Shown in pieces: positions 1 to 64,000 of a stretch of DNA of 64,000 nt. Origin of the DNA: Pseudoxanthomonas daejeonensis (lineage in GTDB: Bacteria; Pseudomonadota; Gammaproteobacteria; Xanthomonadales; Xanthomonadaceae). Positions within the stretch are counted from its first letter, which is position 1. The number at the start of each line of letters is the position of its first letter. The translations under genes were made by a program, and so were the position numbers. The notes under the pieces are model-generated. The model was given only the letters and a program-made list of their open reading frames with translations. It was not told the DNA's origin and searched no databases. The stretch covers positions 1 to 64,000 of the forward strand of contig NZ_PDWN01000007.1 in the NCBI RefSeq assembly GCF_010093205.1. Direction: 5' to 3'.

Positions 1-19
1 AGATGTTTATAAGACACAG
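1..19 (+). other. Nextera transposase mosaic-end remnant (sequencing adapter)
   Basis: The first 19 bases match the 19-base Nextera/Tn5 mosaic end at 17 positions; the differences are at positions 7 and 15. The stretch is AT-rich, unlike everything that follows. It is best read as untrimmed adapter at a contig end rather than genomic DNA. It implies that the pst operon is cut off here by the assembly. Confidence 0.85.
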
Positions 20-58
20 CTCCGCCGCCCTCCCCCGCGGTACCTCCAGCGACCAGCG

Positions 59-1033
59 ATGAACACGACGACCTTCGATGCCCCCCTGGCTGCACCCGGC
101 GGACGCGACATGCGCGATGCCCGCGCCGACCGCCTGTTCCGCTACGCGCTGGTCGCCTGCGTGGTGTTCGTGCTCGTCGCCCTGGCCGGCGCCGCGCTGT
201 CGATGCTGTGGGGCGGACGCCATGCCCTGCAGATGCAGGGCCTGAGCTTCTTCTACTCGGCCGAATGGAACCCGGTGGAGAACAAGTTCGGCGCGCTCGC
301 GCCGATCTACGGCACGCTGGTGACGGCGCTGATCGCGATGCTGATCGCCGTGCCGGTCAGCTTCGGCATCGCCTTCTTCCTGACCGAAGTCGCGCCGCGC
401 TGGCTGCGCGGACCGGTCGGCACCGCGATCGAGCTCCTGGCCGGCATTCCCTCGATCATCTACGGCATGTGGGGCCTGTTCGTGCTGGTCCCGGTGATGA
501 CCGAGTACGTCACGCCCTGGCTCAACGACAACCTCGGCACGCTGCCGCTGGTCGGCCCGCTGTTCCAGGGACCGCCGCTGGGCATCGGCATGCTCACCGC
601 CGGCTTCGTGCTGGCGATCATGGTGATCCCGTTCATCTCCTCGGTGATGCGCGAGGTGTTCCTGACCGTGCCCACCCGGCTGAAGGAATCGGCCTACGCA
701 CTGGGTTCGACCCGCTGGGAAGTGAGCTGGGACATCGTCCTGCCCTACACCCGCTCGGCCGTGATCGGCGGCATCTTCCTCGGCCTGGGCCGGGCGCTGG
801 GCGAGACGATGGCGGTGGCCTTCGTGATCGGCAACTCGGTGCGGCTGTCGCCCTCCCTGCTGGAGCCGGGCACCACCATCGCCGCGCTGATCGCCAACGA
901 CTTCGGCGAGGCGACCGAGACCTACCGCTCGGCGCTGCTGCTGCTGGGCTTCGTCCTGTTCATCGTGACCTTCATCGTGCTGGCGATCGCCCGGTTCATG
1001 CTGATGCAGCTGGCGCGCAAGGAGGGCAACTGA
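59..1033 (+). CDS. pstC: Phosphate ABC transporter permease PstC
   Basis: This is one of the two inner-membrane channel subunits of the high-affinity phosphate importer PstSCAB. The 324-residue protein has an N-terminal cytoplasmic stretch, a first membrane helix near residues 30-52 and several further helices. The permease coupling loop (LKESAYALGSTRWEVSWDIV) lies at about 215-234 and contacts the ATPase. The following segment (GRALGETMAVAFVIGN) is typical of PstC. Its stop codon overlaps the pstA start by one base (TGATG), indicating translational coupling. The substrate-binding gene pstS would be expected upstream but the contig ends there. Pho-regulon control is expected from the family, but no PHO box can be seen in the 58 bases available. 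Confidence 0.95.
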   Translation: MNTTTFDAPLAAPGGRDMRDARADRLFRYALVACVVFVLVALAGAALSMLWGGRHALQMQGLSFFYSAEWNPVENKFGALAPIYGTLVTALIAMLIAVPVSFGIAFFLTEVAPRWLRGPVGTAIELLAGIPSIIYGMWGLFVLVPVMTEYVTPWLNDNLGTLPLVGPLFQGPPLGIGMLTAGFVLAIMVIPFISSVMREVFLTVPTRLKESAYALGSTRWEVSWDIVLPYTRSAVIGGIFLGLGRALGETMAVAFVIGNSVRLSPSLLEPGTTIAALIANDFGEATETYRSALLLLGFVLFIVTFIVLAIARFMLMQLARKEGN

Positions 1034-1914
1034 TGTCCGCCGTCGCCGCCACCAATCGCGCCTCCAGCCGCCTGTACGCCAGGCGCCGCATCGTCAACCT
1101 GCTCACCCTGCTGCTGTCCTGCGTGACCGCCCTGTTCGGCCTGTTCTTCCTGGGCTGGATCCTGTGGACGCTGACCGCGAAGGGCATCGCCGGCATCAAC
1201 TGGGACCTGTTCACCCGGATGACGCCGCCACCGATGGAGGAAGGCGGCCTGGCCAACGCCTTCTTCGGCAGCGCGGTGATGTGCGCGCTGGCGATCGCGA
1301 TCGGCACGCCGCTGGGGATCGCGGCGGGCACCTGGCTGGCCGAGTACGGCAACGCGCGCAAGGCCGGCACGGTGGTGCGCTTCGTCAACGACATCCTGCT
1401 GTCGGCGCCCTCGATCGTGCTGGGCCTGTTCGTCTACACCCTCTACGTGATGCAGACCGGCGGCAGCTTCTCCGCCTTCGCCGGCGCCCTGGCGCTGGCC
1501 TTCATCGTGCTGCCCGTGGTGGTGCGCACCACCGACGAGATGCTGCGGCTGGTGCCGGTACAGATGCGCGAAGCGGCGCTGTCGCTGGGCATCCCGCAAT
1601 GGAAGGTCACCGTGCAGGTGCTGTATCGCAGTGCCTCGGCCGGCATCGTCACCGGCATCCTGCTCGCCCTCGCCCGCATTTCCGGCGAAACCGCGCCACT
1701 GCTGTTCACCGCGTTCGGCAACCAGTACTGGAGCATGAACATCTTCCAGCCGATGGCTTCGGTCCCGGTGGTGATGAACCAGTTCGCCGCCAGCCCGTAC
1801 GAATCCTGGCAGGTGCTGGCCTGGGCCGGCGCGCTGGTGCTGACCGTGTTCGTGCTGCTGGTGAGCCTCGGCGCGCGCGCCCTGCTCCTGCGCAACAAGA
1901 TCTCCCATGACTGA
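1033..1914 (+). CDS. pstA: Phosphate ABC transporter permease PstA
   Basis: This is the second permease of the phosphate importer and pairs with PstC in the inner membrane. The start ATG at 1033 overlaps the pstC stop and gives 293 residues, normal for PstA. A first membrane helix lies near residues 22-48. The EAA-type coupling loop ([20 protein letters not shown]) is followed by the PstA-typical [13 protein letters not shown] segment. A longer version of this frame running back into pstC is possible but would be out of place, since that region is pstC coding sequence in another frame. The gene overlaps pstB by 8 bases. Confidence 0.95.
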
Positions 1915-2764
1915 CCATTCCCGGAACCCGGCCATGAACGAACTCCAATCCGCCGCGCCGATGCAGCGCATCTCAGTGGCCGCGCATGCCGACGCCGGCC
2001 TCGCCCCGGCACCGGTCAAGCTGGCCGCCAAGGGCCTGGACTTCTACTACGACAAGTTCCATGCGCTGAAGGACATCCAGCTGGAGATTCCCGAGAAGCG
2101 CGTGACCGCGCTGATCGGCCCCTCCGGCTGCGGCAAGTCCACCCTGCTGCGCATCTTCAACCGCATCTACGCGCTGTATCCCAAGCTGGAGGCGCGCGGC
2201 GAGGTGCTGCTGGACGGAGAGAACATCCTCTCGCCCAAGTACCCGATGAACCGGCTGCGCAGCAAGGTCGGCATGGTGTTCCAGAAGCCGGTGCCGTTCC
2301 CGATGACGATCTTCGAGAACGTCGCCTACGGCATCCGCCACCACGAGAAGTTGTCCAAGGCCGACTTGGCCGTGCGCGTCGAGCAGGCGCTGCGCCAGGG
2401 CGCGCTGTGGGACGAGGTCAAGGACAAGCTCAACCAGAGCGCGCTGGGCCTGTCCGGTGGCCAGCAGCAGCGCCTGTGCATTGCCCGCGCCGTGGCCCTG
2501 CGCCCGGACGTGCTGCTGCTGGACGAGCCGACCTCGGCGCTGGACCCGATCTCCACCAGCCGCATCGAGCAGCTGGTGGAGGAACTCAAGCGCGACTACA
2601 CCATCGTCATCGTCACCCACAACATGCAGCAGGCCGCGCGCGTCTCCGACTACACCGCCTTCATGTACCTGGGCGACCTGATCGAGCACGACCGGACCCA
2701 GGTCATCTTCTCCAGCCCCTCGAAGCAGCAGACCGAGGACTACATCACCGGGAGGTTCGGCTGA
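1907..2764 (+). CDS. pstB: Phosphate ABC transporter ATPase PstB
   Basis: This is the ATPase that powers phosphate import through PstA/PstC. The 285-residue protein shows Walker A (GPSGCGKST, residues 71-79), the ABC signature (LSGGQQQR, 183-190) and Walker B (VLLLDE, 203-208). The 40 residues before the ABC domain are longer than in E. coli PstB, so the internal ATG at 1934 is a possible alternative start. The upstream ATG is kept because it overlaps the end of pstA in a coupled arrangement. The stop codon overlaps the phoU start (TGATG). Confidence 0.96.
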
Positions 2765-3477
2765 TGAACACCAGCATGCCCCACGAACACATCGTCAAGA
2801 GCTACGACGAGGAGCAGCACCACCTCGTCGAGGAAATCGTGCGCATGGGCCTTACCGCCGTGGCGCAGCTGGAAGCGGCGCTGGACGTGGTCGACCGCCG
2901 CGACGACAGCGCCGCGCGCAGGATCGTGGCCAACGACGAATCGATCGATGCGGCCGAACGCCGGATCAGCCACGACGTGATGCTGCTGGCCCTGCGCGGA
3001 CCGATGGCGCGCGACCTGCGCGAGATCCTCGCCGGACTGCGCATCCCGGCCGACATCGAGCGCATCGGTGACTATGCGGCCAACGTCGCCAAGCGTTCGA
3101 TCGCGCTCAACGCCGCACCGCCGATGCCGCACACCTCCGGCCTGCGGTCGCTCGGCGCGCTCGCCGCCGACCAGGTCCGGCAGGCCCTGCAGGCCTACCG
3201 CGAGAACGACGGCGCCCTGGCCCTGCAGGTCCGCGAGAACGACGCGCAGCTGGATCGCCGGTACACCGCGCTGTTCCGCGAGCTGCTGACCTACATGATG
3301 GAAGACCCGCGCAACATCACGCCGTGCACGCACCTGCTGTTCATGGCCAAGAACCTGGAAAGGATCGGCGACCACGCGACCAACATCGCCGAGAACGTGT
3401 GGTTCCTGATCCATGGCGAGCAGCCTCTGCCGCCGCGTGACAAGCGCGACGACACCAGCACCACCGGCGCGGTCTGA
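2764..3477 (+). CDS. phoU: Phosphate signalling protein PhoU
   Basis: PhoU is a cytoplasmic helical protein that links the Pst transporter to the PhoR/PhoB two-component system and represses the Pho regulon when phosphate is plentiful. The 237-residue length is normal. The two homologous three-helix halves each carry the metal-site motif: RIPADIERIGDYAANVAKR near residues 96-114 and HLLFMAKNLERIGDHATNIAEN near 190-211. The start overlaps the pstB stop. It is the last gene of the pst unit; no convincing terminator follows before the next gene. Confidence 0.95.
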   Translation: MNTSMPHEHIVKSYDEEQHHLVEEIVRMGLTAVAQLEAALDVVDRRDDSAARRIVANDESIDAAERRISHDVMLLALRGPMARDLREILAGLRIPADIERIGDYAANVAKRSIALNAAPPMPHTSGLRSLGALAADQVRQALQAYRENDGALALQVRENDAQLDRRYTALFRELLTYMMEDPRNITPCTHLLFMAKNLERIGDHATNIAENVWFLIHGEQPLPPRDKRDDTSTTGAV

Positions 3478-3595
3478 AGCGCGCACCGGATGCCAACACC
3501 GGGATAACGCACCGGGGGTAGACTGGCGTCCCCCCCGGCGGCCGGCGCACCGCATCCTGCGCCGACGTTTCCATCCAGCATCCCGGAGATCGAAC

Positions 3596-4015
3596 ATGTC
3601 CAAGCAGACACCCGCCGCCATCGCGCTCGGCACCGCCCTGGCAGGCTTGACCCTGGCCGGCTCGGCCTTCGCCATGGAGCCCCTGGCGCAGGGCTACATG
3701 CTCGCCGGCGAAGCCGCCAAGGCGCACGAGGGCAAGTGCGGCGAAGGCAAGTGCGGCCTCGAGAAGGTCGACGCCGACAAGGACGGGCGCGTCTCGCAGG
3801 CCGAGTTCGTCGCCGCCCATCCGGAGAAGGCCGACCAGTTCGCGAAGATCGACGCCAACCAGGACGGCTTCCTCGACGAGGCCGAACGCAAGGCCCACCA
3901 CGCCGCCAAGGGCAGCGAGGGCAAGTGCGGCGACAAGGCCGGCGAGAAGAAGGCGGGCGAAGGCAAGTGCGGTGAAGGCAAGTGCGGCGAGGGCAAGTGC
4001 GGGGGCATGGCCTGA
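3596..4015 (+). CDS. Secreted EGKCG-repeat bufferin/oxazolin precursor (HvfA-like) with two EF-hands
   Basis: The 139-residue protein has a Sec signal peptide (residues 1-26, cleavage after AFA). Two EGKCG motifs follow (Cys48, Cys53), then two canonical EF-hand loops (59-70 and 86-97 with D-x-D-x-D-G and D-x-N-x-D-G ligands), then four more EGKCG motifs (Cys111, 125, 130, 135). All six cysteines sit in EGKCG. In the HvfABC/bufferin family, the DUF692 enzyme turns EGKCG cysteines of such a secreted precursor into copper-binding oxazolone/thioamide groups. The next two genes are exactly that DUF692 and DUF2063 pair. The inferred role is periplasmic copper buffering. The EF-hand pair between the modified blocks is unusual and suggests a calcium-structured spacer. 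No HvfD/DoxX-type gene is nearby. Confidence 0.85.
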   Translation: MSKQTPAAIALGTALAGLTLAGSAFAMEPLAQGYMLAGEAAKAHEGKCGEGKCGLEKVDADKDGRVSQAEFVAAHPEKADQFAKIDANQDGFLDEAERKAHHAAKGSEGKCGDKAGEKKAGEGKCGEGKCGEGKCGGMA

Positions 4016-4098
4016 GCGCGAACCGGCGGCGCGGGCCGTGAGCCCGACCGACTCCTCGCTAGAGCCAGACCCCGCGATGATGCGACTGCCTGGCAACG

Positions 4099-4120
4099 GC
4101 CCGCACAACCATGTGCGGGC
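4099..4120 (+). promoter_or_regulatory. Stem-loop between bufferin precursor and modifying enzyme gene
   Basis: A perfect 8-bp stem (4099-4106 with 4113-4120, loop AACCAT) lies in the 155-base gap between the precursor gene and the DUF692 gene. There is no U-tract, so it is not a standard terminator. By analogy with other RiPP operons it could protect or attenuate the transcript so that precursor exceeds enzyme. That role is inference. Confidence 0.4.
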
Positions 4121-4170
4121 TGCCGGACGATCGGATCCTCTGCCTGGCCTGGGCGTTCCGCCGATCGACG

Positions 4171-5034
4171 ATGAAGCTGCCTGACGCCAGCGCCGGACTG
4201 GGATTGAGGCGCGCGCTGCTCGACGAGCTGCGCGCCGCGCCTGCAGGCGCCTTCGATTTCCTCGAATGCGCGCCGGACAACTGGATCGGCGTGGGCGGCC
4301 GGCTGGGCGAGGCGCTGGATGCACTGTCGGAGCGGCATCCACTCACCTGCCACGGGCTGTCGCTCTCGCTCGGCGGCACGCTGCCGCTGGACGAGGTGTT
4401 CCTGGCGAAGACGCGGCGCTTCCTCGACCGGCACCGCGTCGTGCTGTACAGCGAGCACCTGAGCTGCTGCACCGACGACGGCCACCTCTACGACCTGATG
4501 CCGATTCCGTTCACCGGCGAGGCGGTGCGCCACGTCGCCGCGCGGATCGGCCGGGTGCAGGACGTGCTGGGCCGGCGCATCGCCGTGGAGAACGTCTCCT
4601 ACTACGCCGCCCATCCGGCCCTGGCCGGCGAACCGGACATGGACGAAGCCAGTTTTGTCGGCGCGGTGCTCGAGGAGGCCGACTGCGACCTGCTGCTGGA
4701 CGTCAACAACGTCTACGTCAACGCGATCAACCACGGCTACGATCCGCACGCATTCCTGGCCCGCATGCCGGGCCGGCGCATCGCCTCGTACCACGTGGCC
4801 GGCCATTACGACGAGGCCGAAGACCTCAAGGTCGATACCCACGGCGCGCCGGTGAAGGGTGACGTATGGGCGCTGCTGGCCGAGGCCTACCGGTTGCACG
4901 GCATCCGCCCGACCCTGCTCGAACGCGATTTCAACCTGCCGCCGTTGCCCGAACTGCTCGGCGAGGTCGCGCGCATCCGCCAGCTCCAGCAGGCGGCATC
5001 GCCCGGGCATGGCGCGGACATGCTCCGTGCCTGA
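4171..5034 (+). CDS. DUF692 multinuclear iron oxidase (MNIO), HvfB/BufB-like
   Basis: DUF692 enzymes are TIM-barrel iron oxidases that modify cysteines in peptide precursors (MbnB in methanobactin, HvfB on EGKCG motifs). The 287-residue protein has the expected motif series: [63 protein letters not shown] and LLERD, which supply the His/Glu/Asp/Asn iron ligands. The ATG at 4171 starts right at the conserved domain (GLGLRR). An upstream in-frame ATG at 4111 would add 20 residues with no family resemblance. The end overlaps the DUF2063 gene. The substrate is most likely the EGKCG protein encoded just upstream. Confidence 0.9.
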
Positions 5035-5770
5035 CCTGCACCGGCAGCAGGCAGCCTTCGCCGCGCACCTGCGCGATCCGCAGGCCCATCCGGCACCGCC
5101 GGGGATCGATCCGCGACGGATGGCGATCTATCGCGAACTGTTCTTCAACAACATCGCCGGCCTGCTCGGCGGCAATTTCCCGGTAATCCGGCGCACGCTG
5201 GGGGAAGAAGCCTGGACCGCCCTGGTGCGCCGCTTCTACGCCGACCATCGCAGCCACACGCCGCTGTTCCCCGAACTGGCGCGCGAGTTCATCCGTTTCC
5301 TGGAGTCGCGCGCCGGACAGGGCGATCCGCCGTGGCTGGTCGAACTGGCGCATTACGAATGGATCGAGTTGGCCGTCCAGATCGATGACAGCGCAGTGCC
5401 GGCGCACGATCCCACCGGCGACCTGCTGGACGGAAAGCCCGTGGTCTCGCCATTCGTGCGTGCGCTGGCATACCGCTGGCCGGTGCACACGATCGGCCCG
5501 GAGCATCGCCCCGCCGTCGCGCCGGCCGATTCGACGCTGTTGCTGGTCCGGCGCGACCACGAGGGGCGGGTGCGTTTCGCCGCGATATCGCCACTGGTCT
5601 ACCGGCTCCTCGAACTGCTGGCCGACGGTGCGGGCAGTGGCCGCGCCTCACTGCAGGCGCTGGCGGCCGAAGCCGGGGTATCCGCCGACGAGGCCTTCAT
5701 GGCCCAGGGCGAGGAGATGCTCGAACGCATGCGCGGCGAAGGCACGCTACTGGGCAGCGCTGTTCCGTAG
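5009..5770 (+). CDS. DUF2063 family partner protein of MNIO (HvfC/BufC-like)
   Basis: This is the usual partner of DUF692 enzymes, thought to present the precursor peptide to the MNIO enzyme. The N-terminal part ([11 protein letters not shown], then [20 protein letters not shown] and [15 protein letters not shown]) is the classic DUF2063 domain. The C-terminal half carries [10 protein letters not shown] and a winged-helix-like end. Two starts are possible: ATG at 5009 (253 residues) or GTG at 5027 (247 residues), the latter beginning at the conserved region. Neither has a strong ribosome binding site, and both overlap the DUF692 gene, consistent with coupling. The TAG stop codon lies inside a GTAG-headed repeat (see 5767). 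Confidence 0.87.
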
Positions 5771-5890
5771 GAGCGGGCACGACCACGACACCGACGCGCA
5801 TGGCACAGGCGACGCCATCGCGATCGCGACGGCCTCGTATCGCCGGCTGAAGCCAGCGCCTGCGACACGATCGCGGGCGCACACTCCGTC
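5767..5890 (+). repeat. GTAG-headed REP-like sequence after the bufferin operon
   Basis: The stretch begins GTAGGAGCGGGCACGACC, closely similar to the minus-strand sequence that starts at 20834 (GTAGGCGCGGGCATGGCC). It continues with imperfect inverted-repeat material (GCCGGCTGAAGCCAGCGC near 5844). Repeats of this type are dispersed in Xanthomonadaceae genomes. The end of the element is uncertain. Confidence 0.45.
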
Positions 5891-5929
5891 GCAGCGACCC
5901 GCGCCACCACGCTCTGCTAACCTTCGCCC

Positions 5930-6589
5930 ATGAGCAACAGCGACCTGCAAACCCCCGACGACGCCGAAGCACCTGCCGCGCCCCCGGGCGCCATGGCACG
6001 CCGCTTCCGCGGCTTCCTGCCGGTGGTGGTGGACGTTGAGACCGGCGGATTCGACTGGAATCGCCATGCGCTGCTGGAAATGGCCGCCGTCCCGATCGAA
6101 CTGGACGAGCAGGGCCTGTTCGTCCCCGGCCAGACCGCCAGCGCGCACTTCATTCCGGCGCCGGGCACCGAGATCGATCCGAAGTCGCTGGAAATCACCG
6201 GTATCGACCTGGACCACCCGTTCCGGCTGGCCAAGCCGGAGCGCGACGCGCTGGGGTACGTGTTCAACCAGGTCCGCGCGGCGGTGCGCAGGCACGGCTG
6301 CCAGCGCGCGATCCTGGTCGGGCACAACGCGCACTTCGACCTGAACTTCGTCAACGCGGCGGTCGCGCGCAGCGGCCACAAGCGCAACCCGTTCCACCCG
6401 TTCAGCGTGTTCGACACGGTGACCCTGGGCGGCCTCGCGTACGGCCAGACCGTGCTTGCCCGCGCGATGCAGGCGGCCGGCTTCGACTGGAATGCGGAAG
6501 ACGCGCATTCGGCCGTGTACGACGCCGAGCAGACCGCGCGGCTGTTCTGCCGCATCGCCAACGCCTGGCCTTCCCCGCTCCCGGGCTGA
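5930..6589 (+). CDS. rnt: Ribonuclease T
   Basis: RNase T is a 3'-5' exonuclease of the DEDDh group that trims the 3' ends of tRNA, 5S and 23S rRNA. The 219-residue protein shows Exo I with Asp35 and Glu37 (VVVDVETGG), Exo II with Asp137 ([10 protein letters not shown]), and Exo III with His193 and Asp198 ([13 protein letters not shown]). The [11 protein letters not shown] segment is typical of the family. A poorly conserved 23-residue N-terminal tail precedes the nuclease domain. The gene stands alone and runs convergently into rlmB; a weak hairpin (6608-6624) lies between them. Confidence 0.94.
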
Positions 6590-6634
6590 CTGGTCGTCCC
6601 GGATCCGCCCCGGTCCATCCGGGGAACGTCGCCG

Positions 6635-7381
6635 TCAGGCGCGCTGGCGCACCACCTCGAACAGGCACACGCCCGCGGCCACCGACACGTTCAGGCTCTC
6701 GATCTCGCCCGGCATCGGGATGCGCACCAGCCCGTCGCAATGCTCGCGGGTCAGCCGGCGCAGGCCTTCGGCCTCGCCGCCCAGCACCAGTGCGACATTG
6801 CCCTTCAGGTCCAGCGAATACAGCGACGGTTCCGCTTCGCCGGCCAGGCCGTAGATCCATACGCCCAGCTTCTGCAGGTCGCGCAGCGTGCGCGAGAGGT
6901 TGGTCACCGACACCACCGGCAAGCGGTCGGCGGCGCCGGCCGAAGTCTTGCGCACGGTGGCGTTCACCGGCGCCGACTTGTCCTTCGGGATCACCACCGC
7001 AGTGGCGCCGGCCGCGGCCGCGCTGCGCAGGCAGGCGCCAAGGTTGTGGGGATCCTGTACGCCGTCGAGCACCAGCAGCAAAGCCTTGCCTTCGGCCGCC
7101 TCGACCAGCCCCGCCAGCTCATGCTCGTCCCACGTGCGCACGGCCGCGTAGCGCGCCGCCACGCCCTGGTGGCGCAGCTGGCCGGCGATGCCGTCCAGCG
7201 CCTGGGTAGCGACCTTGCGCACCTCGATGCCGCGGCGCCGCGCCTGCTCCTCGATCTCGACCAGGCGCGGATTGCGCGCACCGGATTCGACCAGCACCTC
7301 GCGCACGTGTTCGGCGTCATTCTCGACGGCCGAGGCCACGGCGTTGACGCCGACGATCCACTGGTTCTGCTTGCTGCTCAT
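6635..7381 (-). CDS. rlmB: 23S rRNA (guanosine-2'-O-)-methyltransferase RlmB
   Basis: This SPOUT methyltransferase methylates the 2'-OH of a guanosine (G2251 in E. coli) in the peptidyl-transferase P loop of 23S rRNA. The 248-residue protein has an N-terminal rRNA-binding domain (IVGVNAVASAVEN) and the knotted catalytic domain with motif 1 (DGVQDPHNLGACLRSA), motif 2 (LVLGGEAEGL) and motif 3 (IPMPGEIESLNVSVA). It lies downstream of rnr and the GFA-family gene on the same strand, matching the common rnr-rlmB pairing. A minus-strand GATAAT at 7409-7414 could be a separate -10 element. Confidence 0.95.
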   Translation of the reverse strand: MSSKQNQWIVGVNAVASAVENDAEHVREVLVESGARNPRLVEIEEQARRRGIEVRKVATQALDGIAGQLRHQGVAARYAAVRTWDEHELAGLVEAAEGKALLLVLDGVQDPHNLGACLRSAAAAGATAVVIPKDKSAPVNATVRKTSAGAADRLPVVSVTNLSRTLRDLQKLGVWIYGLAGEAEPSLYSLDLKGNVALVLGGEAEGLRRLTREHCDGLVRIPMPGEIESLNVSVAAGVCLFEVVRQRA

Positions 7382-7507
7382 GCGCTGTGCCGCCGGGGGA
7401 AGGCCCGCATTATCGCATCGGCCGGCGTCCGCCCGCAGAGCGGCGGCGGCCCCGCCAGGCACGCCCGGCGAAGCGGCTTGGTGGAAAAAGCAACGGGAAG
7501 CCCCGCT

Positions 7508-8053
7508 CTACCCAGGGGCGCCGGGGCTACGCGGGGAATCGGGGAGCCCGTCCGCACCGCCCGGCGGCCAGGCGACGGTGTCGTGGTCCGGGTGCTGGTA
7601 TGGAACGATGCGGGAGAGGAATGCGGCCGACGCCTCGTCCTCTTCGGTGCGCCGGGCCGGCAGTTCGGCCAGGCCATCCACGAACGGCAGGCGACCCTCG
7701 ATGCCGTACTGGATCCAGGGCGGAAGGCCTGCCGGATCGTCGAACGCCCCGGCAGCCAGGGCCACTCCGTCCGGTGCCTCGTACGTCAGCGGCGTGCCGC
7801 ACGCGCCGCAGAAACCCCGCCGCACCAGGTTGGACGACTGGTAATGGCGGGGCCCGCCGCGGGTCCATTCCAGCAGCGCGCCCCGGGTCGAGACCAGCGG
7901 CGCGTAGTACGCGCCGAACGCCTTCTGGCACATCCGGCAATGGCAGATCGAGGCGTCGCCCAGCACCCCGGTCACCCGGAAGCGCACCGCGCCACACTGG
8001 CAGCCACCGGCATGCACGGCCGCTTCCGGCGATGCGGGCACGTCGGTCGCCAT
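7508..8053 (-). CDS. GFA/CENP-V family zinc-binding protein
   Basis: The family is named for glutathione-dependent formaldehyde-activating enzyme; most bacterial members are of unknown role. The 181-residue protein has the zinc-ligand pattern GGCQCGAVRF (CxC), CHCRMCQKAFG (second CxxC) and CGACGTPL (third). It lies only 6 bases after the rnr stop, so it is probably co-transcribed with rnr. A direct link to RNA decay is not implied by the sequence. Confidence 0.88.
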   Translation of the reverse strand: MATDVPASPEAAVHAGGCQCGAVRFRVTGVLGDASICHCRMCQKAFGAYYAPLVSTRGALLEWTRGGPRHYQSSNLVRRGFCGACGTPLTYEAPDGVALAAGAFDDPAGLPPWIQYGIEGRLPFVDGLAELPARRTEEDEASAAFLSRIVPYQHPDHDTVAWPPGGADGLPDSPRSPGAPG

Positions 8054-8059
8054 CGCGCG

Positions 8060-10546
8060 TCAGTACTTCTGCTTGGTCCGCTTGGCCGGCTGGCCACGCG
8101 GAGGCGGGGGCGGCGGGCCGCCGTCGCGCTCCTTGTCCTCGACCAGGCGGAAGTCGATCTTGCGCTCCTCCAGGCTGGCCTTGAGCACGATGATCCGGAC
8201 CCGGTCGCCGAGCCGGAACTGCATGCCGCGACGCTCACCCGACAGCGTCTTGCGCACCGCGTCGAAGTGGTAGTAGTCGTGCGGCAGCTGGGTCACGTGG
8301 ACCAGGCCGTTGACCTTGGACTGGTCCAGTTCGATGAACAGACCGAAGCTGGTCACGCCGCTGATCACGCCGTCGAACTGGCCGCCGACATGCTGCTCCA
8401 TCCATGCGGCGCGGTAGCGCTCGTCGACCTCGCGCTCGGCCTCGTCGGCACGACGCTCGCGCTCGGAGCACTGCAATGCCAGCGCGGCCATGTCGCGCGG
8501 CGAATACCTGAAGGCGTCGGGCTTCTGCCTGGACAGCACGTGCTTGATCGCGCGGTGCACGAGCAGGTCCGGATAGCGGCGGATCGGCGAGGTGAAATGC
8601 GCGTAGGCCTCCAGCGCCAGGCCGAAGTGGCCGGCGTTGTCGGGCGAATAGACCGCCATGCTCTGGCTGCGCAGCAGCACCGATTCCAGCAGCGTGGCGT
8701 CGGGTCGCTCGCGCACCTTCTTCAGCAGGCGGGTGTAGTCGCCGGGCTGGACCTTGCCCCACGGCGGCAGGCTCAGCTTGAACTCCTTGAGGAACTCCAG
8801 CAGGTCGGCGTACTTGCCCTCCGGTGGCTTCTCGTGGACGCGGTACGGGGCCGGGACGTGCGCCTGGAGCAGGTGCCGCGCCGCCTCGACATTGGCCGCG
8901 ATCATGCATTCCTCGATCAGCTTGTGCGCGTCGTTGCGCACCAGCATCCCGGCCTGGGTGACCTCGCCGCGGTTGTCCAGGACGAAGCGCACCTCGGAGG
9001 ACTCGAACTCGATCGCGCCGCGCTTCTCGCGTGCCTTCGCCAGCACCTGGTAGAGCTGGTGCAGGCGCTCGACATGCGGCAGGACCGCCGTGATCTCCGC
9101 GCGCGTCTCCGCGTCGTCCTCGCCCACCGCCTTCCACACCTGCGTGTAGGTGAGCCGTGCGTGCGAGTTCATCACCGCCTCGTAGAACTTCGAGCGGGTG
9201 ACCTGGCCGTCGTGGTCGATCTGCATGTCGCAGACGAAGCACATGCGGTCGACTTTCGGATTCAGCGAGCAGATCCCGTTGGACAGGGTCTCCGGCAGCA
9301 TCGGCACGACGAAGCCGGGGAAATAGACCGAGGTGGCGCGCTTCTGCGCCTCGTCGTCCAGCGGCGTGCCGGGCCGCACGTAGTGCGACACGTCGGCGAT
9401 GGCCACGACCAGGCGGAAGCCGGCCTTGTTGACCTCGCAATAGACGGCGTCATCGAAATCCTTGGCGTCCTCGCCGTCGATGGTGACCAGCGGCGTGGCG
9501 CGCAGGTCCACGCGGTCGCCGATCATCGACGGCTCCACCGTCAGTGGCACCGCGGTCGCCTCGTCCAGTACTTCGGGCGGGAATTCGTGCGGCAGGTTGT
9601 GGCCGTGGATCGCCGCCTCGACCACCAGCGACGGGGTCAGGCTGTCGCCGAGCACCGCGACGATCCTGCCGATCGGCGGGCGGCGCGCATCCGGTGCCTG
9701 CACCAGTTCGCACACCACCAGCTGCCCGTCGCGCGCGCCACCGGTGCCGTCGGGCGGCACCTGCACGTTGCGCTGGATGCGCTTGTCGTCGGGGACGATG
9801 AAGCTGATTCCCGCCTCGGTGCCGAAGCGGCCGATCAGCCGGCTCACGCCGCGCTCGAGCACGCGGGCGATGCTGCCCTCGCGCCGTCCTTGGCGGTCGA
9901 TGCCGGTGACATTGGCCAGCACGCGGTCCCCGTGCATGGCCTTGCGCATTTCATAGGGCGCCAGGAACAGGTCGTCGCCGCCACCCGCATCCGGGCGCAG
10001 GAAGCCGAAGCCGTTGGGATTGGCGATCACCGTGCCGGAGATCAGGTTGGTGTGTTCGACCGGGGCGAAGCCGCCGCGCCGGTTCTGCACCAGCTGGCCG
10101 TCGCGGACCATCGCGCCCAGGCGCTTGCCGAGCGCATCGAAACGATCCGGCTCGGCCAGGCCCAGGGCCTGGGCCAGTTCCTCGGCCGTCTGCGGCCCGC
10201 CGGCCGCCTCCAGCGTGGCGAGGATCGATTCGCGGCTGGCGATGGGATTGGCGTAACGATCGGCTTCGCGCGCGGCGTGCGGATCGTTGAATCCCGTGCG
10301 CGGCGCGCCTTGCGGACGCGGCGACTGCGCGGAGCGGGCGCCACCGGAGCCATGCCTCGGGGCCGAGGGCGGAGGTTCGGGCATCCAGGGCGGCAGTTTC
10401 TTGCCTGGCCCCTTGCCGGCCTGCTTGCCGGAGCGCGCCTGGCCCGGCCGCGCCGCGCCCGAAGTTGACTTGTCCCCGGTCGTCCCGGCGCCCTTGCGGC
10501 CTTCGCCGCCCGTGGCTTTCCCGCCACGATTGCCTTGTTTTTTCAT
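8060..10546 (-). CDS. rnr: Ribonuclease R
   Basis: RNase R is a processive 3'-5' exoribonuclease of the RNB family that degrades structured RNA and acts in rRNA and tmRNA quality control. The 828-residue protein begins with a lysine/glycine-rich tail and a winged-helix region (RESILATLEAAGGPQTAEEL). Cold-shock domains follow, then the RNB catalytic domain (DGEDAKDFDDAVY with clustered Asp, DVSHYVRPG, SPIRRYPDLLVHR), an S1 domain (GVISGVTSFGLFIELD) and a basic, proline-rich tail. The ATG at 10546 is the first Met of the basic tail. A longer frame upstream would run through the tRNA-Leu gene and is rejected. Confidence 0.95.
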   Translation of the reverse strand: MKKQGNRGGKATGGEGRKGAGTTGDKSTSGAARPGQARSGKQAGKGPGKKLPPWMPEPPPSAPRHGSGGARSAQSPRPQGAPRTGFNDPHAAREADRYANPIASRESILATLEAAGGPQTAEELAQALGLAEPDRFDALGKRLGAMVRDGQLVQNRRGGFAPVEHTNLISGTVIANPNGFGFLRPDAGGGDDLFLAPYEMRKAMHGDRVLANVTGIDRQGRREGSIARVLERGVSRLIGRFGTEAGISFIVPDDKRIQRNVQVPPDGTGGARDGQLVVCELVQAPDARRPPIGRIVAVLGDSLTPSLVVEAAIHGHNLPHEFPPEVLDEATAVPLTVEPSMIGDRVDLRATPLVTIDGEDAKDFDDAVYCEVNKAGFRLVVAIADVSHYVRPGTPLDDEAQKRATSVYFPGFVVPMLPETLSNGICSLNPKVDRMCFVCDMQIDHDGQVTRSKFYEAVMNSHARLTYTQVWKAVGEDDAETRAEITAVLPHVERLHQLYQVLAKAREKRGAIEFESSEVRFVLDNRGEVTQAGMLVRNDAHKLIEECMIAANVEAARHLLQAHVPAPYRVHEKPPEGKYADLLEFLKEFKLSLPPWGKVQPGDYTRLLKKVRERPDATLLESVLLRSQSMAVYSPDNAGHFGLALEAYAHFTSPIRRYPDLLVHRAIKHVLSRQKPDAFRYSPRDMAALALQCSERERRADEAEREVDERYRAAWMEQHVGGQFDGVISGVTSFGLFIELDQSKVNGLVHVTQLPHDYYHFDAVRKTLSGERRGMQFRLGDRVRIIVLKASLEERKIDFRLVEDKERDGGPPPPPPRGQPAKRTKQKY

Positions 10547-10597
10547 GTCCCGATGGTACACCCCGGCCGGATCAGCACCGCGTGGAGCCGGCAGGCG

Positions 10598-10626
10598 TTG
10601 ACAAGATTTCAGGCACCCCCCAAAAT
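10598..10626 (+). promoter_or_regulatory. Sigma-70 promoter of tRNA-Leu
   Basis: A perfect -35 hexamer TTGACA (10598-10603) is separated by 17 bases from CAAAAT (10621-10626), which matches the -10 consensus at four of six positions. The mature tRNA begins 15 bases further on, a fitting distance for a short 5' leader. Confidence 0.8.
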
Positions 10627-10640
10627 GCGCGGCCTCACCT

Positions 10641-10725
<85 letters not shown>

Positions 10726-10767
10726 ACACGACGTTTCAGGCGATCCCACGGAGGACCTGGACGACTC

Positions 10768-10796
10768 AAAAAGCCCCGCGAAAGCGGGGTTTTTTG
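10768..10796 (+). terminator. Rho-independent terminator of tRNA-Leu
   Basis: The 6-bp GC stem CCCCGC/GCGGGG (10774-10779 with 10784-10789) carries a GAAA tetraloop, is preceded by five A and followed by six T. It lies 43 bases beyond the CCA end. Since it is inside the island border, it either came with the island or was captured by it. Confidence 0.9.
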
Positions 10797-10910
10797 TTGC
10801 CTGCACTCCCCTTCGTCCCGTTGCATCCCAAGCGGGCCGGGGACACGGTTAGGGAGAACGCCCGAGTCCAGCCTGGCCGCCCAGGGCACAAAATCTCCCT
10901 ACGACCGCAA

Positions 10911-11083
10911 TGCCACGCGCTGACACAGACGCGCATTCGCAACTCCAAGGCCGACGACTACCCGTTGCGGGATGGACAAGGCCTGCATGCCATCGTTACG
11001 CCTTCCGGCGACAGCGGGCGCCCGCCAAGGAAATCCACCCGGCCGCCGCCAAGTTGAAGCTCCCCCGCAACGGGTCCGCTTAA
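10911..11083 (+). pseudogene. Remnant of a P4-type tyrosine recombinase (integrase)
   Basis: Translation of 10917-11022 gives ALTQTRIRNSKADDYPLRDG followed by QGLHAIVTPSGDSGR, which resembles the N-terminal DUF4102 arm-binding domain of P4-like integrases. There is no catalytic domain. The reading then shifts frame and stops at 11081-11083. The fragment lies between the tRNA-Leu attachment site and the ars genes, where the integrase of such an island is expected. A large internal deletion is inferred. Confidence 0.75.
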
Positions 11084-11086
11084 TGT

Positions 11087-12145
11087 TCACGCCCCCTGCC
11101 GTGCGCCGATGTCGTACCAAGATCTCGTTCGATTCACGATCATGACCACGGAAAGCATCACAGGGACTTCGATCAGCACGCCGACGACGGTCGCGAGCGC
11201 TGCACCGGACTGAACTCCGAACAGGCCAACCGCTGTCGCCACCGCGAGCTCGAAGAAGTTGCTGGCGCCAATAAGCGCTGACGGCCCGGCGATTTCGTGG
11301 GCGACACCGAAGCGGCGGTTTAGCAGGTAGGCAAGTCCGGAATTGAAGTAGACCTGGATCAGGATCGGCACCGCAAGAATGGCGATGACCAATGGCTGCT
11401 CAACGATCTGTTTCCCCTGGAATCCGAACAACAACACCAGCATGGCCAGCAATGCCAGAAGCGAGACCGGTGCAAGCATTGCCAACACCGCGCCCAGACG
11501 CTTCGGGCCGCCGTGCGCCAGTAGCCAACGCCGCAACAGCGCGGCTACCGCAACTGGCACCAGGATGTAGAGACCCACCGACAGCGCAAGCGTGTCCCAC
11601 GGCACCACGATTGAAGAAAGGCCAAGCAGAAGCGCTACGAGGGGGGCGAACGCCACGACCATGATCGCGTCGTTGAGCGCGACCTGGCTCAGGGTGAAGT
11701 TTGCATTTCCGCGGCACAGGTGGCTCCATACGAAGACCATTGCCGTGCACGGCGCCGCGGCGAGCAGGATCAGCCCTGCCATGTACGAATCAACCTGGTC
11801 AGCGGGCAGCCAGTCGATGAAGACGTGGCGCAGGAAGATCCATCCCAGCAGCGCCATTGAAAACGGCTTCACCGCCCAATTGATGAACAGCGTCACGCCG
11901 ATGCCGCGCCAGTGGCGGCTGACTTGGCGCATCGCGCCGAAGTCGACCTTCATCAGCATCGGCACGATCATCAACCAGACCAGTACTGCGACCGGCAGGT
12001 TGATCTTCGCGACCTCCACCGAACCCAATCGCGCGAACGCATCCGGGAACCAGTGACCGAGGGCGGTACCGGCAAGGATGCACAGGCCGACCCAAGCGGT
12101 CAGGTAGCGCTCAAAGAACGGCATGCGCCGCGCTGGGTCAGCCAT
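11087..12145 (-). CDS. acr3: ACR3-family arsenite efflux permease
   Basis: This inner-membrane carrier extrudes arsenite. The 352-residue protein has about ten membrane segments. It keeps the ACR3 hallmarks: the essential Cys133 in LLAAAPCTAMVFVWSH and Glu299 in SALIGASNFFELAVA. It is ACR3 rather than the larger ArsB type. The start ATG at 12145 lies 8 bases inside the arsC coding region, so translation is probably coupled. It is the last gene of the arsR-arsI-arsC-acr3 operon. Confidence 0.95.
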   Translation of the reverse strand: MADPARRMPFFERYLTAWVGLCILAGTALGHWFPDAFARLGSVEVAKINLPVAVLVWLMIVPMLMKVDFGAMRQVSRHWRGIGVTLFINWAVKPFSMALLGWIFLRHVFIDWLPADQVDSYMAGLILLAAAPCTAMVFVWSHLCRGNANFTLSQVALNDAIMVVAFAPLVALLLGLSSIVVPWDTLALSVGLYILVPVAVAALLRRWLLAHGGPKRLGAVLAMLAPVSLLALLAMLVLLFGFQGKQIVEQPLVIAILAVPILIQVYFNSGLAYLLNRRFGVAHEIAGPSALIGASNFFELAVATAVGLFGVQSGAALATVVGVLIEVPVMLSVVMIVNRTRSWYDIGARQGA

Positions 12146-12665
12146 GGCCAACGGTCTCGTCTTCCGGTTGTACGAAACCGATCCGGTCGAGCGATTCCTT
12201 GAGCGCAGCGCGGTCATTCCACACCTGCGCCGGCAACGCCAGCAGAGCGAGCAGGCGTGCTTTGACGACCCGGTGCGCCTGGGCGAAGGCCTCGCGCTTG
12301 TCCTGCTCGGTGCCCTCTATCGCAGCAGGGTCGGGCAGGCCCCAGTGCGTCCGCAGGAAGTCGCCAAAAACTACCGGACAGGTTTCCGTGGCCGCCGAAT
12401 CGCAGACAGTGACCACCAGATCGATAGGTGCGGCGCCATCGGTGGCGAACTCGTCCCACGACTTGCTACGCAGCCCTGCGGCTGCAATGCCGTCGGATGC
12501 GAGCTGCTGGAGTGCGAATGGGTTAACCCGCCCGGCAGGCCGGCTGCCTGCGCTGAAGACCTCGAAGCGATGACCCGCCCATGCGCGCAGCGTGGCTTCG
12601 GCCAGAACGCTACGCGCGGAATTGCCAGTACATAGGAACAGGACGCGGATGCGATTCGGCTCCAT
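12138..12665 (-). CDS. arsC: Arsenate reductase ArsC, low-molecular-weight phosphatase type
   Basis: This enzyme reduces arsenate to arsenite, the substrate of Acr3. The 175-residue protein has the phosphatase-like P-loop with Cys12 and Arg18 (FLCTGNSARS). Two further cysteines at 88 and 96 (VTVCDSAATETCPVVF) fit the thiol-relay mechanism of this family, and the active-site region GLPDPA follows. The ATG at 12665 is preferred to a longer frame that runs into arsI. The gene lies 7 bases after arsI and overlaps acr3 by 8 bases. Confidence 0.93.
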   Translation of the reverse strand: MEPNRIRVLFLCTGNSARSVLAEATLRAWAGHRFEVFSAGSRPAGRVNPFALQQLASDGIAAAGLRSKSWDEFATDGAAPIDLVVTVCDSAATETCPVVFGDFLRTHWGLPDPAAIEGTEQDKREAFAQAHRVVKARLLALLALPAQVWNDRAALKESLDRIGFVQPEDETVGHG

Positions 12666-12672
12666 GGCGACC

Positions 12673-13161
12673 TCAGCAACAGCCAGAAGCCGGCGCACAG
12701 AAAGTCCCGCCAGCGCTTGCGCTCTGGGCCGTCTCGGCCGTCTCCGGCAGGCACGATGCGCCATTGGTGGCACAGGTCGGCTCGCCCGCGTAATAGGTCG
12801 TGGCGTCGCCCAGCGTGTGGAAGGTCTCCCAGCGGGTGCCCTGCGGATCCTCGGTCCACAGCTTGTCCGAATGGGCGTAGCAGCATGTGGCCGACTCCTC
12901 GGGCACCACTGTGCCGCCGGCTGCGGTCAAGCGCCGACCCAGCTCGCGCAGGCCAGCGTCGTCGTCCACCTGTAGGCCGAGATGATCGACGCCAGGAACA
13001 CGGCCGGTATTGGAAATTGCAAAGTTGACCCGCGGATCATCGAGCATCCACTTGGCATAGTCCGGCTTCAACACAGTGGGCTCAGTGGCGAACAGTTCGG
13101 TGTAGAAACGGATGCTTGATGCGAGGTCGGCGACGTTGAGGTGAACGTGAAAGCGGTTCAT
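12673..13161 (-). CDS. arsI: ArsI-like C-As lyase (glyoxalase/VOC fold)
   Basis: ArsI is an Fe(II)-dependent dioxygenase that cleaves the carbon-arsenic bond of trivalent organoarsenicals such as methylarsenite. The 162-residue protein shows the metal ligands His5/His7 (MNRFHVHLNV), His60 (GVDHLGLQVD) and Glu112 (RWETFHTLGD). The vicinal Cys93-Cys94 pair with nearby Lys100 (TCCYAHSDKLW) binds the trivalent arsenical in characterised ArsI proteins. A Cys-rich C-terminal tail is present. It overlaps arsR by 4 bases. Some annotations call this family cadmium-induced CadI; the arsenic operon context supports ArsI. Confidence 0.88.
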   Translation of the reverse strand: MNRFHVHLNVADLASSIRFYTELFATEPTVLKPDYAKWMLDDPRVNFAISNTGRVPGVDHLGLQVDDDAGLRELGRRLTAAGGTVVPEESATCCYAHSDKLWTEDPQGTRWETFHTLGDATTYYAGEPTCATNGASCLPETAETAQSASAGGTFCAPASGCC

Positions 13162-13496
13162 CGGGAGGCCTTCTTGCTGGGCGCGCAGGTCTGCGCAGGG
13201 CCGCAAGCGGTCACACCGCCGCAGCAGTTTTCGGTCAGGTAGTCGAGCAAGCCATTCATCTGCAGGTAGTTGGCGCGGACGCGGATAACGCGCCCTTCGC
13301 GTTGGTCATTGACCAAGGCCGCGGCACGCAGGATGTTCAGGTGGGCGGTAAGCGTCGCCGCGGGAATGTCGAGCCGTTCGCGCAGTTCGCCGACGGGCAG
13401 GCCGTCCGGTCCGGCCTGGACCAGGATGCGGAACGCGGCCAACCGAGATTCGTGGCCAAGGGCGGACAGGGCTTTCAAGGCGATCTTTGTTTCCAT
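13158..13496 (-). CDS. arsR: ArsR-family arsenite-responsive repressor
   Basis: This winged-helix repressor releases the ars promoter when As(III) binds. The 112-residue protein has the DNA-recognition helix in IPAATLTAHLNILRAAALV (about 44-62). The C-terminal cysteines Cys91, Cys92 and Cys98 have exactly the spacing of the three As-binding cysteines of the Acidithiobacillus ferrooxidans ArsR (95, 96, 102). The binding site is therefore C-terminal rather than in the DNA-binding helix as in plasmid R773 ArsR. It is the first gene of the operon. Confidence 0.94.
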   Translation of the reverse strand: METKIALKALSALGHESRLAAFRILVQAGPDGLPVGELRERLDIPAATLTAHLNILRAAALVNDQREGRVIRVRANYLQMNGLLDYLTENCCGGVTACGPAQTCAPSKKASR

Positions 13497-13530
13497 ATTT
13501 CCAGAATATAGGAATTATAAGATCGGTCAA
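13497..13530 (-). promoter_or_regulatory. Candidate ars operator/promoter
   Basis: The AT-rich stretch just upstream of the arsR start contains an imperfect inverted repeat (left half ATATTTCC, right half GGAATTAT). It is the only AT-rich patch in the area and its position suits an ArsR operator overlapping the promoter. The exact -35/-10 boxes are not clear. Confidence 0.45.
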
Positions 13531-13789
13531 GTACCCCGCGCTCGGCGCCTCGGGTCGTGGGCCGTTGATCAGCTACGAACGAGTGCTGGAACAAGGCACC
13601 CTGTCGCGAAGGCATGTGCCGCGGCGCGCACACTGACATTGGACAATGCGAGTGCCACAACGGGCTGCAAGCCAGCGCCGACCAACCGTGCTGGCTGCGC
13701 GACCGAGATCAGCACAGGGGATACAACAAGGGAGAACGTTCCACGCAACGCTCCGGACGCCTGTTATAGATCAAGTGCTTACCTCCCCT

Positions 13790-13813
13790 GTTCGAGTCCT
13801 CTCCTGGGCGCCA
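13790..13813 (+). repeat. attR: right border of the arsenic island
   Basis: This is the second copy of the 20-base tRNA-Leu 3' end (13790-13809), followed by G and CCA. No tRNA structure precedes it. The parC start lies 127 bases downstream. The G at the discriminator position differs from the functional left copy, which has the A needed by leucyl-tRNA synthetase. Confidence 0.9.
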
Positions 13814-13939
13814 TGGGAAAAATAGAAAACCCTTTCGTTGCCCGGATGCGGCGATGCCCACCGGGCAGACGCCTTCCACGGCGCCAGGCTCATCGACGCC
13901 GCGGGGTAGAATCGCGGCCTGTCCCCCGATGTGCCGCGC

Positions 13940-16189
13940 ATGACCGACCCGACCATCCGCCCCACCTTCCACGGCTTCGAACAGATCCCGCTGCGCGAGT
14001 ACGCCGAGCGCGCCTACCTGGACTATTCGATGTACGTGGTGCTGGACCGCGCCCTGCCCTTCGTCGGCGACGGGCTCAAGCCGGTGCAGCGCCGCATCAT
14101 CTACGCGATGAGCGAGCTCGGGCTCAATGCCGGCGCCAAGCCGAAGAAGTCCGCGCGCACCGTCGGCGACGTGATCGGCAAGTACCACCCCCATGGCGAT
14201 TCGGCCTGCTACGAGGCGCTGGTGCTGATGGCCCAGCCGTTCTCCTACCGCTATCCGCTGATCGAAGGCCAGGGCAACTTCGGCTCGACCGACGATCCCA
14301 AGTCGTTCGCGGCCATGCGCTACACCGAGTCCAAGCTCACGCCAATTGCCGAGGTGCTGCTGGGCGAACTGGGCCAGGGCACGGTCGACTGGGTGCCGAA
14401 CTTCGACGGCACGCTCGAGGAGCCGAGCTGGATGCCGGCACGGCTGCCGCACCTGCTGCTCAACGGCACCACCGGCATTGCGGTAGGTATGGCCACGGAC
14501 GTGCCGCCGCACAACCTCAATGAGGTGGTCAGTGCCTGCGTGCGCCTGCTCGACGATCCGGACGCCACGGTCGCGGACCTGTGCGGGCACGTGCGCGGCC
14601 CGGACTACCCGACCACCGCGGAGATCATCACCGGCGCGAACGAACTGCGCACGATGTACGAGACCGGCAACGGCAGCGTCCGCGCCCGCGGCACCTGGAT
14701 CAAGGAAGGCACCGGCAACTTCGTCGTCACCGCCCTGCCCTACCAGGTCTCGCCGTCGAAGGTGATCGAACAGATCGCCGCGCAGATGCGCGCCAAGAAG
14801 CTGCCCTGGCTGGAAGACATCCGCGACGAATCCGACCACGCCAACCCGGTGCGGGTGGTGCTGATTCCGCGCTCCAACCGCGTGGATGCCGAGCAGCTGA
14901 TGGGCCACCTGTTCGCCACCACCGACCTGGAGAAGAGCTACCGCGTCAACCTCAACATCATCGGCCTGGACGGCAAGCCGCAGGTCAAGAACCTGAAGAT
15001 GCTGCTGCAGGAATGGCTGACGTTCCGCAGCAGCACCGTCACCAAGCGCCTCAAGTATCGCCAGGAAAAGCTCGAGCGCCGGCTGCACCTGCTGGAAGGC
15101 CTGCTGGTCGCGTTCCTCAACCTGGACGAGGTGATCCGGATCATCCGCACCGAGGACGAGCCGAAGGCGGCGCTGATCGCCCGGTTCGGCCTGTCCGACG
15201 ACCAGGCCGAGTACATCCTCGAGACCAGGCTGAAGCAGCTGGCGCGCCTGGAGGAAATGAAGATCCGTGGCGAACAGGACGAGCTGGCGAAGGAACTGGA
15301 AAGGATCGTCGCCATCCTCGGCAGCCCTTCGAAGCTGAAGAAGCTGGTCAAGGACGAGCTGCTGGCGGACGCGAAGAAGTTCGGCGACGAACGTCGTTCG
15401 CCGCTGGTCCAGCGCGGCGCGGCGCAGGCCATCGACGAGAACGAGCTGGTCCCCAGCGAGCCGGTGACGGTGGTGCTGTCGGAGAAGGGCTGGATCCGCC
15501 AGGCCAAGGGCCATGACGTGGATGCCGCCGGGCTGTCCTACCGGGATGGCGACGGGCTGCTCGCCGCGGTGAAGAGCCGCAGCACGCAGCAGGTCGCGTT
15601 CCTGGATTCGCAGGGCCGCAGCTACTCCTCCGCCGCGCACAGCCTGCCCTCGGCGCGCGGCAACGGCGAACCGCTCACCGGGCGCTTCTCGCCGGCATCG
15701 GGCGCCTCGTTCCAGGCCCTGGCCAGCGGCGACAACGACAGCCGCTTCGTGCTGGCGTCTTCGCACGGCTACGGCTTCGTCACCCGCTTCGAGAACCTCA
15801 CCGGCCGCAACAAGGCCGGCAAGGCGATGCTCAACCTGACCCCGAATGCGCGCGTACTGCAGCCGGCGGCGATGGCCAATCCGGAAGCCGACCGCATCGT
15901 GGCCGTCACCAATGTCGGCCACCTGCTCGCGATCCCGGCGGGCGACCTGCCGGAACTGGACAAGGGCAAGGGCAACAAGCTGATCGACATCCCCAAGGCC
16001 AAGCTCGCCACCGAGCGCGTCGTCGCGGTAGCCGCGGTTTCACCGGGACAGACGCTGCAGGTCCGCAGCGGACAGCGCACGATGTCGCTGTCGTTCAAGG
16101 AACTCGAGGCCTATCTCGGCGCGAGGGCCACGCGGGGTGGCTTGCTGCCGCGCGGGTGGCAGAAGGTCGATGGACTCGCTGTCGAGTAG
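13940..16189 (+). CDS. parC: DNA topoisomerase IV subunit A
   Basis: ParC is the DNA-cleaving subunit of topoisomerase IV and pairs with ParE (encoded at 56.1 kb) to decatenate daughter chromosomes. The 749-residue protein carries the catalytic Tyr128 ([10 protein letters not shown]). The quinolone-resistance region [19 protein letters not shown] has Ser88 and Glu92 (E. coli Ser80/Glu84), the susceptible state. The C-terminal beta-pinwheel ends [19 protein letters not shown]. The ATG at 13940 is used; a GTG 9 bases upstream is possible. A TAGAAT at 13907-13912 may be the -10 element. The gene begins right after the arsenic island border. Confidence 0.96.
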
Positions 16190-16425
16190 TTGCTCGCTGA
16201 CGCAGCGCGCGGCGGCGCGTCGAACGCCGTCGCAAACCTGCCTGGCAGCAGCGCGGTAGAAGGTCGACGGTCTCGCTCGATCGTTGCTGCAAGGCGCGTC
16301 GCAAACCCGCGCAAGCGATGTGGCACAGGGTCGAAAACCCTGTGGTCGAATGATGCCTTGCCATCCCTCGATTCGAGGGGGGCACCAGACAGCGCGGGAC
16401 TGGCCCCGCCCTACGGGAGTAGTGG
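16150..16425. repeat. Degenerate duplicated/REP-like spacer after parC
   Basis: The 3' end of parC (GGCAGAAGGTCGATGGACTC, from about 16156) recurs in degraded form at about 16252 (GCGGTAGAAGGTCGACGGTC), and both copies are followed by related GTTGCT and CGCGTCG...GCAAACC blocks. An 8-bp hairpin (16324-16331 with 16337-16344) and a short palindrome around 16365-16380 follow. No gene is seen here. Confidence 0.4.
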
Positions 16426-17082
16426 ATGGAAGCGGATTTCTGGCTGCAGCGCTGGCAGGAAGGACGAACCGGCTTCCACCGCGCCGAGGTGATGCCGCTG
16501 CTGGAAAAGTACTGGCTGGCACTGGGTGTGCCAGCCGGCGGGCGCGTGTTCGTGCCATTGGCCGGCAAAACCCTGGACATGCACTGGCTGGCGGCGCGGG
16601 GCATGCAGGTGCTCGGCGGTGAGCTGTCCGCGCTTGCCGTCGACGCGTTCTTCGCCGAGGCCGGCCTGGCACCGGACGTGTCGGAGGACCTGGATGGCGT
16701 GCACCATCGCGCCGGCGCCATCGACCTGGTCCGTGGCGATGTGTTCGCCCTTTCGGCGGCGACGCTCGGCGCAATGGACGCGGTCTACGATCGTGCGGCG
16801 CTGATCGCACTGCCGCCTGTGATGCGCCGGCGCTACGTGGCAGAGGTATATGGAAAGCTGCCGCGCGGATGTCGTGGGCTGCTGATCACGCTCGAGTACC
16901 CGCAGGCGCAGATGGATGGGCCTCCCTTCTCGGTCGGGGAAGCCGAAGTGCGCGAACTGTTCGCGCAGGATTGGGCGGTCGAACTGCTTGAGCGAAAGGA
17001 CATCCTCGCCCACGAACCCCGCTTCAGCGACGACGGCTTGACCGCGCTGGCGACCGCCGTATACCGCCTCCAGCGCGGCTAG
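16426..17082 (+). CDS. tpm: Thiopurine S-methyltransferase
   Basis: This SAM-dependent methyltransferase methylates aromatic thiols and, in bacteria, contributes to detoxification of selenium and tellurium oxyanions. The 218-residue protein matches the bacterial TPMT family throughout: FWLQRWQEGRTGFHRAEV at the N-terminus, RVFVPLAGKTLDMHWLAARG (SAM-binding motif I), DAVYDRAALIALPP, and ITLEYPQAQMDGPPFSV. It runs convergently into bfr with a 25-base gap. Confidence 0.95.
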   Translation: MEADFWLQRWQEGRTGFHRAEVMPLLEKYWLALGVPAGGRVFVPLAGKTLDMHWLAARGMQVLGGELSALAVDAFFAEAGLAPDVSEDLDGVHHRAGAIDLVRGDVFALSAATLGAMDAVYDRAALIALPPVMRRRYVAEVYGKLPRGCRGLLITLEYPQAQMDGPPFSVGEAEVRELFAQDWAVELLERKDILAHEPRFSDDGLTALATAVYRLQRG

Positions 17083-17107
17083 TCGCTGGATCGCGGCACC
17101 AAGGCCC

Positions 17108-17593
17108 TCAACTCGCGACGGTGCCGCCGTTGATCTTCGACAGCTGGTAGTTCTCCAGGCCGATCCGCTTGATCAGGCCCAGCTGCTGCTCGAGCCACCA
17201 GGCATGATCTTCCTCGGTGTCCTTGAGCTGGGCCAGCAGCATGTCGCGGCTGACGTAGTCCTGGCGCTGCTCGCACAGCTTCATCGCCGCGGCGAGGTTG
17301 GCGCGCACCTGGTATTCGACCTTCAGGTCGGCTTCCAGCATTTCCACGACGGTCGCGCCAGGCGTGAAGGCGTGCGGACGCATGTCCGGCTCGCCCTCCA
17401 GGAACAGGATCCGGCGCAGGATGGCGTCGGCGTGCTCGGTCTCCTCCTGCATCTCGTGGCCGATCCGCTCGTACAGCGCCTTCAGGCCCTGGTCCTCGTA
17501 GCGGCGCGAATGCAGGAAATACTGGTCGCGCGCAGCCAGCTCGCCGCGCAGCAGCTCTTTCAGGCAGTCGATGACTTCGGGATGGCCTTTCAT
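17108..17593 (-). CDS. bfr: Bacterioferritin without the haem-ligand methionine
   Basis: This is an iron-storage ferritin of 161 residues, normal for Bfr. The di-iron ferroxidase ligands Glu18, Glu51 and His54 are present, with further ligands in the EVEYQ-like and [11 protein letters not shown] segments. The characteristic C-terminal [12 protein letters not shown] is also present. The haem-coordinating methionine (Met52 in E. coli Bfr) is replaced by Thr52 ([11 protein letters not shown]). The 24-mer may therefore lack haem or use another ligand. The start ATG at 17593 gives the canonical MKG N-terminus. It is divergent from the acylase gene. Confidence 0.93.
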
Positions 17594-17707
17594 GGTCGTG
17601 ACTCCGGGGACGCTCGGCGCGCAGTGTGCCGCAATCGGCATGCCGGTGTTCCAATCGGAATCAGTCGCAACTGGGCCGGGCCGGGCGCCGCCGGTCGCGG
17701 CAGCCAC

Positions 17708-17727
17708 GGCGTGGAATAATCCACGCC
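17708..17727. promoter_or_regulatory. Palindrome over a -10-like element between bfr and the acylase gene
   Basis: GGCGTGG (17708-17714) and CCACGCC (17721-17727) form a 7-bp inverted repeat around AATAAT. The spacer element looks like a -10 box for the acylase gene that starts 39 bases further on. It could be an operator, or simply a hairpin; no regulator can be named. Confidence 0.35.
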
Positions 17728-17765
17728 AGCGGTCCTCCGGATCGCGACTGCGCAAGGGGAAACGC

Positions 17766-20216
17766 ATGCTCCGTTGGATCCGACGCCTCGCGGTGCTGGC
17801 GCTGCTGCTGGCCGCAGCGACGGTGATGGTGGCCTGGTGGCTGCTGCGTGGCAGCCTGCCCGCCCTCGATGGCGACCTTGCGCTCGATGCGGCCGGCCTG
17901 GCTGCACCGGTGTCCATCCAGCGCGACGCACTGGGGGTGGTCACGATCGACGCGGGCAGCGAAACGGATGCGATGCGGGCGCTGGGTTTCGTGCATGCAC
18001 AGGAACGCTACTTCGAGATGGACCTGATGCGGCGCAGTTCCGCAGGCGAACTGGCCCAACTGTTCGGGCCGGTCGCGGTCGATGTGGACCGGGAACGGCG
18101 CATGCATCGCATCCGGGCGCGCGTGACCGCGTACATGGACGCGGTGGCCGGCGAACGGATGCCGCAACTGCAGGCCTACGCCGACGGCGCCAATGCAGGC
18201 GTCGAGGCGCTGCGCGTGCGGCCCTGGCCCTACCTGCTGCTGCGCCAGGCGCCGCGTCGCTGGGAAGTGGCGGACTCGGCGCTCACCGGCTATGCGATGT
18301 ATTTCGACCTGCAGGATTCGCAGAACGCGCGCGAACTGGGGATGTGGAAGCTCCGCCAGCACCTGCCGCCGGCGCTGTACGCCATGCTCGCGCACGACGG
18401 CACGGAGTGGGATGCGCCCCTGTTCGGCGCGGCTCGCGGGAATGCACTGCTGCCCGATGCCAGCCAGGTCGACCTGCGCACGCTGCCAGCGCCCGACTCG
18501 GCACGGCCGCGCAAGCTGGCCGACAAAGGCACGCCCGGCAGCAACAACTGGGCCGTGGCTGGCGCATTGACCGCCGATGGCCGCGCCATCGTCGCCGACG
18601 ACATGCACCTGGGGCTGCGCGCGCCGAACATCTGGTTCCGCGTGCGCCTGCGCTATCCGGATGGTCGCGCGCCCGGTGGACGGGTGGATGTCTCCGGCTT
18701 CAGCCTGCCCGGGCTGCCCGCCGTGGTGGTGGGCAGCAATGGCCATGTCGCCTGGGGCTTCACCAACAGCTACGCCGACACCGCCGACTGGTATCCGGTC
18801 CGACCCTGCGCCGGTGGCGACGCCAGCGAACCGGCGGCATGCGACGCGATGCAGGAGCACGCCGAAACGATCCTCGTCGCCGGTGGCGACCCGGTGAACC
18901 TCACCGTGCGAGAGACCACGCAGGGCCCGGTGCTGCACGACGCACAGGGCCCGACACCGGCACTGGCCCTGCGCTGGGTCGCGCACCAGCCGGGCGCGCT
19001 CGACGTCGGGTTGGCGGAGATGGCTCGCGCCGGCGATCTCGAAGCGGCGCTGGCAGTCGCCGGCACGGCCGCGATGCCCGCGCAGAACCTGGTCGTCGGC
19101 GACCGCCAGGGCCGGATCGCGTGGCGCATCATCGGCCCGCTGCCGGTGCGCGCCAGCGGCTGCACGGGAAGCCTGGTGTCTCCTGCGATGCCCTCACCCG
19201 ACTCGCCACCGGATCCGGCACGCCCTTCCGGCGAAGCGGCCGCGCCCGCTCCTGGTCCCTGCGCGCCCTGGCCGATCGCCACCGGCATGTCACCGATCCT
19301 GGCCGACCCCGCCCCGCATCGGCTCTGGACCGCCAATGCCCGCGTGCTCGATGGCGACGCCCTGGCGCAGGCCGGCGACGGAGGCTACGCACTGGGTGCG
19401 CGCGCGCAGCAGATCCGCGACAGCCTGATGTCGGGCGATCGCTTCGACGAAGCGGGCCTGCTGGCGATCCAGCTCGACGACCGCGCCGTGTTCCTGCAGC
19501 GCTGGTGGCAGTTGCTGCAGGACGAAGCGAAGTCGGCTCACGCCGCGCCGGCTCTGCAGGACCTGGCGAGCGCGGGCAAGACCTGGGAGGGTCGCGCGAC
19601 GGTCGAATCGGTCGGTTACCGCCTGGTCCGCGCCTGGCGGCTGGCAGTACACACGCGCATCGCCGACGGGCTGACGGCGCCGGCGCAGGTCGCGCTCGGC
19701 GACGACTTCACCGTCTCGGACCTGCCCCAGCTCGAAGGCATCGCATGGCCACTGCTGCAGCAGCGGCCGCAGCACCTGCTCCCGCGTCGCTACGCCAGCT
19801 GGGATGCTTTGCTGGAAGATGCCGCGCGCGAAGTGCGCGACGAACTCGCCGAGAGGGGCCCGCTGGCCGAGCGGACCTGGGGTGAGCGCAATACCGCCCG
19901 CATCTGCCACCCCCTGGCCAACGCCCTGCCCGCCTTCATCAAACCCCGCCTGTGCATGCCTGCCGATCCGCTGCCGGGCGACGGCTCGATGCCGCGGGTG
20001 CAGGGCCCTGCCTTCGGCGCCTCCGAGCGAATGGTGGTCTCACCCGGGCACGAAGCCGACGGCATCGTGCACATGCCCGGCGGGCAAAGTGGCCACCCGC
20101 TGTCCCCGTTCTGGGGCGCCGGCCACGATGACTGGGTGCACGGACGGGCCACGCCATTCCTGCCGGGCACCCCCCGGCACACCCTCACCCTCGCACCTGC
20201 CTCCACGCCGGATTGA
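17766..20216 (+). CDS. Penicillin acylase family Ntn-hydrolase
   Basis: Members hydrolyse amide bonds of beta-lactams or N-acyl homoserine lactones after autocatalytic cleavage. The 816-residue protein begins with a membrane/signal segment (residues 8-28). Then come the alpha chain ([19 protein letters not shown]), the spacer, and the beta chain starting at Ser259 in PGSNNWAV, the autocatalytic nucleophile. [15 protein letters not shown] and [16 protein letters not shown] are further beta-chain motifs. Substrate cannot be read from sequence; quorum-quenching AHL acylase and general peptide acylase are both possible. The protein is predicted periplasmic. Confidence 0.9.
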
Positions 20217-20287
20217 CCCGCGCAGGCGCGCGGCAGCGGTGCCGTACATGGCGCACAATCACCCCAGCCCAACGGAGAACTGCCGCG

Positions 20288-20602
20288 ATGCGAATGCTCC
20301 CTGTCGTCCTGTCCGCCGCTTTCGCCGCACTGCTGCTCCCGGCGTGCAGCTCCGTCCAGCCCGATCCGGGTGCCCCGGGCCACTTCGGCAGCGTGGCAGG
20401 CAACTGCAATGCCGACCCGGTGGCCTGGGCCGTAGGCAAACAGGCCGAACAGGACGTGATGCGCCGCGTGTGGCACGAAAGCGGCGCCGGGCTGATCCGC
20501 CCGATCGGTCCGGACACCGCCGTGACCCGCGACTTCCGCCCGGACCGGGTCAACGTCGACATCGACCGCAACAACACCATCACCCGGGTCAGTTGCGGCT
20601 GA
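20288..20602 (+). CDS. Peptidase inhibitor I78 family lipoprotein
   Basis: This is a 104-residue secreted protein with a lipobox (LLLPAC, lipidated Cys at about residue 20), so it is anchored in the outer membrane or periplasm. The I78 inhibitor core follows: CNADPVAWAVGKQAEQDV, then a central segment ending RPDRVNVDIDRNNTITRVSCG. Family members inhibit serine proteases; the target here is unknown. It starts 71 bases after the acylase gene and may be co-transcribed. Confidence 0.88.
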   Translation: MRMLPVVLSAAFAALLLPACSSVQPDPGAPGHFGSVAGNCNADPVAWAVGKQAEQDVMRRVWHESGAGLIRPIGPDTAVTRDFRPDRVNVDIDRNNTITRVSCG

Positions 20603-20734
20603 GCCAACCCGCGCCTTGCAGGACGCGGCCCCGGCCGGCGATCAGCAGCGCCGCAACCACCCGCGACCCCGCCTGACCGGGGGGTCGGCCTCGCGCCATG
20701 CCCCACTGCGCCGGCGGCTTTGCAAGCCATGCTT

Positions 20735-20834
20735 CTGCAGGAGCGGACTCCAGCCCGCGAAGCCGACGCCAGTTGCACGGCCAGCGCCTCCGGGATTCCG
20801 GCACCTTCGGCTTCGCGGCCATGCCCGCGCCTAC
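20735..20834 (-). repeat. Paired REP (BIME-like) element overlapping the asnB stop codon
   Basis: Reading the minus strand, the element starts GTAGGCGCGGGCATGGCC at 20834 and contains a 12-bp inverted repeat (TCGGCTTCGCGG on plus near 20808 with CCGCGAAGCCGA near 20754). It ends with a reverse head (CTGCAGGAGCGG on plus near 20733). The TAG stop of asnB is bases 2-4 of the GTAG head. Confidence 0.5.
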
Positions 20835-22525
20835 GAGGCGTGCGCCTGCTCGTGCACGCCGGCCACCGCGCGCCCGGAGGGATCGGCCATCTTGGCGAAG
20901 CTCGCGTCCCAGGCGATCGCCGCCGGCGAAGAACACGCGATCGACTTGCCCCCCGGCACGGTCTCGGCCGCCGCGGGGCTGGGATAGAAGCGTTCGAACA
21001 CGCTGCGGTAGAAGTAGGCTTCCTTGGTCTGCGGCGGGTTTAGCGGGAAGCGCTTGTCGGCCGCGGCCAGTTCGCGATCCGACACCTGCGCTTCGGCATG
21101 CGCCTTCAACCCGTCGATCCAGCCGTAGCCCACGCCGTCGCTGAACTGCTCCTTCTGCCGCCACAGGATCTGCTCGGGCAGGTAGCCGTCGAAGGCCTGG
21201 CGCAGCACGCCCTTCTCCATGCGCTGGGCGTCGTTGCGGGACCTGTCGACCATCTTGTACCTGGCATCCATGCGCATGGCCACGTCGAGGAACTCGCGAT
21301 CCAGGAACGGCACGCGCGGCTCCACGCCCCAGGCCATCATCGACTTGTTCGCACGCAGGCAATCGAAGTTGTTGAGCGCGTCGAGCTTGCGGATCAGCTC
21401 CTCGTGGAACTCGCGCGCGTTCGGCGCCTTGTGGAAGTACAGGTAGCCGCCGAAGATCTCGTCGCTGCCCTCGCCCGAAAGCACCATCTTCACACCCATC
21501 GCCTTGATCCGGCGCGCCAGCAGGAACATCGGCGTCGACGCGCGGATGGTGGTGACGTCGTAGGTCTCGATATGGCGGATCACCTCGGGCAACGCATCCA
21601 GGCCCTCTTCGAAGGTGTACTCGTAGCCGTGGTGCACGGTTCCCAGCGCTTCGGCCGCGACCTCGGCCGCGGCCAGGTCCGGGGAGCCCTTCAGGCCGAT
21701 GGCGAACGAGTGCAGGCGCGGCCACCAGGCTTCCGTCCTGTCGCCATCCTCGATGCGATGCCGTGCGTAGCGCGCGGCCACCGCCGCGACCAGCGACGAA
21801 TCCAGCCCGCCGGAAAGCAGCACGCCATAGGGCACGTCGGTCATCAGCTGGCGGTGCACCGCCGCCTCGAAGGCCTCGCGCAGTTCCTGCGACGAAACCT
21901 CCACGCCCTCGACGTCGGCGTAGTGCCGCCAGGGCGCGTGGTAGTAGCGGGTCAACTCGCCGGTCGCGGAGTCATACCAGTGGCCCGGCGGGAACTGCGC
22001 CACGTCGGCGCATTCGTCCACCAGCGACTTCATCTCCGAAGCCACGCGCAGCCGGCCTTCCCTGTCGTGGCCCCAGTACAGCGGCACCACGCCGATCGGG
22101 TCGCGGGCGATGATCGCGCGGCCCTTGCTTTTGTCCCACAGCGCGAAGGCGAAGATGCCATTGAGCCGGTTGAGGAACGACGCCGGTTCGTCCTCGCGGT
22201 ACAGCGCATTGATCACCTCGCAGTCGGAGGCGGTCTGGAACGCATACGGCTCCTTCAACTGGCCCTTCAGCGGCACGTGGTTGTAGATCTCGCCGTTGAC
22301 CGCCAACGCAAGCTGTCCATCCTCCGACAACAGCGGCTGGGAACCGCCGGCGGGATCGACGATGGCCAGGCGCTCGTGCACCAGGATCGCGCCGGCGTCC
22401 ACGTACACGCCACTCCAGTCCGGTCCGCGATGGCGCTGGCGCTGCGACAGATCCAGCGACTGTCGGCGCAGTCCCTGCAGGTCGTCGCCCGGTTGCAGGC
22501 CGAAGATGCCGAAGATCGAACACAT
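20831..22525 (-). CDS. asnB: Asparagine synthase B (glutamine-hydrolysing)
   Basis: AsnB makes asparagine from aspartate, ATP and glutamine. The 564-residue protein begins MCSIFGIFG; Cys2 is the glutaminase nucleophile after Met removal. The glutaminase domain has QRHRGPDWSG and LAVNGEIYNH. The synthetase domain has the pyrophosphate loop (GVLLSGGLDSSLVA) and VLSGEGSDEIFGGY. A good ribosome binding site (AGGAG, 8 bases before ATG) precedes the start. The upstream region carries an Asn-rich leader peptide and a terminator (22602-22750), indicating attenuation by Asn-tRNA supply. The C-terminal end reads into a REP element. Confidence 0.96.
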   Translation of the reverse strand: MCSIFGIFGLQPGDDLQGLRRQSLDLSQRQRHRGPDWSGVYVDAGAILVHERLAIVDPAGGSQPLLSEDGQLALAVNGEIYNHVPLKGQLKEPYAFQTASDCEVINALYREDEPASFLNRLNGIFAFALWDKSKGRAIIARDPIGVVPLYWGHDREGRLRVASEMKSLVDECADVAQFPPGHWYDSATGELTRYYHAPWRHYADVEGVEVSSQELREAFEAAVHRQLMTDVPYGVLLSGGLDSSLVAAVAARYARHRIEDGDRTEAWWPRLHSFAIGLKGSPDLAAAEVAAEALGTVHHGYEYTFEEGLDALPEVIRHIETYDVTTIRASTPMFLLARRIKAMGVKMVLSGEGSDEIFGGYLYFHKAPNAREFHEELIRKLDALNNFDCLRANKSMMAWGVEPRVPFLDREFLDVAMRMDARYKMVDRSRNDAQRMEKGVLRQAFDGYLPEQILWRQKEQFSDGVGYGWIDGLKAHAEAQVSDRELAAADKRFPLNPPQTKEAYFYRSVFERFYPSPAAAETVPGGKSIACSSPAAIAWDASFAKMADPSGRAVAGVHEQAHAS

Positions 22526-22601
22526 GGGGAAAGCTCCTGGGTCTGGGTGGTGTTACGGAATCGGACCTCTGATGCGGCCATGGCGGACGCAAGCCGGGCA
22601 T

Positions 22602-22631
22602 AAAAAAACCCGCATCGGCCGATGCGGGTTT
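22602..22631 (-). terminator. Intrinsic terminator (attenuator) in the asnB leader
   Basis: On the minus strand the perfect palindrome 22606-22631 (core CCCGCATCGG/CCGATGCGGG) ends in seven U (A7 at 22602-22608 on plus). It lies between the leader-peptide stop (22655) and the asnB start (22525), 77 bases before the gene. It can only be an attenuator for asnB, since no gene other than the leader ends here on this strand. Confidence 0.9.
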
Positions 22632-22654
22632 CGTGGTGACCGGGCTGTGGTGCC

Positions 22655-22750
22655 TTATGCCTGGTCGCGCCCCCGCATCGTTCGCGCACGGTTATTCGCC
22701 GCATTGTTGCGGTTCGAATTGGCCGGGTTTGCGCGCAGGGCGGAAGACAT
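22655..22750 (-). CDS. Asparagine-rich leader peptide of asnB
   Basis: The 31-codon ORF (ATG at 22750, TAA at 22655) has seven Asn codons among codons 8-20 (peptide NPANSNRNNAANN), four AAC and three AAT. It stops 24 bases before the terminator stem. The composition is far from random for high-GC DNA, where AAU/AAC codons are scarce. Its product is probably not functional as a protein; translation serves to sense charged tRNA-Asn. No strong Shine-Dalgarno sequence is seen. Confidence 0.82.
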   Translation of the reverse strand: MSSALRANPANSNRNNAANNRARTMRGRDQA

Positions 22751-22889
22751 GGGCCGACACTAACCCGCACCGCGGACGGGCCGCAACCGTTGCAGGGGCA
22801 ACTGACAATGCGCTCACGCCGTGCGGCGAATACTCCGCCGACCGCGCGCCATCGTCTTGCCCGCGCTCCGCCGTCACCGGAGATCCGCC

Positions 22890-24563
22890 TTGCCCGACAC
22901 TACCCAACGCCTCACCCGCACCGCGCAGGTGGTCGCCCGCCTTGCCCGCCACCGTCGCGTGCTGACCGGCCTGGACTGGACCCACGCCCCACCCGCCGAG
23001 CCGTCGATCGCCGATGCGTCCGGCATCGCCGAAGCCCAGGCGTTCGCCGCGGACCTGGAATCCCTCGGTCCGGCTTTCATCAAGCTGGGGCAATCGCTTT
23101 CCACACGCCCCGACCTGGTGCCACCGGCCTACATCGACGCGCTGGACCGCATCCAGGATGAAGTCGCACCGATCGATACCGCAGTGGTCGAGAAGATCAT
23201 CGAGGAAGAGCTTGGCGCGAAACTCAGCCGGCTGTTCGCTTCGTTCGATCCGGTTCCGCTGGCAGCCGCTTCGCTCGCGCAGGTCCATCGCGCGGTGCTG
23301 CGCGACGGTCGCGAGGTCGCGGTGAAAGTGCAGCGGCCGGGCATGGACGCGGCGATCCGCCTGGACCTGGAGGTCCTGTCGGGACTGGCCGGTACCGCCG
23401 ATGCGCTCACCGAGACCGGGCGCCGCCTGCACTTCGCCGGCTGGATCGCCGAGTTCCGCAAGATCCTCCTGCTGGAGCTGGACTACCGCCGCGAGGCCGA
23501 AAACCTGGATCGCTTCCGCGAGCGGCTGTCGGCCTACCCGCAGCTGTACGTACCTGCGCCGGTGTGGGGACTGAGCACCGCGCGCGTGCTGACCATGGAA
23601 CTGGTCCACGGCAGCAAGGTCACCGCGGTCTCGGGGCTGCGCCGTACCGAACTGGACCTGGCCACGCCGGCCGCCGAGCTGATGCGCGCCTACCTGGACC
23701 AGGTGTTCGTGCACGGCGACATCCATGCCGATCCGCACCCGGGCAACGTGATGCTGTGCGACGACGGACGGCTGGCGCTCATCGACCTGGGCATGGTCGC
23801 CCAGGTCCCGCCGCGCATGCGCGAACGCCTGCTCAAGTTGCTGTTCGCCGCGGTGGACGCGCGCGGCGAAGACGTGGCGCGCGAACTGGTAGCGATCGGT
23901 ACGCGCCTGGAGCAGTTCGACGATGCCGCCTTCAACCGCGACACCGGCCAGCTGGTCGCGCGCTACGCCACCGGCGGGCGGCGCACCTCCGAGGGCCGGC
24001 TGCTGCTGGAGCTGGTCGGCACCGCTGCCGAACACGGCCTGCGCGTGCCTGCCGAGATCAGCCTGCTCGGCAAGACCCTGCTCAACCTCGAGCGGGTCGC
24101 CAATGCGCTGGACCCGGAGATGGATGTCCGTCGCCTGGTCGAATCGCACCTGGAATCGATCATGCGCGCGCAGCTGCGCGGCTCCTTCTCCAGCGCGAAC
24201 CTCGCCAGCGAACTGCTCGAGGTGCAGGGCCTGCTGCGCGACGCTCCGCGCAAGATTTCCGACACGCTGTCGCTGCTGGCGGAGAACCGCCTGCAGGTGC
24301 GGCTGGATGGCCTGGAGAACTCGCGGCTGATGGAGAACATGCAGAAGATCGCCAACCGCATCGCTGCCTCGGTGGTCACCGCGGCGCTGCTGATGTCCTC
24401 GGCGATGCTGATGCGGATCGAAACGCCGGCTCGCCTGTTCGGCTATCCGGCGCTGGCCGTGGTGCTGTTTCTGATCGCGGTAGCGCTGGGCCTGACGATC
24501 GCTGTGAGCGCCTTGCTTTACGACCGCAAGGCGCGTCCGAACGAGCAGCACGGACCGCACTAG
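22890..24563 (+). CDS. ubiB: UbiB-family (ADCK/ABC1) atypical kinase
   Basis: UbiB proteins are atypical kinase-like ATPases needed for ubiquinone synthesis. The 557-residue protein has the family KxGQ motif (FIKLGQSLSTRPDLVP), the Ala-rich loop with SLAQVHRAVL, the lysine AVKVQRPGM, the catalytic/metal segment VHGDIHADPHPGNVML and LIDLGMV. Two membrane helices lie at the C-terminus. The TTG at 22890 is chosen because GGAG lies 7 bases upstream and the conserved region follows; a GTG at 22821 would add 23 residues. It is divergent from asnB. Confidence 0.88.
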   Translation: MPDTTQRLTRTAQVVARLARHRRVLTGLDWTHAPPAEPSIADASGIAEAQAFAADLESLGPAFIKLGQSLSTRPDLVPPAYIDALDRIQDEVAPIDTAVVEKIIEEELGAKLSRLFASFDPVPLAAASLAQVHRAVLRDGREVAVKVQRPGMDAAIRLDLEVLSGLAGTADALTETGRRLHFAGWIAEFRKILLLELDYRREAENLDRFRERLSAYPQLYVPAPVWGLSTARVLTMELVHGSKVTAVSGLRRTELDLATPAAELMRAYLDQVFVHGDIHADPHPGNVMLCDDGRLALIDLGMVAQVPPRMRERLLKLLFAAVDARGEDVARELVAIGTRLEQFDDAAFNRDTGQLVARYATGGRRTSEGRLLLELVGTAAEHGLRVPAEISLLGKTLLNLERVANALDPEMDVRRLVESHLESIMRAQLRGSFSSANLASELLEVQGLLRDAPRKISDTLSLLAENRLQVRLDGLENSRLMENMQKIANRIAASVVTAALLMSSAMLMRIETPARLFGYPALAVVLFLIAVALGLTIAVSALLYDRKARPNEQHGPH

Positions 24564-24608
24564 GCAAGGCGCGGGGCGGCGGCGGCCGGATACCGACCGC
24601 GACGGCCG

Positions 24609-25736
24609 CTACAGGAGCAGGCGCTCCACCAGGCGCCGGTAGAGATCCGGCAGCGCTTCGAGATCGGCGACCGATACATGCTCGTCGACCTGGTGGATGC
24701 TGGCGTTGACCGGTCCGACTTCGATGCACTGCGCGCCCAGCGGCGCGATGAAACGCGCATCGGACGTGCCGCCACCCGTGCTTTCCTGCGGCGGTGCGCC
24801 CGCGAATTCACCCAGCACCTCGCGCGCGACCGAGCGCAGGCGACCCTCGGGCGTGTAGAAAGGTTCGCCGCTGCGGTGCCAGCGCAGGTCGTACTGCAGG
24901 CCGTGGCGATCCAGGAGCGCGGCAATCTCCGCTTCCAGCGCCGGCGCATCCCAGTGCGGGTTGTAGCGCAGGTTGAACAGCACCTGCAGCTCACCGGGAA
25001 TGACGTTGCTGGCCCCGGTGCCGGCCTGGATGTTGCTGACCTGGAACGACGTCGGCGGGAAACTCTCATAGCCGTCGTCCCACTCCCGCGCTGCGAGCTC
25101 GGCCAGCGCGGGGGCGGCCTGGTGGATGGGATTGCGCGCCTTGTGCGGATAGGCGACATGGCCCTGCACGCCGTGTACCCGCAGGGTGCCGGACAGGCTG
25201 CCTCGCCGGCCCACGCGCAGCAGGTCTCCCAGTCTCTCGGTCGAAGACGGTTCCCCGGTGATGCACCAGTCGATGCGCTGGCCGCGCTCGCGGAACACCG
25301 CGGCGACGCGGCGCACGCCCTCGATGGCATCGCCTTCTTCGTCCGAAGTCAGCAGGACCGCCAGGGTACCGGCATGACCCGGATGCGCGGCCACGAACTG
25401 TTCGGCGGCGACCACGAACGCGGCGACGCTGCCCTTCATGTCCGCGGCACCGCGGCCATGGAGCGCCCCCCCGCGCACCACGGGCACGAATGGGTCGCTG
25501 CTCCAGGCCTCGCGCGGCCCCGGTGGCACCACGTCGGTATGGCCGAGCAGGACCAGCACGGGTGCGCCGCTGCCGTGCGTGGCCCACAGGTTGTCGACCT
25601 GGCCGAAGCGCAACGACTCGCAGGCGAAGCCGGCGCGCTGCAGGCGCGTGGCCACAAGGTCCTGGCAACCGGCATCGTCCGGCGTCACCGAGGGACGCGC
25701 GATCAGGTCACGCGCCAGGTCCAGCACTTCGCTCAT
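24609..25736 (-). CDS. dapE: Succinyl-diaminopimelate desuccinylase
   Basis: DapE hydrolyses N-succinyl-LL-diaminopimelate in the lysine/peptidoglycan precursor pathway. The 375-residue M20 metallopeptidase has [18 protein letters not shown], the catalytic Glu pair in [30 protein letters not shown] and the C-terminal [11 protein letters not shown]. The ATG at 25736 starts the conserved domain. It is in line with the YffB-like gene, dapD and glnD, and dapD provides the step two reactions earlier. Confidence 0.96.
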
Positions 25737-25865
25737 GTGTCTGCTCGTTGTCGATTGCCGCAGCGGAGGATACGCCAGCCGCCCGCGAACCGATCCCGGG
25801 GCCGGCTCCGGCGCCGCTGCCGCCTGCGATGGGATCACCGCGACCGGATCCCGCGTGACGGACCG

Positions 25866-26222
25866 TCAGCCGACGCCGAACAGCTTCTTGAATCCGTTGT
25901 CGGAGAATCCCTGGCTGAAGGCGCCGTCGTCCTTCACCACCACCGGCCTGCGCACCAGCTGCGGATGCTCGCGCAGCAGCAGCTTCCACTCGGCCTCGCT
26001 GCCCGGCGCCTTGCGGTTGTCGGGCAGCTGGCGCCACGTGGTCGAGGACTTGTTGACCAGCGCATCGAAGCCACCAGCCTTGCCGGCCCACTCCACCAGC
26101 ACTTCCGGCGAAGGCTTGCTGTCGCGGTAGTCGACGAAGGCATACGGCACGCCGAAGCGCTCCAGCCACTTCGTCGCCTTCTTGCAGGTATCGCAGTTCT
26201 TCAAGCCGTACAGGGTCGTCAT
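25866..26222 (-). CDS. ArsC/Spx-family protein, YffB-like
   Basis: The 118-residue thioredoxin-fold protein has the motif NCDTCKKATKWL near the N-terminus and RRPVVVKDDGAFSQGF near the C-terminus, as in YffB and related Spx-like proteins. Members are often annotated arsenate reductase. Genomic pairing with dapD/dapE is common in Xanthomonadaceae and does not suggest arsenic resistance. The start ATG lies one base after the dapD stop, so it is co-translated with dapD. Function is unknown. Confidence 0.9.
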   Translation of the reverse strand: MTTLYGLKNCDTCKKATKWLERFGVPYAFVDYRDSKPSPEVLVEWAGKAGGFDALVNKSSTTWRQLPDNRKAPGSEAEWKLLLREHPQLVRRPVVVKDDGAFSQGFSDNGFKKLFGVG

Positions 26223-26223
26223 C

Positions 26224-27120
26224 TCACCCACGCAGCAGCTCGTTGATGCTGGTCTTGGCCCGGGTCTTGGCATCGACCTGCTTGACGATCACCGCGCAGT
26301 ACAGCGAGTGACTGCCGTCGGCGGCCGGCAGGGAGCCGGACACCACCACGCTGCCCGGCGGCACGTAGCCGTAGGACACCTCGCCGGTGGCGCGGTTGTA
26401 GATGCGGGTGGACTGGCCGATGAACACGCCCATGCCGATCACGCTGTGGTGGCCGACGACGACGCCCTCGACCACTTCCGAGCGCGCGCCGATGAAGCAG
26501 TGGTCCTCGACGATGGTCGGGCTGGCCTGCAGCGGCTCGAGCACGCCACCGATGCCGGCGCCGCCTGAAATATGGCAGTGCTTGCCGACCTGCGCGCACG
26601 ACCCGACCGTGGCCCAGGTATCGACCATCGTGCCTTCGCCGACATGCGCGCCGATGTTGATGAAACTCGGCATCAGCACCACGTCCTTGCCGAAATGGGC
26701 ACCGCGGCGCGCCACCGTGCCGGGCACCACGCGCACGCCGAGCTTGCGGAACTCGGCCTCGCCGTAGCCTTCGAAGCGGGTCGCGACCTTGTCCCAGAAC
26801 GGCGCGGGCGCGCCCTCCATCACGGTCATGTCGTTGACCCGGAAGTACAGCAGAACCGCCTTCTTCAGCCATTCGTTGACCTGCCAGCCGCCCTTCCCGT
26901 CCGGCGCGGCGACGCGGAATTCGCCGGACTCCAGGCCGCCGATCACGCGCTCGACCAGCGGGCGGGTGGATCCGTCGATCTCGTCCAGGGTCAGCGCGGC
27001 GCGGCGCGCGAACGCGCTGTCGATCGAAAACTTCAGCTCTTCCAGCCCGGGGCCGGCGGGCACCGCGGGGCGCTTGCGCGCGGTCTTGCGTGTGGCGGTC
27101 TTCTTCGGGCTGGTGGCCAT
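26224..27120 (-). CDS. dapD: 2,3,4,5-tetrahydropyridine-2,6-dicarboxylate N-succinyltransferase
   Basis: DapD succinylates tetrahydrodipicolinate using succinyl-CoA in lysine and diaminopimelate synthesis. The 298-residue protein has the hexapeptide-repeat left-handed beta-helix ([53 protein letters not shown]). The C-terminal [21 protein letters not shown] is present. A 25-residue Lys/Arg/Pro-rich N-terminal tail precedes the usual start of the domain. The start overlaps the glnD stop by one base (TGATG). Confidence 0.96.
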
Positions 27121-29774
27121 CAGCTTGGGGCTCCGGGAGTCAGGCTTTCGGGTTCCAGTCGCGCACGCAGTTCGTCGCGCAGCAATTCCTGCGCGGCGGC
27201 GTCCAGCGGCTGGTCGTGTTCGTCTGTGATCTGGAAAATATCTTCGGCGCGCTCGCCAAAGGTGGCGATGCGCGCGTCATGCACGCGCAGGCGGCAGGCG
27301 CGCAGGGCCTGGGCCAGGTCGGCCAGCAGTCCGGGGCGATCGGGGCAGACCAGGCGGAGCAGGCTGCGGCGGCCATCGGCGGCCGCACTGAACTCCACCT
27401 GCGGCGGGAACCTGAAATGGCGCAGCTGCCGCGGCGCCGCGCGGCGCGGCGCGCGCACGTTCTCCAGCGCGCCGGAAAGCGCCTGCTGCAGTGCCTGTTC
27501 CAGCTGGAGCGGATCGCCGCTGGCGAAACTGTCGGCCGGCAGGATTTCGAAGGTATCGAAGACCGTGCCATGCGGGCCCATCAGGATGCGCGCCTGGTGC
27601 ACGCCGTAACCGTGGCGGTCGAGCGTGGCAACGATCGCGGCGAACAGGCCGTCGCGATCGGGCGAGTGCACGAACACTTCGAGCGCCCCCCCCTGTTCAC
27701 CGCCCTGCCCGCCGATACGGCGAACCGCCACCCGGGTGTCGCCCATCCGCACCTGGACCAGCGCCCCCGCCTGCCAGGCCAGCTGCTCGGGCCGGAAGCG
27801 CAGGAAGCTCTCGTCGGGCATCTCCGCGAACTGCCGATCGATGGTGGCATCGTCGTGGCCTTGCACCCGCATCGTTTCGCGGGTGGCCTCGCGGGCCTCG
27901 GCGACGCGCGCCTCCGCATCGACCGGCGTCTCCAGCCCCTCGCGGAGCACCCGCCGCGTGGACAGGTACAGGTCGGCGAGCAACCGGTCCTTCCACGCGT
28001 TCCACAACTTGGGACTGGTGCCGGCGATGTCCGCGCAGGTGAGCAGGTACAGGTAGTCCACGCGTTCGCGATCGCCCACGAGCGTGGCGAAGGCGCGGAC
28101 CACGTCAGGGTCGGAGATGTCCTGCTTCTGCGCGGTGACCGACATGCGCAGGTGCTGCTCCACCAGCCACACGACCAGGCCGGTATCGGCATCGCTCAGC
28201 CCGTGGGCCGAGCAGAACTCGCGCGCGTCCACCGCGCCCAGTTCGGAGTGGTCGCCGCCGCGGCCCTTGGCGATGTCATGGAACAAGCCTGCCAGCAGCA
28301 GCAGCTCCGGCTTGCGCAGGCGCGGCCAGACCTCGTGCGCGATCGAAAAGCGCTCGTCGCCTGCACCGCTGGCGAAACCGGCGATGTTGCGCAGGACCAT
28401 CAGGGTGTGCTGGTCGACGGTATAGACGTGGAACAGGTCGAACTGCATTCGCCCGGATACCTGCGCGAATGCCGGCACGTACTGGCCGAGGACGCCCAGC
28501 CGCGCCATCCGGGTCAGGGTCTCGACCGGGCGTGGTCCGCGCAGCAGCGCCATGAAGCGCGCGCGCGCGGCCGGTCCGGCCACCGTGTAGGCCGGCAGGC
28601 GAGGCAGCGACTCCGCCAGCGCGCGTGCGGTCTGCGAGTGCAGGCCCCGCACCTCCGGGTGGGCTGCCCAGGTCGCGAACAGCGCAAGCACCTCGCGCAG
28701 GTCGGCCTCCGGCCAATAGTTCGCGGCGGCGGCCAGGTAACCGCGCCGCAGGACGAAATCGGGATTGAGGACCTCGGGCGTGGCTTCGCCGTCGAAGGTT
28801 TCCTCGAAACGCTGCAGCAGGCGGTCGCTGATCCGGCGCACGATCGCTGCGCTGCGGTAGAAGCCCTGCATCATCTTCTCGACGCCGAGGCTGTGCTCGT
28901 CGTCGTCGTAGCCCAGCCGCTGGGCAAGCGCCTTCTGGTAGTCGAAACGCAGGCGCTCCTCGGGCCGGCCGGCCACCAGGTGCAGGCCAAAGCGCAGCCG
29001 CCCCAGCGAACGCCGCTCGCGCGCCAGCGCCGCCGCTTCGTCCGGGCCGAGGTGGCCCAGGCCGACCACGGCCTCCAGGTCGCTCACGCCGAACGCGCGC
29101 TGCGCCATCCAGCCCAGCGTGTGCAGGTCGCGCAGGCCGCCGGGGCCGTCCTTGATGTTCGGTTCCAGGTTGTCGGAGGTATCGCCATGGCGACGATGGC
29201 GCAGCAGCAGCTCCTCGCGCTTGGCCATGAAGAAGTCGCGCGGTGGCCAGATTTTCTCCGGCGCGATCGCTGCGGCCAGCGCCGCCATTGCCTCCGGTTC
29301 GGCGGCCACCGGGCGCGCCTCGAGCAGCGCGGTCATCACCGTCTGGTCGGCCGCCGCTGCAGTGCATTCGGCCGCCGAGCGCACCGCATGGCCGACCGGC
29401 AAGCCGAAATCCCACAGCAGCGCGAAGAAGCGCGAAAGGCCGGCCTGCTGCGCCTGTTGCGCCTCCGGCTCGGCCAGGACCAGCAGGTCGATGTCGGAAC
29501 GCGGGAACAGCTCGCCGCGGCCGTAGCCACCCACCGCGATCAGCGACAGGGCCGCGTCGTCGGGAATGCAGTGGTGCCAGGCGCGTCGCAGCAGGTCATC
29601 GACCAGGCGCGCGCGCAGGGCAAGCAAGCGACCGATGTCGACCTCGCGGCCGTAGCGCTTGAGCAGGCGCGCATCGCCGTGCGCCAGCAGTTCCCGCGCA
29701 TGCGCGGCCCAGCCGGCATCGTCCGCCGGCTCCTTTCCGCCATGGGCTTCGGCGACCAGCGGTCCGACGCCCAT
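27120..29774 (-). CDS. glnD: Bifunctional uridylyltransferase/uridylyl-removing enzyme GlnD
   Basis: GlnD senses glutamine and uridylylates or de-uridylylates PII proteins. The 884-residue protein has the nucleotidyltransferase motif [19 protein letters not shown] (82-100), a linker, the HD hydrolase domain ([18 protein letters not shown]) and two ACT domains in the last 190 residues ([36 protein letters not shown]). The ATG at 29774 is chosen; a GTG at 29786 overlapping the map stop is equally possible. It lies between map and dapD in an apparent operon. Confidence 0.95.
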
Positions 29775-29782
29775 GCCGGTAC

Positions 29783-30559
29783 TCACGCCGGGGGTTGCTG
29801 GCCGGCGGCCAGCGTCAGCACGTCCACGCCGTCCTCGGTCACCGCGATCATGTGCTCCCACTGCGCCGAGAGCTTGCGGTCCTTGGTCACCACGGTCCAG
29901 CCATCCGGCAGCACCTTGGTATAGCGGGTGCCCTCGTTGATCATCGGCTCGATGGTGAAGGTCATGCCCGGCTTGAGCACCAGGCCGTCGCCGGGCCGGC
30001 CGTAATGCAGCACCTGCGGCTCGTCGTGGTAGACCTTGCCGATGCCATGGCCGCAGTACTCGCGCACGACGGTGAAACGCTCGGCCTCGGCATAGCTCTG
30101 GATCGCATGGCCCACGTCGCCCAGCGTGGCGCCGGGCTTCACTGCGCGGATACCGCGCCACATCGCCTCGAAGGTGACTTCCACCAGGCGCCTGGCCATC
30201 ACCGACGGCGTGCCGACGTAATACATGCGGCTGGTGTCGCCGTGCCAGCCGTCCTTGATGACGGTGACGTCGATATTGACGATGTCGCCGTCCTTCAGGA
30301 CCTTGCCCGGGCTCGGGATGCCGTGGCAGATCACGTTGTTGACCGAGGTGCAGACCGTCTTGGGGTAGCCCCGGTAACCGACGTTTGCCGGGATCGCGCC
30401 CTGCACCTTGACGATATGGTCATGGCACAGCTGGTCCAGCTCTTCGGTGGTCACGCCCGGCTTTACATGCGGGGCAATCATCTCCAGCACCTCGGCGGCC
30501 AGGCGGCCGGCGATGCGCATCTGCTCGATTTCGTCGGGGGTCTTCAGGTGCAGGCTCAT
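29783..30559 (-). CDS. map: Methionine aminopeptidase type I
   Basis: This enzyme removes the initiator methionine from nascent proteins. The 258-residue type I protein has the metal ligands in NIDVTVIKDGWHGDTSR (two Asp), GHGIGKVYHDEP (His), FTIEPMI (Glu) and WEHMIAVTEDG (Glu). The ATG at 30559 begins the usual MSLHLKTPDEIEQMR N-terminus. In relatives, map and rpsB are divergent neighbours; here a 6-kb pilus cluster separates them. Confidence 0.96.
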   Translation of the reverse strand: MSLHLKTPDEIEQMRIAGRLAAEVLEMIAPHVKPGVTTEELDQLCHDHIVKVQGAIPANVGYRGYPKTVCTSVNNVICHGIPSPGKVLKDGDIVNIDVTVIKDGWHGDTSRMYYVGTPSVMARRLVEVTFEAMWRGIRAVKPGATLGDVGHAIQSYAEAERFTVVREYCGHGIGKVYHDEPQVLHYGRPGDGLVLKPGMTFTIEPMINEGTRYTKVLPDGWTVVTKDRKLSAQWEHMIAVTEDGVDVLTLAAGQQPPA

Positions 30560-30907
30560 GCGGGGATTATCGCCGATCCGGCGGATTCCTGAACGCGCGC
30601 GACCGCCGCATTCAGGCCCGCGCGGAAATTTGACTCCCACCGGCACCGCCAGTCGGCCGCGCAACCCCTCCCCCGCTTTTTCCTGAACCGTTAACGCCAG
30701 AACACTGACGCGGCGGGTCACTTTTTGCTGAATACGCCCAAGTCATTGCGCGGCCTGTGTCACAATAATGCCTATTCAGGAACCGGTATAGGCGTCACAT
30801 CCCGCTCCAGGGACTGGAGAAACACAGCGCCGGAGAGTTGGCACGGTTCCTGCTCCACCCCTCCGGCAAGCATCACATCCCGATTTCAACCACCCCTGGA
30901 GTTTTCG
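30560..30907. promoter_or_regulatory. Divergent spacer between map and the pilus operon with repeated CCTGAA motifs
   Basis: No gene is seen in this 348-base stretch. The heptamer CCTGAAY occurs four times: plus strand at 30588-30594 and 30682-30688, minus strand at 30610-30616 and 30774-30780. An AATAAT at 30764-30769 may be a -10 element for the pilin gene; no good -35 pairs with it. The repeats could be operators for a regulator of pilus expression. Confidence 0.4.
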
Positions 30908-31423
30908 ATGAAGCTGTTCAAGAGCACCCTGATCGCCACCGCCCTGGTCGCCGCCGGTTTCGCGGGCACTGCCAATGCCGCCACCGCCACCGGCAACTTC
31001 CAGGCGAAGATCGTCATCACCGAGTCGTGCACCTTCAGCACCGCCGGAGCCTCCGATGTCGACTTCCTCTCCAAGGCCCGCTCCTCCGCCGGCGACGTCG
31101 ATGCCACCGGTACCCTGGTGGTCACCTGCACCAGCGGCACCCCCTACACCATCGCCCTGAATGCTGGCAGCTACGGCGGCGCCACCGTGACCACGCGTCG
31201 CATGCACAACGGCACGGGCGTCGGCGTCTCGGTTCCGTACACCCTGTACCGCAATACCGGCCGCACCCAGAACTGGGGCAACACGGCCGGTACCGACACG
31301 GTTGCCGGCACCGGCAACGGCAACGCGCAGAACGTCTCGGTCTACGGCCGCGTGCTGAGCGCCGACACCAATGTGCCGGCCGGCACGTATGCCGATACCA
31401 TCACCGCGACGATCAACTACTGA
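30908..31423 (+). CDS. Spore-coat-U (SCPU) domain pilin, CsuA/B-like major pilin
   Basis: This is the predicted major subunit of an archaic chaperone-usher (Csu-type) pilus involved in surface attachment. The 171-residue protein has a signal peptide (1-24, cleavage near ANAA). A single SCPU domain has Cys residues in ITESCTFST and VVTCTSG, the motifs RRMHNGTG and VPYTLYRN, and the terminal GTYADTITATINY strand. It is the first gene of the cluster, which is where major pilins usually lie, and is likely the most highly expressed. Confidence 0.9.
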   Translation: MKLFKSTLIATALVAAGFAGTANAATATGNFQAKIVITESCTFSTAGASDVDFLSKARSSAGDVDATGTLVVTCTSGTPYTIALNAGSYGGATVTTRRMHNGTGVGVSVPYTLYRNTGRTQNWGNTAGTDTVAGTGNGNAQNVSVYGRVLSADTNVPAGTYADTITATINY

Positions 31424-31444
31424 TCGACTCGATGAGGTCGGGTT

Positions 31445-32275
31445 ATGGCCCCGATGACGCTTGATCAGGACAGGCCGCGCCCCCCCAAGGGGCGTGGTTC
31501 CCGCATCCGGGGGTGGCTGCTGCTTGCAGCGTTGGCGCTTGCCGGACCGGCCGCGCTGGCCGCCAACCTGCAGGTCAACCCGATCATGCTCGAGTTCGCA
31601 CCCGGCGAGCAGTCGCAGGCGGTGTGGCTCAGCAACACGGGAACCGAGCCGCTCAAGGCCCAGGTCAGGGTATCGGCCTGGAGCCAGGCCGGGGGCACGG
31701 ACCAGACCGAACCCAGCCGGGACCTCGTGGCCAGTCCGGCGATCCTGGAGGTCGCGGCCGGGCAGCAGCAGCTGGTGCGGATCATCCGTCCACGGAGCGA
31801 ACCGCTGCAGACCGAAGCCGCCTACCGGCTGACCATCGACGAGTTGCCTGCCGATGGTTCGGAACCGCAGCGCTCGGGCCTCCAGTTCCTGTTGCGTTAT
31901 TCGGTGCCGGTGTTTGTCCTGGCCGAGGGAACCGAACCGCTGAGTCCCTCGCGACGGACCGCCAGTACCCCACCGTCCACCGGCACACCCACCACGCTGT
32001 CTGCCCGTCTGGAAGCACGCGGGGATGCCAGCCTGCTCAGCATCACCAACCCCGAACGGCAGCGGGTGAGGTTGAGCAACCTGGTCTGGGTGGATACCGG
32101 CGGACATCGCACCGAGCTCGCACCGGGCCTGTTCGGTTATGTGCTGGCCGGGCAACGGATGCAGTGGACGATTCCGCTGTCGCCGCAGCAGCGCGCCAAT
32201 GGAGGCAGCCTGAAGGTCAGGTTCAATGACGATCCGAACGACCAGACATTGCCGCTGGAAAATCCTGGCAGCTAG
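31445..32275 (+). CDS. Periplasmic pilus chaperone, CsuC-like
   Basis: This chaperone holds SCPU pilins in the periplasm by donor-strand complementation. The 276-residue protein has a signal peptide (about 20-40, ending GPAALA) and a PapD-like first domain (NLQVNPIMLEFAPGEQSQAV, TEAAYRLTIDELP, LRYSVPVFVLA). A proline/threonine-rich linker (about 171-185) and a second domain (LVWVDTGGHRTELAPGLFGYVL) follow. The end overlaps the usher gene by 50 bases, an unusually long overlap. It is co-transcribed with the pilin. Confidence 0.9.
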   Translation: MAPMTLDQDRPRPPKGRGSRIRGWLLLAALALAGPAALAANLQVNPIMLEFAPGEQSQAVWLSNTGTEPLKAQVRVSAWSQAGGTDQTEPSRDLVASPAILEVAAGQQQLVRIIRPRSEPLQTEAAYRLTIDELPADGSEPQRSGLQFLLRYSVPVFVLAEGTEPLSPSRRTASTPPSTGTPTTLSARLEARGDASLLSITNPERQRVRLSNLVWVDTGGHRTELAPGLFGYVLAGQRMQWTIPLSPQQRANGGSLKVRFNDDPNDQTLPLENPGS

Positions 32276-34673
32276 CGTCGCCGCGGCCTGCGCGCCCTGT
32301 GCGCTGCTGGCCGCCCCTGCCCCCAATCCCTCGCCCGCCCCATTCTTCGCGCCGGGTGCGCTGGACCTGATCGAAACCGGCGGACCGGACGCGGAAGCAG
32401 CGGCTGGTTCGCAGGAGCTCTATCTCGAAGTCTCGCTCAACGAGTTCGCAACGGGGCGACTGGCCCGTTTCGTCATGATCGACGGGCGCCTGCATGCAAG
32501 CGCTTCGACGTTGCGCGAACTGGGCCTGCAATGGCCGGGCAGCGAGACGGCGGGCGACGTGGTGGCGCTCGACGATATCCCGGGTTTGCAGGCGCGCTAC
32601 GACGCGAGCAACCAGATTCTCGCCCTGTCCGCTCCGCTGGAAGCCCTGTCGGGCGACCGGGAGCACTTCGGCATCGCCGACCGGACGGCGCCGAAGATCG
32701 ATCCGCTGACCCGCGCCCCTGGCCTGCTGTTCAACTACGACGTCTATGCCCAGGGCGACAGCGACTACCGCTCGATCAGCAGCTGGAACGAGCTGCGCCT
32801 GTTCGGCGTCGGCCCGGGCGTCTGGAGCACCAGCCTGGTCAGCCGGGTGGACTCCCTCCCAGGCGAGCGCGACATCCACGACACCACGCGCCTGGACACG
32901 TCCTGGCAGCTCGACCTGCAGGACAGCATGGTCTCGGTGGTCGTGGGCGATACCTACAGCGGGGGGCTGGGCTGGACCCGCACCACGCGCATCGGCGGCG
33001 TGCGCGCATCGACCAATTTCGCCCTGCAGCCGTATCGGGTGACCACGCCGCTGGCCTCGTTCGCCGGCGAAGCGGTGCTCCCATCGACGGTCGACCTGTT
33101 CATCAACGGCGTGCGCCAGTCCAGCCAGGAAGTGCGGCCTGGCCAGTTCCAGATCGACAGCATCCCGACCATCACCGGCGCCGGGCAGGCACAGATGGTC
33201 ATCACCGACATCAACGGCCAGAGCCGGGTCGTCAGTTTCGCCCTGTACAACACGCCATACCTGCTGCAGCAAGGCCTGACCGACTGGTCGGTCGAGGCTG
33301 GCAAGGTGCGACGCGACTATGGCCTGCGTTCGTTCTCCTATGCCGACGACCCGATGGGCAGCGCCACGGTCCGCCATGGCCTGAGCGACAGCGCCACGCT
33401 TGAATTCCATGCCGAAGGCACTGCCGATCTGCAGATGGCCGGCGCCGGGGGGGCGTGGTTGCTCGGCGACCGCGGTGGCGTGCTCGACCTGAACGTGGCC
33501 GGCAGCCAGTACGACGGCCAGTCGGGCCACCAGTATGGCGCGGGCTACCAGTGGAACTCGTCCATTTTCAACGTGGGCATGTCCACGCTCCGTCGCAGTG
33601 ACGAGTTCGCCGACGTGGCCACCCTGGAAGATGCGATCCTGCCCCGCCGGATGGACAGCGTCTTCATGGGCGTGAACTGGGGCGTCGCCCAGATTGGCGC
33701 CAGCTACGTGCGCCAGGAGATGGCCGGGCAGACTCCCGCGCGCTACGCCAGTCTTCACTGGTCGAGGCAATTGCCCCACAACGGCTACCTCAGCCTGAGC
33801 GTCAATCGCGACCTCGAGAACCGCGACTCGGACAGCGCCTTCCTGTACTGGTCGATGCCCCTGGATCGCCGGGTGTCGGTGTCCGCCTCGCTCCGTCACA
33901 GCCGCGATTCGGACAATCTCACCCTCGAGGCCAACCGCCCCGTCGACAGCGACCTGGGTGGCCTGGGCTGGCGCGCGCAGACCACGCTGGGTGAGCGACC
34001 CGGCGCCCAGGGGCAGATTTCCGGACTCGGTCGCTTTGGTGGCTGGAATGCGGGCCTGCTCTACATGCGTGGAGATGGCGGCGCGCCCGACACCACCAGC
34101 GGCTTCGCTGGCGCAACCGGCAGCGTGCTGTTCATGGAGAAGCACCTGTTCGCCATGCGCCGGGTCGAAGACGCGTTCGCGCTGGTGACCACGGACGGCA
34201 TCGCCAACGTCCCGATCCTCCAGGAAAACCGCCTGATCGGTTACACCAACGAGGACGGCCTGCTGCTGGTGAATCGACTCAACTCGTGGCAGAACAACCG
34301 GCTTTCGATCGATCCGCTGAAGACGCCGACCGACGTGCGCATGGACCGGACGGAAATGTATGCGGTCCCGGAAAGCCGAAGCGGCATGCTCGCCAGGTTC
34401 CCGATGCGCAGCGTGCTGTCGATCCAGGCGACCGTGACCGCCCCGGACGGCCCGCCCATCGCCGCCGGCAGCCCGGTCTGGCTGCAGGACGCCGACCCTG
34501 ACACCTCGCCTGCCTTGACGGTGGTCGGCTACGACGGCCTGATCTACCTGCAGGAGCTGCCGCCCGGTGCCGGCCTGAAGATCCGCCAGAATGGCGCCTA
34601 TTGCGACGTCGTCCTGCCCGAGCTGCCCAAGCCGTCGGGATTCGTCGAACTGGATGGAGTGGTATGCCGATGA
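32226..34673 (+). CDS. Outer-membrane usher, CsuD-like
   Basis: This outer-membrane beta-barrel secretes and assembles the pilus. The 815-residue protein has a signal peptide (about 1-30) and an N-terminal domain (QELYLEVSLNEFATGRLARF, LRELGLQWPG). The barrel has a plug domain (PSTVDLFINGVRQSSQEVRPG, then TDINGQ). C-terminal domains include LIGYTNEDGLLLVNRLNSWQ and PPGAGLKIRQNGAYCDVVLP. These are typical of FimD/PapC-like ushers of the archaic clade. The ATG at 32226 lies inside the chaperone gene. The stop overlaps the tip-adhesin start. Confidence 0.93.
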   Translation: MTIRTTRHCRWKILAASVAAACAPCALLAAPAPNPSPAPFFAPGALDLIETGGPDAEAAAGSQELYLEVSLNEFATGRLARFVMIDGRLHASASTLRELGLQWPGSETAGDVVALDDIPGLQARYDASNQILALSAPLEALSGDREHFGIADRTAPKIDPLTRAPGLLFNYDVYAQGDSDYRSISSWNELRLFGVGPGVWSTSLVSRVDSLPGERDIHDTTRLDTSWQLDLQDSMVSVVVGDTYSGGLGWTRTTRIGGVRASTNFALQPYRVTTPLASFAGEAVLPSTVDLFINGVRQSSQEVRPGQFQIDSIPTITGAGQAQMVITDINGQSRVVSFALYNTPYLLQQGLTDWSVEAGKVRRDYGLRSFSYADDPMGSATVRHGLSDSATLEFHAEGTADLQMAGAGGAWLLGDRGGVLDLNVAGSQYDGQSGHQYGAGYQWNSSIFNVGMSTLRRSDEFADVATLEDAILPRRMDSVFMGVNWGVAQIGASYVRQEMAGQTPARYASLHWSRQLPHNGYLSLSVNRDLENRDSDSAFLYWSMPLDRRVSVSASLRHSRDSDNLTLEANRPVDSDLGGLGWRAQTTLGERPGAQGQISGLGRFGGWNAGLLYMRGDGGAPDTTSGFAGATGSVLFMEKHLFAMRRVEDAFALVTTDGIANVPILQENRLIGYTNEDGLLLVNRLNSWQNNRLSIDPLKTPTDVRMDRTEMYAVPESRSGMLARFPMRSVLSIQATVTAPDGPPIAAGSPVWLQDADPDTSPALTVVGYDGLIYLQELPPGAGLKIRQNGAYCDVVLPELPKPSGFVELDGVVCR

Positions 34674-35659
34674 ACAACCTCTTCCCGACCCCGGACCGTG
34701 CCCGCCGCTGGCTTCGCACCCTCCCAGTCGTCGCGATGTTGGCCTGCGTGTGGCTGATGCCAGGCAAGGCGATGGCGGCCAACTCTTGCTGGTTCAGTTC
34801 CCTGAGCAATGTGTCGTTCGGAACCGTGGGCAGCGGTGGCGGCACCTCGTCGGGCACGCTCAACTACATCTGCCAGAACGATAGCCCGGCCCAACGTACC
34901 TTCCGGATCTGCCTGTACGTGAATCCGTCGTTGCCCACCGGCGTCGCGCCACGCCGGCTGATCCGGCAGTGGTGGCCGGTCGAATACATGAACTACGACC
35001 TCTATTCTGACCCGGCGATGACCCAACTCATCGGCTCGGAAACCAGCGGCCATGCCGTCCAGAGCGTGGTGCGAACCACCAGCTCCACGGGCCAGACCAC
35101 CGGCTCGATTCCCTTCTACGCGCGAATCCCGGCCGGCCAGACAATGTCGGCCGACTCGTACATCGCCCAGAACAACTTCGTGCTGCGGGCCCCGTCGCAG
35201 GGCGGCACGACCGCGCCCGCGACATCGCTGTGCGCGTCCGGACCGCAAGCCAGCGATTACTTCGAGGTCTACGCGAGTTTCGCCAACACCTGCTACATCA
35301 GCGCGGCCACCGACATGGATTTCAACTCGGTGGTCAACTTGGCCACGGCGCGCAACCAGACGTCGACCATCAGCCTGCGTTGCCCGAACAACACGGCCTG
35401 GCAGGTTGCACTGAGCTACGGGAACAATCCGACGGGAACGACCCGGCGCATGATCGGACCCGCCAGCAATTACGTCACCTATCACCTGTTCCAGGATTCG
35501 GCGCGAAGCATCCCGTGGGGCAACACCACCTCGACCGACGTAGCCGGTACCGGGAACAACGCCACGCAAACGCTGACCGTCTATGGCCAGGTCCCCGCGC
35601 AGGCGATCAACTCCGCGGGCACTTACTCAGACACGATCACCATTACGCTGACTTATTGA
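34670..35659 (+). CDS. Two-domain SCPU protein, CsuE-like tip adhesin
   Basis: This is the predicted tip subunit of the pilus, which binds surfaces. The 329-residue protein has a signal peptide ending GKAMA. An N-terminal SCPU-like domain (FSSLSNVSFGTVGSGGGTSS) is followed by a second SCPU domain (TCYISAATDMDFNSVVNL, TTRRMIGPASNYVTYHLFQD, ending GTYSDTITITLTY). The two-domain design is what Csu tip adhesins show. The ATG at 34670 overlaps the usher stop (ATGA); an ATG at 34664 is also possible. Confidence 0.87.
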   Translation: MNNLFPTPDRARRWLRTLPVVAMLACVWLMPGKAMAANSCWFSSLSNVSFGTVGSGGGTSSGTLNYICQNDSPAQRTFRICLYVNPSLPTGVAPRRLIRQWWPVEYMNYDLYSDPAMTQLIGSETSGHAVQSVVRTTSSTGQTTGSIPFYARIPAGQTMSADSYIAQNNFVLRAPSQGGTTAPATSLCASGPQASDYFEVYASFANTCYISAATDMDFNSVVNLATARNQTSTISLRCPNNTAWQVALSYGNNPTGTTRRMIGPASNYVTYHLFQDSARSIPWGNTTSTDVAGTGNNATQTLTVYGQVPAQAINSAGTYSDTITITLTY

Positions 35660-35852
35660 TCCGGGGCAGGCGCCCCCGGCGGCGATTGCCCGCCGGCTTG
35701 CAGGGCCGGCCGGCGCTTCGCGCCATTTGCGTGATCCATTGCACAGATCACGCCGACGCAACACCCCCGGGTCCACGGTGGGCTCAACTTTCCGCGTCAC
35801 CCGCCGAAAGCGTGGCTGAAGGCCGGTCTCCCCGACTGGCAAGGAGCCGCCG

Positions 35853-36155
35853 ATGCGTACCCGCAAAGCAATCCTGGCCCTGGCAGCTCTGGCCCTTTCG
35901 GCAGGGGCCGTGCAGGCATCCAGCAGGCAGAGCACCCTGCGGATCTCGATGACCGTCGTCGACCGATGCGACGTCCGCGACGGCACCACCAGCCCCAGCG
36001 TCGACTGTTCGATCGGCGTGCCCTGGACGATGGCCGCACCGGGCGCCCCGGCAGCCGCCCCATACCGGATCGCCGACGGCGACCATTTCTCGCACCTCCC
36101 CGTTCCGCATAGCGGTCCCGTGGACGGATCGCGGGTCACCACGATCGTCTTCTGA
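35853..36155 (+). CDS. Small secreted protein, possible degenerate SCPU mini-pilin
   Basis: The 100-residue protein has a signal peptide (1-22, cleavage near VQA) and only two cysteines in TVVDRCDVRDGTTSPSVDCS. The segment STLRISMTVVDRC resembles the first strand and Cys of SCPU pilins, but the rest of the domain is too short. Gene order (next to a second chaperone, overlapping it by one base) suggests a pilus subunit or a chaperone client. Function is not established by sequence. Confidence 0.65.
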   Translation: MRTRKAILALAALALSAGAVQASSRQSTLRISMTVVDRCDVRDGTTSPSVDCSIGVPWTMAAPGAPAAAPYRIADGDHFSHLPVPHSGPVDGSRVTTIVF

Positions 36156-36904
36156 TGCCACGCGCCAAGGCCACGTCGCTGGCGCTGGCGCTCGCCGCCT
36201 GGCTTGGCGCCGCCATTCCCGCCCACACGGGCGACCTGCGCCTGGAACCGGTGTCGCTGGTCATGCATCCGTCGGAGGACTCGACCAGCCTGTGGCTGAG
36301 CAACACGGGCCGGCAGCCGCTGCAGGCACAGGTGCGGCTGTTCTCCTGGACCCAGGACGGGGGCGGCGAGGTGCTGGCCCCGACCCGCGATCTGGCGGTG
36401 AGTCCGCCGCTGATGGAAGTCCCGCCGCTGGGTCGCCAGCGGGTCCGGCTGGTCCGGCTCGGGAGCGGCTCTCCCGCGACCGAGACCGCCTACCGCCTGG
36501 TCGTGGACGAATTGCCCTCCACCGTCGCTGCCTCCGCGGCAGGCGCCGGGAGCGAAGCTTCGCTGCTCCGTTACTCGATCCCGGTCTTCGTGCAGCCCTC
36601 GGCGCCGGCGGCCGCCTCCAGGCTCAGCGCCAGGATCGAGGAAGATGCGTCCGGACGCCGCCTGCTGCGGCTGGACAACAGTGGTGGACGCCACGCCCGC
36701 ATCGCGGGGCTGGCCTTCGTCGGTACCGGCGGGCGCCGCCACGTGCTGGCCCCGAACCTCGCCGGATACGTGCTGGCCGGGCGCTACAAGCTCTGGCCGC
36801 TGCCCGAGGAGGCCGGCCAGCCACCCTACGGCCGCTTCGAGGCCGACGTGAACGGGGAACCGGTGGTCCTGGTCCCGGAACAGGTCCTGATCAGCGGGCG
36901 CTGA
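36155..36904 (+). CDS. Second periplasmic pilus chaperone
   Basis: The 249-residue protein has a signal peptide (about 1-24) and the same domain motifs as the chaperone at 31445: LRLEPVSLVMHPSEDSTSLW, TETAYRLVVDELP, LRYSIPVFVQP and LAFVGTGGRRHVLAPNLAGYVL. It is a paralogue of the first chaperone. It has no usher of its own downstream, so it probably serves the upstream usher or a specialised subunit such as the mini-pilin immediately upstream. Confidence 0.88.
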   Translation: MPRAKATSLALALAAWLGAAIPAHTGDLRLEPVSLVMHPSEDSTSLWLSNTGRQPLQAQVRLFSWTQDGGGEVLAPTRDLAVSPPLMEVPPLGRQRVRLVRLGSGSPATETAYRLVVDELPSTVAASAAGAGSEASLLRYSIPVFVQPSAPAAASRLSARIEEDASGRRLLRLDNSGGRHARIAGLAFVGTGGRRHVLAPNLAGYVLAGRYKLWPLPEEAGQPPYGRFEADVNGEPVVLVPEQVLISGR

Positions 36905-36910
36905 GGCGAT

Positions 36911-36940
36911 TTGCCCGGGCCGCATCCCTGCGGCTATACT
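36911..36940 (+). promoter_or_regulatory. Sigma-70 promoter of rpsB-tsf
   Basis: TTGCCC (36911-36916) is followed after 18 bases by TATACT (36935-36940). It starts 7 bases after the chaperone stop and lies 280 bases before rpsB, giving a long leader. Confidence 0.7.
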
Positions 36941-36945
36941 TCCGC

Positions 36946-37218
36946 GGCTTTCCTGCGCCCTCCTGATTCCATCCGGGGGCCGCCCACGCCGGGCGGGAAG
37001 GCGCCGGCCCTGTCCGGCCCCGGCGAATCCACACCTGACGCCATGCCCCGTGCCGGGGTGCCTGCTTCCACGGAAGCCGGTTCGGACACGGAAGCGCCAG
37101 GGAGGCCCAACCCCGGAATCGTCGCTGCGAGCCCTTCGCAAGGGCCCGCCGATCCATGCGCGGTCTACCAAGAACAGCCGCACGTGCGACGCGATTCCAC
37201 TGCCAGGAGTTAAATGCA
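36946..37218 (+). other. Long 5' leader of rpsB mRNA, possible S2 autoregulatory RNA
   Basis: About 270 untranslated bases lie between the promoter and the rpsB start, ending with AGGAG 9 bases before ATG. Leaders of rpsB in gammaproteobacteria are known targets of autogenous control by S2. The stretch is GC-rich and self-complementary in places, but no specific fold was verified. Confidence 0.45.
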
Positions 37219-38046
37219 ATGCCCCAGGTCACCATGCGCCAGATGCTGGAAGCCGGCGTCCATTTCGGCCACCAGACCCGTTACTGGAACCCGAAGATGG
37301 CTCCGTACATCTTCGGCGCCCGCGGCAAGATCCACATCATCAACCTCGAGAAGACCGTTCCGCTCTTCTCCGACGCGATGAACTTCATCTCGGCCATCGC
37401 CCAGAAGCGCGGCACCATCCTGTTCCTGGGCACCAAGCGCAGCGCGCGCGAGTCCATGAAGGAAGAAGCCGAGCGTTGCGGCCAGCCGTACATGACCCAG
37501 CGCTGGCTGGGCGGCACCCTGACCAACTTCCGCACCGTGAAGCAGTCGGTCGCCCGCCTGAAGGAACTGGAATCGGCCGAGACCGACGGCACCTTCGAAA
37601 AGCTGGTCAAGCACGAAGTGCTGGGCCTGCGCCGCGAGCGCGACAAGCTGGAAGCCTCGCTGGGCGGCATCAAGGACATGAACCGCCTGCCGGACGCGCT
37701 GTTCGTCATCGACATCGGCCATGAAGACATCGCCATCAAGGAAGCCAAGAAGCTCGGCATCCCGGTGATCGCGGTCGTCGACACCAACTACGACCCGGCC
37801 CTGGTCGACTACCCGATCCCGGGCAACGACGACGCCATCCGCGCCGTGCAGCTGTACGCCCGTGCCGCCGCCGATGCCGTGCTGGAAGGCAAGGCCGCTG
37901 CGCCGCACGCCGCCACCGTCAGCGAGAACGACTTCGCCGAGTCCGATGGCGACAAGCCGGGCCGTCGCGCCCCGGCCCGCAAGGGCCCGCCGCGCAAGGA
38001 CAAGGCTGAGGGCGGCGAAGCCGCTGCTCCTGCCGCTGCCGAGTGA
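37219..38046 (+). CDS. rpsB: 30S ribosomal protein S2
   Basis: This is an essential small-subunit protein needed for binding of S1. The 275-residue protein starts [20 protein letters not shown] and contains [36 protein letters not shown] and [23 protein letters not shown], split here into family blocks. About 40 residues of charged, Ala/Pro-rich tail follow the normal end, longer than in E. coli (241 residues). It is followed by tsf after 163 bases. Confidence 0.97.
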
Positions 38047-38209
38047 TCCATCCGGCGGCCGCCTCGTGCGGCCGCCAACCCGCCGGACGGTAGCGCCACG
38101 CGCGCCGTCCGCGGTCCGGGCCGGACGACCGCGTGCGCCGCAGGCGCGATCGACCGTCCGCCCTGCTCCGCCCCGCGGAGCCACATTCATCCCATAAAGA
38201 GGTAATCCC

Positions 38210-39085
38210 GTGGAAATCACTGCTTCCCTGGTCAAGGAACTGCGCGAGCGCACCGGCGCCGGCATGATGGAGTGCAAGAAGGCACTCGCCGAGAACGGCG
38301 GCAACATCGACGCCGCCGGCGAGTGGCTGCGCAAGTCCGGCCTGGCCAAGGCCGACAAGAAGGCTGATCGCGTCACCGCCGAAGGCCGCATCGCGGTCGC
38401 CCAGAACGGTGGCAAGGCCGTGCTGGCCGAAATCAACTCCGAGACCGACTTCGTCGCCAAGGACGTCAACTTCATCGCCTTCACCGATGCCGTCGCCGCT
38501 GCCGCACTGGCCGCCGGCGCCACCGACATCGAGTCGCTGAAGTCGGCCAAGCTGCCTTCCGGCGAGACCGTCGAGGAAGCCCGTGCCGCCGCCATCTCCA
38601 AGCTGGGCGAGAACATGCAGGTCCGCCGCGTGGTCGCCATCGACAGCGCGCACAACGTGGCCGCCTACGTCCACGGCGGCAAGATCGGCGTGCTGGTCGA
38701 GATCAGCGGCGGCGACGCCGAGCTGGCCCGTGGCATCGCCATGCACGTGGCCGCCATGAACCCGCCGCACAACAAGGCCGCCGACGTGCCGGCCGAGTTC
38801 GTCGCCAAGGAAAAGGAGATCGAGCTGGCCAAGATGTCCGAGAAGGACAAGGCCAAGCCGGCCGAGATCCTCGAGAAGATCATCTCCGGCAAGATCAACA
38901 AGATCGTCAACGAGGTGACCCTGTACGGCCAGCCGTACGTGCTGGACAGCGACAAGACCGTCGAGCAGGTGGTCAAGGCCGCCGGTGCCGACGTGATCGG
39001 CTTCCAGCGCCTGGTTGTCGGCGAAGGCATCGAGAAGGTGGTCGAGGACTACGCCGCCGAAGTCGCCAAGGCGATGCAGGTCTGA
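38210..39085 (+). CDS. tsf: Elongation factor Ts
   Basis: EF-Ts exchanges GDP for GTP on EF-Tu. The 291-residue protein starts [20 protein letters not shown] with CKKAL, and has the TDFVAK motif ([14 protein letters not shown]) that inserts into EF-Tu. The start is GTG at 38210, preceded by a clear GAGGT ribosome binding site. The 163-base gap after rpsB contains a GC-rich inverted repeat (GCGGCCGCCTCGTGCGGCCGC region near 38054). A strong terminator follows. Confidence 0.97.
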
Positions 39086-39113
39086 TCCTGCACCACCGGT
39101 AACGGGCTGCATC

Positions 39114-39145
39114 GAAGGCCGCGGATTTCCGCGGCCTTCTTCGTT
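39114..39145 (+). terminator. Terminator of rpsB-tsf
   Basis: A 12-bp perfect stem (39114-39125 with 39128-39139, GAAGGCCGCGGA and its complement) is followed by a T-rich tail (TTCGTTT). It lies 29 bases after the tsf stop. Confidence 0.85.
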
Positions 39146-39252
39146 TCCAGCGCGCACGTCGCCCATCGTGATCACTTCATGCAGCGAAAGTGCTGACTGC
39201 GACACGGTTTTGGCCGCATACTCGTCGGGCAAACCGCCATGACCGCGTAGTG

Positions 39253-40755
39253 ATGCGTCCGGAACTCGAAACCCAACTCCTGCACTGCCGCAACCTTCCG
39301 TCGCCGCCTGCCGTGGCGCTGCGGATCATCGAACTGGCGCAGGATCCGGGGGCCGACCTGGCGGCGACCGCGCGCCTGATCGGCATGGACGCCGCGTTGA
39401 GCGCGCGCATGCTGCGCGTGGCCAACTCGCCGCTCTACGCGGGCCGGCGCCGGGTGGACAACCTGGGCCAGGCACTCACCCTGCTCGGCGTCAACGCGAC
39501 GCTGAGTCTGGCACTGGGTTTCTCGCTCGCGCAGGGCTTGCGCGGAACCAACGGCACGGCGGCCGAGCAGGATCGCATCTGGCGTCGCAGCGCGCTGGCG
39601 GCCCTGGTGGCCCGACTGCTTGGCCATCATGCCGGCGTGAGGCGCCTGGAGGACCTGCTGCTGGCCGGCCTGCTCCAGGACATCGGCGCGCTGGCGCTGC
39701 TCCAGGCCATGCCCGAGGAGTACTCGACCCTGCGCGCGCAGGCCGTCGACAACGCCGACCTGCTGCAGCGCGAGCGCACGGCATTCGGTGCCGACCATGC
39801 CCAAGTCGGTGCATGGCTGGCCCGCCACTGGCGACTGCCGTCCTACCTGGTCGACGCGATCGCCGACAGCGAAGCCGACAGCGAAGCCGACAGCGAAGCC
39901 GACAGCGACGATGCCTTCCAGGCCTGCGTCGTGGCGTCCGGAACGATCGCCGACCTGTGGCTGGCCAACGGCCAGGTCGAACAACTGGGCGAACATGCGC
40001 GCGCGCGGGTGGAAGCGTGCGTGACCGACAGCACCCGGCTGGACGGCCTGCTGGTGCAGATCGAGACGGCCCTGCCCGAGGTCGCGACCCTGTTCGAGGT
40101 GCAGATCGCCCATCCCGCGCACCTGGCGGCGATCATCGACGACGCCAAGGAACTGCTGATCGTGCGCAACCTGCGCGAGATCCAGGACGCAGCCCGCGCG
40201 CGCAGCGAGGCCCAGGCTTCCGAGGACCAGGTGCGCCGGCTCACAGAACAGGCGCGCCGCGATCCGTTGACCGGGGTCTACAACCGGCTGCAGATGGAAG
40301 ACGTGCTGGAACGCGAGTTCGCCACGGCGGTCGCCCTGCAGCATCCCCTGTCGATCGCATTCATCGACCTGGACGACTTCAAGAACATCAACGACCGCCA
40401 CGGCCACCTGGTCGGCGACCGCGTGCTGCACCAGTTCGCACAGGCCCTGCAGCGCATGCTGCGCAGCACCGACCTGGTCGCGCGCTACGGCGGCGAGGAG
40501 TTCCTGGTGGTGCTGAGCCACTCCAACGAAGCGGCGGCCGGGCGCGTGCTGCGCAGGATCCTCGAGGAGACCTCGCGCATGCCGATGGCCGAGGTCGACG
40601 GCAAACCGCTCTACGTCACCTTCTCCGCGGGCCTGGCCACCCACGGCACGAGCCGCCAGTTCGCCGACGCCCGCAGCCTGCTGCAGGCCGCCGACGACGC
40701 CCTGTACGGCGCCAAGCGCGAAGGGCGCAACCGGGTCAGCCAGCACGGGCAATGA
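39253..40755 (+). CDS. HDOD domain-diguanylate cyclase protein
   Basis: The protein joins an N-terminal HDOD domain (LPSPPAVALRIIELAQDPGA, MLRVANSPLYAGRR, LLAGLLQDIGALALL; about residues 10-260) to a C-terminal GGDEF domain. The GGDEF core is GGEEF at 413-417, with the inhibitory site RSTD five residues upstream, so active diguanylate cyclase with product inhibition is predicted. HDOD domains are found in many signalling proteins, with partner unknown. The Ser-Glu-Ala-Asp tandem repeat at 39865-39906 lies in the HDOD part. The ATG at 39253 follows a GTG at 39250. It stands between tsf and pyrH. Confidence 0.9.
   Translation: MRPELETQLLHCRNLPSPPAVALRIIELAQDPGADLAATARLIGMDAALSARMLRVANSPLYAGRRRVDNLGQALTLLGVNATLSLALGFSLAQGLRGTNGTAAEQDRIWRRSALAALVARLLGHHAGVRRLEDLLLAGLLQDIGALALLQAMPEEYSTLRAQAVDNADLLQRERTAFGADHAQVGAWLARHWRLPSYLVDAIADSEADSEADSEADSDDAFQACVVASGTIADLWLANGQVEQLGEHARARVEACVTDSTRLDGLLVQIETALPEVATLFEVQIAHPAHLAAIIDDAKELLIVRNLREIQDAARARSEAQASEDQVRRLTEQARRDPLTGVYNRLQMEDVLEREFATAVALQHPLSIAFIDLDDFKNINDRHGHLVGDRVLHQFAQALQRMLRSTDLVARYGGEEFLVVLSHSNEAAAGRVLRRILEETSRMPMAEVDGKPLYVTFSAGLATHGTSRQFADARSLLQAADDALYGAKREGRNRVSQHGQ
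39865..39906 (+). repeat. 12-bp tandem repeat inside the HDOD-GGDEF gene
   Basis: GACAGCGAAGCC is repeated three times, followed by a fourth half unit, encoding (Asp-Ser-Glu-Ala)n. In-frame slippage would change length by four residues without breaking the gene. Confidence 0.85.
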
Positions 40756-40848
40756 ACGGCGCTGCGTCCGCGCGCGCCACGCGCGAGCCGCGCACCGGGG
40801 CTTTCCGCTAGAATTCGCGCGTTTGCCATTCCCCCCCCAGGTGCCGCC

Positions 40849-41571
40849 ATGTCAGATCTCGCCTACCGCCGCGTCCTGCTGAAACTTTCGGGGGAAGCGC
40901 TGATGGGTGCCGAGGACTACGGCATCGATCCGGTGGTGATCGGCCGCATCGCCCGCGAGATCATGGAAGTGCGCGAGGCCGGTGCCGAGATCGGCCTGGT
41001 GATCGGCGGCGGCAACATCTTCCGCGGCGCCGGCCTGGCCGCCGCCGGCATGGACCGGGTCACCGGCGACCAGATGGGCATGCTCGCCACGGTGATCAAC
41101 GCGCTGGCCATGCAGGACGCGCTGGAGAAGCTCGGCGGCAAGGTCCGCGTGATGAGCGCGCTCAAGATCAACGACGTGTGCGAGGACTACATCCGCCGCC
41201 GCGCGGTGCGCCACCTGGAGAAGGGCCGCATCGGCATCTTCGCCGCCGGCACCGGCAACCCGTTCTTCACCACCGATTCGGCCGCCGCCCTGCGCGCGAT
41301 CGAGATCAACGCCGACCTGCTGCTCAAGGCCACCAAGGTCGACGGCGTCTACGACCGCGACCCGAAGAAGCACGCCGACGCGGTCCGCTTCGAGGAGCTG
41401 GACCACGACGAAGTGATCGCCCGCGACCTGCAGGTGATGGATACCGCCGCCTTCGCGCTGTGCCGCGACCACGGCATCCCGCTGCGCGTCTACGACATCT
41501 CCGTGCCCGGCAACCTGATGCGGATCCTGCGCGGCGACAGCATCGGCCCCCTGGTCCGCGCCCGCCGCTGA
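40849..41571 (+). CDS. pyrH: UMP kinase
   Basis: This enzyme phosphorylates UMP to UDP for RNA and sugar-nucleotide synthesis and, unlike eukaryotic UMP/CMP kinases, belongs to the amino-acid kinase fold. The 240-residue protein has [44 protein letters not shown] and [23 protein letters not shown] at 40809-40814 may be the -10 element; the -35 is weak. It heads the pyrH-frr-uppS-cdsA-dxr-rseP-bamA block. Confidence 0.97.
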
Positions 41572-41619
41572 GTCCTACCGCCCCGTCCCGCCGGCTGCGC
41601 CGCGGATCGGCGATGCCCG

Positions 41620-41625
41620 TATAAT
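41620..41625 (+). promoter_or_regulatory. Perfect -10 element upstream of frr
   Basis: TATAAT at 41620-41625 lies 34 bases before the frr start in the pyrH-frr gap. The -35 region (around 41597) is weak. It suggests an additional internal promoter for frr and the genes that follow. Confidence 0.55.
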
Positions 41626-41658
41626 CGGCCGATTCGGCTTTTTCGACGGAATACGGCG

Positions 41659-42216
41659 ATGCTCAACGAGATCAAGCAAGACGCGCAGGCCCGCATGGTG
41701 AAGAGCATCGATGCTCTGCGCCACACCCTGGTCAAGGTCCGCACCGGCCGCGCGTCCACCGGCCTGGTCGACACGATCCGGGTCAACGCCTACGGCAGCG
41801 ACGTGCCGTTGTCCCAGGTCGCCAACGTTTCGGTCTCCGATGCGCGCTCGCTGGTGATCACCCCGTGGGACAAGGGCATGGTCGGCGCCGTGGAGAAGGC
41901 GATCCTCGCCTCGGACCTGGGCCTGACCCCGAACACCGCCGGCACCACCATCCGCCTCAACCTCCCGGCCCTGACCGAGGAGCGACGCCGCGACCTGACC
42001 AAGGTCGTGCATGGCGAAGGCGAGGATGCCAAGGTCGCGATCCGCAACGTGCGCCGCGATGCCAACCAGCAGGTCAAGGACCTGCTCAAGGAAAAGCAGG
42101 TCACCGAGGACGAGGTCCGCCGCGCCGAGGAGGACATCCAGAAGATCACCGACAAGGCGATCAAGGACGTCGACGAGGTGGTCAAGGCGAAGGAACAGGA
42201 ACTGATGGCGGTCTGA
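41659..42216 (+). CDS. frr: Ribosome recycling factor
   Basis: RRF splits the post-termination ribosome together with EF-G. The 185-residue protein has the family length and motifs: [65 protein letters not shown] and the C-terminal helix. It is separated from pyrH by 87 bases that include a TATAAT, and from uppS by 25 bases. Confidence 0.97.
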
Positions 42217-42241
42217 GCGGTCTGACCGATCCGTATCGGGC

Positions 42242-42993
42242 ATGACTGCAGATCCCGCCAGCATGGAAGCACCCGTCCCCCGCCACCTGGCGATCATCAT
42301 GGACGGCAATGGACGCTGGGCCCAGCGCCGGCGCCGGCCGCGTGCCATCGGCCATCGGGCCGGCGCGCGCGCGGTCAACCGGGTCATCGACTTCTGCCTG
42401 CAGCGCGGGATCGGCGCGCTGACCCTGTTCGCCTTCTCCAGCGAAAACTGGGGCCGGCCGGTCGAGGAAGTCGGCGCACTGATGAAGCTGTTCCTCAACG
42501 CACTCGAACGCGAAGTCGATGAACTCGACCGCCGCGGCGTGCGCGTGCGCTTCATCGGCGAGCGCGCCCTGTTCACGGACGCGATCCGCGATCGCATGGT
42601 CGCCGCCGAGCAGCAGACGGCGGGCCACCAGCGCCTGCACCTGTCCATCGCCGCCAGCTACGGCGGCCGCCAGGACATCGCCGCCGCCGCGCGCGCCCTC
42701 GCCGCGGAGGTGGCCGCGGGCCGGCTGCGTCCGGAGGACATCGACGAGGCCGCGGTCGCCGCGCGCATGGCCCTGGCCGACCTGCCCGCGCCGGACCTGT
42801 TCATCCGCACCGGCGGCGACCAGCGCGTGAGCAACTTCCTGCTCTGGCAGCTCGCCTATACCGAACTTTGGTTCACCGAGACCCTGTGGCCGGACGTCGA
42901 TGCCGACGTGCTGCAGCAGGCCCTGGACGAATACGCCGGGCGCGAACGCCGCTTCGGACTGACCAGCGCCCAGCTCGGCGCAGAGGCCGCCCC

Positions 42994-42997
<4 letters not shown>
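42242..42997 (+). CDS. uppS: Undecaprenyl diphosphate synthase
   Basis: This cis-prenyltransferase makes the C55 carrier lipid for peptidoglycan and O-antigen. The 251-residue protein has [16 protein letters not shown] near residue 15, [23 protein letters not shown], and [19 protein letters not shown] with YTELWF. The stop overlaps the cdsA start by four bases (ATGA), indicating coupling. Confidence 0.97.
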
Positions 42998-43863
<866 letters not shown>

Positions 43864-43883
43864 GGACGACCGGAAACTCGCCC

Positions 43884-45074
43884 ATGCAATCCGCTGCGGA
43901 CATGCGCCAGGTCGCCGTGCTTGGCGCCACCGGCTCGATCGGCACCTCGGCGCTGGACGTGATCGCGCGCCATCCGGCGCGGATGCGGGCGAGCGTGCTC
44001 GCCGCCGGCGGTAACGTGGAGGCGCTGCTGGCGCTGTGCGCGGCCCACCAGCCCGACCATGCGGTGATCGCCGAACCGGCTGCCTACGCGCGCCTGCGCG
44101 ACGGCCTGCGCGAAGCCGGACTGGACACCCGGGCCCATGCCGGCGCCGAAGCACTCGAAGCGCTGGTGGCCGGCCCGGCCTGCGACACGGTGGTCGCGGC
44201 GATCGTCGGTGCCGCAGGTCTCGGCTCGACGCTTGCCGCCGCGCGCGCCGGCAAGCGCCTGCTGCTGGCCAACAAGGAATCGCTGGTGCTCGCGGGCGAA
44301 CTGGTGATCGCCGCCGCGAGGCGCTCCGGCGCGGAGATCGTGCCGATCGACAGCGAGCACAGCGCGGTGTTCCAGTGCCTGCGCTCGTGCGAGGCCGGCG
44401 GCGTGCGCCGGATCGTGCTTACCGCTTCGGGCGGTCCGTTCCGCGGCTGGGACCGCGACCGGCTGGCGCAGGTGACGCCGGCGCAGGCGATCGCGCATCC
44501 GAAGTGGTCGATGGGCCCGAAGATCTCCGTCGATTCGGCCACGCTGATGAACAAGGGCCTGGAAGTCATCGAGGCACACCATCTGTTCGGCCTGCCGGCC
44601 GACCGCATCGGCGTGCTCGTGCACCCGCAGAGCCTGGTCCACGCGCTGGTGGAGTACATCGACGGCTCGACCCTGGCCCAGCTGGGCATGCCGGACATGC
44701 GCACCGCGCTGGCGGTGGGCCTGGGCTGGCCGGAGCGGATCGACTCGGGCGTATCGGGCCTGGACCTCCTGGCCCAGGGCCGGCTCGATTTCGAGGCACC
44801 GGACCCGGTCGCGTTCCCCTGCCTGCGCCTGGCCAGCGACGCGATGTCCGCCGGTGGCACCGCCCCGGCGGTGCTCAATGCCGCCAACGAAGAAGCCGTT
44901 TCAGCGTTTCTTCAGGGCCGGATCGGTTTCCTAGGCATCCCCGCGCTGGTCGAGGACGCCCTCGCCGCGTTGCCCGCGGCACCAGCCGGCTCGCTGCAGG
45001 CGCTGCTGGACGCAGACGCAGACGCGCGCAGGTTCACCCGCCAACGGATCGACTCCCGGACTTCCATCGCATGA
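43884..45074 (+). CDS. dxr: 1-deoxy-D-xylulose 5-phosphate reductoisomerase
   Basis: Dxr catalyses the committed step of the non-mevalonate isoprenoid pathway; ispD and ispF of the same pathway lie at 50-51.6 kb. The 396-residue protein has the NADPH-binding motif [45 protein letters not shown], the flexible loop [28 protein letters not shown] and the terminal domain. It produces precursors for the undecaprenyl chain made by UppS upstream. Confidence 0.97.
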
Positions 45075-45116
45075 GCGCCACCGCACGCCCCGGCGTTTCG
45101 CGACAGAGCCCCGTCC

Positions 45117-46475
45117 ATGGGTGACTTCTTCGGCTCCATCTGGTGGCTGGTGGTCAGCCTTGGGCTGCTGGTGACCTTCCATGAATTCGGCCACTACTGG
45201 GTCGCGCGCCGCTGCGGGGTGGACGTGCTGCGCTTCTCGGTCGGCTTCGGCAAACCGCTGTGGTCGCGCTACAACCGCGCCGGCACCGAGTTCGCGATCG
45301 CCGCGATCCCGCTGGGCGGCTACGTGAAGATGCTCGACGAGCGCGAGGGCGACGTACCCCTGCACCGCCAGGCGCATGCCTTCAACCGGCAGGGTGTCTG
45401 GCGCCGCATCGCGATCGTGGCCGCCGGTCCCGCGGCCAACCTGCTGCTGTGCGTGGCCCTGCTTTGGGCCATGTTCATGGTCGGGCGCCAGGATTACGCG
45501 CCGATCGTCGGCCATGCAACCGGCGTCGCCGCGCAGGCCGGCTTCCAGCCCGGGGATCGCCTGGTCGAGGTCGCGGGCCGCGAGGTCGCCACCTGGACCG
45601 AGGCGGCCATGGCGCTGGCCACGCCGGCCCTGGACCGTCGCGACATCGAGGTACGGGTCGAGGATGCCGGGGGCGAGGAGGCCGTCCGCACCCTGCGCCT
45701 GTCCGACCTCCCCGACAACCTCGACGAACGCCGCATACCCGAGCAGTCCGGCTTCACCTGGCGATTCATGCTGGCACCGGCGCGGATCGATACGGTCCGC
45801 GACGACTCCGCCGCCGCCGGCATCCTGCAGCCGGGCGACCTGGTCCTGGCCATCGACGGTGCCCGGGTGGATTCGGCCGGCGAGATCTCGCCCCTGGTGC
45901 AGGAATTGGGCGAACGCGGCGGCACGGGCATGGTCGAAGTCGACCGCAACGGGGAACGCCTGGCCCTGGAGCTCACCCCGCGCCCAAGCACCGATCCGCA
46001 GCGCGCCGGGCACTGGGAGCTGGGCATCGCCCTGGCCGCCCCGCAGGTGCCCGCCTACGACGCCGTGCAGCGTTACGGCCCGCTGGCCGCGATCCCCGCC
46101 GCCCTGCGCGAGACCGGCCGCCTGGCCAGCGATTCGCTGGGCATGATGCGACGGATGCTGACCGGCGAGGCCTCGGTGAAGAACCTGTCCGGTCCGGTCA
46201 CCATCGCCCGGGCGGCCAATGCCTCGGCCAAGCGCGGCGCCGACTGGTTCCTGTTCTTCCTCGCCCTGCTGTCGCTGAGCCTGGCGATCATCAACCTGCT
46301 GCCGATCCCGATCTTGGACGGCGGTCACCTGCTGTATTACCTTATCGAGTTGGTCAAAGGCAGCCCGTTGAGCGAACGCGCGATGGCTGCCGGGCAGTAC
46401 GTCGGCCTGGCCCTGCTGGCCGGCCTGATGGGCCTGGCCTTCTACAACGACATTCTGGGTCTGGTGCCGCGATGA
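45117..46475 (+). CDS. rseP: RIP metalloprotease RseP
   Basis: This intramembrane site-2 protease cleaves anti-sigma factor RseA in the envelope stress pathway and signal peptides. The 452-residue protein has the HEFGH zinc motif at residues 22-26, two PDZ domains in the periplasmic loop (about 115-280), and the C-terminal NLLPIPILDGGHLLYY motif. The stop overlaps an ATG that opens the bamA frame (ATGA at 46472). Confidence 0.97.
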   Translation: MGDFFGSIWWLVVSLGLLVTFHEFGHYWVARRCGVDVLRFSVGFGKPLWSRYNRAGTEFAIAAIPLGGYVKMLDEREGDVPLHRQAHAFNRQGVWRRIAIVAAGPAANLLLCVALLWAMFMVGRQDYAPIVGHATGVAAQAGFQPGDRLVEVAGREVATWTEAAMALATPALDRRDIEVRVEDAGGEEAVRTLRLSDLPDNLDERRIPEQSGFTWRFMLAPARIDTVRDDSAAAGILQPGDLVLAIDGARVDSAGEISPLVQELGERGGTGMVEVDRNGERLALELTPRPSTDPQRAGHWELGIALAAPQVPAYDAVQRYGPLAAIPAALRETGRLASDSLGMMRRMLTGEASVKNLSGPVTIARAANASAKRGADWFLFFLALLSLSLAIINLLPIPILDGGHLLYYLIELVKGSPLSERAMAAGQYVGLALLAGLMGLAFYNDILGLVPR

Positions 46476-46543
46476 CCGACCTCCATACCGGCTCTCGCCC
46501 CTCCACCGTGGTTCCAGCCCTACGTTTCCCCACCGGATGTGAC

Positions 46544-49009
46544 ATGACGCGATTCCCCGTGCGCCGCCTGCTCGCCCTTGCCCTCGTTTCGACCCTGGCC
46601 ACCACGTACGGCCTGCCGGCGATGGCGCAGTCGGTCGAACCGTTCACCGTCAGCGACATCCGCATCGACGGCCTGCAGCGTATTGCGGCCGGCACGGTGT
46701 TCACCTACCTGCCGGTAGAGCGTGGCGAGACCCTGGATCAGTCCGGCGCAGGCGATACCATCCGCGCGCTGTACAAGACCGGCTTCTTCGAGGACGTGCG
46801 CGTGGACCGCCAGGGCGACATCCTGGTGATCACCGTGACCGAGCGTCCGGCGATCAACAAGCTCACGCTGACCGGCAACAAGGACATCAAGACCGAGGAC
46901 CTGCTCAAGGGCCTGCAGGACATCGGCCTGGCCGAGGGCGAGACCTTCGACCGCATGAGCCTGGACCGCGTCCTCCAGGAACTGACCCGCCAGTACAACA
47001 ACCGCGGCAAGTACAACGTCCAGATCACGCCGACGGTCAGCCAGCTCGACCGCAACCGCGTCGACGTGACCATCGACGTCAAGGAAGGCAAGGCGGCCAA
47101 GATCCGCCACGTCAACCTGATCGGCACCGAGACCTACCAGAACGAGGAAATCCTCTCGGCCTGGGAATCGCGCGAGAGCAGCTGGCTGTCCTGGTACCGG
47201 CGCGACGACCAGTACTCGCGCGAGAAGCTGTCCGGCGACATGGAAAAGCTCAACTCCTGGTACCTGGACCGCGGCTACATCGATTTCAACATCGACTCGA
47301 CCCAGGTCTCGATCAGCCCCGACAAGCGCGACATGTACCTGACCGCGAGCGTCACCGAGGGCGAGGTCTACACGATTTCGGAGATCAAGGTCACCGGCGA
47401 CACGATCCTGCCGCAGGACCAGATCGAGCGCCTGGTCATCCCCAAGGCCGGCAACACCTTCTCGCGCGTGTTGCTGGAACTGACCGCCAATTCGATCACC
47501 AACACCCTGGCCAACATCGGCTACGCCTTCGCCCAGGTGAACCCGATCCCGACGACCAACCGCGAAGACCGCACCGTCGCGATCAACCTGCAGGTCATCC
47601 CCGGCCCGCGCGTCAACGTGCGCCGGGTCAGCTTCAAGGGCAATACGCGCACCTCCGACGAAGTGCTGCGCCGCGAGATGCGCCAGTTCGAGAACGCCTG
47701 GTTCTCGCAGGCGGCGATCGACCGCTCGAAGATCCGCCTGCAGCGCCTGGGCTACTTCGAGACGGTCGAGGTCGAGACCCCGGCCGTGCCCGGCACCAAC
47801 GACCAGGTCGACGTGGTGTTCAACGTCAAGGAAACCACCTCGGGCAGCTTCGTGTTCGGCCTGGGCTACTCGCAGCTGGCCGGCATGACCGCCTCGATCC
47901 AGCTGTCGCAGAACAACTTCCTCGGCGGCGGCAACCGCGTGTCGGTGGAGGCGCAGCGCAGCGACTACATGCAGCGCTACGCGTTCTCCTACCTCAACCC
48001 GTTCTTCACCGACGAAGGCGTGTCGCTGGGCTACAACCTGTGGTGGCGCGAGCTCGACTACTCGGACTTCAACACCGCGCAGTACAACAGCACCAACGCC
48101 GCGGCGCAGGCGGTCCTGGGCCTGCCGATCACCGAGAACAGCTCGGTCTCGCTGCTGTTCGGCATCGACAGCAACCAGATCCAGACCTACCCGGGCAGCA
48201 CGCCGCAGTCGATCGTCGACTACGTCAATGCGATCGGGCAGAACACCTTCCACGCCTGGCGCAGCGAGCTGGGCTGGGCGCGCGACACGCGCAACGACTA
48301 CTTCATGCCCACCGCGGGCATGTACCAGCGCGTGGGCCTGGAAACCACGCTGCCGGGCTCGACGGTCGAGTACTACAAGCTCAACTACGAGTTCTCCAAG
48401 TACTGGATGCTGCATCCGGCGTTCGTGCTGCGCACCGGCCTGGACCTCGGCTACGGCGACAGCTACGGGAACGACCAAGTGCGAGCCCTCTGCTTCACCC
48501 CGGGCTCCTACGTGGACAGCAATGGCGATGGCGTAATCGACACCTACGTCCCCGGCCCGCCACCGAGCGAACCCTGCCTGCCGAGCTCGCCGGACTACGA
48601 CAAGACCGTCACCGCTACCGGCCTGCCGTTCTTCGAGAACTTCTACGCCGGTGGTACGCGTTCTGTCCGCGGTTTCCGCGACAACACGCTGGGTCCGCGT
48701 TCCGAACCGATCGGTGGCTACCGCGGCCAGCCGCTGGGCGGCTCGCTGAAGACCGTCGGCCAGATCGAAATGGTGTTCCCGCGCCTGTTCGACAGCAAGG
48801 CCGCACGCGTGTCCGCCTTCGTCGACTTCGGCAACGTGTACGACGGCTGGGACAACTTCGACGCCAACGAGCTGCGTGCGTCGGCGGGCGTGGCCCTGCT
48901 GTGGCGCGCGCCGGTCGGCCCGATCTCGATCAGCTACGCCTACCCGTTCAAGAAGAAGGACGGCGACGAGATCGAGCGCCTGCAGTTCACCTTCGGCGGC
49001 GGCTTCTGA
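46544..49009 (+). CDS. bamA: Outer-membrane protein assembly factor BamA
   Basis: BamA is the central component of the beta-barrel assembly machinery. The 821-residue protein has a signal peptide (MTRFPVRRLLALALVSTLAT..., cleavage near AMAQS), five POTRA domains (about 25-430) and a C-terminal barrel with the VRGF lid motif (SVRGFRDNTLGP) and terminal Phe (FTFGGGF). An in-frame ATG at 46472 overlapping the rseP stop would add 24 residues before the signal peptide; 46544 is preferred. The expected downstream lpxD/fabZ/lpxA/lpxB genes are absent here. Confidence 0.96.
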   Translation: MTRFPVRRLLALALVSTLATTYGLPAMAQSVEPFTVSDIRIDGLQRIAAGTVFTYLPVERGETLDQSGAGDTIRALYKTGFFEDVRVDRQGDILVITVTERPAINKLTLTGNKDIKTEDLLKGLQDIGLAEGETFDRMSLDRVLQELTRQYNNRGKYNVQITPTVSQLDRNRVDVTIDVKEGKAAKIRHVNLIGTETYQNEEILSAWESRESSWLSWYRRDDQYSREKLSGDMEKLNSWYLDRGYIDFNIDSTQVSISPDKRDMYLTASVTEGEVYTISEIKVTGDTILPQDQIERLVIPKAGNTFSRVLLELTANSITNTLANIGYAFAQVNPIPTTNREDRTVAINLQVIPGPRVNVRRVSFKGNTRTSDEVLRREMRQFENAWFSQAAIDRSKIRLQRLGYFETVEVETPAVPGTNDQVDVVFNVKETTSGSFVFGLGYSQLAGMTASIQLSQNNFLGGGNRVSVEAQRSDYMQRYAFSYLNPFFTDEGVSLGYNLWWRELDYSDFNTAQYNSTNAAAQAVLGLPITENSSVSLLFGIDSNQIQTYPGSTPQSIVDYVNAIGQNTFHAWRSELGWARDTRNDYFMPTAGMYQRVGLETTLPGSTVEYYKLNYEFSKYWMLHPAFVLRTGLDLGYGDSYGNDQVRALCFTPGSYVDSNGDGVIDTYVPGPPPSEPCLPSSPDYDKTVTATGLPFFENFYAGGTRSVRGFRDNTLGPRSEPIGGYRGQPLGGSLKTVGQIEMVFPRLFDSKAARVSAFVDFGNVYDGWDNFDANELRASAGVALLWRAPVGPISISYAYPFKKKDGDEIERLQFTFGGGF

Positions 49010-49062
49010 GTCGCTGGCGCCTGCCTCGCGCAGGCGCCGGACCCCACGCTGCAAAGCAACGC

Positions 49063-49090
49063 CTGCGGCCCCACCTGGGGCCGCAGTGCT
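49063..49090. terminator. Terminator between convergent bamA and truD
   Basis: A 10-bp stem (49063-49072 with 49077-49086, CTGCGGCCCC) with an ACCT loop is followed by TGCTTTT on plus. It is preceded by AAAGC, so it can serve both strands. It lies in the 128-base gap between the two genes. Confidence 0.75.
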
Positions 49091-49137
49091 TTTCATCAGG
49101 CCAAACCCGCGCCGGTCCGCGAGGCGCGCAGGTGTTG

Positions 49138-50205
49138 CTAGCGACCCGCGCCGGCGAAGCCGGCGGCGTCCTCGACCAGGCCAAGCTGGTCGAGGACGGC
49201 GGTAGCGTAGCTGCCGGGTGGCAGCGAGAACGACACGCGCAGGCTGGTCGCATCCAGCCACTCCCAGGACAGAGCCCCCGCCTGCACGCGCAAGGCGCGG
49301 CGCTCCTGCTCCAGGCCTGCACGCTCCAGGCCGTCCCGCAGGGACAGTGAGGTGTCGTCGTCGAGCGCCGCCTGTTCCAGCGCATGACAGGCACCCTCGC
49401 TGCGCAGCGAACCGCGCCCCCAGAGCGGACCGCTGGGGTGGATGTCGAACGCAGCCAGCCGCTGCGCGAGTGCATCGCTCCAGGGTTCCGGGCCGAACAC
49501 GCTGCGACTGCCCGCCAGCACCCACACCTCGCCATCGATGCCGTGGTCCCAGCTGCCGTCGGCCACACGCATCGCCAGTACCCGGTTGAACAGCGCCGAA
49601 CGTGCCGCCGACAGCAGCATGGACCGCTGCTCGCGCCCCATCCGCTTGCCGCGCGGGCCCTGCGCGAACATCGCGATCGCCTTGCCGACGTTGCCGCCGC
49701 CATGGCCGAAGCGTTGCTCGCCGAAGGCATTGGGGACGCCGCGCGCGGCGATTTGCGCCAGGCGCGCCTCGATGTCCCCACGTTCGCCGACAACGCCGCG
49801 CAGCACGATGGCGAAGCGGTTTCCGTCCAGCGCGCCACGCGACAGCTTGCGCCGGTGCCGCGCCTGCGCCAGCACGCGCAGACCGTCCTGCTCCAGCGTG
49901 GCCAGATCCGGGGCATCGCGACCGGGCAACTGCACGCTGAAACGCTGGACGGTGACCGCGTGCCGGTCCTTGAGTCCGGCGAAACCCACGGCCACCTCGG
50001 GAACACCCGCCCAGCGCGCGACCGCGCCGGCGACGAACCCGGTGTTCATGCCGCGCTTCTCCACGGTCAGCAGCAGGTGCTCGCCCTCGCCGCTGGCCTC
50101 GAAGGCATCGATCTCGTCGACCCTGAAGTCCTCCGGCTGCACCCGGATCCGCGCCGACAGGACCGGCGCGCCGAATGCGACGGCGGGGGCCTCCGGACCG
50201 CTCAC
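49138..50205 (-). CDS. truD: tRNA pseudouridine(13) synthase
   Basis: TruD makes pseudouridine at position 13 of tRNA-Glu and others. The 355-residue protein has the active-site [18 protein letters not shown] with catalytic Asp, [25 protein letters not shown] and [10 protein letters not shown]. The GTG start at 50205 overlaps the ispF stop (GTGA). In relatives surE follows truD; here bamA on the opposite strand follows instead. Confidence 0.95.
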
Positions 50206-50702
50206 GCCTTCACCAGCAAAGCCACCGCCTGCGCGGCGATGCCCTCGCCTCGCCCGGTGAAGCCCAGCTTCTCGCTGGTGGTGGCCTTGACGCTGATCGC
50301 GTCCAGCGCCACGCCGCACGCCTCGGCAATGCGTTCCCGCATCGACAACGCATGCGGACCGACCTTCGGCCGTTCGCAGACCACGGTGACGTCGGCATTG
50401 CCCAGCCGCCAGCCGCGCTCCGCCGCCAGGGCAACGCAGTGGCGCAGCAGCCCCAAGCTGTCCGCGCCGCGCCAGCGCTCGTCCGATGGCGGGAAGTGCA
50501 CGCCGATGTCGCCCAGCGCGAGCGCGCCGAGGATCGCGTCGCACAGCGCATGCAGGGCGACGTCGCCGTCGCTGTGCGCGACCATGCCGCGGTCATGCGG
50601 CACGCGCACGCCGCCGAGCATGACGTGGTCACCCTCGCCGAAGGCATGCACGTCGAAGCCCTGGCCGATGCGGAAGGGAACGGTGGCGGAAGATTCGGTC
50701 AT
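50202..50702 (-). CDS. ispF: 2-C-methyl-D-erythritol 2,4-cyclodiphosphate synthase
   Basis: IspF forms the cyclodiphosphate in the non-mevalonate isoprenoid pathway. The 166-residue protein has [11 protein letters not shown] (Asp/His zinc ligands), [33 protein letters not shown] and [19 protein letters not shown]. It lies 227 bases downstream of ispD with no gene visible between them, longer than the usual tight spacing. Confidence 0.96.
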
Positions 50703-50929
50703 GTGGATCCTGCTTCGCTGCTGGCGCCCGGCAAACGGGCCGGAAACGATTCTCTCACCCTGCAGCGGAGATGGGCACGAATACCCCCCGGTTCTGCGGA
50801 GCGTGCGGCAATGCCGCCGCGGCGACCTCTGTGGAGAAGGAAGGCCCTCCGCATGCCTCCTTTCGCGGGAGGCCAGCTACGCGATGCAGGAATTTCCTTC
50901 AGGCAGGGGCGCCCTCCAGGGACCCGTAC

Positions 50930-51619
50930 TCAGCGCCGCGACAGCTCGAATTCGAAGCGTGCCAGGTCCGCCGGGGTGGTGACCTTGAAGTTGTCCTCGC
51001 GCCCCTCCACCAGCAGCGGGCGCAGGCCCTGGCGTTCCAGCGCCATGGCTTCGTCGGTGATCTCGATACCGGCCTCCGACGCGGCCTGCAGCGCACGGGT
51101 CAGCTGCAGGCGGCGGAACAGTTGCGGGGTCAGCGCACGCCACAGGCGGTCGCGTGACTCGGTCGCGTCGATGCCGCCATCGTCACCAGCACGCTTGAGC
51201 GTGTCGCGAACCGGCGCCGCCAGGATCGCGCCGACCGGATCGGCACGACCCCGTTCCAGCAGCTGGTCCAGGTCGGCCAGCGAGAGGTTGGGCCGCGCCG
51301 CATCGTGGACCAGCACGAAGTCGTCCGCGCGCACCGAGTCCGGTAGCGCCTGCAGCGCCGCCAGCACGGAAGCCGCGCGGCTTTCGCCCCCGGTGCAGGC
51401 GAGCAACGGCCGGCCCGCGTATTCCGTCCAGCCGGGCCAGAGCGCATCGCCATCGGCCAGCGCCAGCACCACGCCGGACACGGCCGGGTGCGCCAACAGC
51501 GCATCCAGGGTGTGCTCCAGCAGGAGCCTGCCCTGGACGTGGAGATACTGCTTGGGCAGCTCGCCGCCGAAGCGGCTGCCCCGCCCGGCCGCCGGGACCA
51601 CGGCCCAGATCGACGCCAT
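50930..51619 (-). CDS. ispD: 2-C-methyl-D-erythritol 4-phosphate cytidylyltransferase
   Basis: IspD attaches CMP to methylerythritol phosphate. The 229-residue protein has the nucleotide-binding motif [62 protein letters not shown] and the C-terminal [12 protein letters not shown]. The start overlaps the ftsB stop by one base (TGATG). Confidence 0.96.
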
Positions 51620-51972
51620 CAGTCCATCTCCGCCGGCGTGGCGGCTTCGGCCGGATCGTCCTCTTCCTGCGCGGCCGCGGCGCGCTGCGCCGGATCCTCG
51701 ACCACGCGATAGAACACTTCGCCCGGCTTGACCATGCCCAGCTCGCTGCGGGCGCGCTCTTCGACCGCGGCGACGCCTTCCTTGAGGTCGCGCACCTCGG
51801 CGGCCAGCGCCGCGTTGCGCTCCTTCAGCCCCCCGTTCTCGCGGTCCTGGTGCGCGACCTGCGCCTCGAGCGCGGACACCTCACCGGCGCTGCCGATGCC
51901 GAACCAGAGCCGGTACTGCAGCCATCCCAGCAGCAGCACCAGCCCCAGCAGCACCCAGCGCAACGTGCGCAT
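51619..51972 (-). CDS. ftsB: Cell division protein FtsB
   Basis: FtsB is a small bitopic divisome protein that forms a complex with FtsL and FtsQ. The 117-residue protein has a membrane helix at about 4-22, a coiled coil (about 31-72), the [14 protein letters not shown] conserved end and an extra acidic Ala/Glu-rich tail. It lies between eno and ispD as in many gammaproteobacteria. Confidence 0.94.
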
Positions 51973-51985
51973 CGAACGCTTCCGG

Positions 51986-53786
<1,801 letters not shown>

Positions 53787-53819
53787 TCGGCAATCATCAG
53801 GCCATGACGCTTTACGCCG

Positions 53820-56015
<2,196 letters not shown>

Positions 56016-56124
56016 TTATACGCCGTCGCCGCCTGCGCCCCCCTGAACAGGCAACAGGGTGCAAAAACCGGGGCCAGGCCGCACACTTCGACGCTGCATC
56101 GCAACGCTTCCAGCGCAAGGTTCC

Positions 56125-58014
56125 ATGAGCAGCCGCTACAACGCCGCCGACATCGAAGTCCTCTCCGGCCTGGACCCGGTCAAGCGTCGACCGGGCATGT
56201 ACACCGACACCGCGCGGCCGAACCACCTGGCCCAGGAAGTCATCGACAACGCGGTCGACGAAGCCCTGGCCGGCCATGCCCGCGAGATCGAGGTCGTCCT
56301 GTTCAAGGATGGCAGCTGCGAGGTGGCCGACGACGGCCGCGGCATGCCCGTGGACATCCACCCCGAAGAGAAGATCCCGGGCGTGGAACTGATCCTTACC
56401 CGCCTGCACGCGGGCGGCAAGTTCAACAACAAGAACTACACCTTCAGCGGCGGCCTGCACGGCGTCGGCGTGAGCGTGGTCAACGCGCTGTCCACGCTGG
56501 TGGAAGTGCACATCAAGCGCGAAGGCAGCGAGCACCGCATCACCTTCCGCAATGGCGACCGCGCCACGCCGCTGGAAGTGGTCGGCACGGTCGGCAAGAA
56601 GAACACCGGCACGCGGGTGCGCTTCTGGCCCGACCCGAAGTATTTCGATACGCCCAAGTTCAACCTGCGCGCACTGCGCCACCTGTTGCGCGCCAAGGCC
56701 GTGCTGTGTCCCGGGCTGAGCGTCACCCTGCTCGACGAGGCGACCGGCGAGCGTGACCGCTGGTACTACGAGGATGGCCTGCGCGACTATCTCAAGGGCG
56801 AGCTGGCGGGCCGCGAACTGCTCCCGGCCGACCTGTTCACCGGTGCGCTGAAGAAGGACACCGAGATCGTGGACTGGGCGGTGGCCTGGATCCCGGACGG
56901 CGAGCTGGTCCAGGAGAGCTACGTCAACCTGATCCCGACCGCGCAGCACGGCACCCACGTCAACGGCCTGCGCTCGGGCCTGACCGATGCGCTGCGCGAA
57001 TTCTGCGACTTCCGCAACCTGCTGCCGCGCGGCGTCAAGCTGGCGCCGGAGGACGTGTGGGACCGCGTGTCGTTCGTGCTGTCGCTGAAGATGACCGACC
57101 CGCAGTTCAGCGGCCAGACCAAGGAACGCCTGTCCTCGCGCCAGGCCGCCGGCTTCATCGAAGGCGCCGCGCACGACGCCTTCAGCCTGTGGCTCAACCA
57201 GCATGTCGAGCTCGGCGAGAAGATCGCCCAGATCGCGATCGATCGCGCCAGTGCGCGCCTGAAGACCGAAAAGCAGGTCGTGCGCAAGAAGGTCACCCAG
57301 GGCCCGGCTTTGCCGGGCAAGCTGGCCGACTGCATCAGCCAGGACCTGTCGCGCACCGAACTGTTCCTGGTCGAAGGCGATTCGGCCGGCGGCAGCGCGC
57401 GCCAGGCGCGCGACAAGGACTTCCAGGCGATCCTGCCGCTGCGCGGCAAGATCCTCAACACCTGGGAAGTGGCCAGCACCACCGTGCTCGCCTCCGAGGA
57501 AGTGCACAACCTGGCCGTGGCGATCGGCTGCGATCCGGGCAAGGACGATATCGGCGGCCTGCGCTACGGCAAGGTGGTGATCCTGGCCGACGCGGATTCG
57601 GACGGCCTGCACATCGCCACCCTGCTGGCGGCGCTGTTCCTGCGCCACTTCCCGGCGCTGGTCGCGGCCGGCCACGTGTTCGTGGCGATGCCGCCGCTGT
57701 TCCGCGTCGACGTGGGCAAGCAGGTGCACTACGCGCTGGACGAGGAAGAAAAGCGCCTGCTGCTGGAGAAGATCGCGCGCGAGAAGACGCGCGGACAGGT
57801 CAACGTAACCCGCTTCAAGGGTCTGGGCGAGATGAACCCGCAGCAGTTGCGCGAGTCGACGATCCATCCAGACACGCGCCGGCTGGTGCAGCTGACCGTG
57901 GACGACGGCGAACAGACCCGCGCGCTGATGGACATGCTGCTGGCGAAGAAGCGGGCGTCGGATCGCAAGGCGTGGCTGGAGACCAAGGGCGACCTGGCTT
58001 CACTGGAAGTCTGA
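56125..58014 (+). CDS. parE: DNA topoisomerase IV subunit B
   Basis: ParE is the ATPase subunit of topoisomerase IV, partner of ParC (13.9 kb). The 629-residue protein has the GHKL ATP-binding motifs (EVIDNAVDEALAG, VADDGRGMPVDI, GGLHGVGVSVVNAL), QTKERLSSRQ, and the TOPRIM region with LFLVEGDSAGGSARQARD and ILADADSDG. The ATG at 56125 begins SSRYNAADIEVLSGLDPV. It converges with the kinase gene at its 3' end. Confidence 0.96.
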   Translation: MSSRYNAADIEVLSGLDPVKRRPGMYTDTARPNHLAQEVIDNAVDEALAGHAREIEVVLFKDGSCEVADDGRGMPVDIHPEEKIPGVELILTRLHAGGKFNNKNYTFSGGLHGVGVSVVNALSTLVEVHIKREGSEHRITFRNGDRATPLEVVGTVGKKNTGTRVRFWPDPKYFDTPKFNLRALRHLLRAKAVLCPGLSVTLLDEATGERDRWYYEDGLRDYLKGELAGRELLPADLFTGALKKDTEIVDWAVAWIPDGELVQESYVNLIPTAQHGTHVNGLRSGLTDALREFCDFRNLLPRGVKLAPEDVWDRVSFVLSLKMTDPQFSGQTKERLSSRQAAGFIEGAAHDAFSLWLNQHVELGEKIAQIAIDRASARLKTEKQVVRKKVTQGPALPGKLADCISQDLSRTELFLVEGDSAGGSARQARDKDFQAILPLRGKILNTWEVASTTVLASEEVHNLAVAIGCDPGKDDIGGLRYGKVVILADADSDGLHIATLLAALFLRHFPALVAAGHVFVAMPPLFRVDVGKQVHYALDEEEKRLLLEKIAREKTRGQVNVTRFKGLGEMNPQQLRESTIHPDTRRLVQLTVDDGEQTRALMDMLLAKKRASDRKAWLETKGDLASLEV

Positions 58015-58089
58015 GGACGCGCCGGACTTCGCAGGCCCTGCGCGCCACCGCCGCAGGCCTGGCCCTGACCCGGGCGCCCCGCCTGCCGG

Positions 58090-60882
58090 CTAGTCCGCCG
58101 CGGCAGCGCCGACCGGCGCGCCCGCTTCGCTTCCCAGCGCCGCCTGAAGCGCTTCGAGCCTGCGGGGCAGTTCGGAGCCGGGCACCAGCTGCGCACGCAG
58201 CACCGGCGCGGCCCTTCCTGCCTGGACACTCGCCTGCCCGGCCTCGCCGGACTGCAGCAGCGCCTCGGCCCACGACAGCCGCCAGCGCGCGGTGGAGATG
58301 GTGTCGCTTCCGAACTGGGCTTCGGCCAAGGCCACGGCGCGCGCCCAGGCCGCCGCCGCTTCGGCCGCATGCCCCTGCCGCTGCAGCAGCTCGGCCACCA
58401 GCGTCTGGTGGCGGAACTCGAACATCGGCGGTTTGCCTACGATCAGCGGCTGCAGCGCGTCCAGCGTCTGGCGGGCATCATCGAAGCGGCCCTTGCGCAT
58501 TTCCCACTCCGCCCAGCCCATGCGCGTGCGCAGCACGTCGGCCGCATCCGGGGCCAGGCGCGCCGTCCACACCGACTGCACGCGCGCGATCAGGGGCTCG
58601 GCCTCGTCCAGGCGCCCGACCCGCATGAGCGCCCGCCCGAGGTTCACCTCGGCGCGCAGGGTGTTCGGATTGTCGGGACCCAGGCTGCCGCGGCGGTAAT
58701 CGAACGAGCGCCGGAACAGCTGCAGCGCACGCTCGGCATCGCCACGCGATTCCTCCAGGGTGGCCAGGTTGTTGAGCGTGACCATGTAGCCCACGCTCTG
58801 TTCGCCTGCCACCTCAGCCTCCACCTCCAGCGCGCGCGTGTAATAGTCCGCGGCCGCGGGGTATTCGCCCAGGTCCTGGTTGAGGCTGGCCAGTTCGTTG
58901 TATGCGGTGCTGGTGTGGTCGCTCATTTCGCCGAACAGGTCCAGCGACAGCGCAAGGTTCTCGCGCTGCAGCGCCTCCGCTTCGCGCAACCGGCCCTGTT
59001 CGGCCAACGTCATCGACAGCACGTGGCGCGTCCCCAGCACCTCGTAGGAGCGGTCGCCGTGCAGCTCGCGCTTCATCGCCAGCGCTTCGTCCAGGGCTTT
59101 CTCCGAGCGATCCAGGTCGCCGCGCCTGCGATAGAGCAGCCCGAGGTTGTGGGTGATGACCGCAACCTTGCGCTGTGCCTCGGGCAAGGTCTTGCGCAGC
59201 TCCAGTGAATGCAGGAACGCAGCCTCCGCGTCGTCGAAACGCTCCTGCTCCATCAGCGCCAGGCCGAGCCCGTTCCAGGCATGTGCCGTTTCCGGGCCTT
59301 CGCCCGCGCCGTGCTTGTCGAGGACGTCCAGCGCGCGACGGGCGACCGTTTCGGCGTCCGGACCACGGCGGTCGTTGGCCAGCAGCGTGGCCAGGTCGGC
59401 CATCGCTTCGGCCGCCAGCAGCGGCTCGTCTACGCCAGGCGCAAGCAGCCCCTCGACCGCCGCGCGCAGCAGCACCTCGGCACGTTGCGGCTGGCCGATG
59501 TTGTTGTAGGCGCGGCCGATCACCTGCTGCACGCGGGCACGGATCGCCGGCGAGTCTGCCAGTTCCACGTCGACCCGGGCCAGGCCCGCATCGAGGACTT
59601 CGCGCGCCGAAGCTTCGGTCTCGCCCTTGCCGCGCTGGCGCGGATCGGCGGCCTCGAAGGCGGAGAGCAGGAACTGCCCGACCTGTTCGGCGACCCGGGC
59701 TTCCTGGCGCGCACGATCGCGCTCCTGGCCCAATTGCCAGACGAAGCCCGCACTGAGCCCCAGCACGAGCGTGGCGACGCTCGCGCCACGCCAGTGGCGG
59801 CGAAGGGCGCGACCGAACCGGTACGTGCGCGAGCCCTGTCGCGCGGCGACGGCACGATGGTCCAGGTAGCGCTGCACATCGTTGGCCAGGGCGTCGACCG
59901 ATGCATAGCGCCGCGCAGGTTCCAGCGCGCAGGCGCGGCCGGCAATCGCGTCCAGGTCGCCGCGCAGGCGCCGGCGCCAGGCGCAATCGGCGCCGGCCCA
60001 CTCGCTTGGGACGACCACGGACCGGTCGCGATCGCCGGCATCGCGCTCGACGCGTCGACCGGCGAGCAGTTCGACCAGGATCACGCCCAGGCTGAAAACA
60101 TCGCTGGCCACGCCGACCGGCTCGCCCGCCAGCGTTTCCGGCGCGGCGTAGGCAGGCGTGCAATAGGCGGTGCGCTCGCCCTGCCCCGCGCCGTCGAGCA
60201 GCCGGGCGATGCCGAAATCCAGCAGCACCGGTTCGCCATCGGCGCGCACCAGCACGTTGCCGGGCTTGAGGTCGCAATGCACGACCAGGTGCGCGTGCGC
60301 GGCCTGCACCGCGCGGCACATGCGCACGAACAGGGCCAGCCGCTGGCGCAGGTCCAGCGCCTGTTCGCTGCAGTACGCGTCCAGCGGCTGCCCGTCGACG
60401 AATTCCATGACCAGGTACGGCAGGCCGGCCGCCGTGGTGCCGCCGTCGTACAGGCGCGCGATGTTGGGATGCTGCAGGCCGGCCAGGATCCGGCGCTCCT
60501 CGGCCAGGCGCTCGGCCGTGCGCGGGTCGGGCAGGCCACGCAGCAGCTTCACCGCCACTTTCTGCAGGTAGAGGTCATCGGCGCGCTCGGCGACGAAGAC
60601 CACGCCCATCCCGCCCGACGCGAGCCGCCCGGTCAGGCGCCAGGGACCGAGCGTGTCACCCGGCTGCATCTCCGGTCCGGCCAGCCTCGCCAGCAGTCCG
60701 TCCACCGGCGCGCGGGCGCGTTCCAGCGACACGGTCTGCGAGCGCAACAGCTCCAGCGTTTCACGCAGCAGGGCCGGGTCGGCGGTCAGGCGTTCGAGTT
60801 CGCTGCGCCAGGCTTCCGGCGGCAGGTCGCAGACTGCGTCGAACAGGCCGCGCAGCTGGTGCCAGTGCTCGTTTCCGCTCAT
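58090..60882 (-). CDS. Serine/threonine protein kinase with TPR-type C-terminal domain
   Basis: The 930-residue protein has a Hanks-type kinase domain (about 80-345): glycine loop LASGGMGVVF, Lys112 (VAVKLL), catalytic HCDLKPGN (202-209) and DFG (222-224). The HCD motif replaces HRD, so it is a non-RD kinase. A membrane helix lies at about 368-385, and the C-terminal half is built of TPR-like repeats (AEAAFLHSLELRKTLPEAQ, NLGLLYRRRGDL). The start lies 23 bases after the ECF sigma gene, which is its likely substrate. Confidence 0.92.
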   Translation of the reverse strand: MSGNEHWHQLRGLFDAVCDLPPEAWRSELERLTADPALLRETLELLRSQTVSLERARAPVDGLLARLAGPEMQPGDTLGPWRLTGRLASGGMGVVFVAERADDLYLQKVAVKLLRGLPDPRTAERLAEERRILAGLQHPNIARLYDGGTTAAGLPYLVMEFVDGQPLDAYCSEQALDLRQRLALFVRMCRAVQAAHAHLVVHCDLKPGNVLVRADGEPVLLDFGIARLLDGAGQGERTAYCTPAYAAPETLAGEPVGVASDVFSLGVILVELLAGRRVERDAGDRDRSVVVPSEWAGADCAWRRRLRGDLDAIAGRACALEPARRYASVDALANDVQRYLDHRAVAARQGSRTYRFGRALRRHWRGASVATLVLGLSAGFVWQLGQERDRARQEARVAEQVGQFLLSAFEAADPRQRGKGETEASAREVLDAGLARVDVELADSPAIRARVQQVIGRAYNNIGQPQRAEVLLRAAVEGLLAPGVDEPLLAAEAMADLATLLANDRRGPDAETVARRALDVLDKHGAGEGPETAHAWNGLGLALMEQERFDDAEAAFLHSLELRKTLPEAQRKVAVITHNLGLLYRRRGDLDRSEKALDEALAMKRELHGDRSYEVLGTRHVLSMTLAEQGRLREAEALQRENLALSLDLFGEMSDHTSTAYNELASLNQDLGEYPAAADYYTRALEVEAEVAGEQSVGYMVTLNNLATLEESRGDAERALQLFRRSFDYRRGSLGPDNPNTLRAEVNLGRALMRVGRLDEAEPLIARVQSVWTARLAPDAADVLRTRMGWAEWEMRKGRFDDARQTLDALQPLIVGKPPMFEFRHQTLVAELLQRQGHAAEAAAAWARAVALAEAQFGSDTISTARWRLSWAEALLQSGEAGQASVQAGRAAPVLRAQLVPGSELPRRLEALQAALGSEAGAPVGAAAAD

Positions 60883-60905
60883 GCCCCTCCCCCCTGTGGC
60901 GCCGC

Positions 60906-61466
60906 TCAGGCGAGCTGGCGGTTCAGCCAGGCCCTGGCGAAACGCAGGTCGCGATCCACCGTCGGCACCGAGATCTCCAGCACCGTGGCGATCTCCTCGT
61001 GCGACATGCCCCCGAAGTACGCCAGCTCCACGGCGCGCCCGGCGCGTTCGTCGTGGCTTGCCAGCTGCTCCAGCGCCTGGTGCAGCGCCAGCACATCGTA
61101 GTCGCCTACATCTTCGTTGTGCGCCCCCCCCTGGTCCACGTGCGACAGGGTTACGTTGATCGCGCCGCCTCCGCGCTTGGCAGCGACGTTGGAACGCGCG
61201 TGGTCGACCAGCACCGCGCGCATCTTCAAGGCGACCAGGGCGAAGAAGTGCGCGCGGTCGGCGTAGCCGACATCGCGGCCGAGCATGCGCAGCAGGGCTT
61301 CGTGGACCAGCGAGGTCGGGCGCAGCGTGACGTCGCCGCGGGCCGCACCCAGCCGGGCCATGGCCATCTCGCGCAAGGCCTCGTAGACCGCGTCGAACAG
61401 CTGTTCGCGCGCCTGCAGGTCGCCTCCGCGCCAGGACAGCAGCAGTCGTGTGATGTCTTCGGACAA
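60906..61466 (-). CDS. ECF sigma factor, ECF43/TIGR02999-like
   Basis: The 186-residue protein has sigma region 2 (SLVHEALLRMLG) and region 4 (AYFGGMSHEEIATVLEISVPTVDRDLRFARAWL). Instead of the usual acidic motif of region 2.2 it has RPTSLVHEALLR, with Thr51/Ser52. In the EcfP-PknT system of Vibrio parahaemolyticus, such a sigma factor is activated by kinase phosphorylation. The TTG start at 61466 fits family length. An ATG at 61559 would add 31 residues, but a perfect TATAAT (61518-61523 on minus) lies inside that extension. The kinase gene follows. Confidence 0.85.
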   Translation of the reverse strand: MSEDITRLLLSWRGGDLQAREQLFDAVYEALREMAMARLGAARGDVTLRPTSLVHEALLRMLGRDVGYADRAHFFALVALKMRAVLVDHARSNVAAKRGGGAINVTLSHVDQGGAHNEDVGDYDVLALHQALEQLASHDERAGRAVELAYFGGMSHEEIATVLEISVPTVDRDLRFARAWLNRQLA

Positions 61467-61517
61467 ACCGGTTTCCCCATGGCGAGCCGGCACCACGCAG
61501 CCGGCGACACGGCCTCG

Positions 61518-61523
61518 ATTATA
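61518..61523 (-). promoter_or_regulatory. -10 element of the ECF sigma-kinase operon
   Basis: The minus strand reads TATAAT here, 52 bases before the TTG start. The -35 region is not recognisable. If used, it rules out the upstream ATG at 61559. Confidence 0.5.
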
Positions 61524-61577
61524 GGCAATGCCGATCGGATGCCCGTGGTCCTCGCTCACGCCGCTTCGCTGAACGGG

Positions 61578-63701
61578 TCAGCGCGCCGGCCTCCACGACA
61601 GTACCGTCCCGTCGCGCCGGTCCGGTCGCGTACCCGGGCGGTCCGCGGAATACGCTTCGCCCGAGCCGGGTGACAGGCCGACGTAGCGGTGGGTCAGCAG
61701 CGACATCAGCATCGCCTCGCCGCGCAGCATGTCCTGCCACGCGAACAGGCTTCCCTCGGACTCGCGCGCGGTCACGCGCACGTCGGCGGCGAGCCCGGCG
61801 CCGACCACGGTGAGGAAGCCGCCGCCATCAACGACCTCCAGCGCGACCCTGCCCTGGCCGCGATCATGCACGCGGAAACGCGTACCCGCCGCGTCCGTGG
61901 AGCCGGCACCGGCGGAGTGCAGCATGCCCAAGGGACTGGTCCAGGCCAGGCTGCCATCGGCCAGGTTGGCCAGCCGGATCACCTGGCCGAAGGGAATGTT
62001 GCGCGAGCGGTCGGCCTGCGGTTCGTCCACCACGAAATCGTCGAAATCCGCGTATCCGCCCGCTACGCCGTCTTTGCTGTAGGCGAACAACGCATAACGC
62101 ACGCCCTGGAAGGTCTTCAGCCCGTACGGCAGGCGCACTGCTTCGCCCACCGGCGTGAAGTGGATGCCGTCGAGGCTGTAGGACAGTTGCGCCAGGTCGG
62201 CCTCGTAGTCGCCGCTGGCGCGCAGATGCACGCGGGTCGAGGACAACGGCAGGTCGATGCGCCTGTCGCCATCCTGCGAGTACGCGCGCAGGACCGCGCC
62301 TTGATCGTTGCGGACCACGCCGATCCAGGCGGCGGGAATATTCAGCAGCCCCAGGCCGGCGACATCGCCCGCGCGCAGGCCGGAGGCATCCAGCAGCACC
62401 GTGGCCGACGACTCCGGGCCGATCGCACGCTGGGTGAGCGTGTTGCGCGCCCAGAGGAAATCGTCGGCAGGCAAGGCATGCAGCCGCAGCGCGCCGGGAC
62501 GTTCGGACAGAGACCAGCGCCCGGCCACCGGCTCGTGGTTCCACTGCCACAGCGGCTTGAGTGCCGCTCCGGAAAAATCGTCGCTGCGCTCCCAGGTGGC
62601 CACGGGCTCCGTGGCGATGCCGACATCGGGCTTGGTCCAGGTGCGCGGCGAGCGCCCCAGGTTGCCCGGCAGGCCGAAGTACGGCCAGCCATCGTGCCAG
62701 GTGACCGGCGAGAGGAACGTGGTGCGCCCGATCGACTTGACGTCCATCATCGAGAAGCCCCACCACTGGCCATTGGCCAGCTGCACGATCCCGCCCTGGT
62801 GCAACGGCACGGCACCCAGCGCATTGGCGTCGGGCTTGTGCATCCGGAATGCAGTAGCGCCGGTGGGCACCGGGGCGCGCTGGCCGACGTTGTCCAGCCA
62901 CCAGCCGCGCTGCGTGCCCATGGTCTCGCCGGCGCTGATCACGACCGTCTCGTAGGGACCTTCGATCCGGTCGGCACGCGCGGCCTGCATCCGCCCGACC
63001 GGTGCGTAGTTGGCGCTGATGATGTAGTAGCGGCCATCGATCTTGTAGAAGTGGTGGCCCTCGCCCATCGCCTGGCCGGCGGGGATCACCACCCGGTCGC
63101 TGCCTTCGACGAAGCCACTCATGTCCGGCTTCAGTTCGACCATCCGCACCTGCTGGTAGTCGTACACCGCGTAGACGCGCCCGTCGTCGTCGAACAAAAC
63201 TGAGAGGTCATGCAGGCTTCGCCCCAGCGAACGCTGCTCCCATGGGCCGGTCGGATCGCGCGCGGTGAACACCTGCAGGCCGTGGCCGTTGATGTTGGAG
63301 AAGATGTAGAACGTGCCGTCGTGGTAGCGGATGCACGGCGCCCAGATGCCCTGCCCGTAGACCTCGCGGCCGCCCGCCAGGCGGAACTCGTCGCCGGCAC
63401 CGAAGCCGGGCATCGCGTAGGTGAGGAAGGTCCAGTTGACCAGGTCGCGCGAGTGCAGCACCGGCAACCCGGGCACCGCATGCATGGTCGTGCCGACCAT
63501 GTAGAAATCGTCGCCGACCCGGATCAGGTCCGGATCGGAGAACTCGTCGTGGAAGATCGGGTTGGTGAAGCTGCCGTTGCCATTGTCGGCGATCCAGGTC
63601 GTCGCCGGTGCCGCGGGCGCCGTACCGAGGATCGCGGACGCGACCAGCAGGCAGGACGTCGCGAGGAAGCGGAGACGGAGTTTCCCCCCGCGTCCGATCA
63701 T
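61578..63701 (-). CDS. Secreted glycoside hydrolase family 43 enzyme
   Basis: Members are beta-xylosidases or alpha-L-arabinofuranosidases. The 707-residue protein has a signal peptide (about 1-33) and the five-bladed catalytic domain with three acidic residues: Asp in FSDPDLIRVGDDFYMVG, Asp in LHDLSVLFDDDGRVY, and Glu in AMGEGHHFYKI. A C-terminal beta-sandwich follows (about 370-560, from WERSDDFSGAAL), then a further extension. A sugar permease lies upstream on the same strand, indicating a pentose/hexose-furanose utilisation locus. The ATG at 63701 begins the signal peptide. Confidence 0.88.
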   Translation of the reverse strand: MIGRGGKLRLRFLATSCLLVASAILGTAPAAPATTWIADNGNGSFTNPIFHDEFSDPDLIRVGDDFYMVGTTMHAVPGLPVLHSRDLVNWTFLTYAMPGFGAGDEFRLAGGREVYGQGIWAPCIRYHDGTFYIFSNINGHGLQVFTARDPTGPWEQRSLGRSLHDLSVLFDDDGRVYAVYDYQQVRMVELKPDMSGFVEGSDRVVIPAGQAMGEGHHFYKIDGRYYIISANYAPVGRMQAARADRIEGPYETVVISAGETMGTQRGWWLDNVGQRAPVPTGATAFRMHKPDANALGAVPLHQGGIVQLANGQWWGFSMMDVKSIGRTTFLSPVTWHDGWPYFGLPGNLGRSPRTWTKPDVGIATEPVATWERSDDFSGAALKPLWQWNHEPVAGRWSLSERPGALRLHALPADDFLWARNTLTQRAIGPESSATVLLDASGLRAGDVAGLGLLNIPAAWIGVVRNDQGAVLRAYSQDGDRRIDLPLSSTRVHLRASGDYEADLAQLSYSLDGIHFTPVGEAVRLPYGLKTFQGVRYALFAYSKDGVAGGYADFDDFVVDEPQADRSRNIPFGQVIRLANLADGSLAWTSPLGMLHSAGAGSTDAAGTRFRVHDRGQGRVALEVVDGGGFLTVVGAGLAADVRVTARESEGSLFAWQDMLRGEAMLMSLLTHRYVGLSPGSGEAYSADRPGTRPDRRDGTVLSWRPAR

Positions 63702-64000
63702 GCAGGTGGTTCCTGCGGGGCCCTGCGGCGCGAGCTGCGCACCAGCAGCTGCTGCAGCAGGCAGAACGCCAGCAGCAGGCCGCCGATGGCGATCTTCGTC
63801 CACCACGAGCTCAGCGTGCCGTCGAACACGATCAGGGTCTGGATCAGGCCGAGCACCAGCACGCCGAACAGGGTACCGAGCACGTAGCCGCTGCCGCCGG
63901 CCAGCAGCGTGCCACCGATGACCACCGCGGCGATCGCATCCAGCTCCAGCCCCGTGGCGTGCAGGCTGTAGCCGCTGAGCATGTAGAACGTGTAGACCAC
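63698..64000 (-). CDS. Sugar ABC transporter permease, YjfF-like (C-terminal part)
   Basis: About 100 residues of the C-terminal half of an inner-membrane permease of the RbsC/YjfF group are seen: LELDAIAAVVIGGTLLAGGS, GYVLGTLFGVLVLGLIQTLI and SSWWTKIAIGGLLLAFCLLQ. The rest lies beyond the window, so the start is unknown. YjfF is part of a galactofuranose transporter; the nearby GH43 enzyme suggests import of furanose sugars released outside the cell. It overlaps the GH43 gene start by four bases. Confidence 0.85.
   Translation of the reverse strand: MVYTFYMLSGYSLHATGLELDAIAAVVIGGTLLAGGSGYVLGTLFGVLVLGLIQTLIVFDGTLSSWWTKIAIGGLLLAFCLLQQLLVRSSRRRAPQEPPA

Follow-up and report, generated by a model that had tools for sequence, protein, structure and literature searches.

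In Pseudoxanthomonas daejeonensis, a short open reading frame crowded with asparagine codons lies ahead of asnB, which encodes a glutamine-hydrolysing asparagine synthetase, and an intrinsic terminator stands between the two. This arrangement raises the question of whether translation of the short frame decides if asnB is transcribed. We examined the locus within a stretch of 64,000 nucleotides (hereafter the window). The asnB product matches PRK09431 with 866.7 bits (cut-off 499), and a UbiB-like ABC1 kinase ORF diverges from the locus, starting at 22821 on the plus strand. Judged by sequence comparison, the asnB leader is very probably a ribosome-mediated transcription attenuator that reads the supply of charged tRNA-Asn.

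Anatomy of the asnB leader

A preliminary description of this locus had reported a 31-codon ORF with seven Asn codons within 13 codons, and this proves correct base for base: asparagine occupies leader codons 8, 11, 13, 15, 16, 19, and 20 (Table 1). Among 5000 dinucleotide shuffles of the 300 nt 5′ of asnB, none reached seven Asn in 13 codons (the maximum was five), and when both strands of the window were divided into 1274 tiles of 300 nt, only two tiles did so, both over the leader ORF. Together, the shuffles and the tiles indicate that the Asn density does not arise by chance. The next-densest tile, a single one with five Asn, lies antisense within another ORF. A second Asn-dense short ORF of the window occurs at 11379-11570 on the plus strand, antisense inside the minus-strand ORF 11087-12217, which may encode an ACR3-type transporter.

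The intrinsic terminator (22602-22631, minus strand) is built on an 11 bp stem, AAACCCGCATC / GATGCGGGTTT (22631-22606), closed by a GGCC loop and separated by 76 nt from the asnB ATG, which bears out the perfect palindrome with a run of seven U that had been described there. The nine-base segment noted within leader codons 24-27 is likewise the exact reverse complement of the 5′ arm of this terminator. Folding had been proposed as a check, and the leader region is indeed more stable than its shuffles (z -3.17, with none of 200 equally stable). In this leader, 10 nt separate the end of the last Asn codon from segment 2, and the stop codon follows the segment 2 core after 14 nt. The 1:2 pairing is not part of the minimum-energy fold of the window leader, which pairs the equivalent bases locally instead.

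Table 1. Features of the asnB locus, in window coordinates
Feature	Coordinates	Strand	Remarks
-35 promoter box TTGCGG	22781..22786	-	36 nt before leader ATG
-10 promoter box TAGTGT	22757..22762	-	18 nt after -35 box; less uniform than -35 box
Leader peptide ORF	22655..22750	-	MSSALRANPANSNRNNAANNRARTMRGRDQA; 31 codons, 7 Asn codons; stop TAA 22657-22655
Asn control codons	22691..22729	-	codons 8-20: N P A N S N R N N A A N N
Segment 1, CCGCA	22708..22712	-	within Asn run (codons 13-15); can pair with TGCGG of segment 2
Segment 2, CGATGCGGG	22672..22680	-	codons 24-27; exact complement of segment 3
Segment 3, CCCGCATCG	22620..22628	-	5′ arm of terminator
Segment 4, CGATGCGGG	22609..22617	-	3′ arm of terminator
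U7 tract of intrinsic terminator	22602..22608	-	seven T
Shine-Dalgarno AGGAG of asnB	22534..22538	-	SD-like 4-mer before 139/148 asnB starts
asnB, glutamine-hydrolysing asparagine synthetase	20831..22525	-	564 aa; ATG at 22525

In the mechanism that we propose, RNA polymerase would start at or beside the leader AUG, and a ribosome would follow it over the Asn-rich ORF. When Asn-tRNA(Asn) is plentiful, the ribosome would reach the stop codon and cover segment 2, the 3:4 terminator would form, and transcription would end about 150 nt from its start. When Asn-tRNA(Asn) is short, the ribosome would stall in the Asn run, segments 2 and 3 would pair ahead of the synthesis of segment 4, no terminator would form, and asnB would be transcribed.

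Conservation in the Lysobacterales

We assembled two sets of relatives. From the first, the best 80 asnB loci were kept; in the order-wide set, AsnB was found at E 1e-100 in 216 of 299 genomes, and 150 loci were fetched (120, and 30 more in a second fetch for which 31 further genomes were searched and 30 gave asnB loci). Taking N13 as the largest Asn count in any 13-codon stretch of an ORF, we counted a leader where N13 was at least 3 and a strong stem lay within 60 nt of the stop. Such an Asn-rich ORF with a terminator precedes asnB in 113 of 119 loci from three families (f1, 65/67; f2, 3/3; f12, 45/49), compared with 0/14 in f9, 1/15 in f7, 0/1 in f10, and 0/1 in f4. NCBI taxonomy places Pseudoxanthomonas in the Lysobacteraceae and Rhodanobacter in the Rhodanobacteraceae, both within the order Lysobacterales, and f1 and f12 are presumably these two families. 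With N13 of at least 5, the counts become 56/67 (f1), 3/3 (f2), 38/49 (f12), 0/14 (f9), and 0/15 (f7). All six loci without a leader in f1 and f12 (L217, L219, L220, L224, L228, and L229) carry distant AsnB copies of 63-65% identity, which argues that the leader goes with a single type of asnB. The leader-bearing genomes of the order-wide set cover 17 genera of f1 and 16 of f12; in the best-80 set, the leader was found in Pseudoxanthomonas, Xanthomonas, Stenotrophomonas, Luteimonas, Thermomonas, Lysobacter, Rhodanobacter, Dyella, and Fulvimonas.

Outside the order, AsnB reached E 1e-120 or better in only one of 226 genomes of the class (the source genome and two of its family being excluded), so the class makes no useful control and the 35 non-order loci among the best 80 were used instead. 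None of these 35 reaches an N13 of 5, and eight reach 3 or 4, so that an N13 of 3 alone is not telling. Some of the leaders are themselves weak in Asn, with an N13 of only 3 (L011, L020, L075, L120, L131, L143, L195, and L206). Shuffled upstream regions never reached an N13 of 5 (0/1840). The 46 loci that we grouped as being from the Lysobacterales or carrying a close AsnB comprise 36 with at least five Asn in 13 codons, six with three or four, and four with none or one. The last four are L067, a 61% relative, and three loci labeled as other groups, L017, L018, and L041. These three have an asnB that is 73-80% identical, on contigs labeled Holophagales, Rhodococcus, and Deltaproteobacteria, with no leader in the 500 nt upstream, and reflect either horizontal transfer or mislabeled contigs.

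Alignment of the regions upstream of asnB, which the preliminary description had put forward as a check, gave a short Asn-rich ORF, a stop soon after segment 2, a terminator, and pairing of 2:3 and 3:4 in all three families, so that most of the predictions compared were borne out; the absence of Asn codons, stop, or terminator from related leaders, which it had named as evidence that would count against an attenuator, was not what the comparison gave. For closer comparison we used 148 leaders (the window, 41 loci of the best-80 set, L094-L206, and L222; 156 before identical 260-nt ends were removed). These loci are leader-bearing by choice and include near-duplicates from the same species, so their rates characterize the element rather than how often it occurs.

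Anchored on the CCCGC core, all five core pairs of 3:4 are standard in 148/148 loci and those of 2:3 in 131/148, compared with 150 of 788 control windows of 47 nt further upstream (19%) in which five standard pairs occurred anywhere. In the other 17 loci, the 2:3 core is mismatched in its best register. Segment 2 also keeps its position: its core ends 7-9 nt before the stop in 103/148 loci as against 536 of 38363 control placings (1.4%), and exactly 8 nt before it in 107 of 143 loci that passed a pairing score under which one core mismatch could pass (131/148 being the stricter count). The distance from the last Asn codon to the core is 5, 11, or 14 nt in 123/148 loci. As far as spacing goes, these distances fit a ribosome that covers segment 2 when at the stop and leaves it free when in the control codons. 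In the 32 loci with the 5-nt spacing, the last Asn codon lies so close to segment 2 that a ribosome on it would reach that segment, and the stall would have to come at an earlier Asn codon.

In four loci, segment 2 has changed together with the terminator arm. L148 and L150 carry GCAGG / CCTGC / GCAGG as segments 2, 3, and 4, a joint change of all three, and L030 and L151 carry GCAGG / CCTGC / GCGGG, where 3:4 is held by a G-U pair. The compensatory changes of the two genera may go back to one common event. We also observed that in L148 (G243) and L150 (G278) DNA behind the terminator sets the leader stop 344 and 425 nt away from asnB, so coupling to asnB is uncertain in these two.

These changes bear on a different explanation of the locus, in which the ORF encodes a small protein with a function of its own, and ends in its own terminator, and asnB would be transcribed from a separate downstream promoter. 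The ORF does have promoter-like boxes of its own and a strong terminator behind it, and the distance from the segment 4 core to the asnB ATG, with a median of 65 nt and more than 200 nt in a few loci, would give room for a second promoter. A small protein would leave unexplained why segment 2 follows the terminator arm in the four loci above and why, judged by eye, the N terminus of the peptide varies among genera while the Asn codons, segment 2, and the position of the stop are kept. In 6/148 loci, moreover, the segment 4 core and the asnB ATG are less than 40 nt apart (31-38 nt), which leaves little or no space for a second promoter. We consider this explanation very improbable.

Within leader types, for which Xanthomonadaceae-type and Rhodanobacteraceae-type are our own labels, pairing is well kept and covariation is uneven. 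The first alignment, A4, holds 43 Xanthomonadaceae-type leaders (the window and 42 of L094-L137, leaving out L133 as a duplicate and L131 as another type). Here the share of paired cells is 98.6% for helix 1:2, 97.4% for 3:4, and 93.7% for 2:3. The structure of 1:2, inner hairpin, and 3:4 is 91.2% paired compared with 29-46% when slid, and the 2:3 helix falls to 18-51% when slid. Covariation of 2:3 in this set is weak because segment 2 is nearly invariant; 15 to 55 of 500 shuffles scored as high, depending on the measure. The second alignment, A5, holds 17 of the 45 f12 leaders, picked by type. Changes on both sides of a pair affect 15 cells of these Rhodanobacteraceae-type leaders, every one within the terminator stem, a number reached by 0/500 shuffles, whereas two of five covariation measures for the structure were not above shuffles (216 and 402 of 500). 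Their 2:3 helix is 100% paired and almost invariant, and covariation of 2:3 is absent from these 17 leaders. Of the covarying segments 2:3:4 that the preliminary description had proposed to look for, joint changes are seen in the Rhodanobacteraceae-type 3:4 stem and in the triple change of L148 and L150; covariation of 2:3 is thin or absent within types.

A covariance model of the Xanthomonadaceae type, R1, was run against 200 genomes of the order. Among the matches listed, those above 42 bits fall only at asnB (28 forward and one overlapping antisense), a result that sets aside a recurrence of the element ahead of a different gene in these genomes. Since R1 is of one type and misses many other leaders, these matches are no census. 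Away from asnB, the best R1 matches listed reach at most 36.7 bits. One at G032:C8:79323-79424 resembles places in G013:C136, G081:C1, and G040:C9, all of genus g2 (34.9-36.7 bits) and perhaps one recurrent place, and others lie in GatB-bearing genomes. We take these weaker matches for generic terminators, although those of g2 are possibly one recurrent terminator or another attenuator.

Leader start, codon choice, and folding around a ribosome

The promoter-like boxes ahead of the leader (22757-22786) lie outside 22602-22750, the range that the preliminary description covered, and proved informative. The transcript is predicted to start at, or one or two bases from, the leader A22750. Across relatives, TTGC occurs 35-38 nt before an in-frame start codon in 143/148 loci (ATG in 141), as found by a search over 33-40 nt in which the placing nearest 36.5 was chosen. 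Shuffled 45-mers carried TTGC at 33-40 in 225 of 7150 cases, and this background of 3% is somewhat too low because the shuffles used one start per locus and the real search several in-frame starts. A hexamer with A at position 2 and T at position 6, ending 5-10 nt before an in-frame ATG, is present in 95/148 loci. Only 22 of 143 leader starts have an SD-like 4-mer (it is absent in 121), compared with 139/148 asnB starts. Together, the TTGC spacing and the missing SD-like 4-mer suggest that transcripts begin at the AUG and that the leader is probably translated from leaderless mRNA. Of the 22 leaders with an SD-like 4-mer, 19 have it inside a -10-like [CT]AGGAT, a box that may itself be a Shine-Dalgarno sequence, which makes a leaderless start less secure for these 19. 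A leaderless start would provide a system in which to ask how a ribosome loads early enough to stay coupled to the polymerase.

In the five majority-Asn columns of the 43 Xanthomonadaceae-type leaders, AAC or AAT stands in 29, 40, 30, 41, and 40 of 43, a better sign of translation than entropy by codon position, which is alike at the three positions in A4 (0.55, 0.51, and 0.54 bits) and so argues neither for nor against translation. The leader stop is UAG in 131/148 loci compared with 4/40 asnB genes, of which 31/40 end in UGA, and AAU makes up 48% of Asn codons in leaders compared with 16% in the same 40 asnB genes. One could speculate that the enrichment of AAU and UAG tunes ribosome dwell, with common descent contributing.

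Such tuning could also serve an attenuator that answers to something other than Asn-tRNA, be it the general speed of translation or a leader RNA or peptide acting in trans, as for trpL of Sinorhizobium meliloti. Termination would yield a leader RNA of about 150 nt, and PMC7298713 describes an S. meliloti RNA, rnTrpL, that begins with the trpL ATG, as we propose for the asnB leader, and acts in trans. The trpL attenuator differs in that it concerns Trp, belongs to an alphaproteobacterium, and encodes a 14-aa peptide. A sensor of speed would need no Asn codons, and yet these precede an Asn synthetase gene in three families; we give a different deciding signal very little chance. Sensing of Asn-tRNA(Asn) charging remains the reading that we favor.

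We then folded the 148 leaders with parts of the RNA masked by a ribosome. With the ribosome at the stop, 3:4 folds in 148/148. When the ribosome instead sits on an Asn codon 9 nt or more ahead of the core and the RNA extends to segment 3, 2:3 folds in 131/148; once segment 4 is included at equilibrium, 3:4 is preferred in 118/148 despite the stalled ribosome, so the model needs the co-transcriptional order of synthesis. When RNA to segment 3 was folded free of ribosomes, 2:3 formed in 101 loci, segment 2 was held upstream in 40, and neither occurred in 7. Given 2:3 in 101 of the 148, a classical 1:2 protector is not general, and these folds suggest that what keeps asnB off may be a terminating ribosome on segment 2 and not 1:2. 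These minimum-energy folds would predict that losing leader initiation should raise, not lower, asnB expression in many species. The trp attenuator behaves otherwise on such a loss. If the RNA stops shortly behind the leader ORF and short of segment 3, the segment 2 core is for the most part paired upstream among the loci listed. The more than 100 natural leader variants, a few of them compensatory, are material for a clean genetic test.

Known regulators and the route to Asn-tRNA

The his, thr, leu, trp, phe, and ilv operons of proteobacteria are controlled by ribosome-mediated attenuators. The asnB leader shares with them a short ORF carrying codons for the end product, a biosynthetic gene directly downstream, mutually exclusive 2:3 and 3:4 pairing, and a stop close behind segment 2. 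It is unlike them in its Asn codons, its probable leaderless start, a 1:2 pairing that is not general, and its prevalent UAG stop. T-boxes ahead of Asn genes in the Firmicutes likewise sense the charging of tRNA-Asn, but there the RNA binds the tRNA directly, without translation. No T-box match appeared at E up to 10 in the window (22000-23500, 1501 bases) or at E up to 0.1 in nine relatives.

Searches of Rfam gave no score above gathering in the same part of the window, where Leu_leader came closest (18.2 bits, gathering 50), or in nine relatives (Thr_leader, 30.9 of 55, in L152; Trp_leader, 30.6 of 41, in L222), and a known Rfam leader or sRNA family is ruled out on these scores. The best sub-threshold matches at the leader in the window, L152, and L222 are all to leader families. 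A comparative study of proteobacterial attenuators was reportedly published by Vitreschak and others in 2004. Neither asnB nor asparagine appears in the main text of PMC1262725, PMC2965389, or PMC4833913, and the part of PMC1183508 that treats stop-codon release at the trp and his attenuators leaves asparagine unmentioned. The preliminary description knew of no described ribosome-mediated Asn attenuator, which agrees with our Rfam searches and with our literature searches, where no paper listed dealt with an Asn leader attenuator in its title or the opening of its abstract; an earlier mention is still possible. If the mechanism is true, asparagine would join the amino acids known to be sensed by translation-coupled attenuation. 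For annotation, a regulated leader probably precedes asnB in Xanthomonas, Stenotrophomonas, Lysobacter, Dyella, and Rhodanobacter, with a prematurely ended transcript of at least about 150 nt.

The source genome encodes AsnRS (627.4 bits) with no match to GatB, so that charging of tRNA-Asn should depend on free Asn. Across 121 genomes of the order (taken as G000-G120), AsnB occurs in 71, GatB in 41 (39 over cut-off), both in 0, and neither in 9, where AsnB means the window type at E 1e-100, AsnA and more distant AsnB falling outside the search. Both states occur within families f4 and f12 and within genus g42, whose AsnB-bearing members carry the leader (L162, L164, and L166). AsnRS is over its cut-off in 114/121 genomes. 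It had no match in three AsnB-bearing genomes, G079, G092, and G102, and the asnB loci of G079 (L233) and G092 (L223) are without a leader. Free Asn is thus the expected source of Asn-tRNA where the attenuator exists, as the model requires. GatCAB can replace asparagine synthetase in bacteria that have it together with AsnRS and GlnRS. PMC4206432 describes GatCAB alongside these two enzymes in other bacteria. In the Lysobacterales, the alternation of AsnB and GatB ties the regulator to the route by which Asn-tRNA is formed.

A fuller account would join these strands: an Asn attenuator in three Lysobacterales families, of a specificity undescribed within our searches, that initiates on leaderless mRNA, uses AAU and UAG to hold the ribosome longer on the control codons and over segment 2, and exists only where free Asn made by AsnB feeds Asn-tRNA, because the GatCAB lineages of the order lack this asnB. 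Taken with all of its parts, this account seems to us about evenly poised between right and wrong.

One further locus stands apart. In L222 (f7, G082), asnB is preceded by a short Asn-containing leader, MFAIYNTINTTNNRLLRSAGSF, whose segment 2 and terminator fit the scheme; judged by eye, its promoter is TTGACA and its 5′ UTR some 28 nt long. It is the one Asn-leader candidate outside the three families and is possibly an independent or ancestral Asn attenuator.
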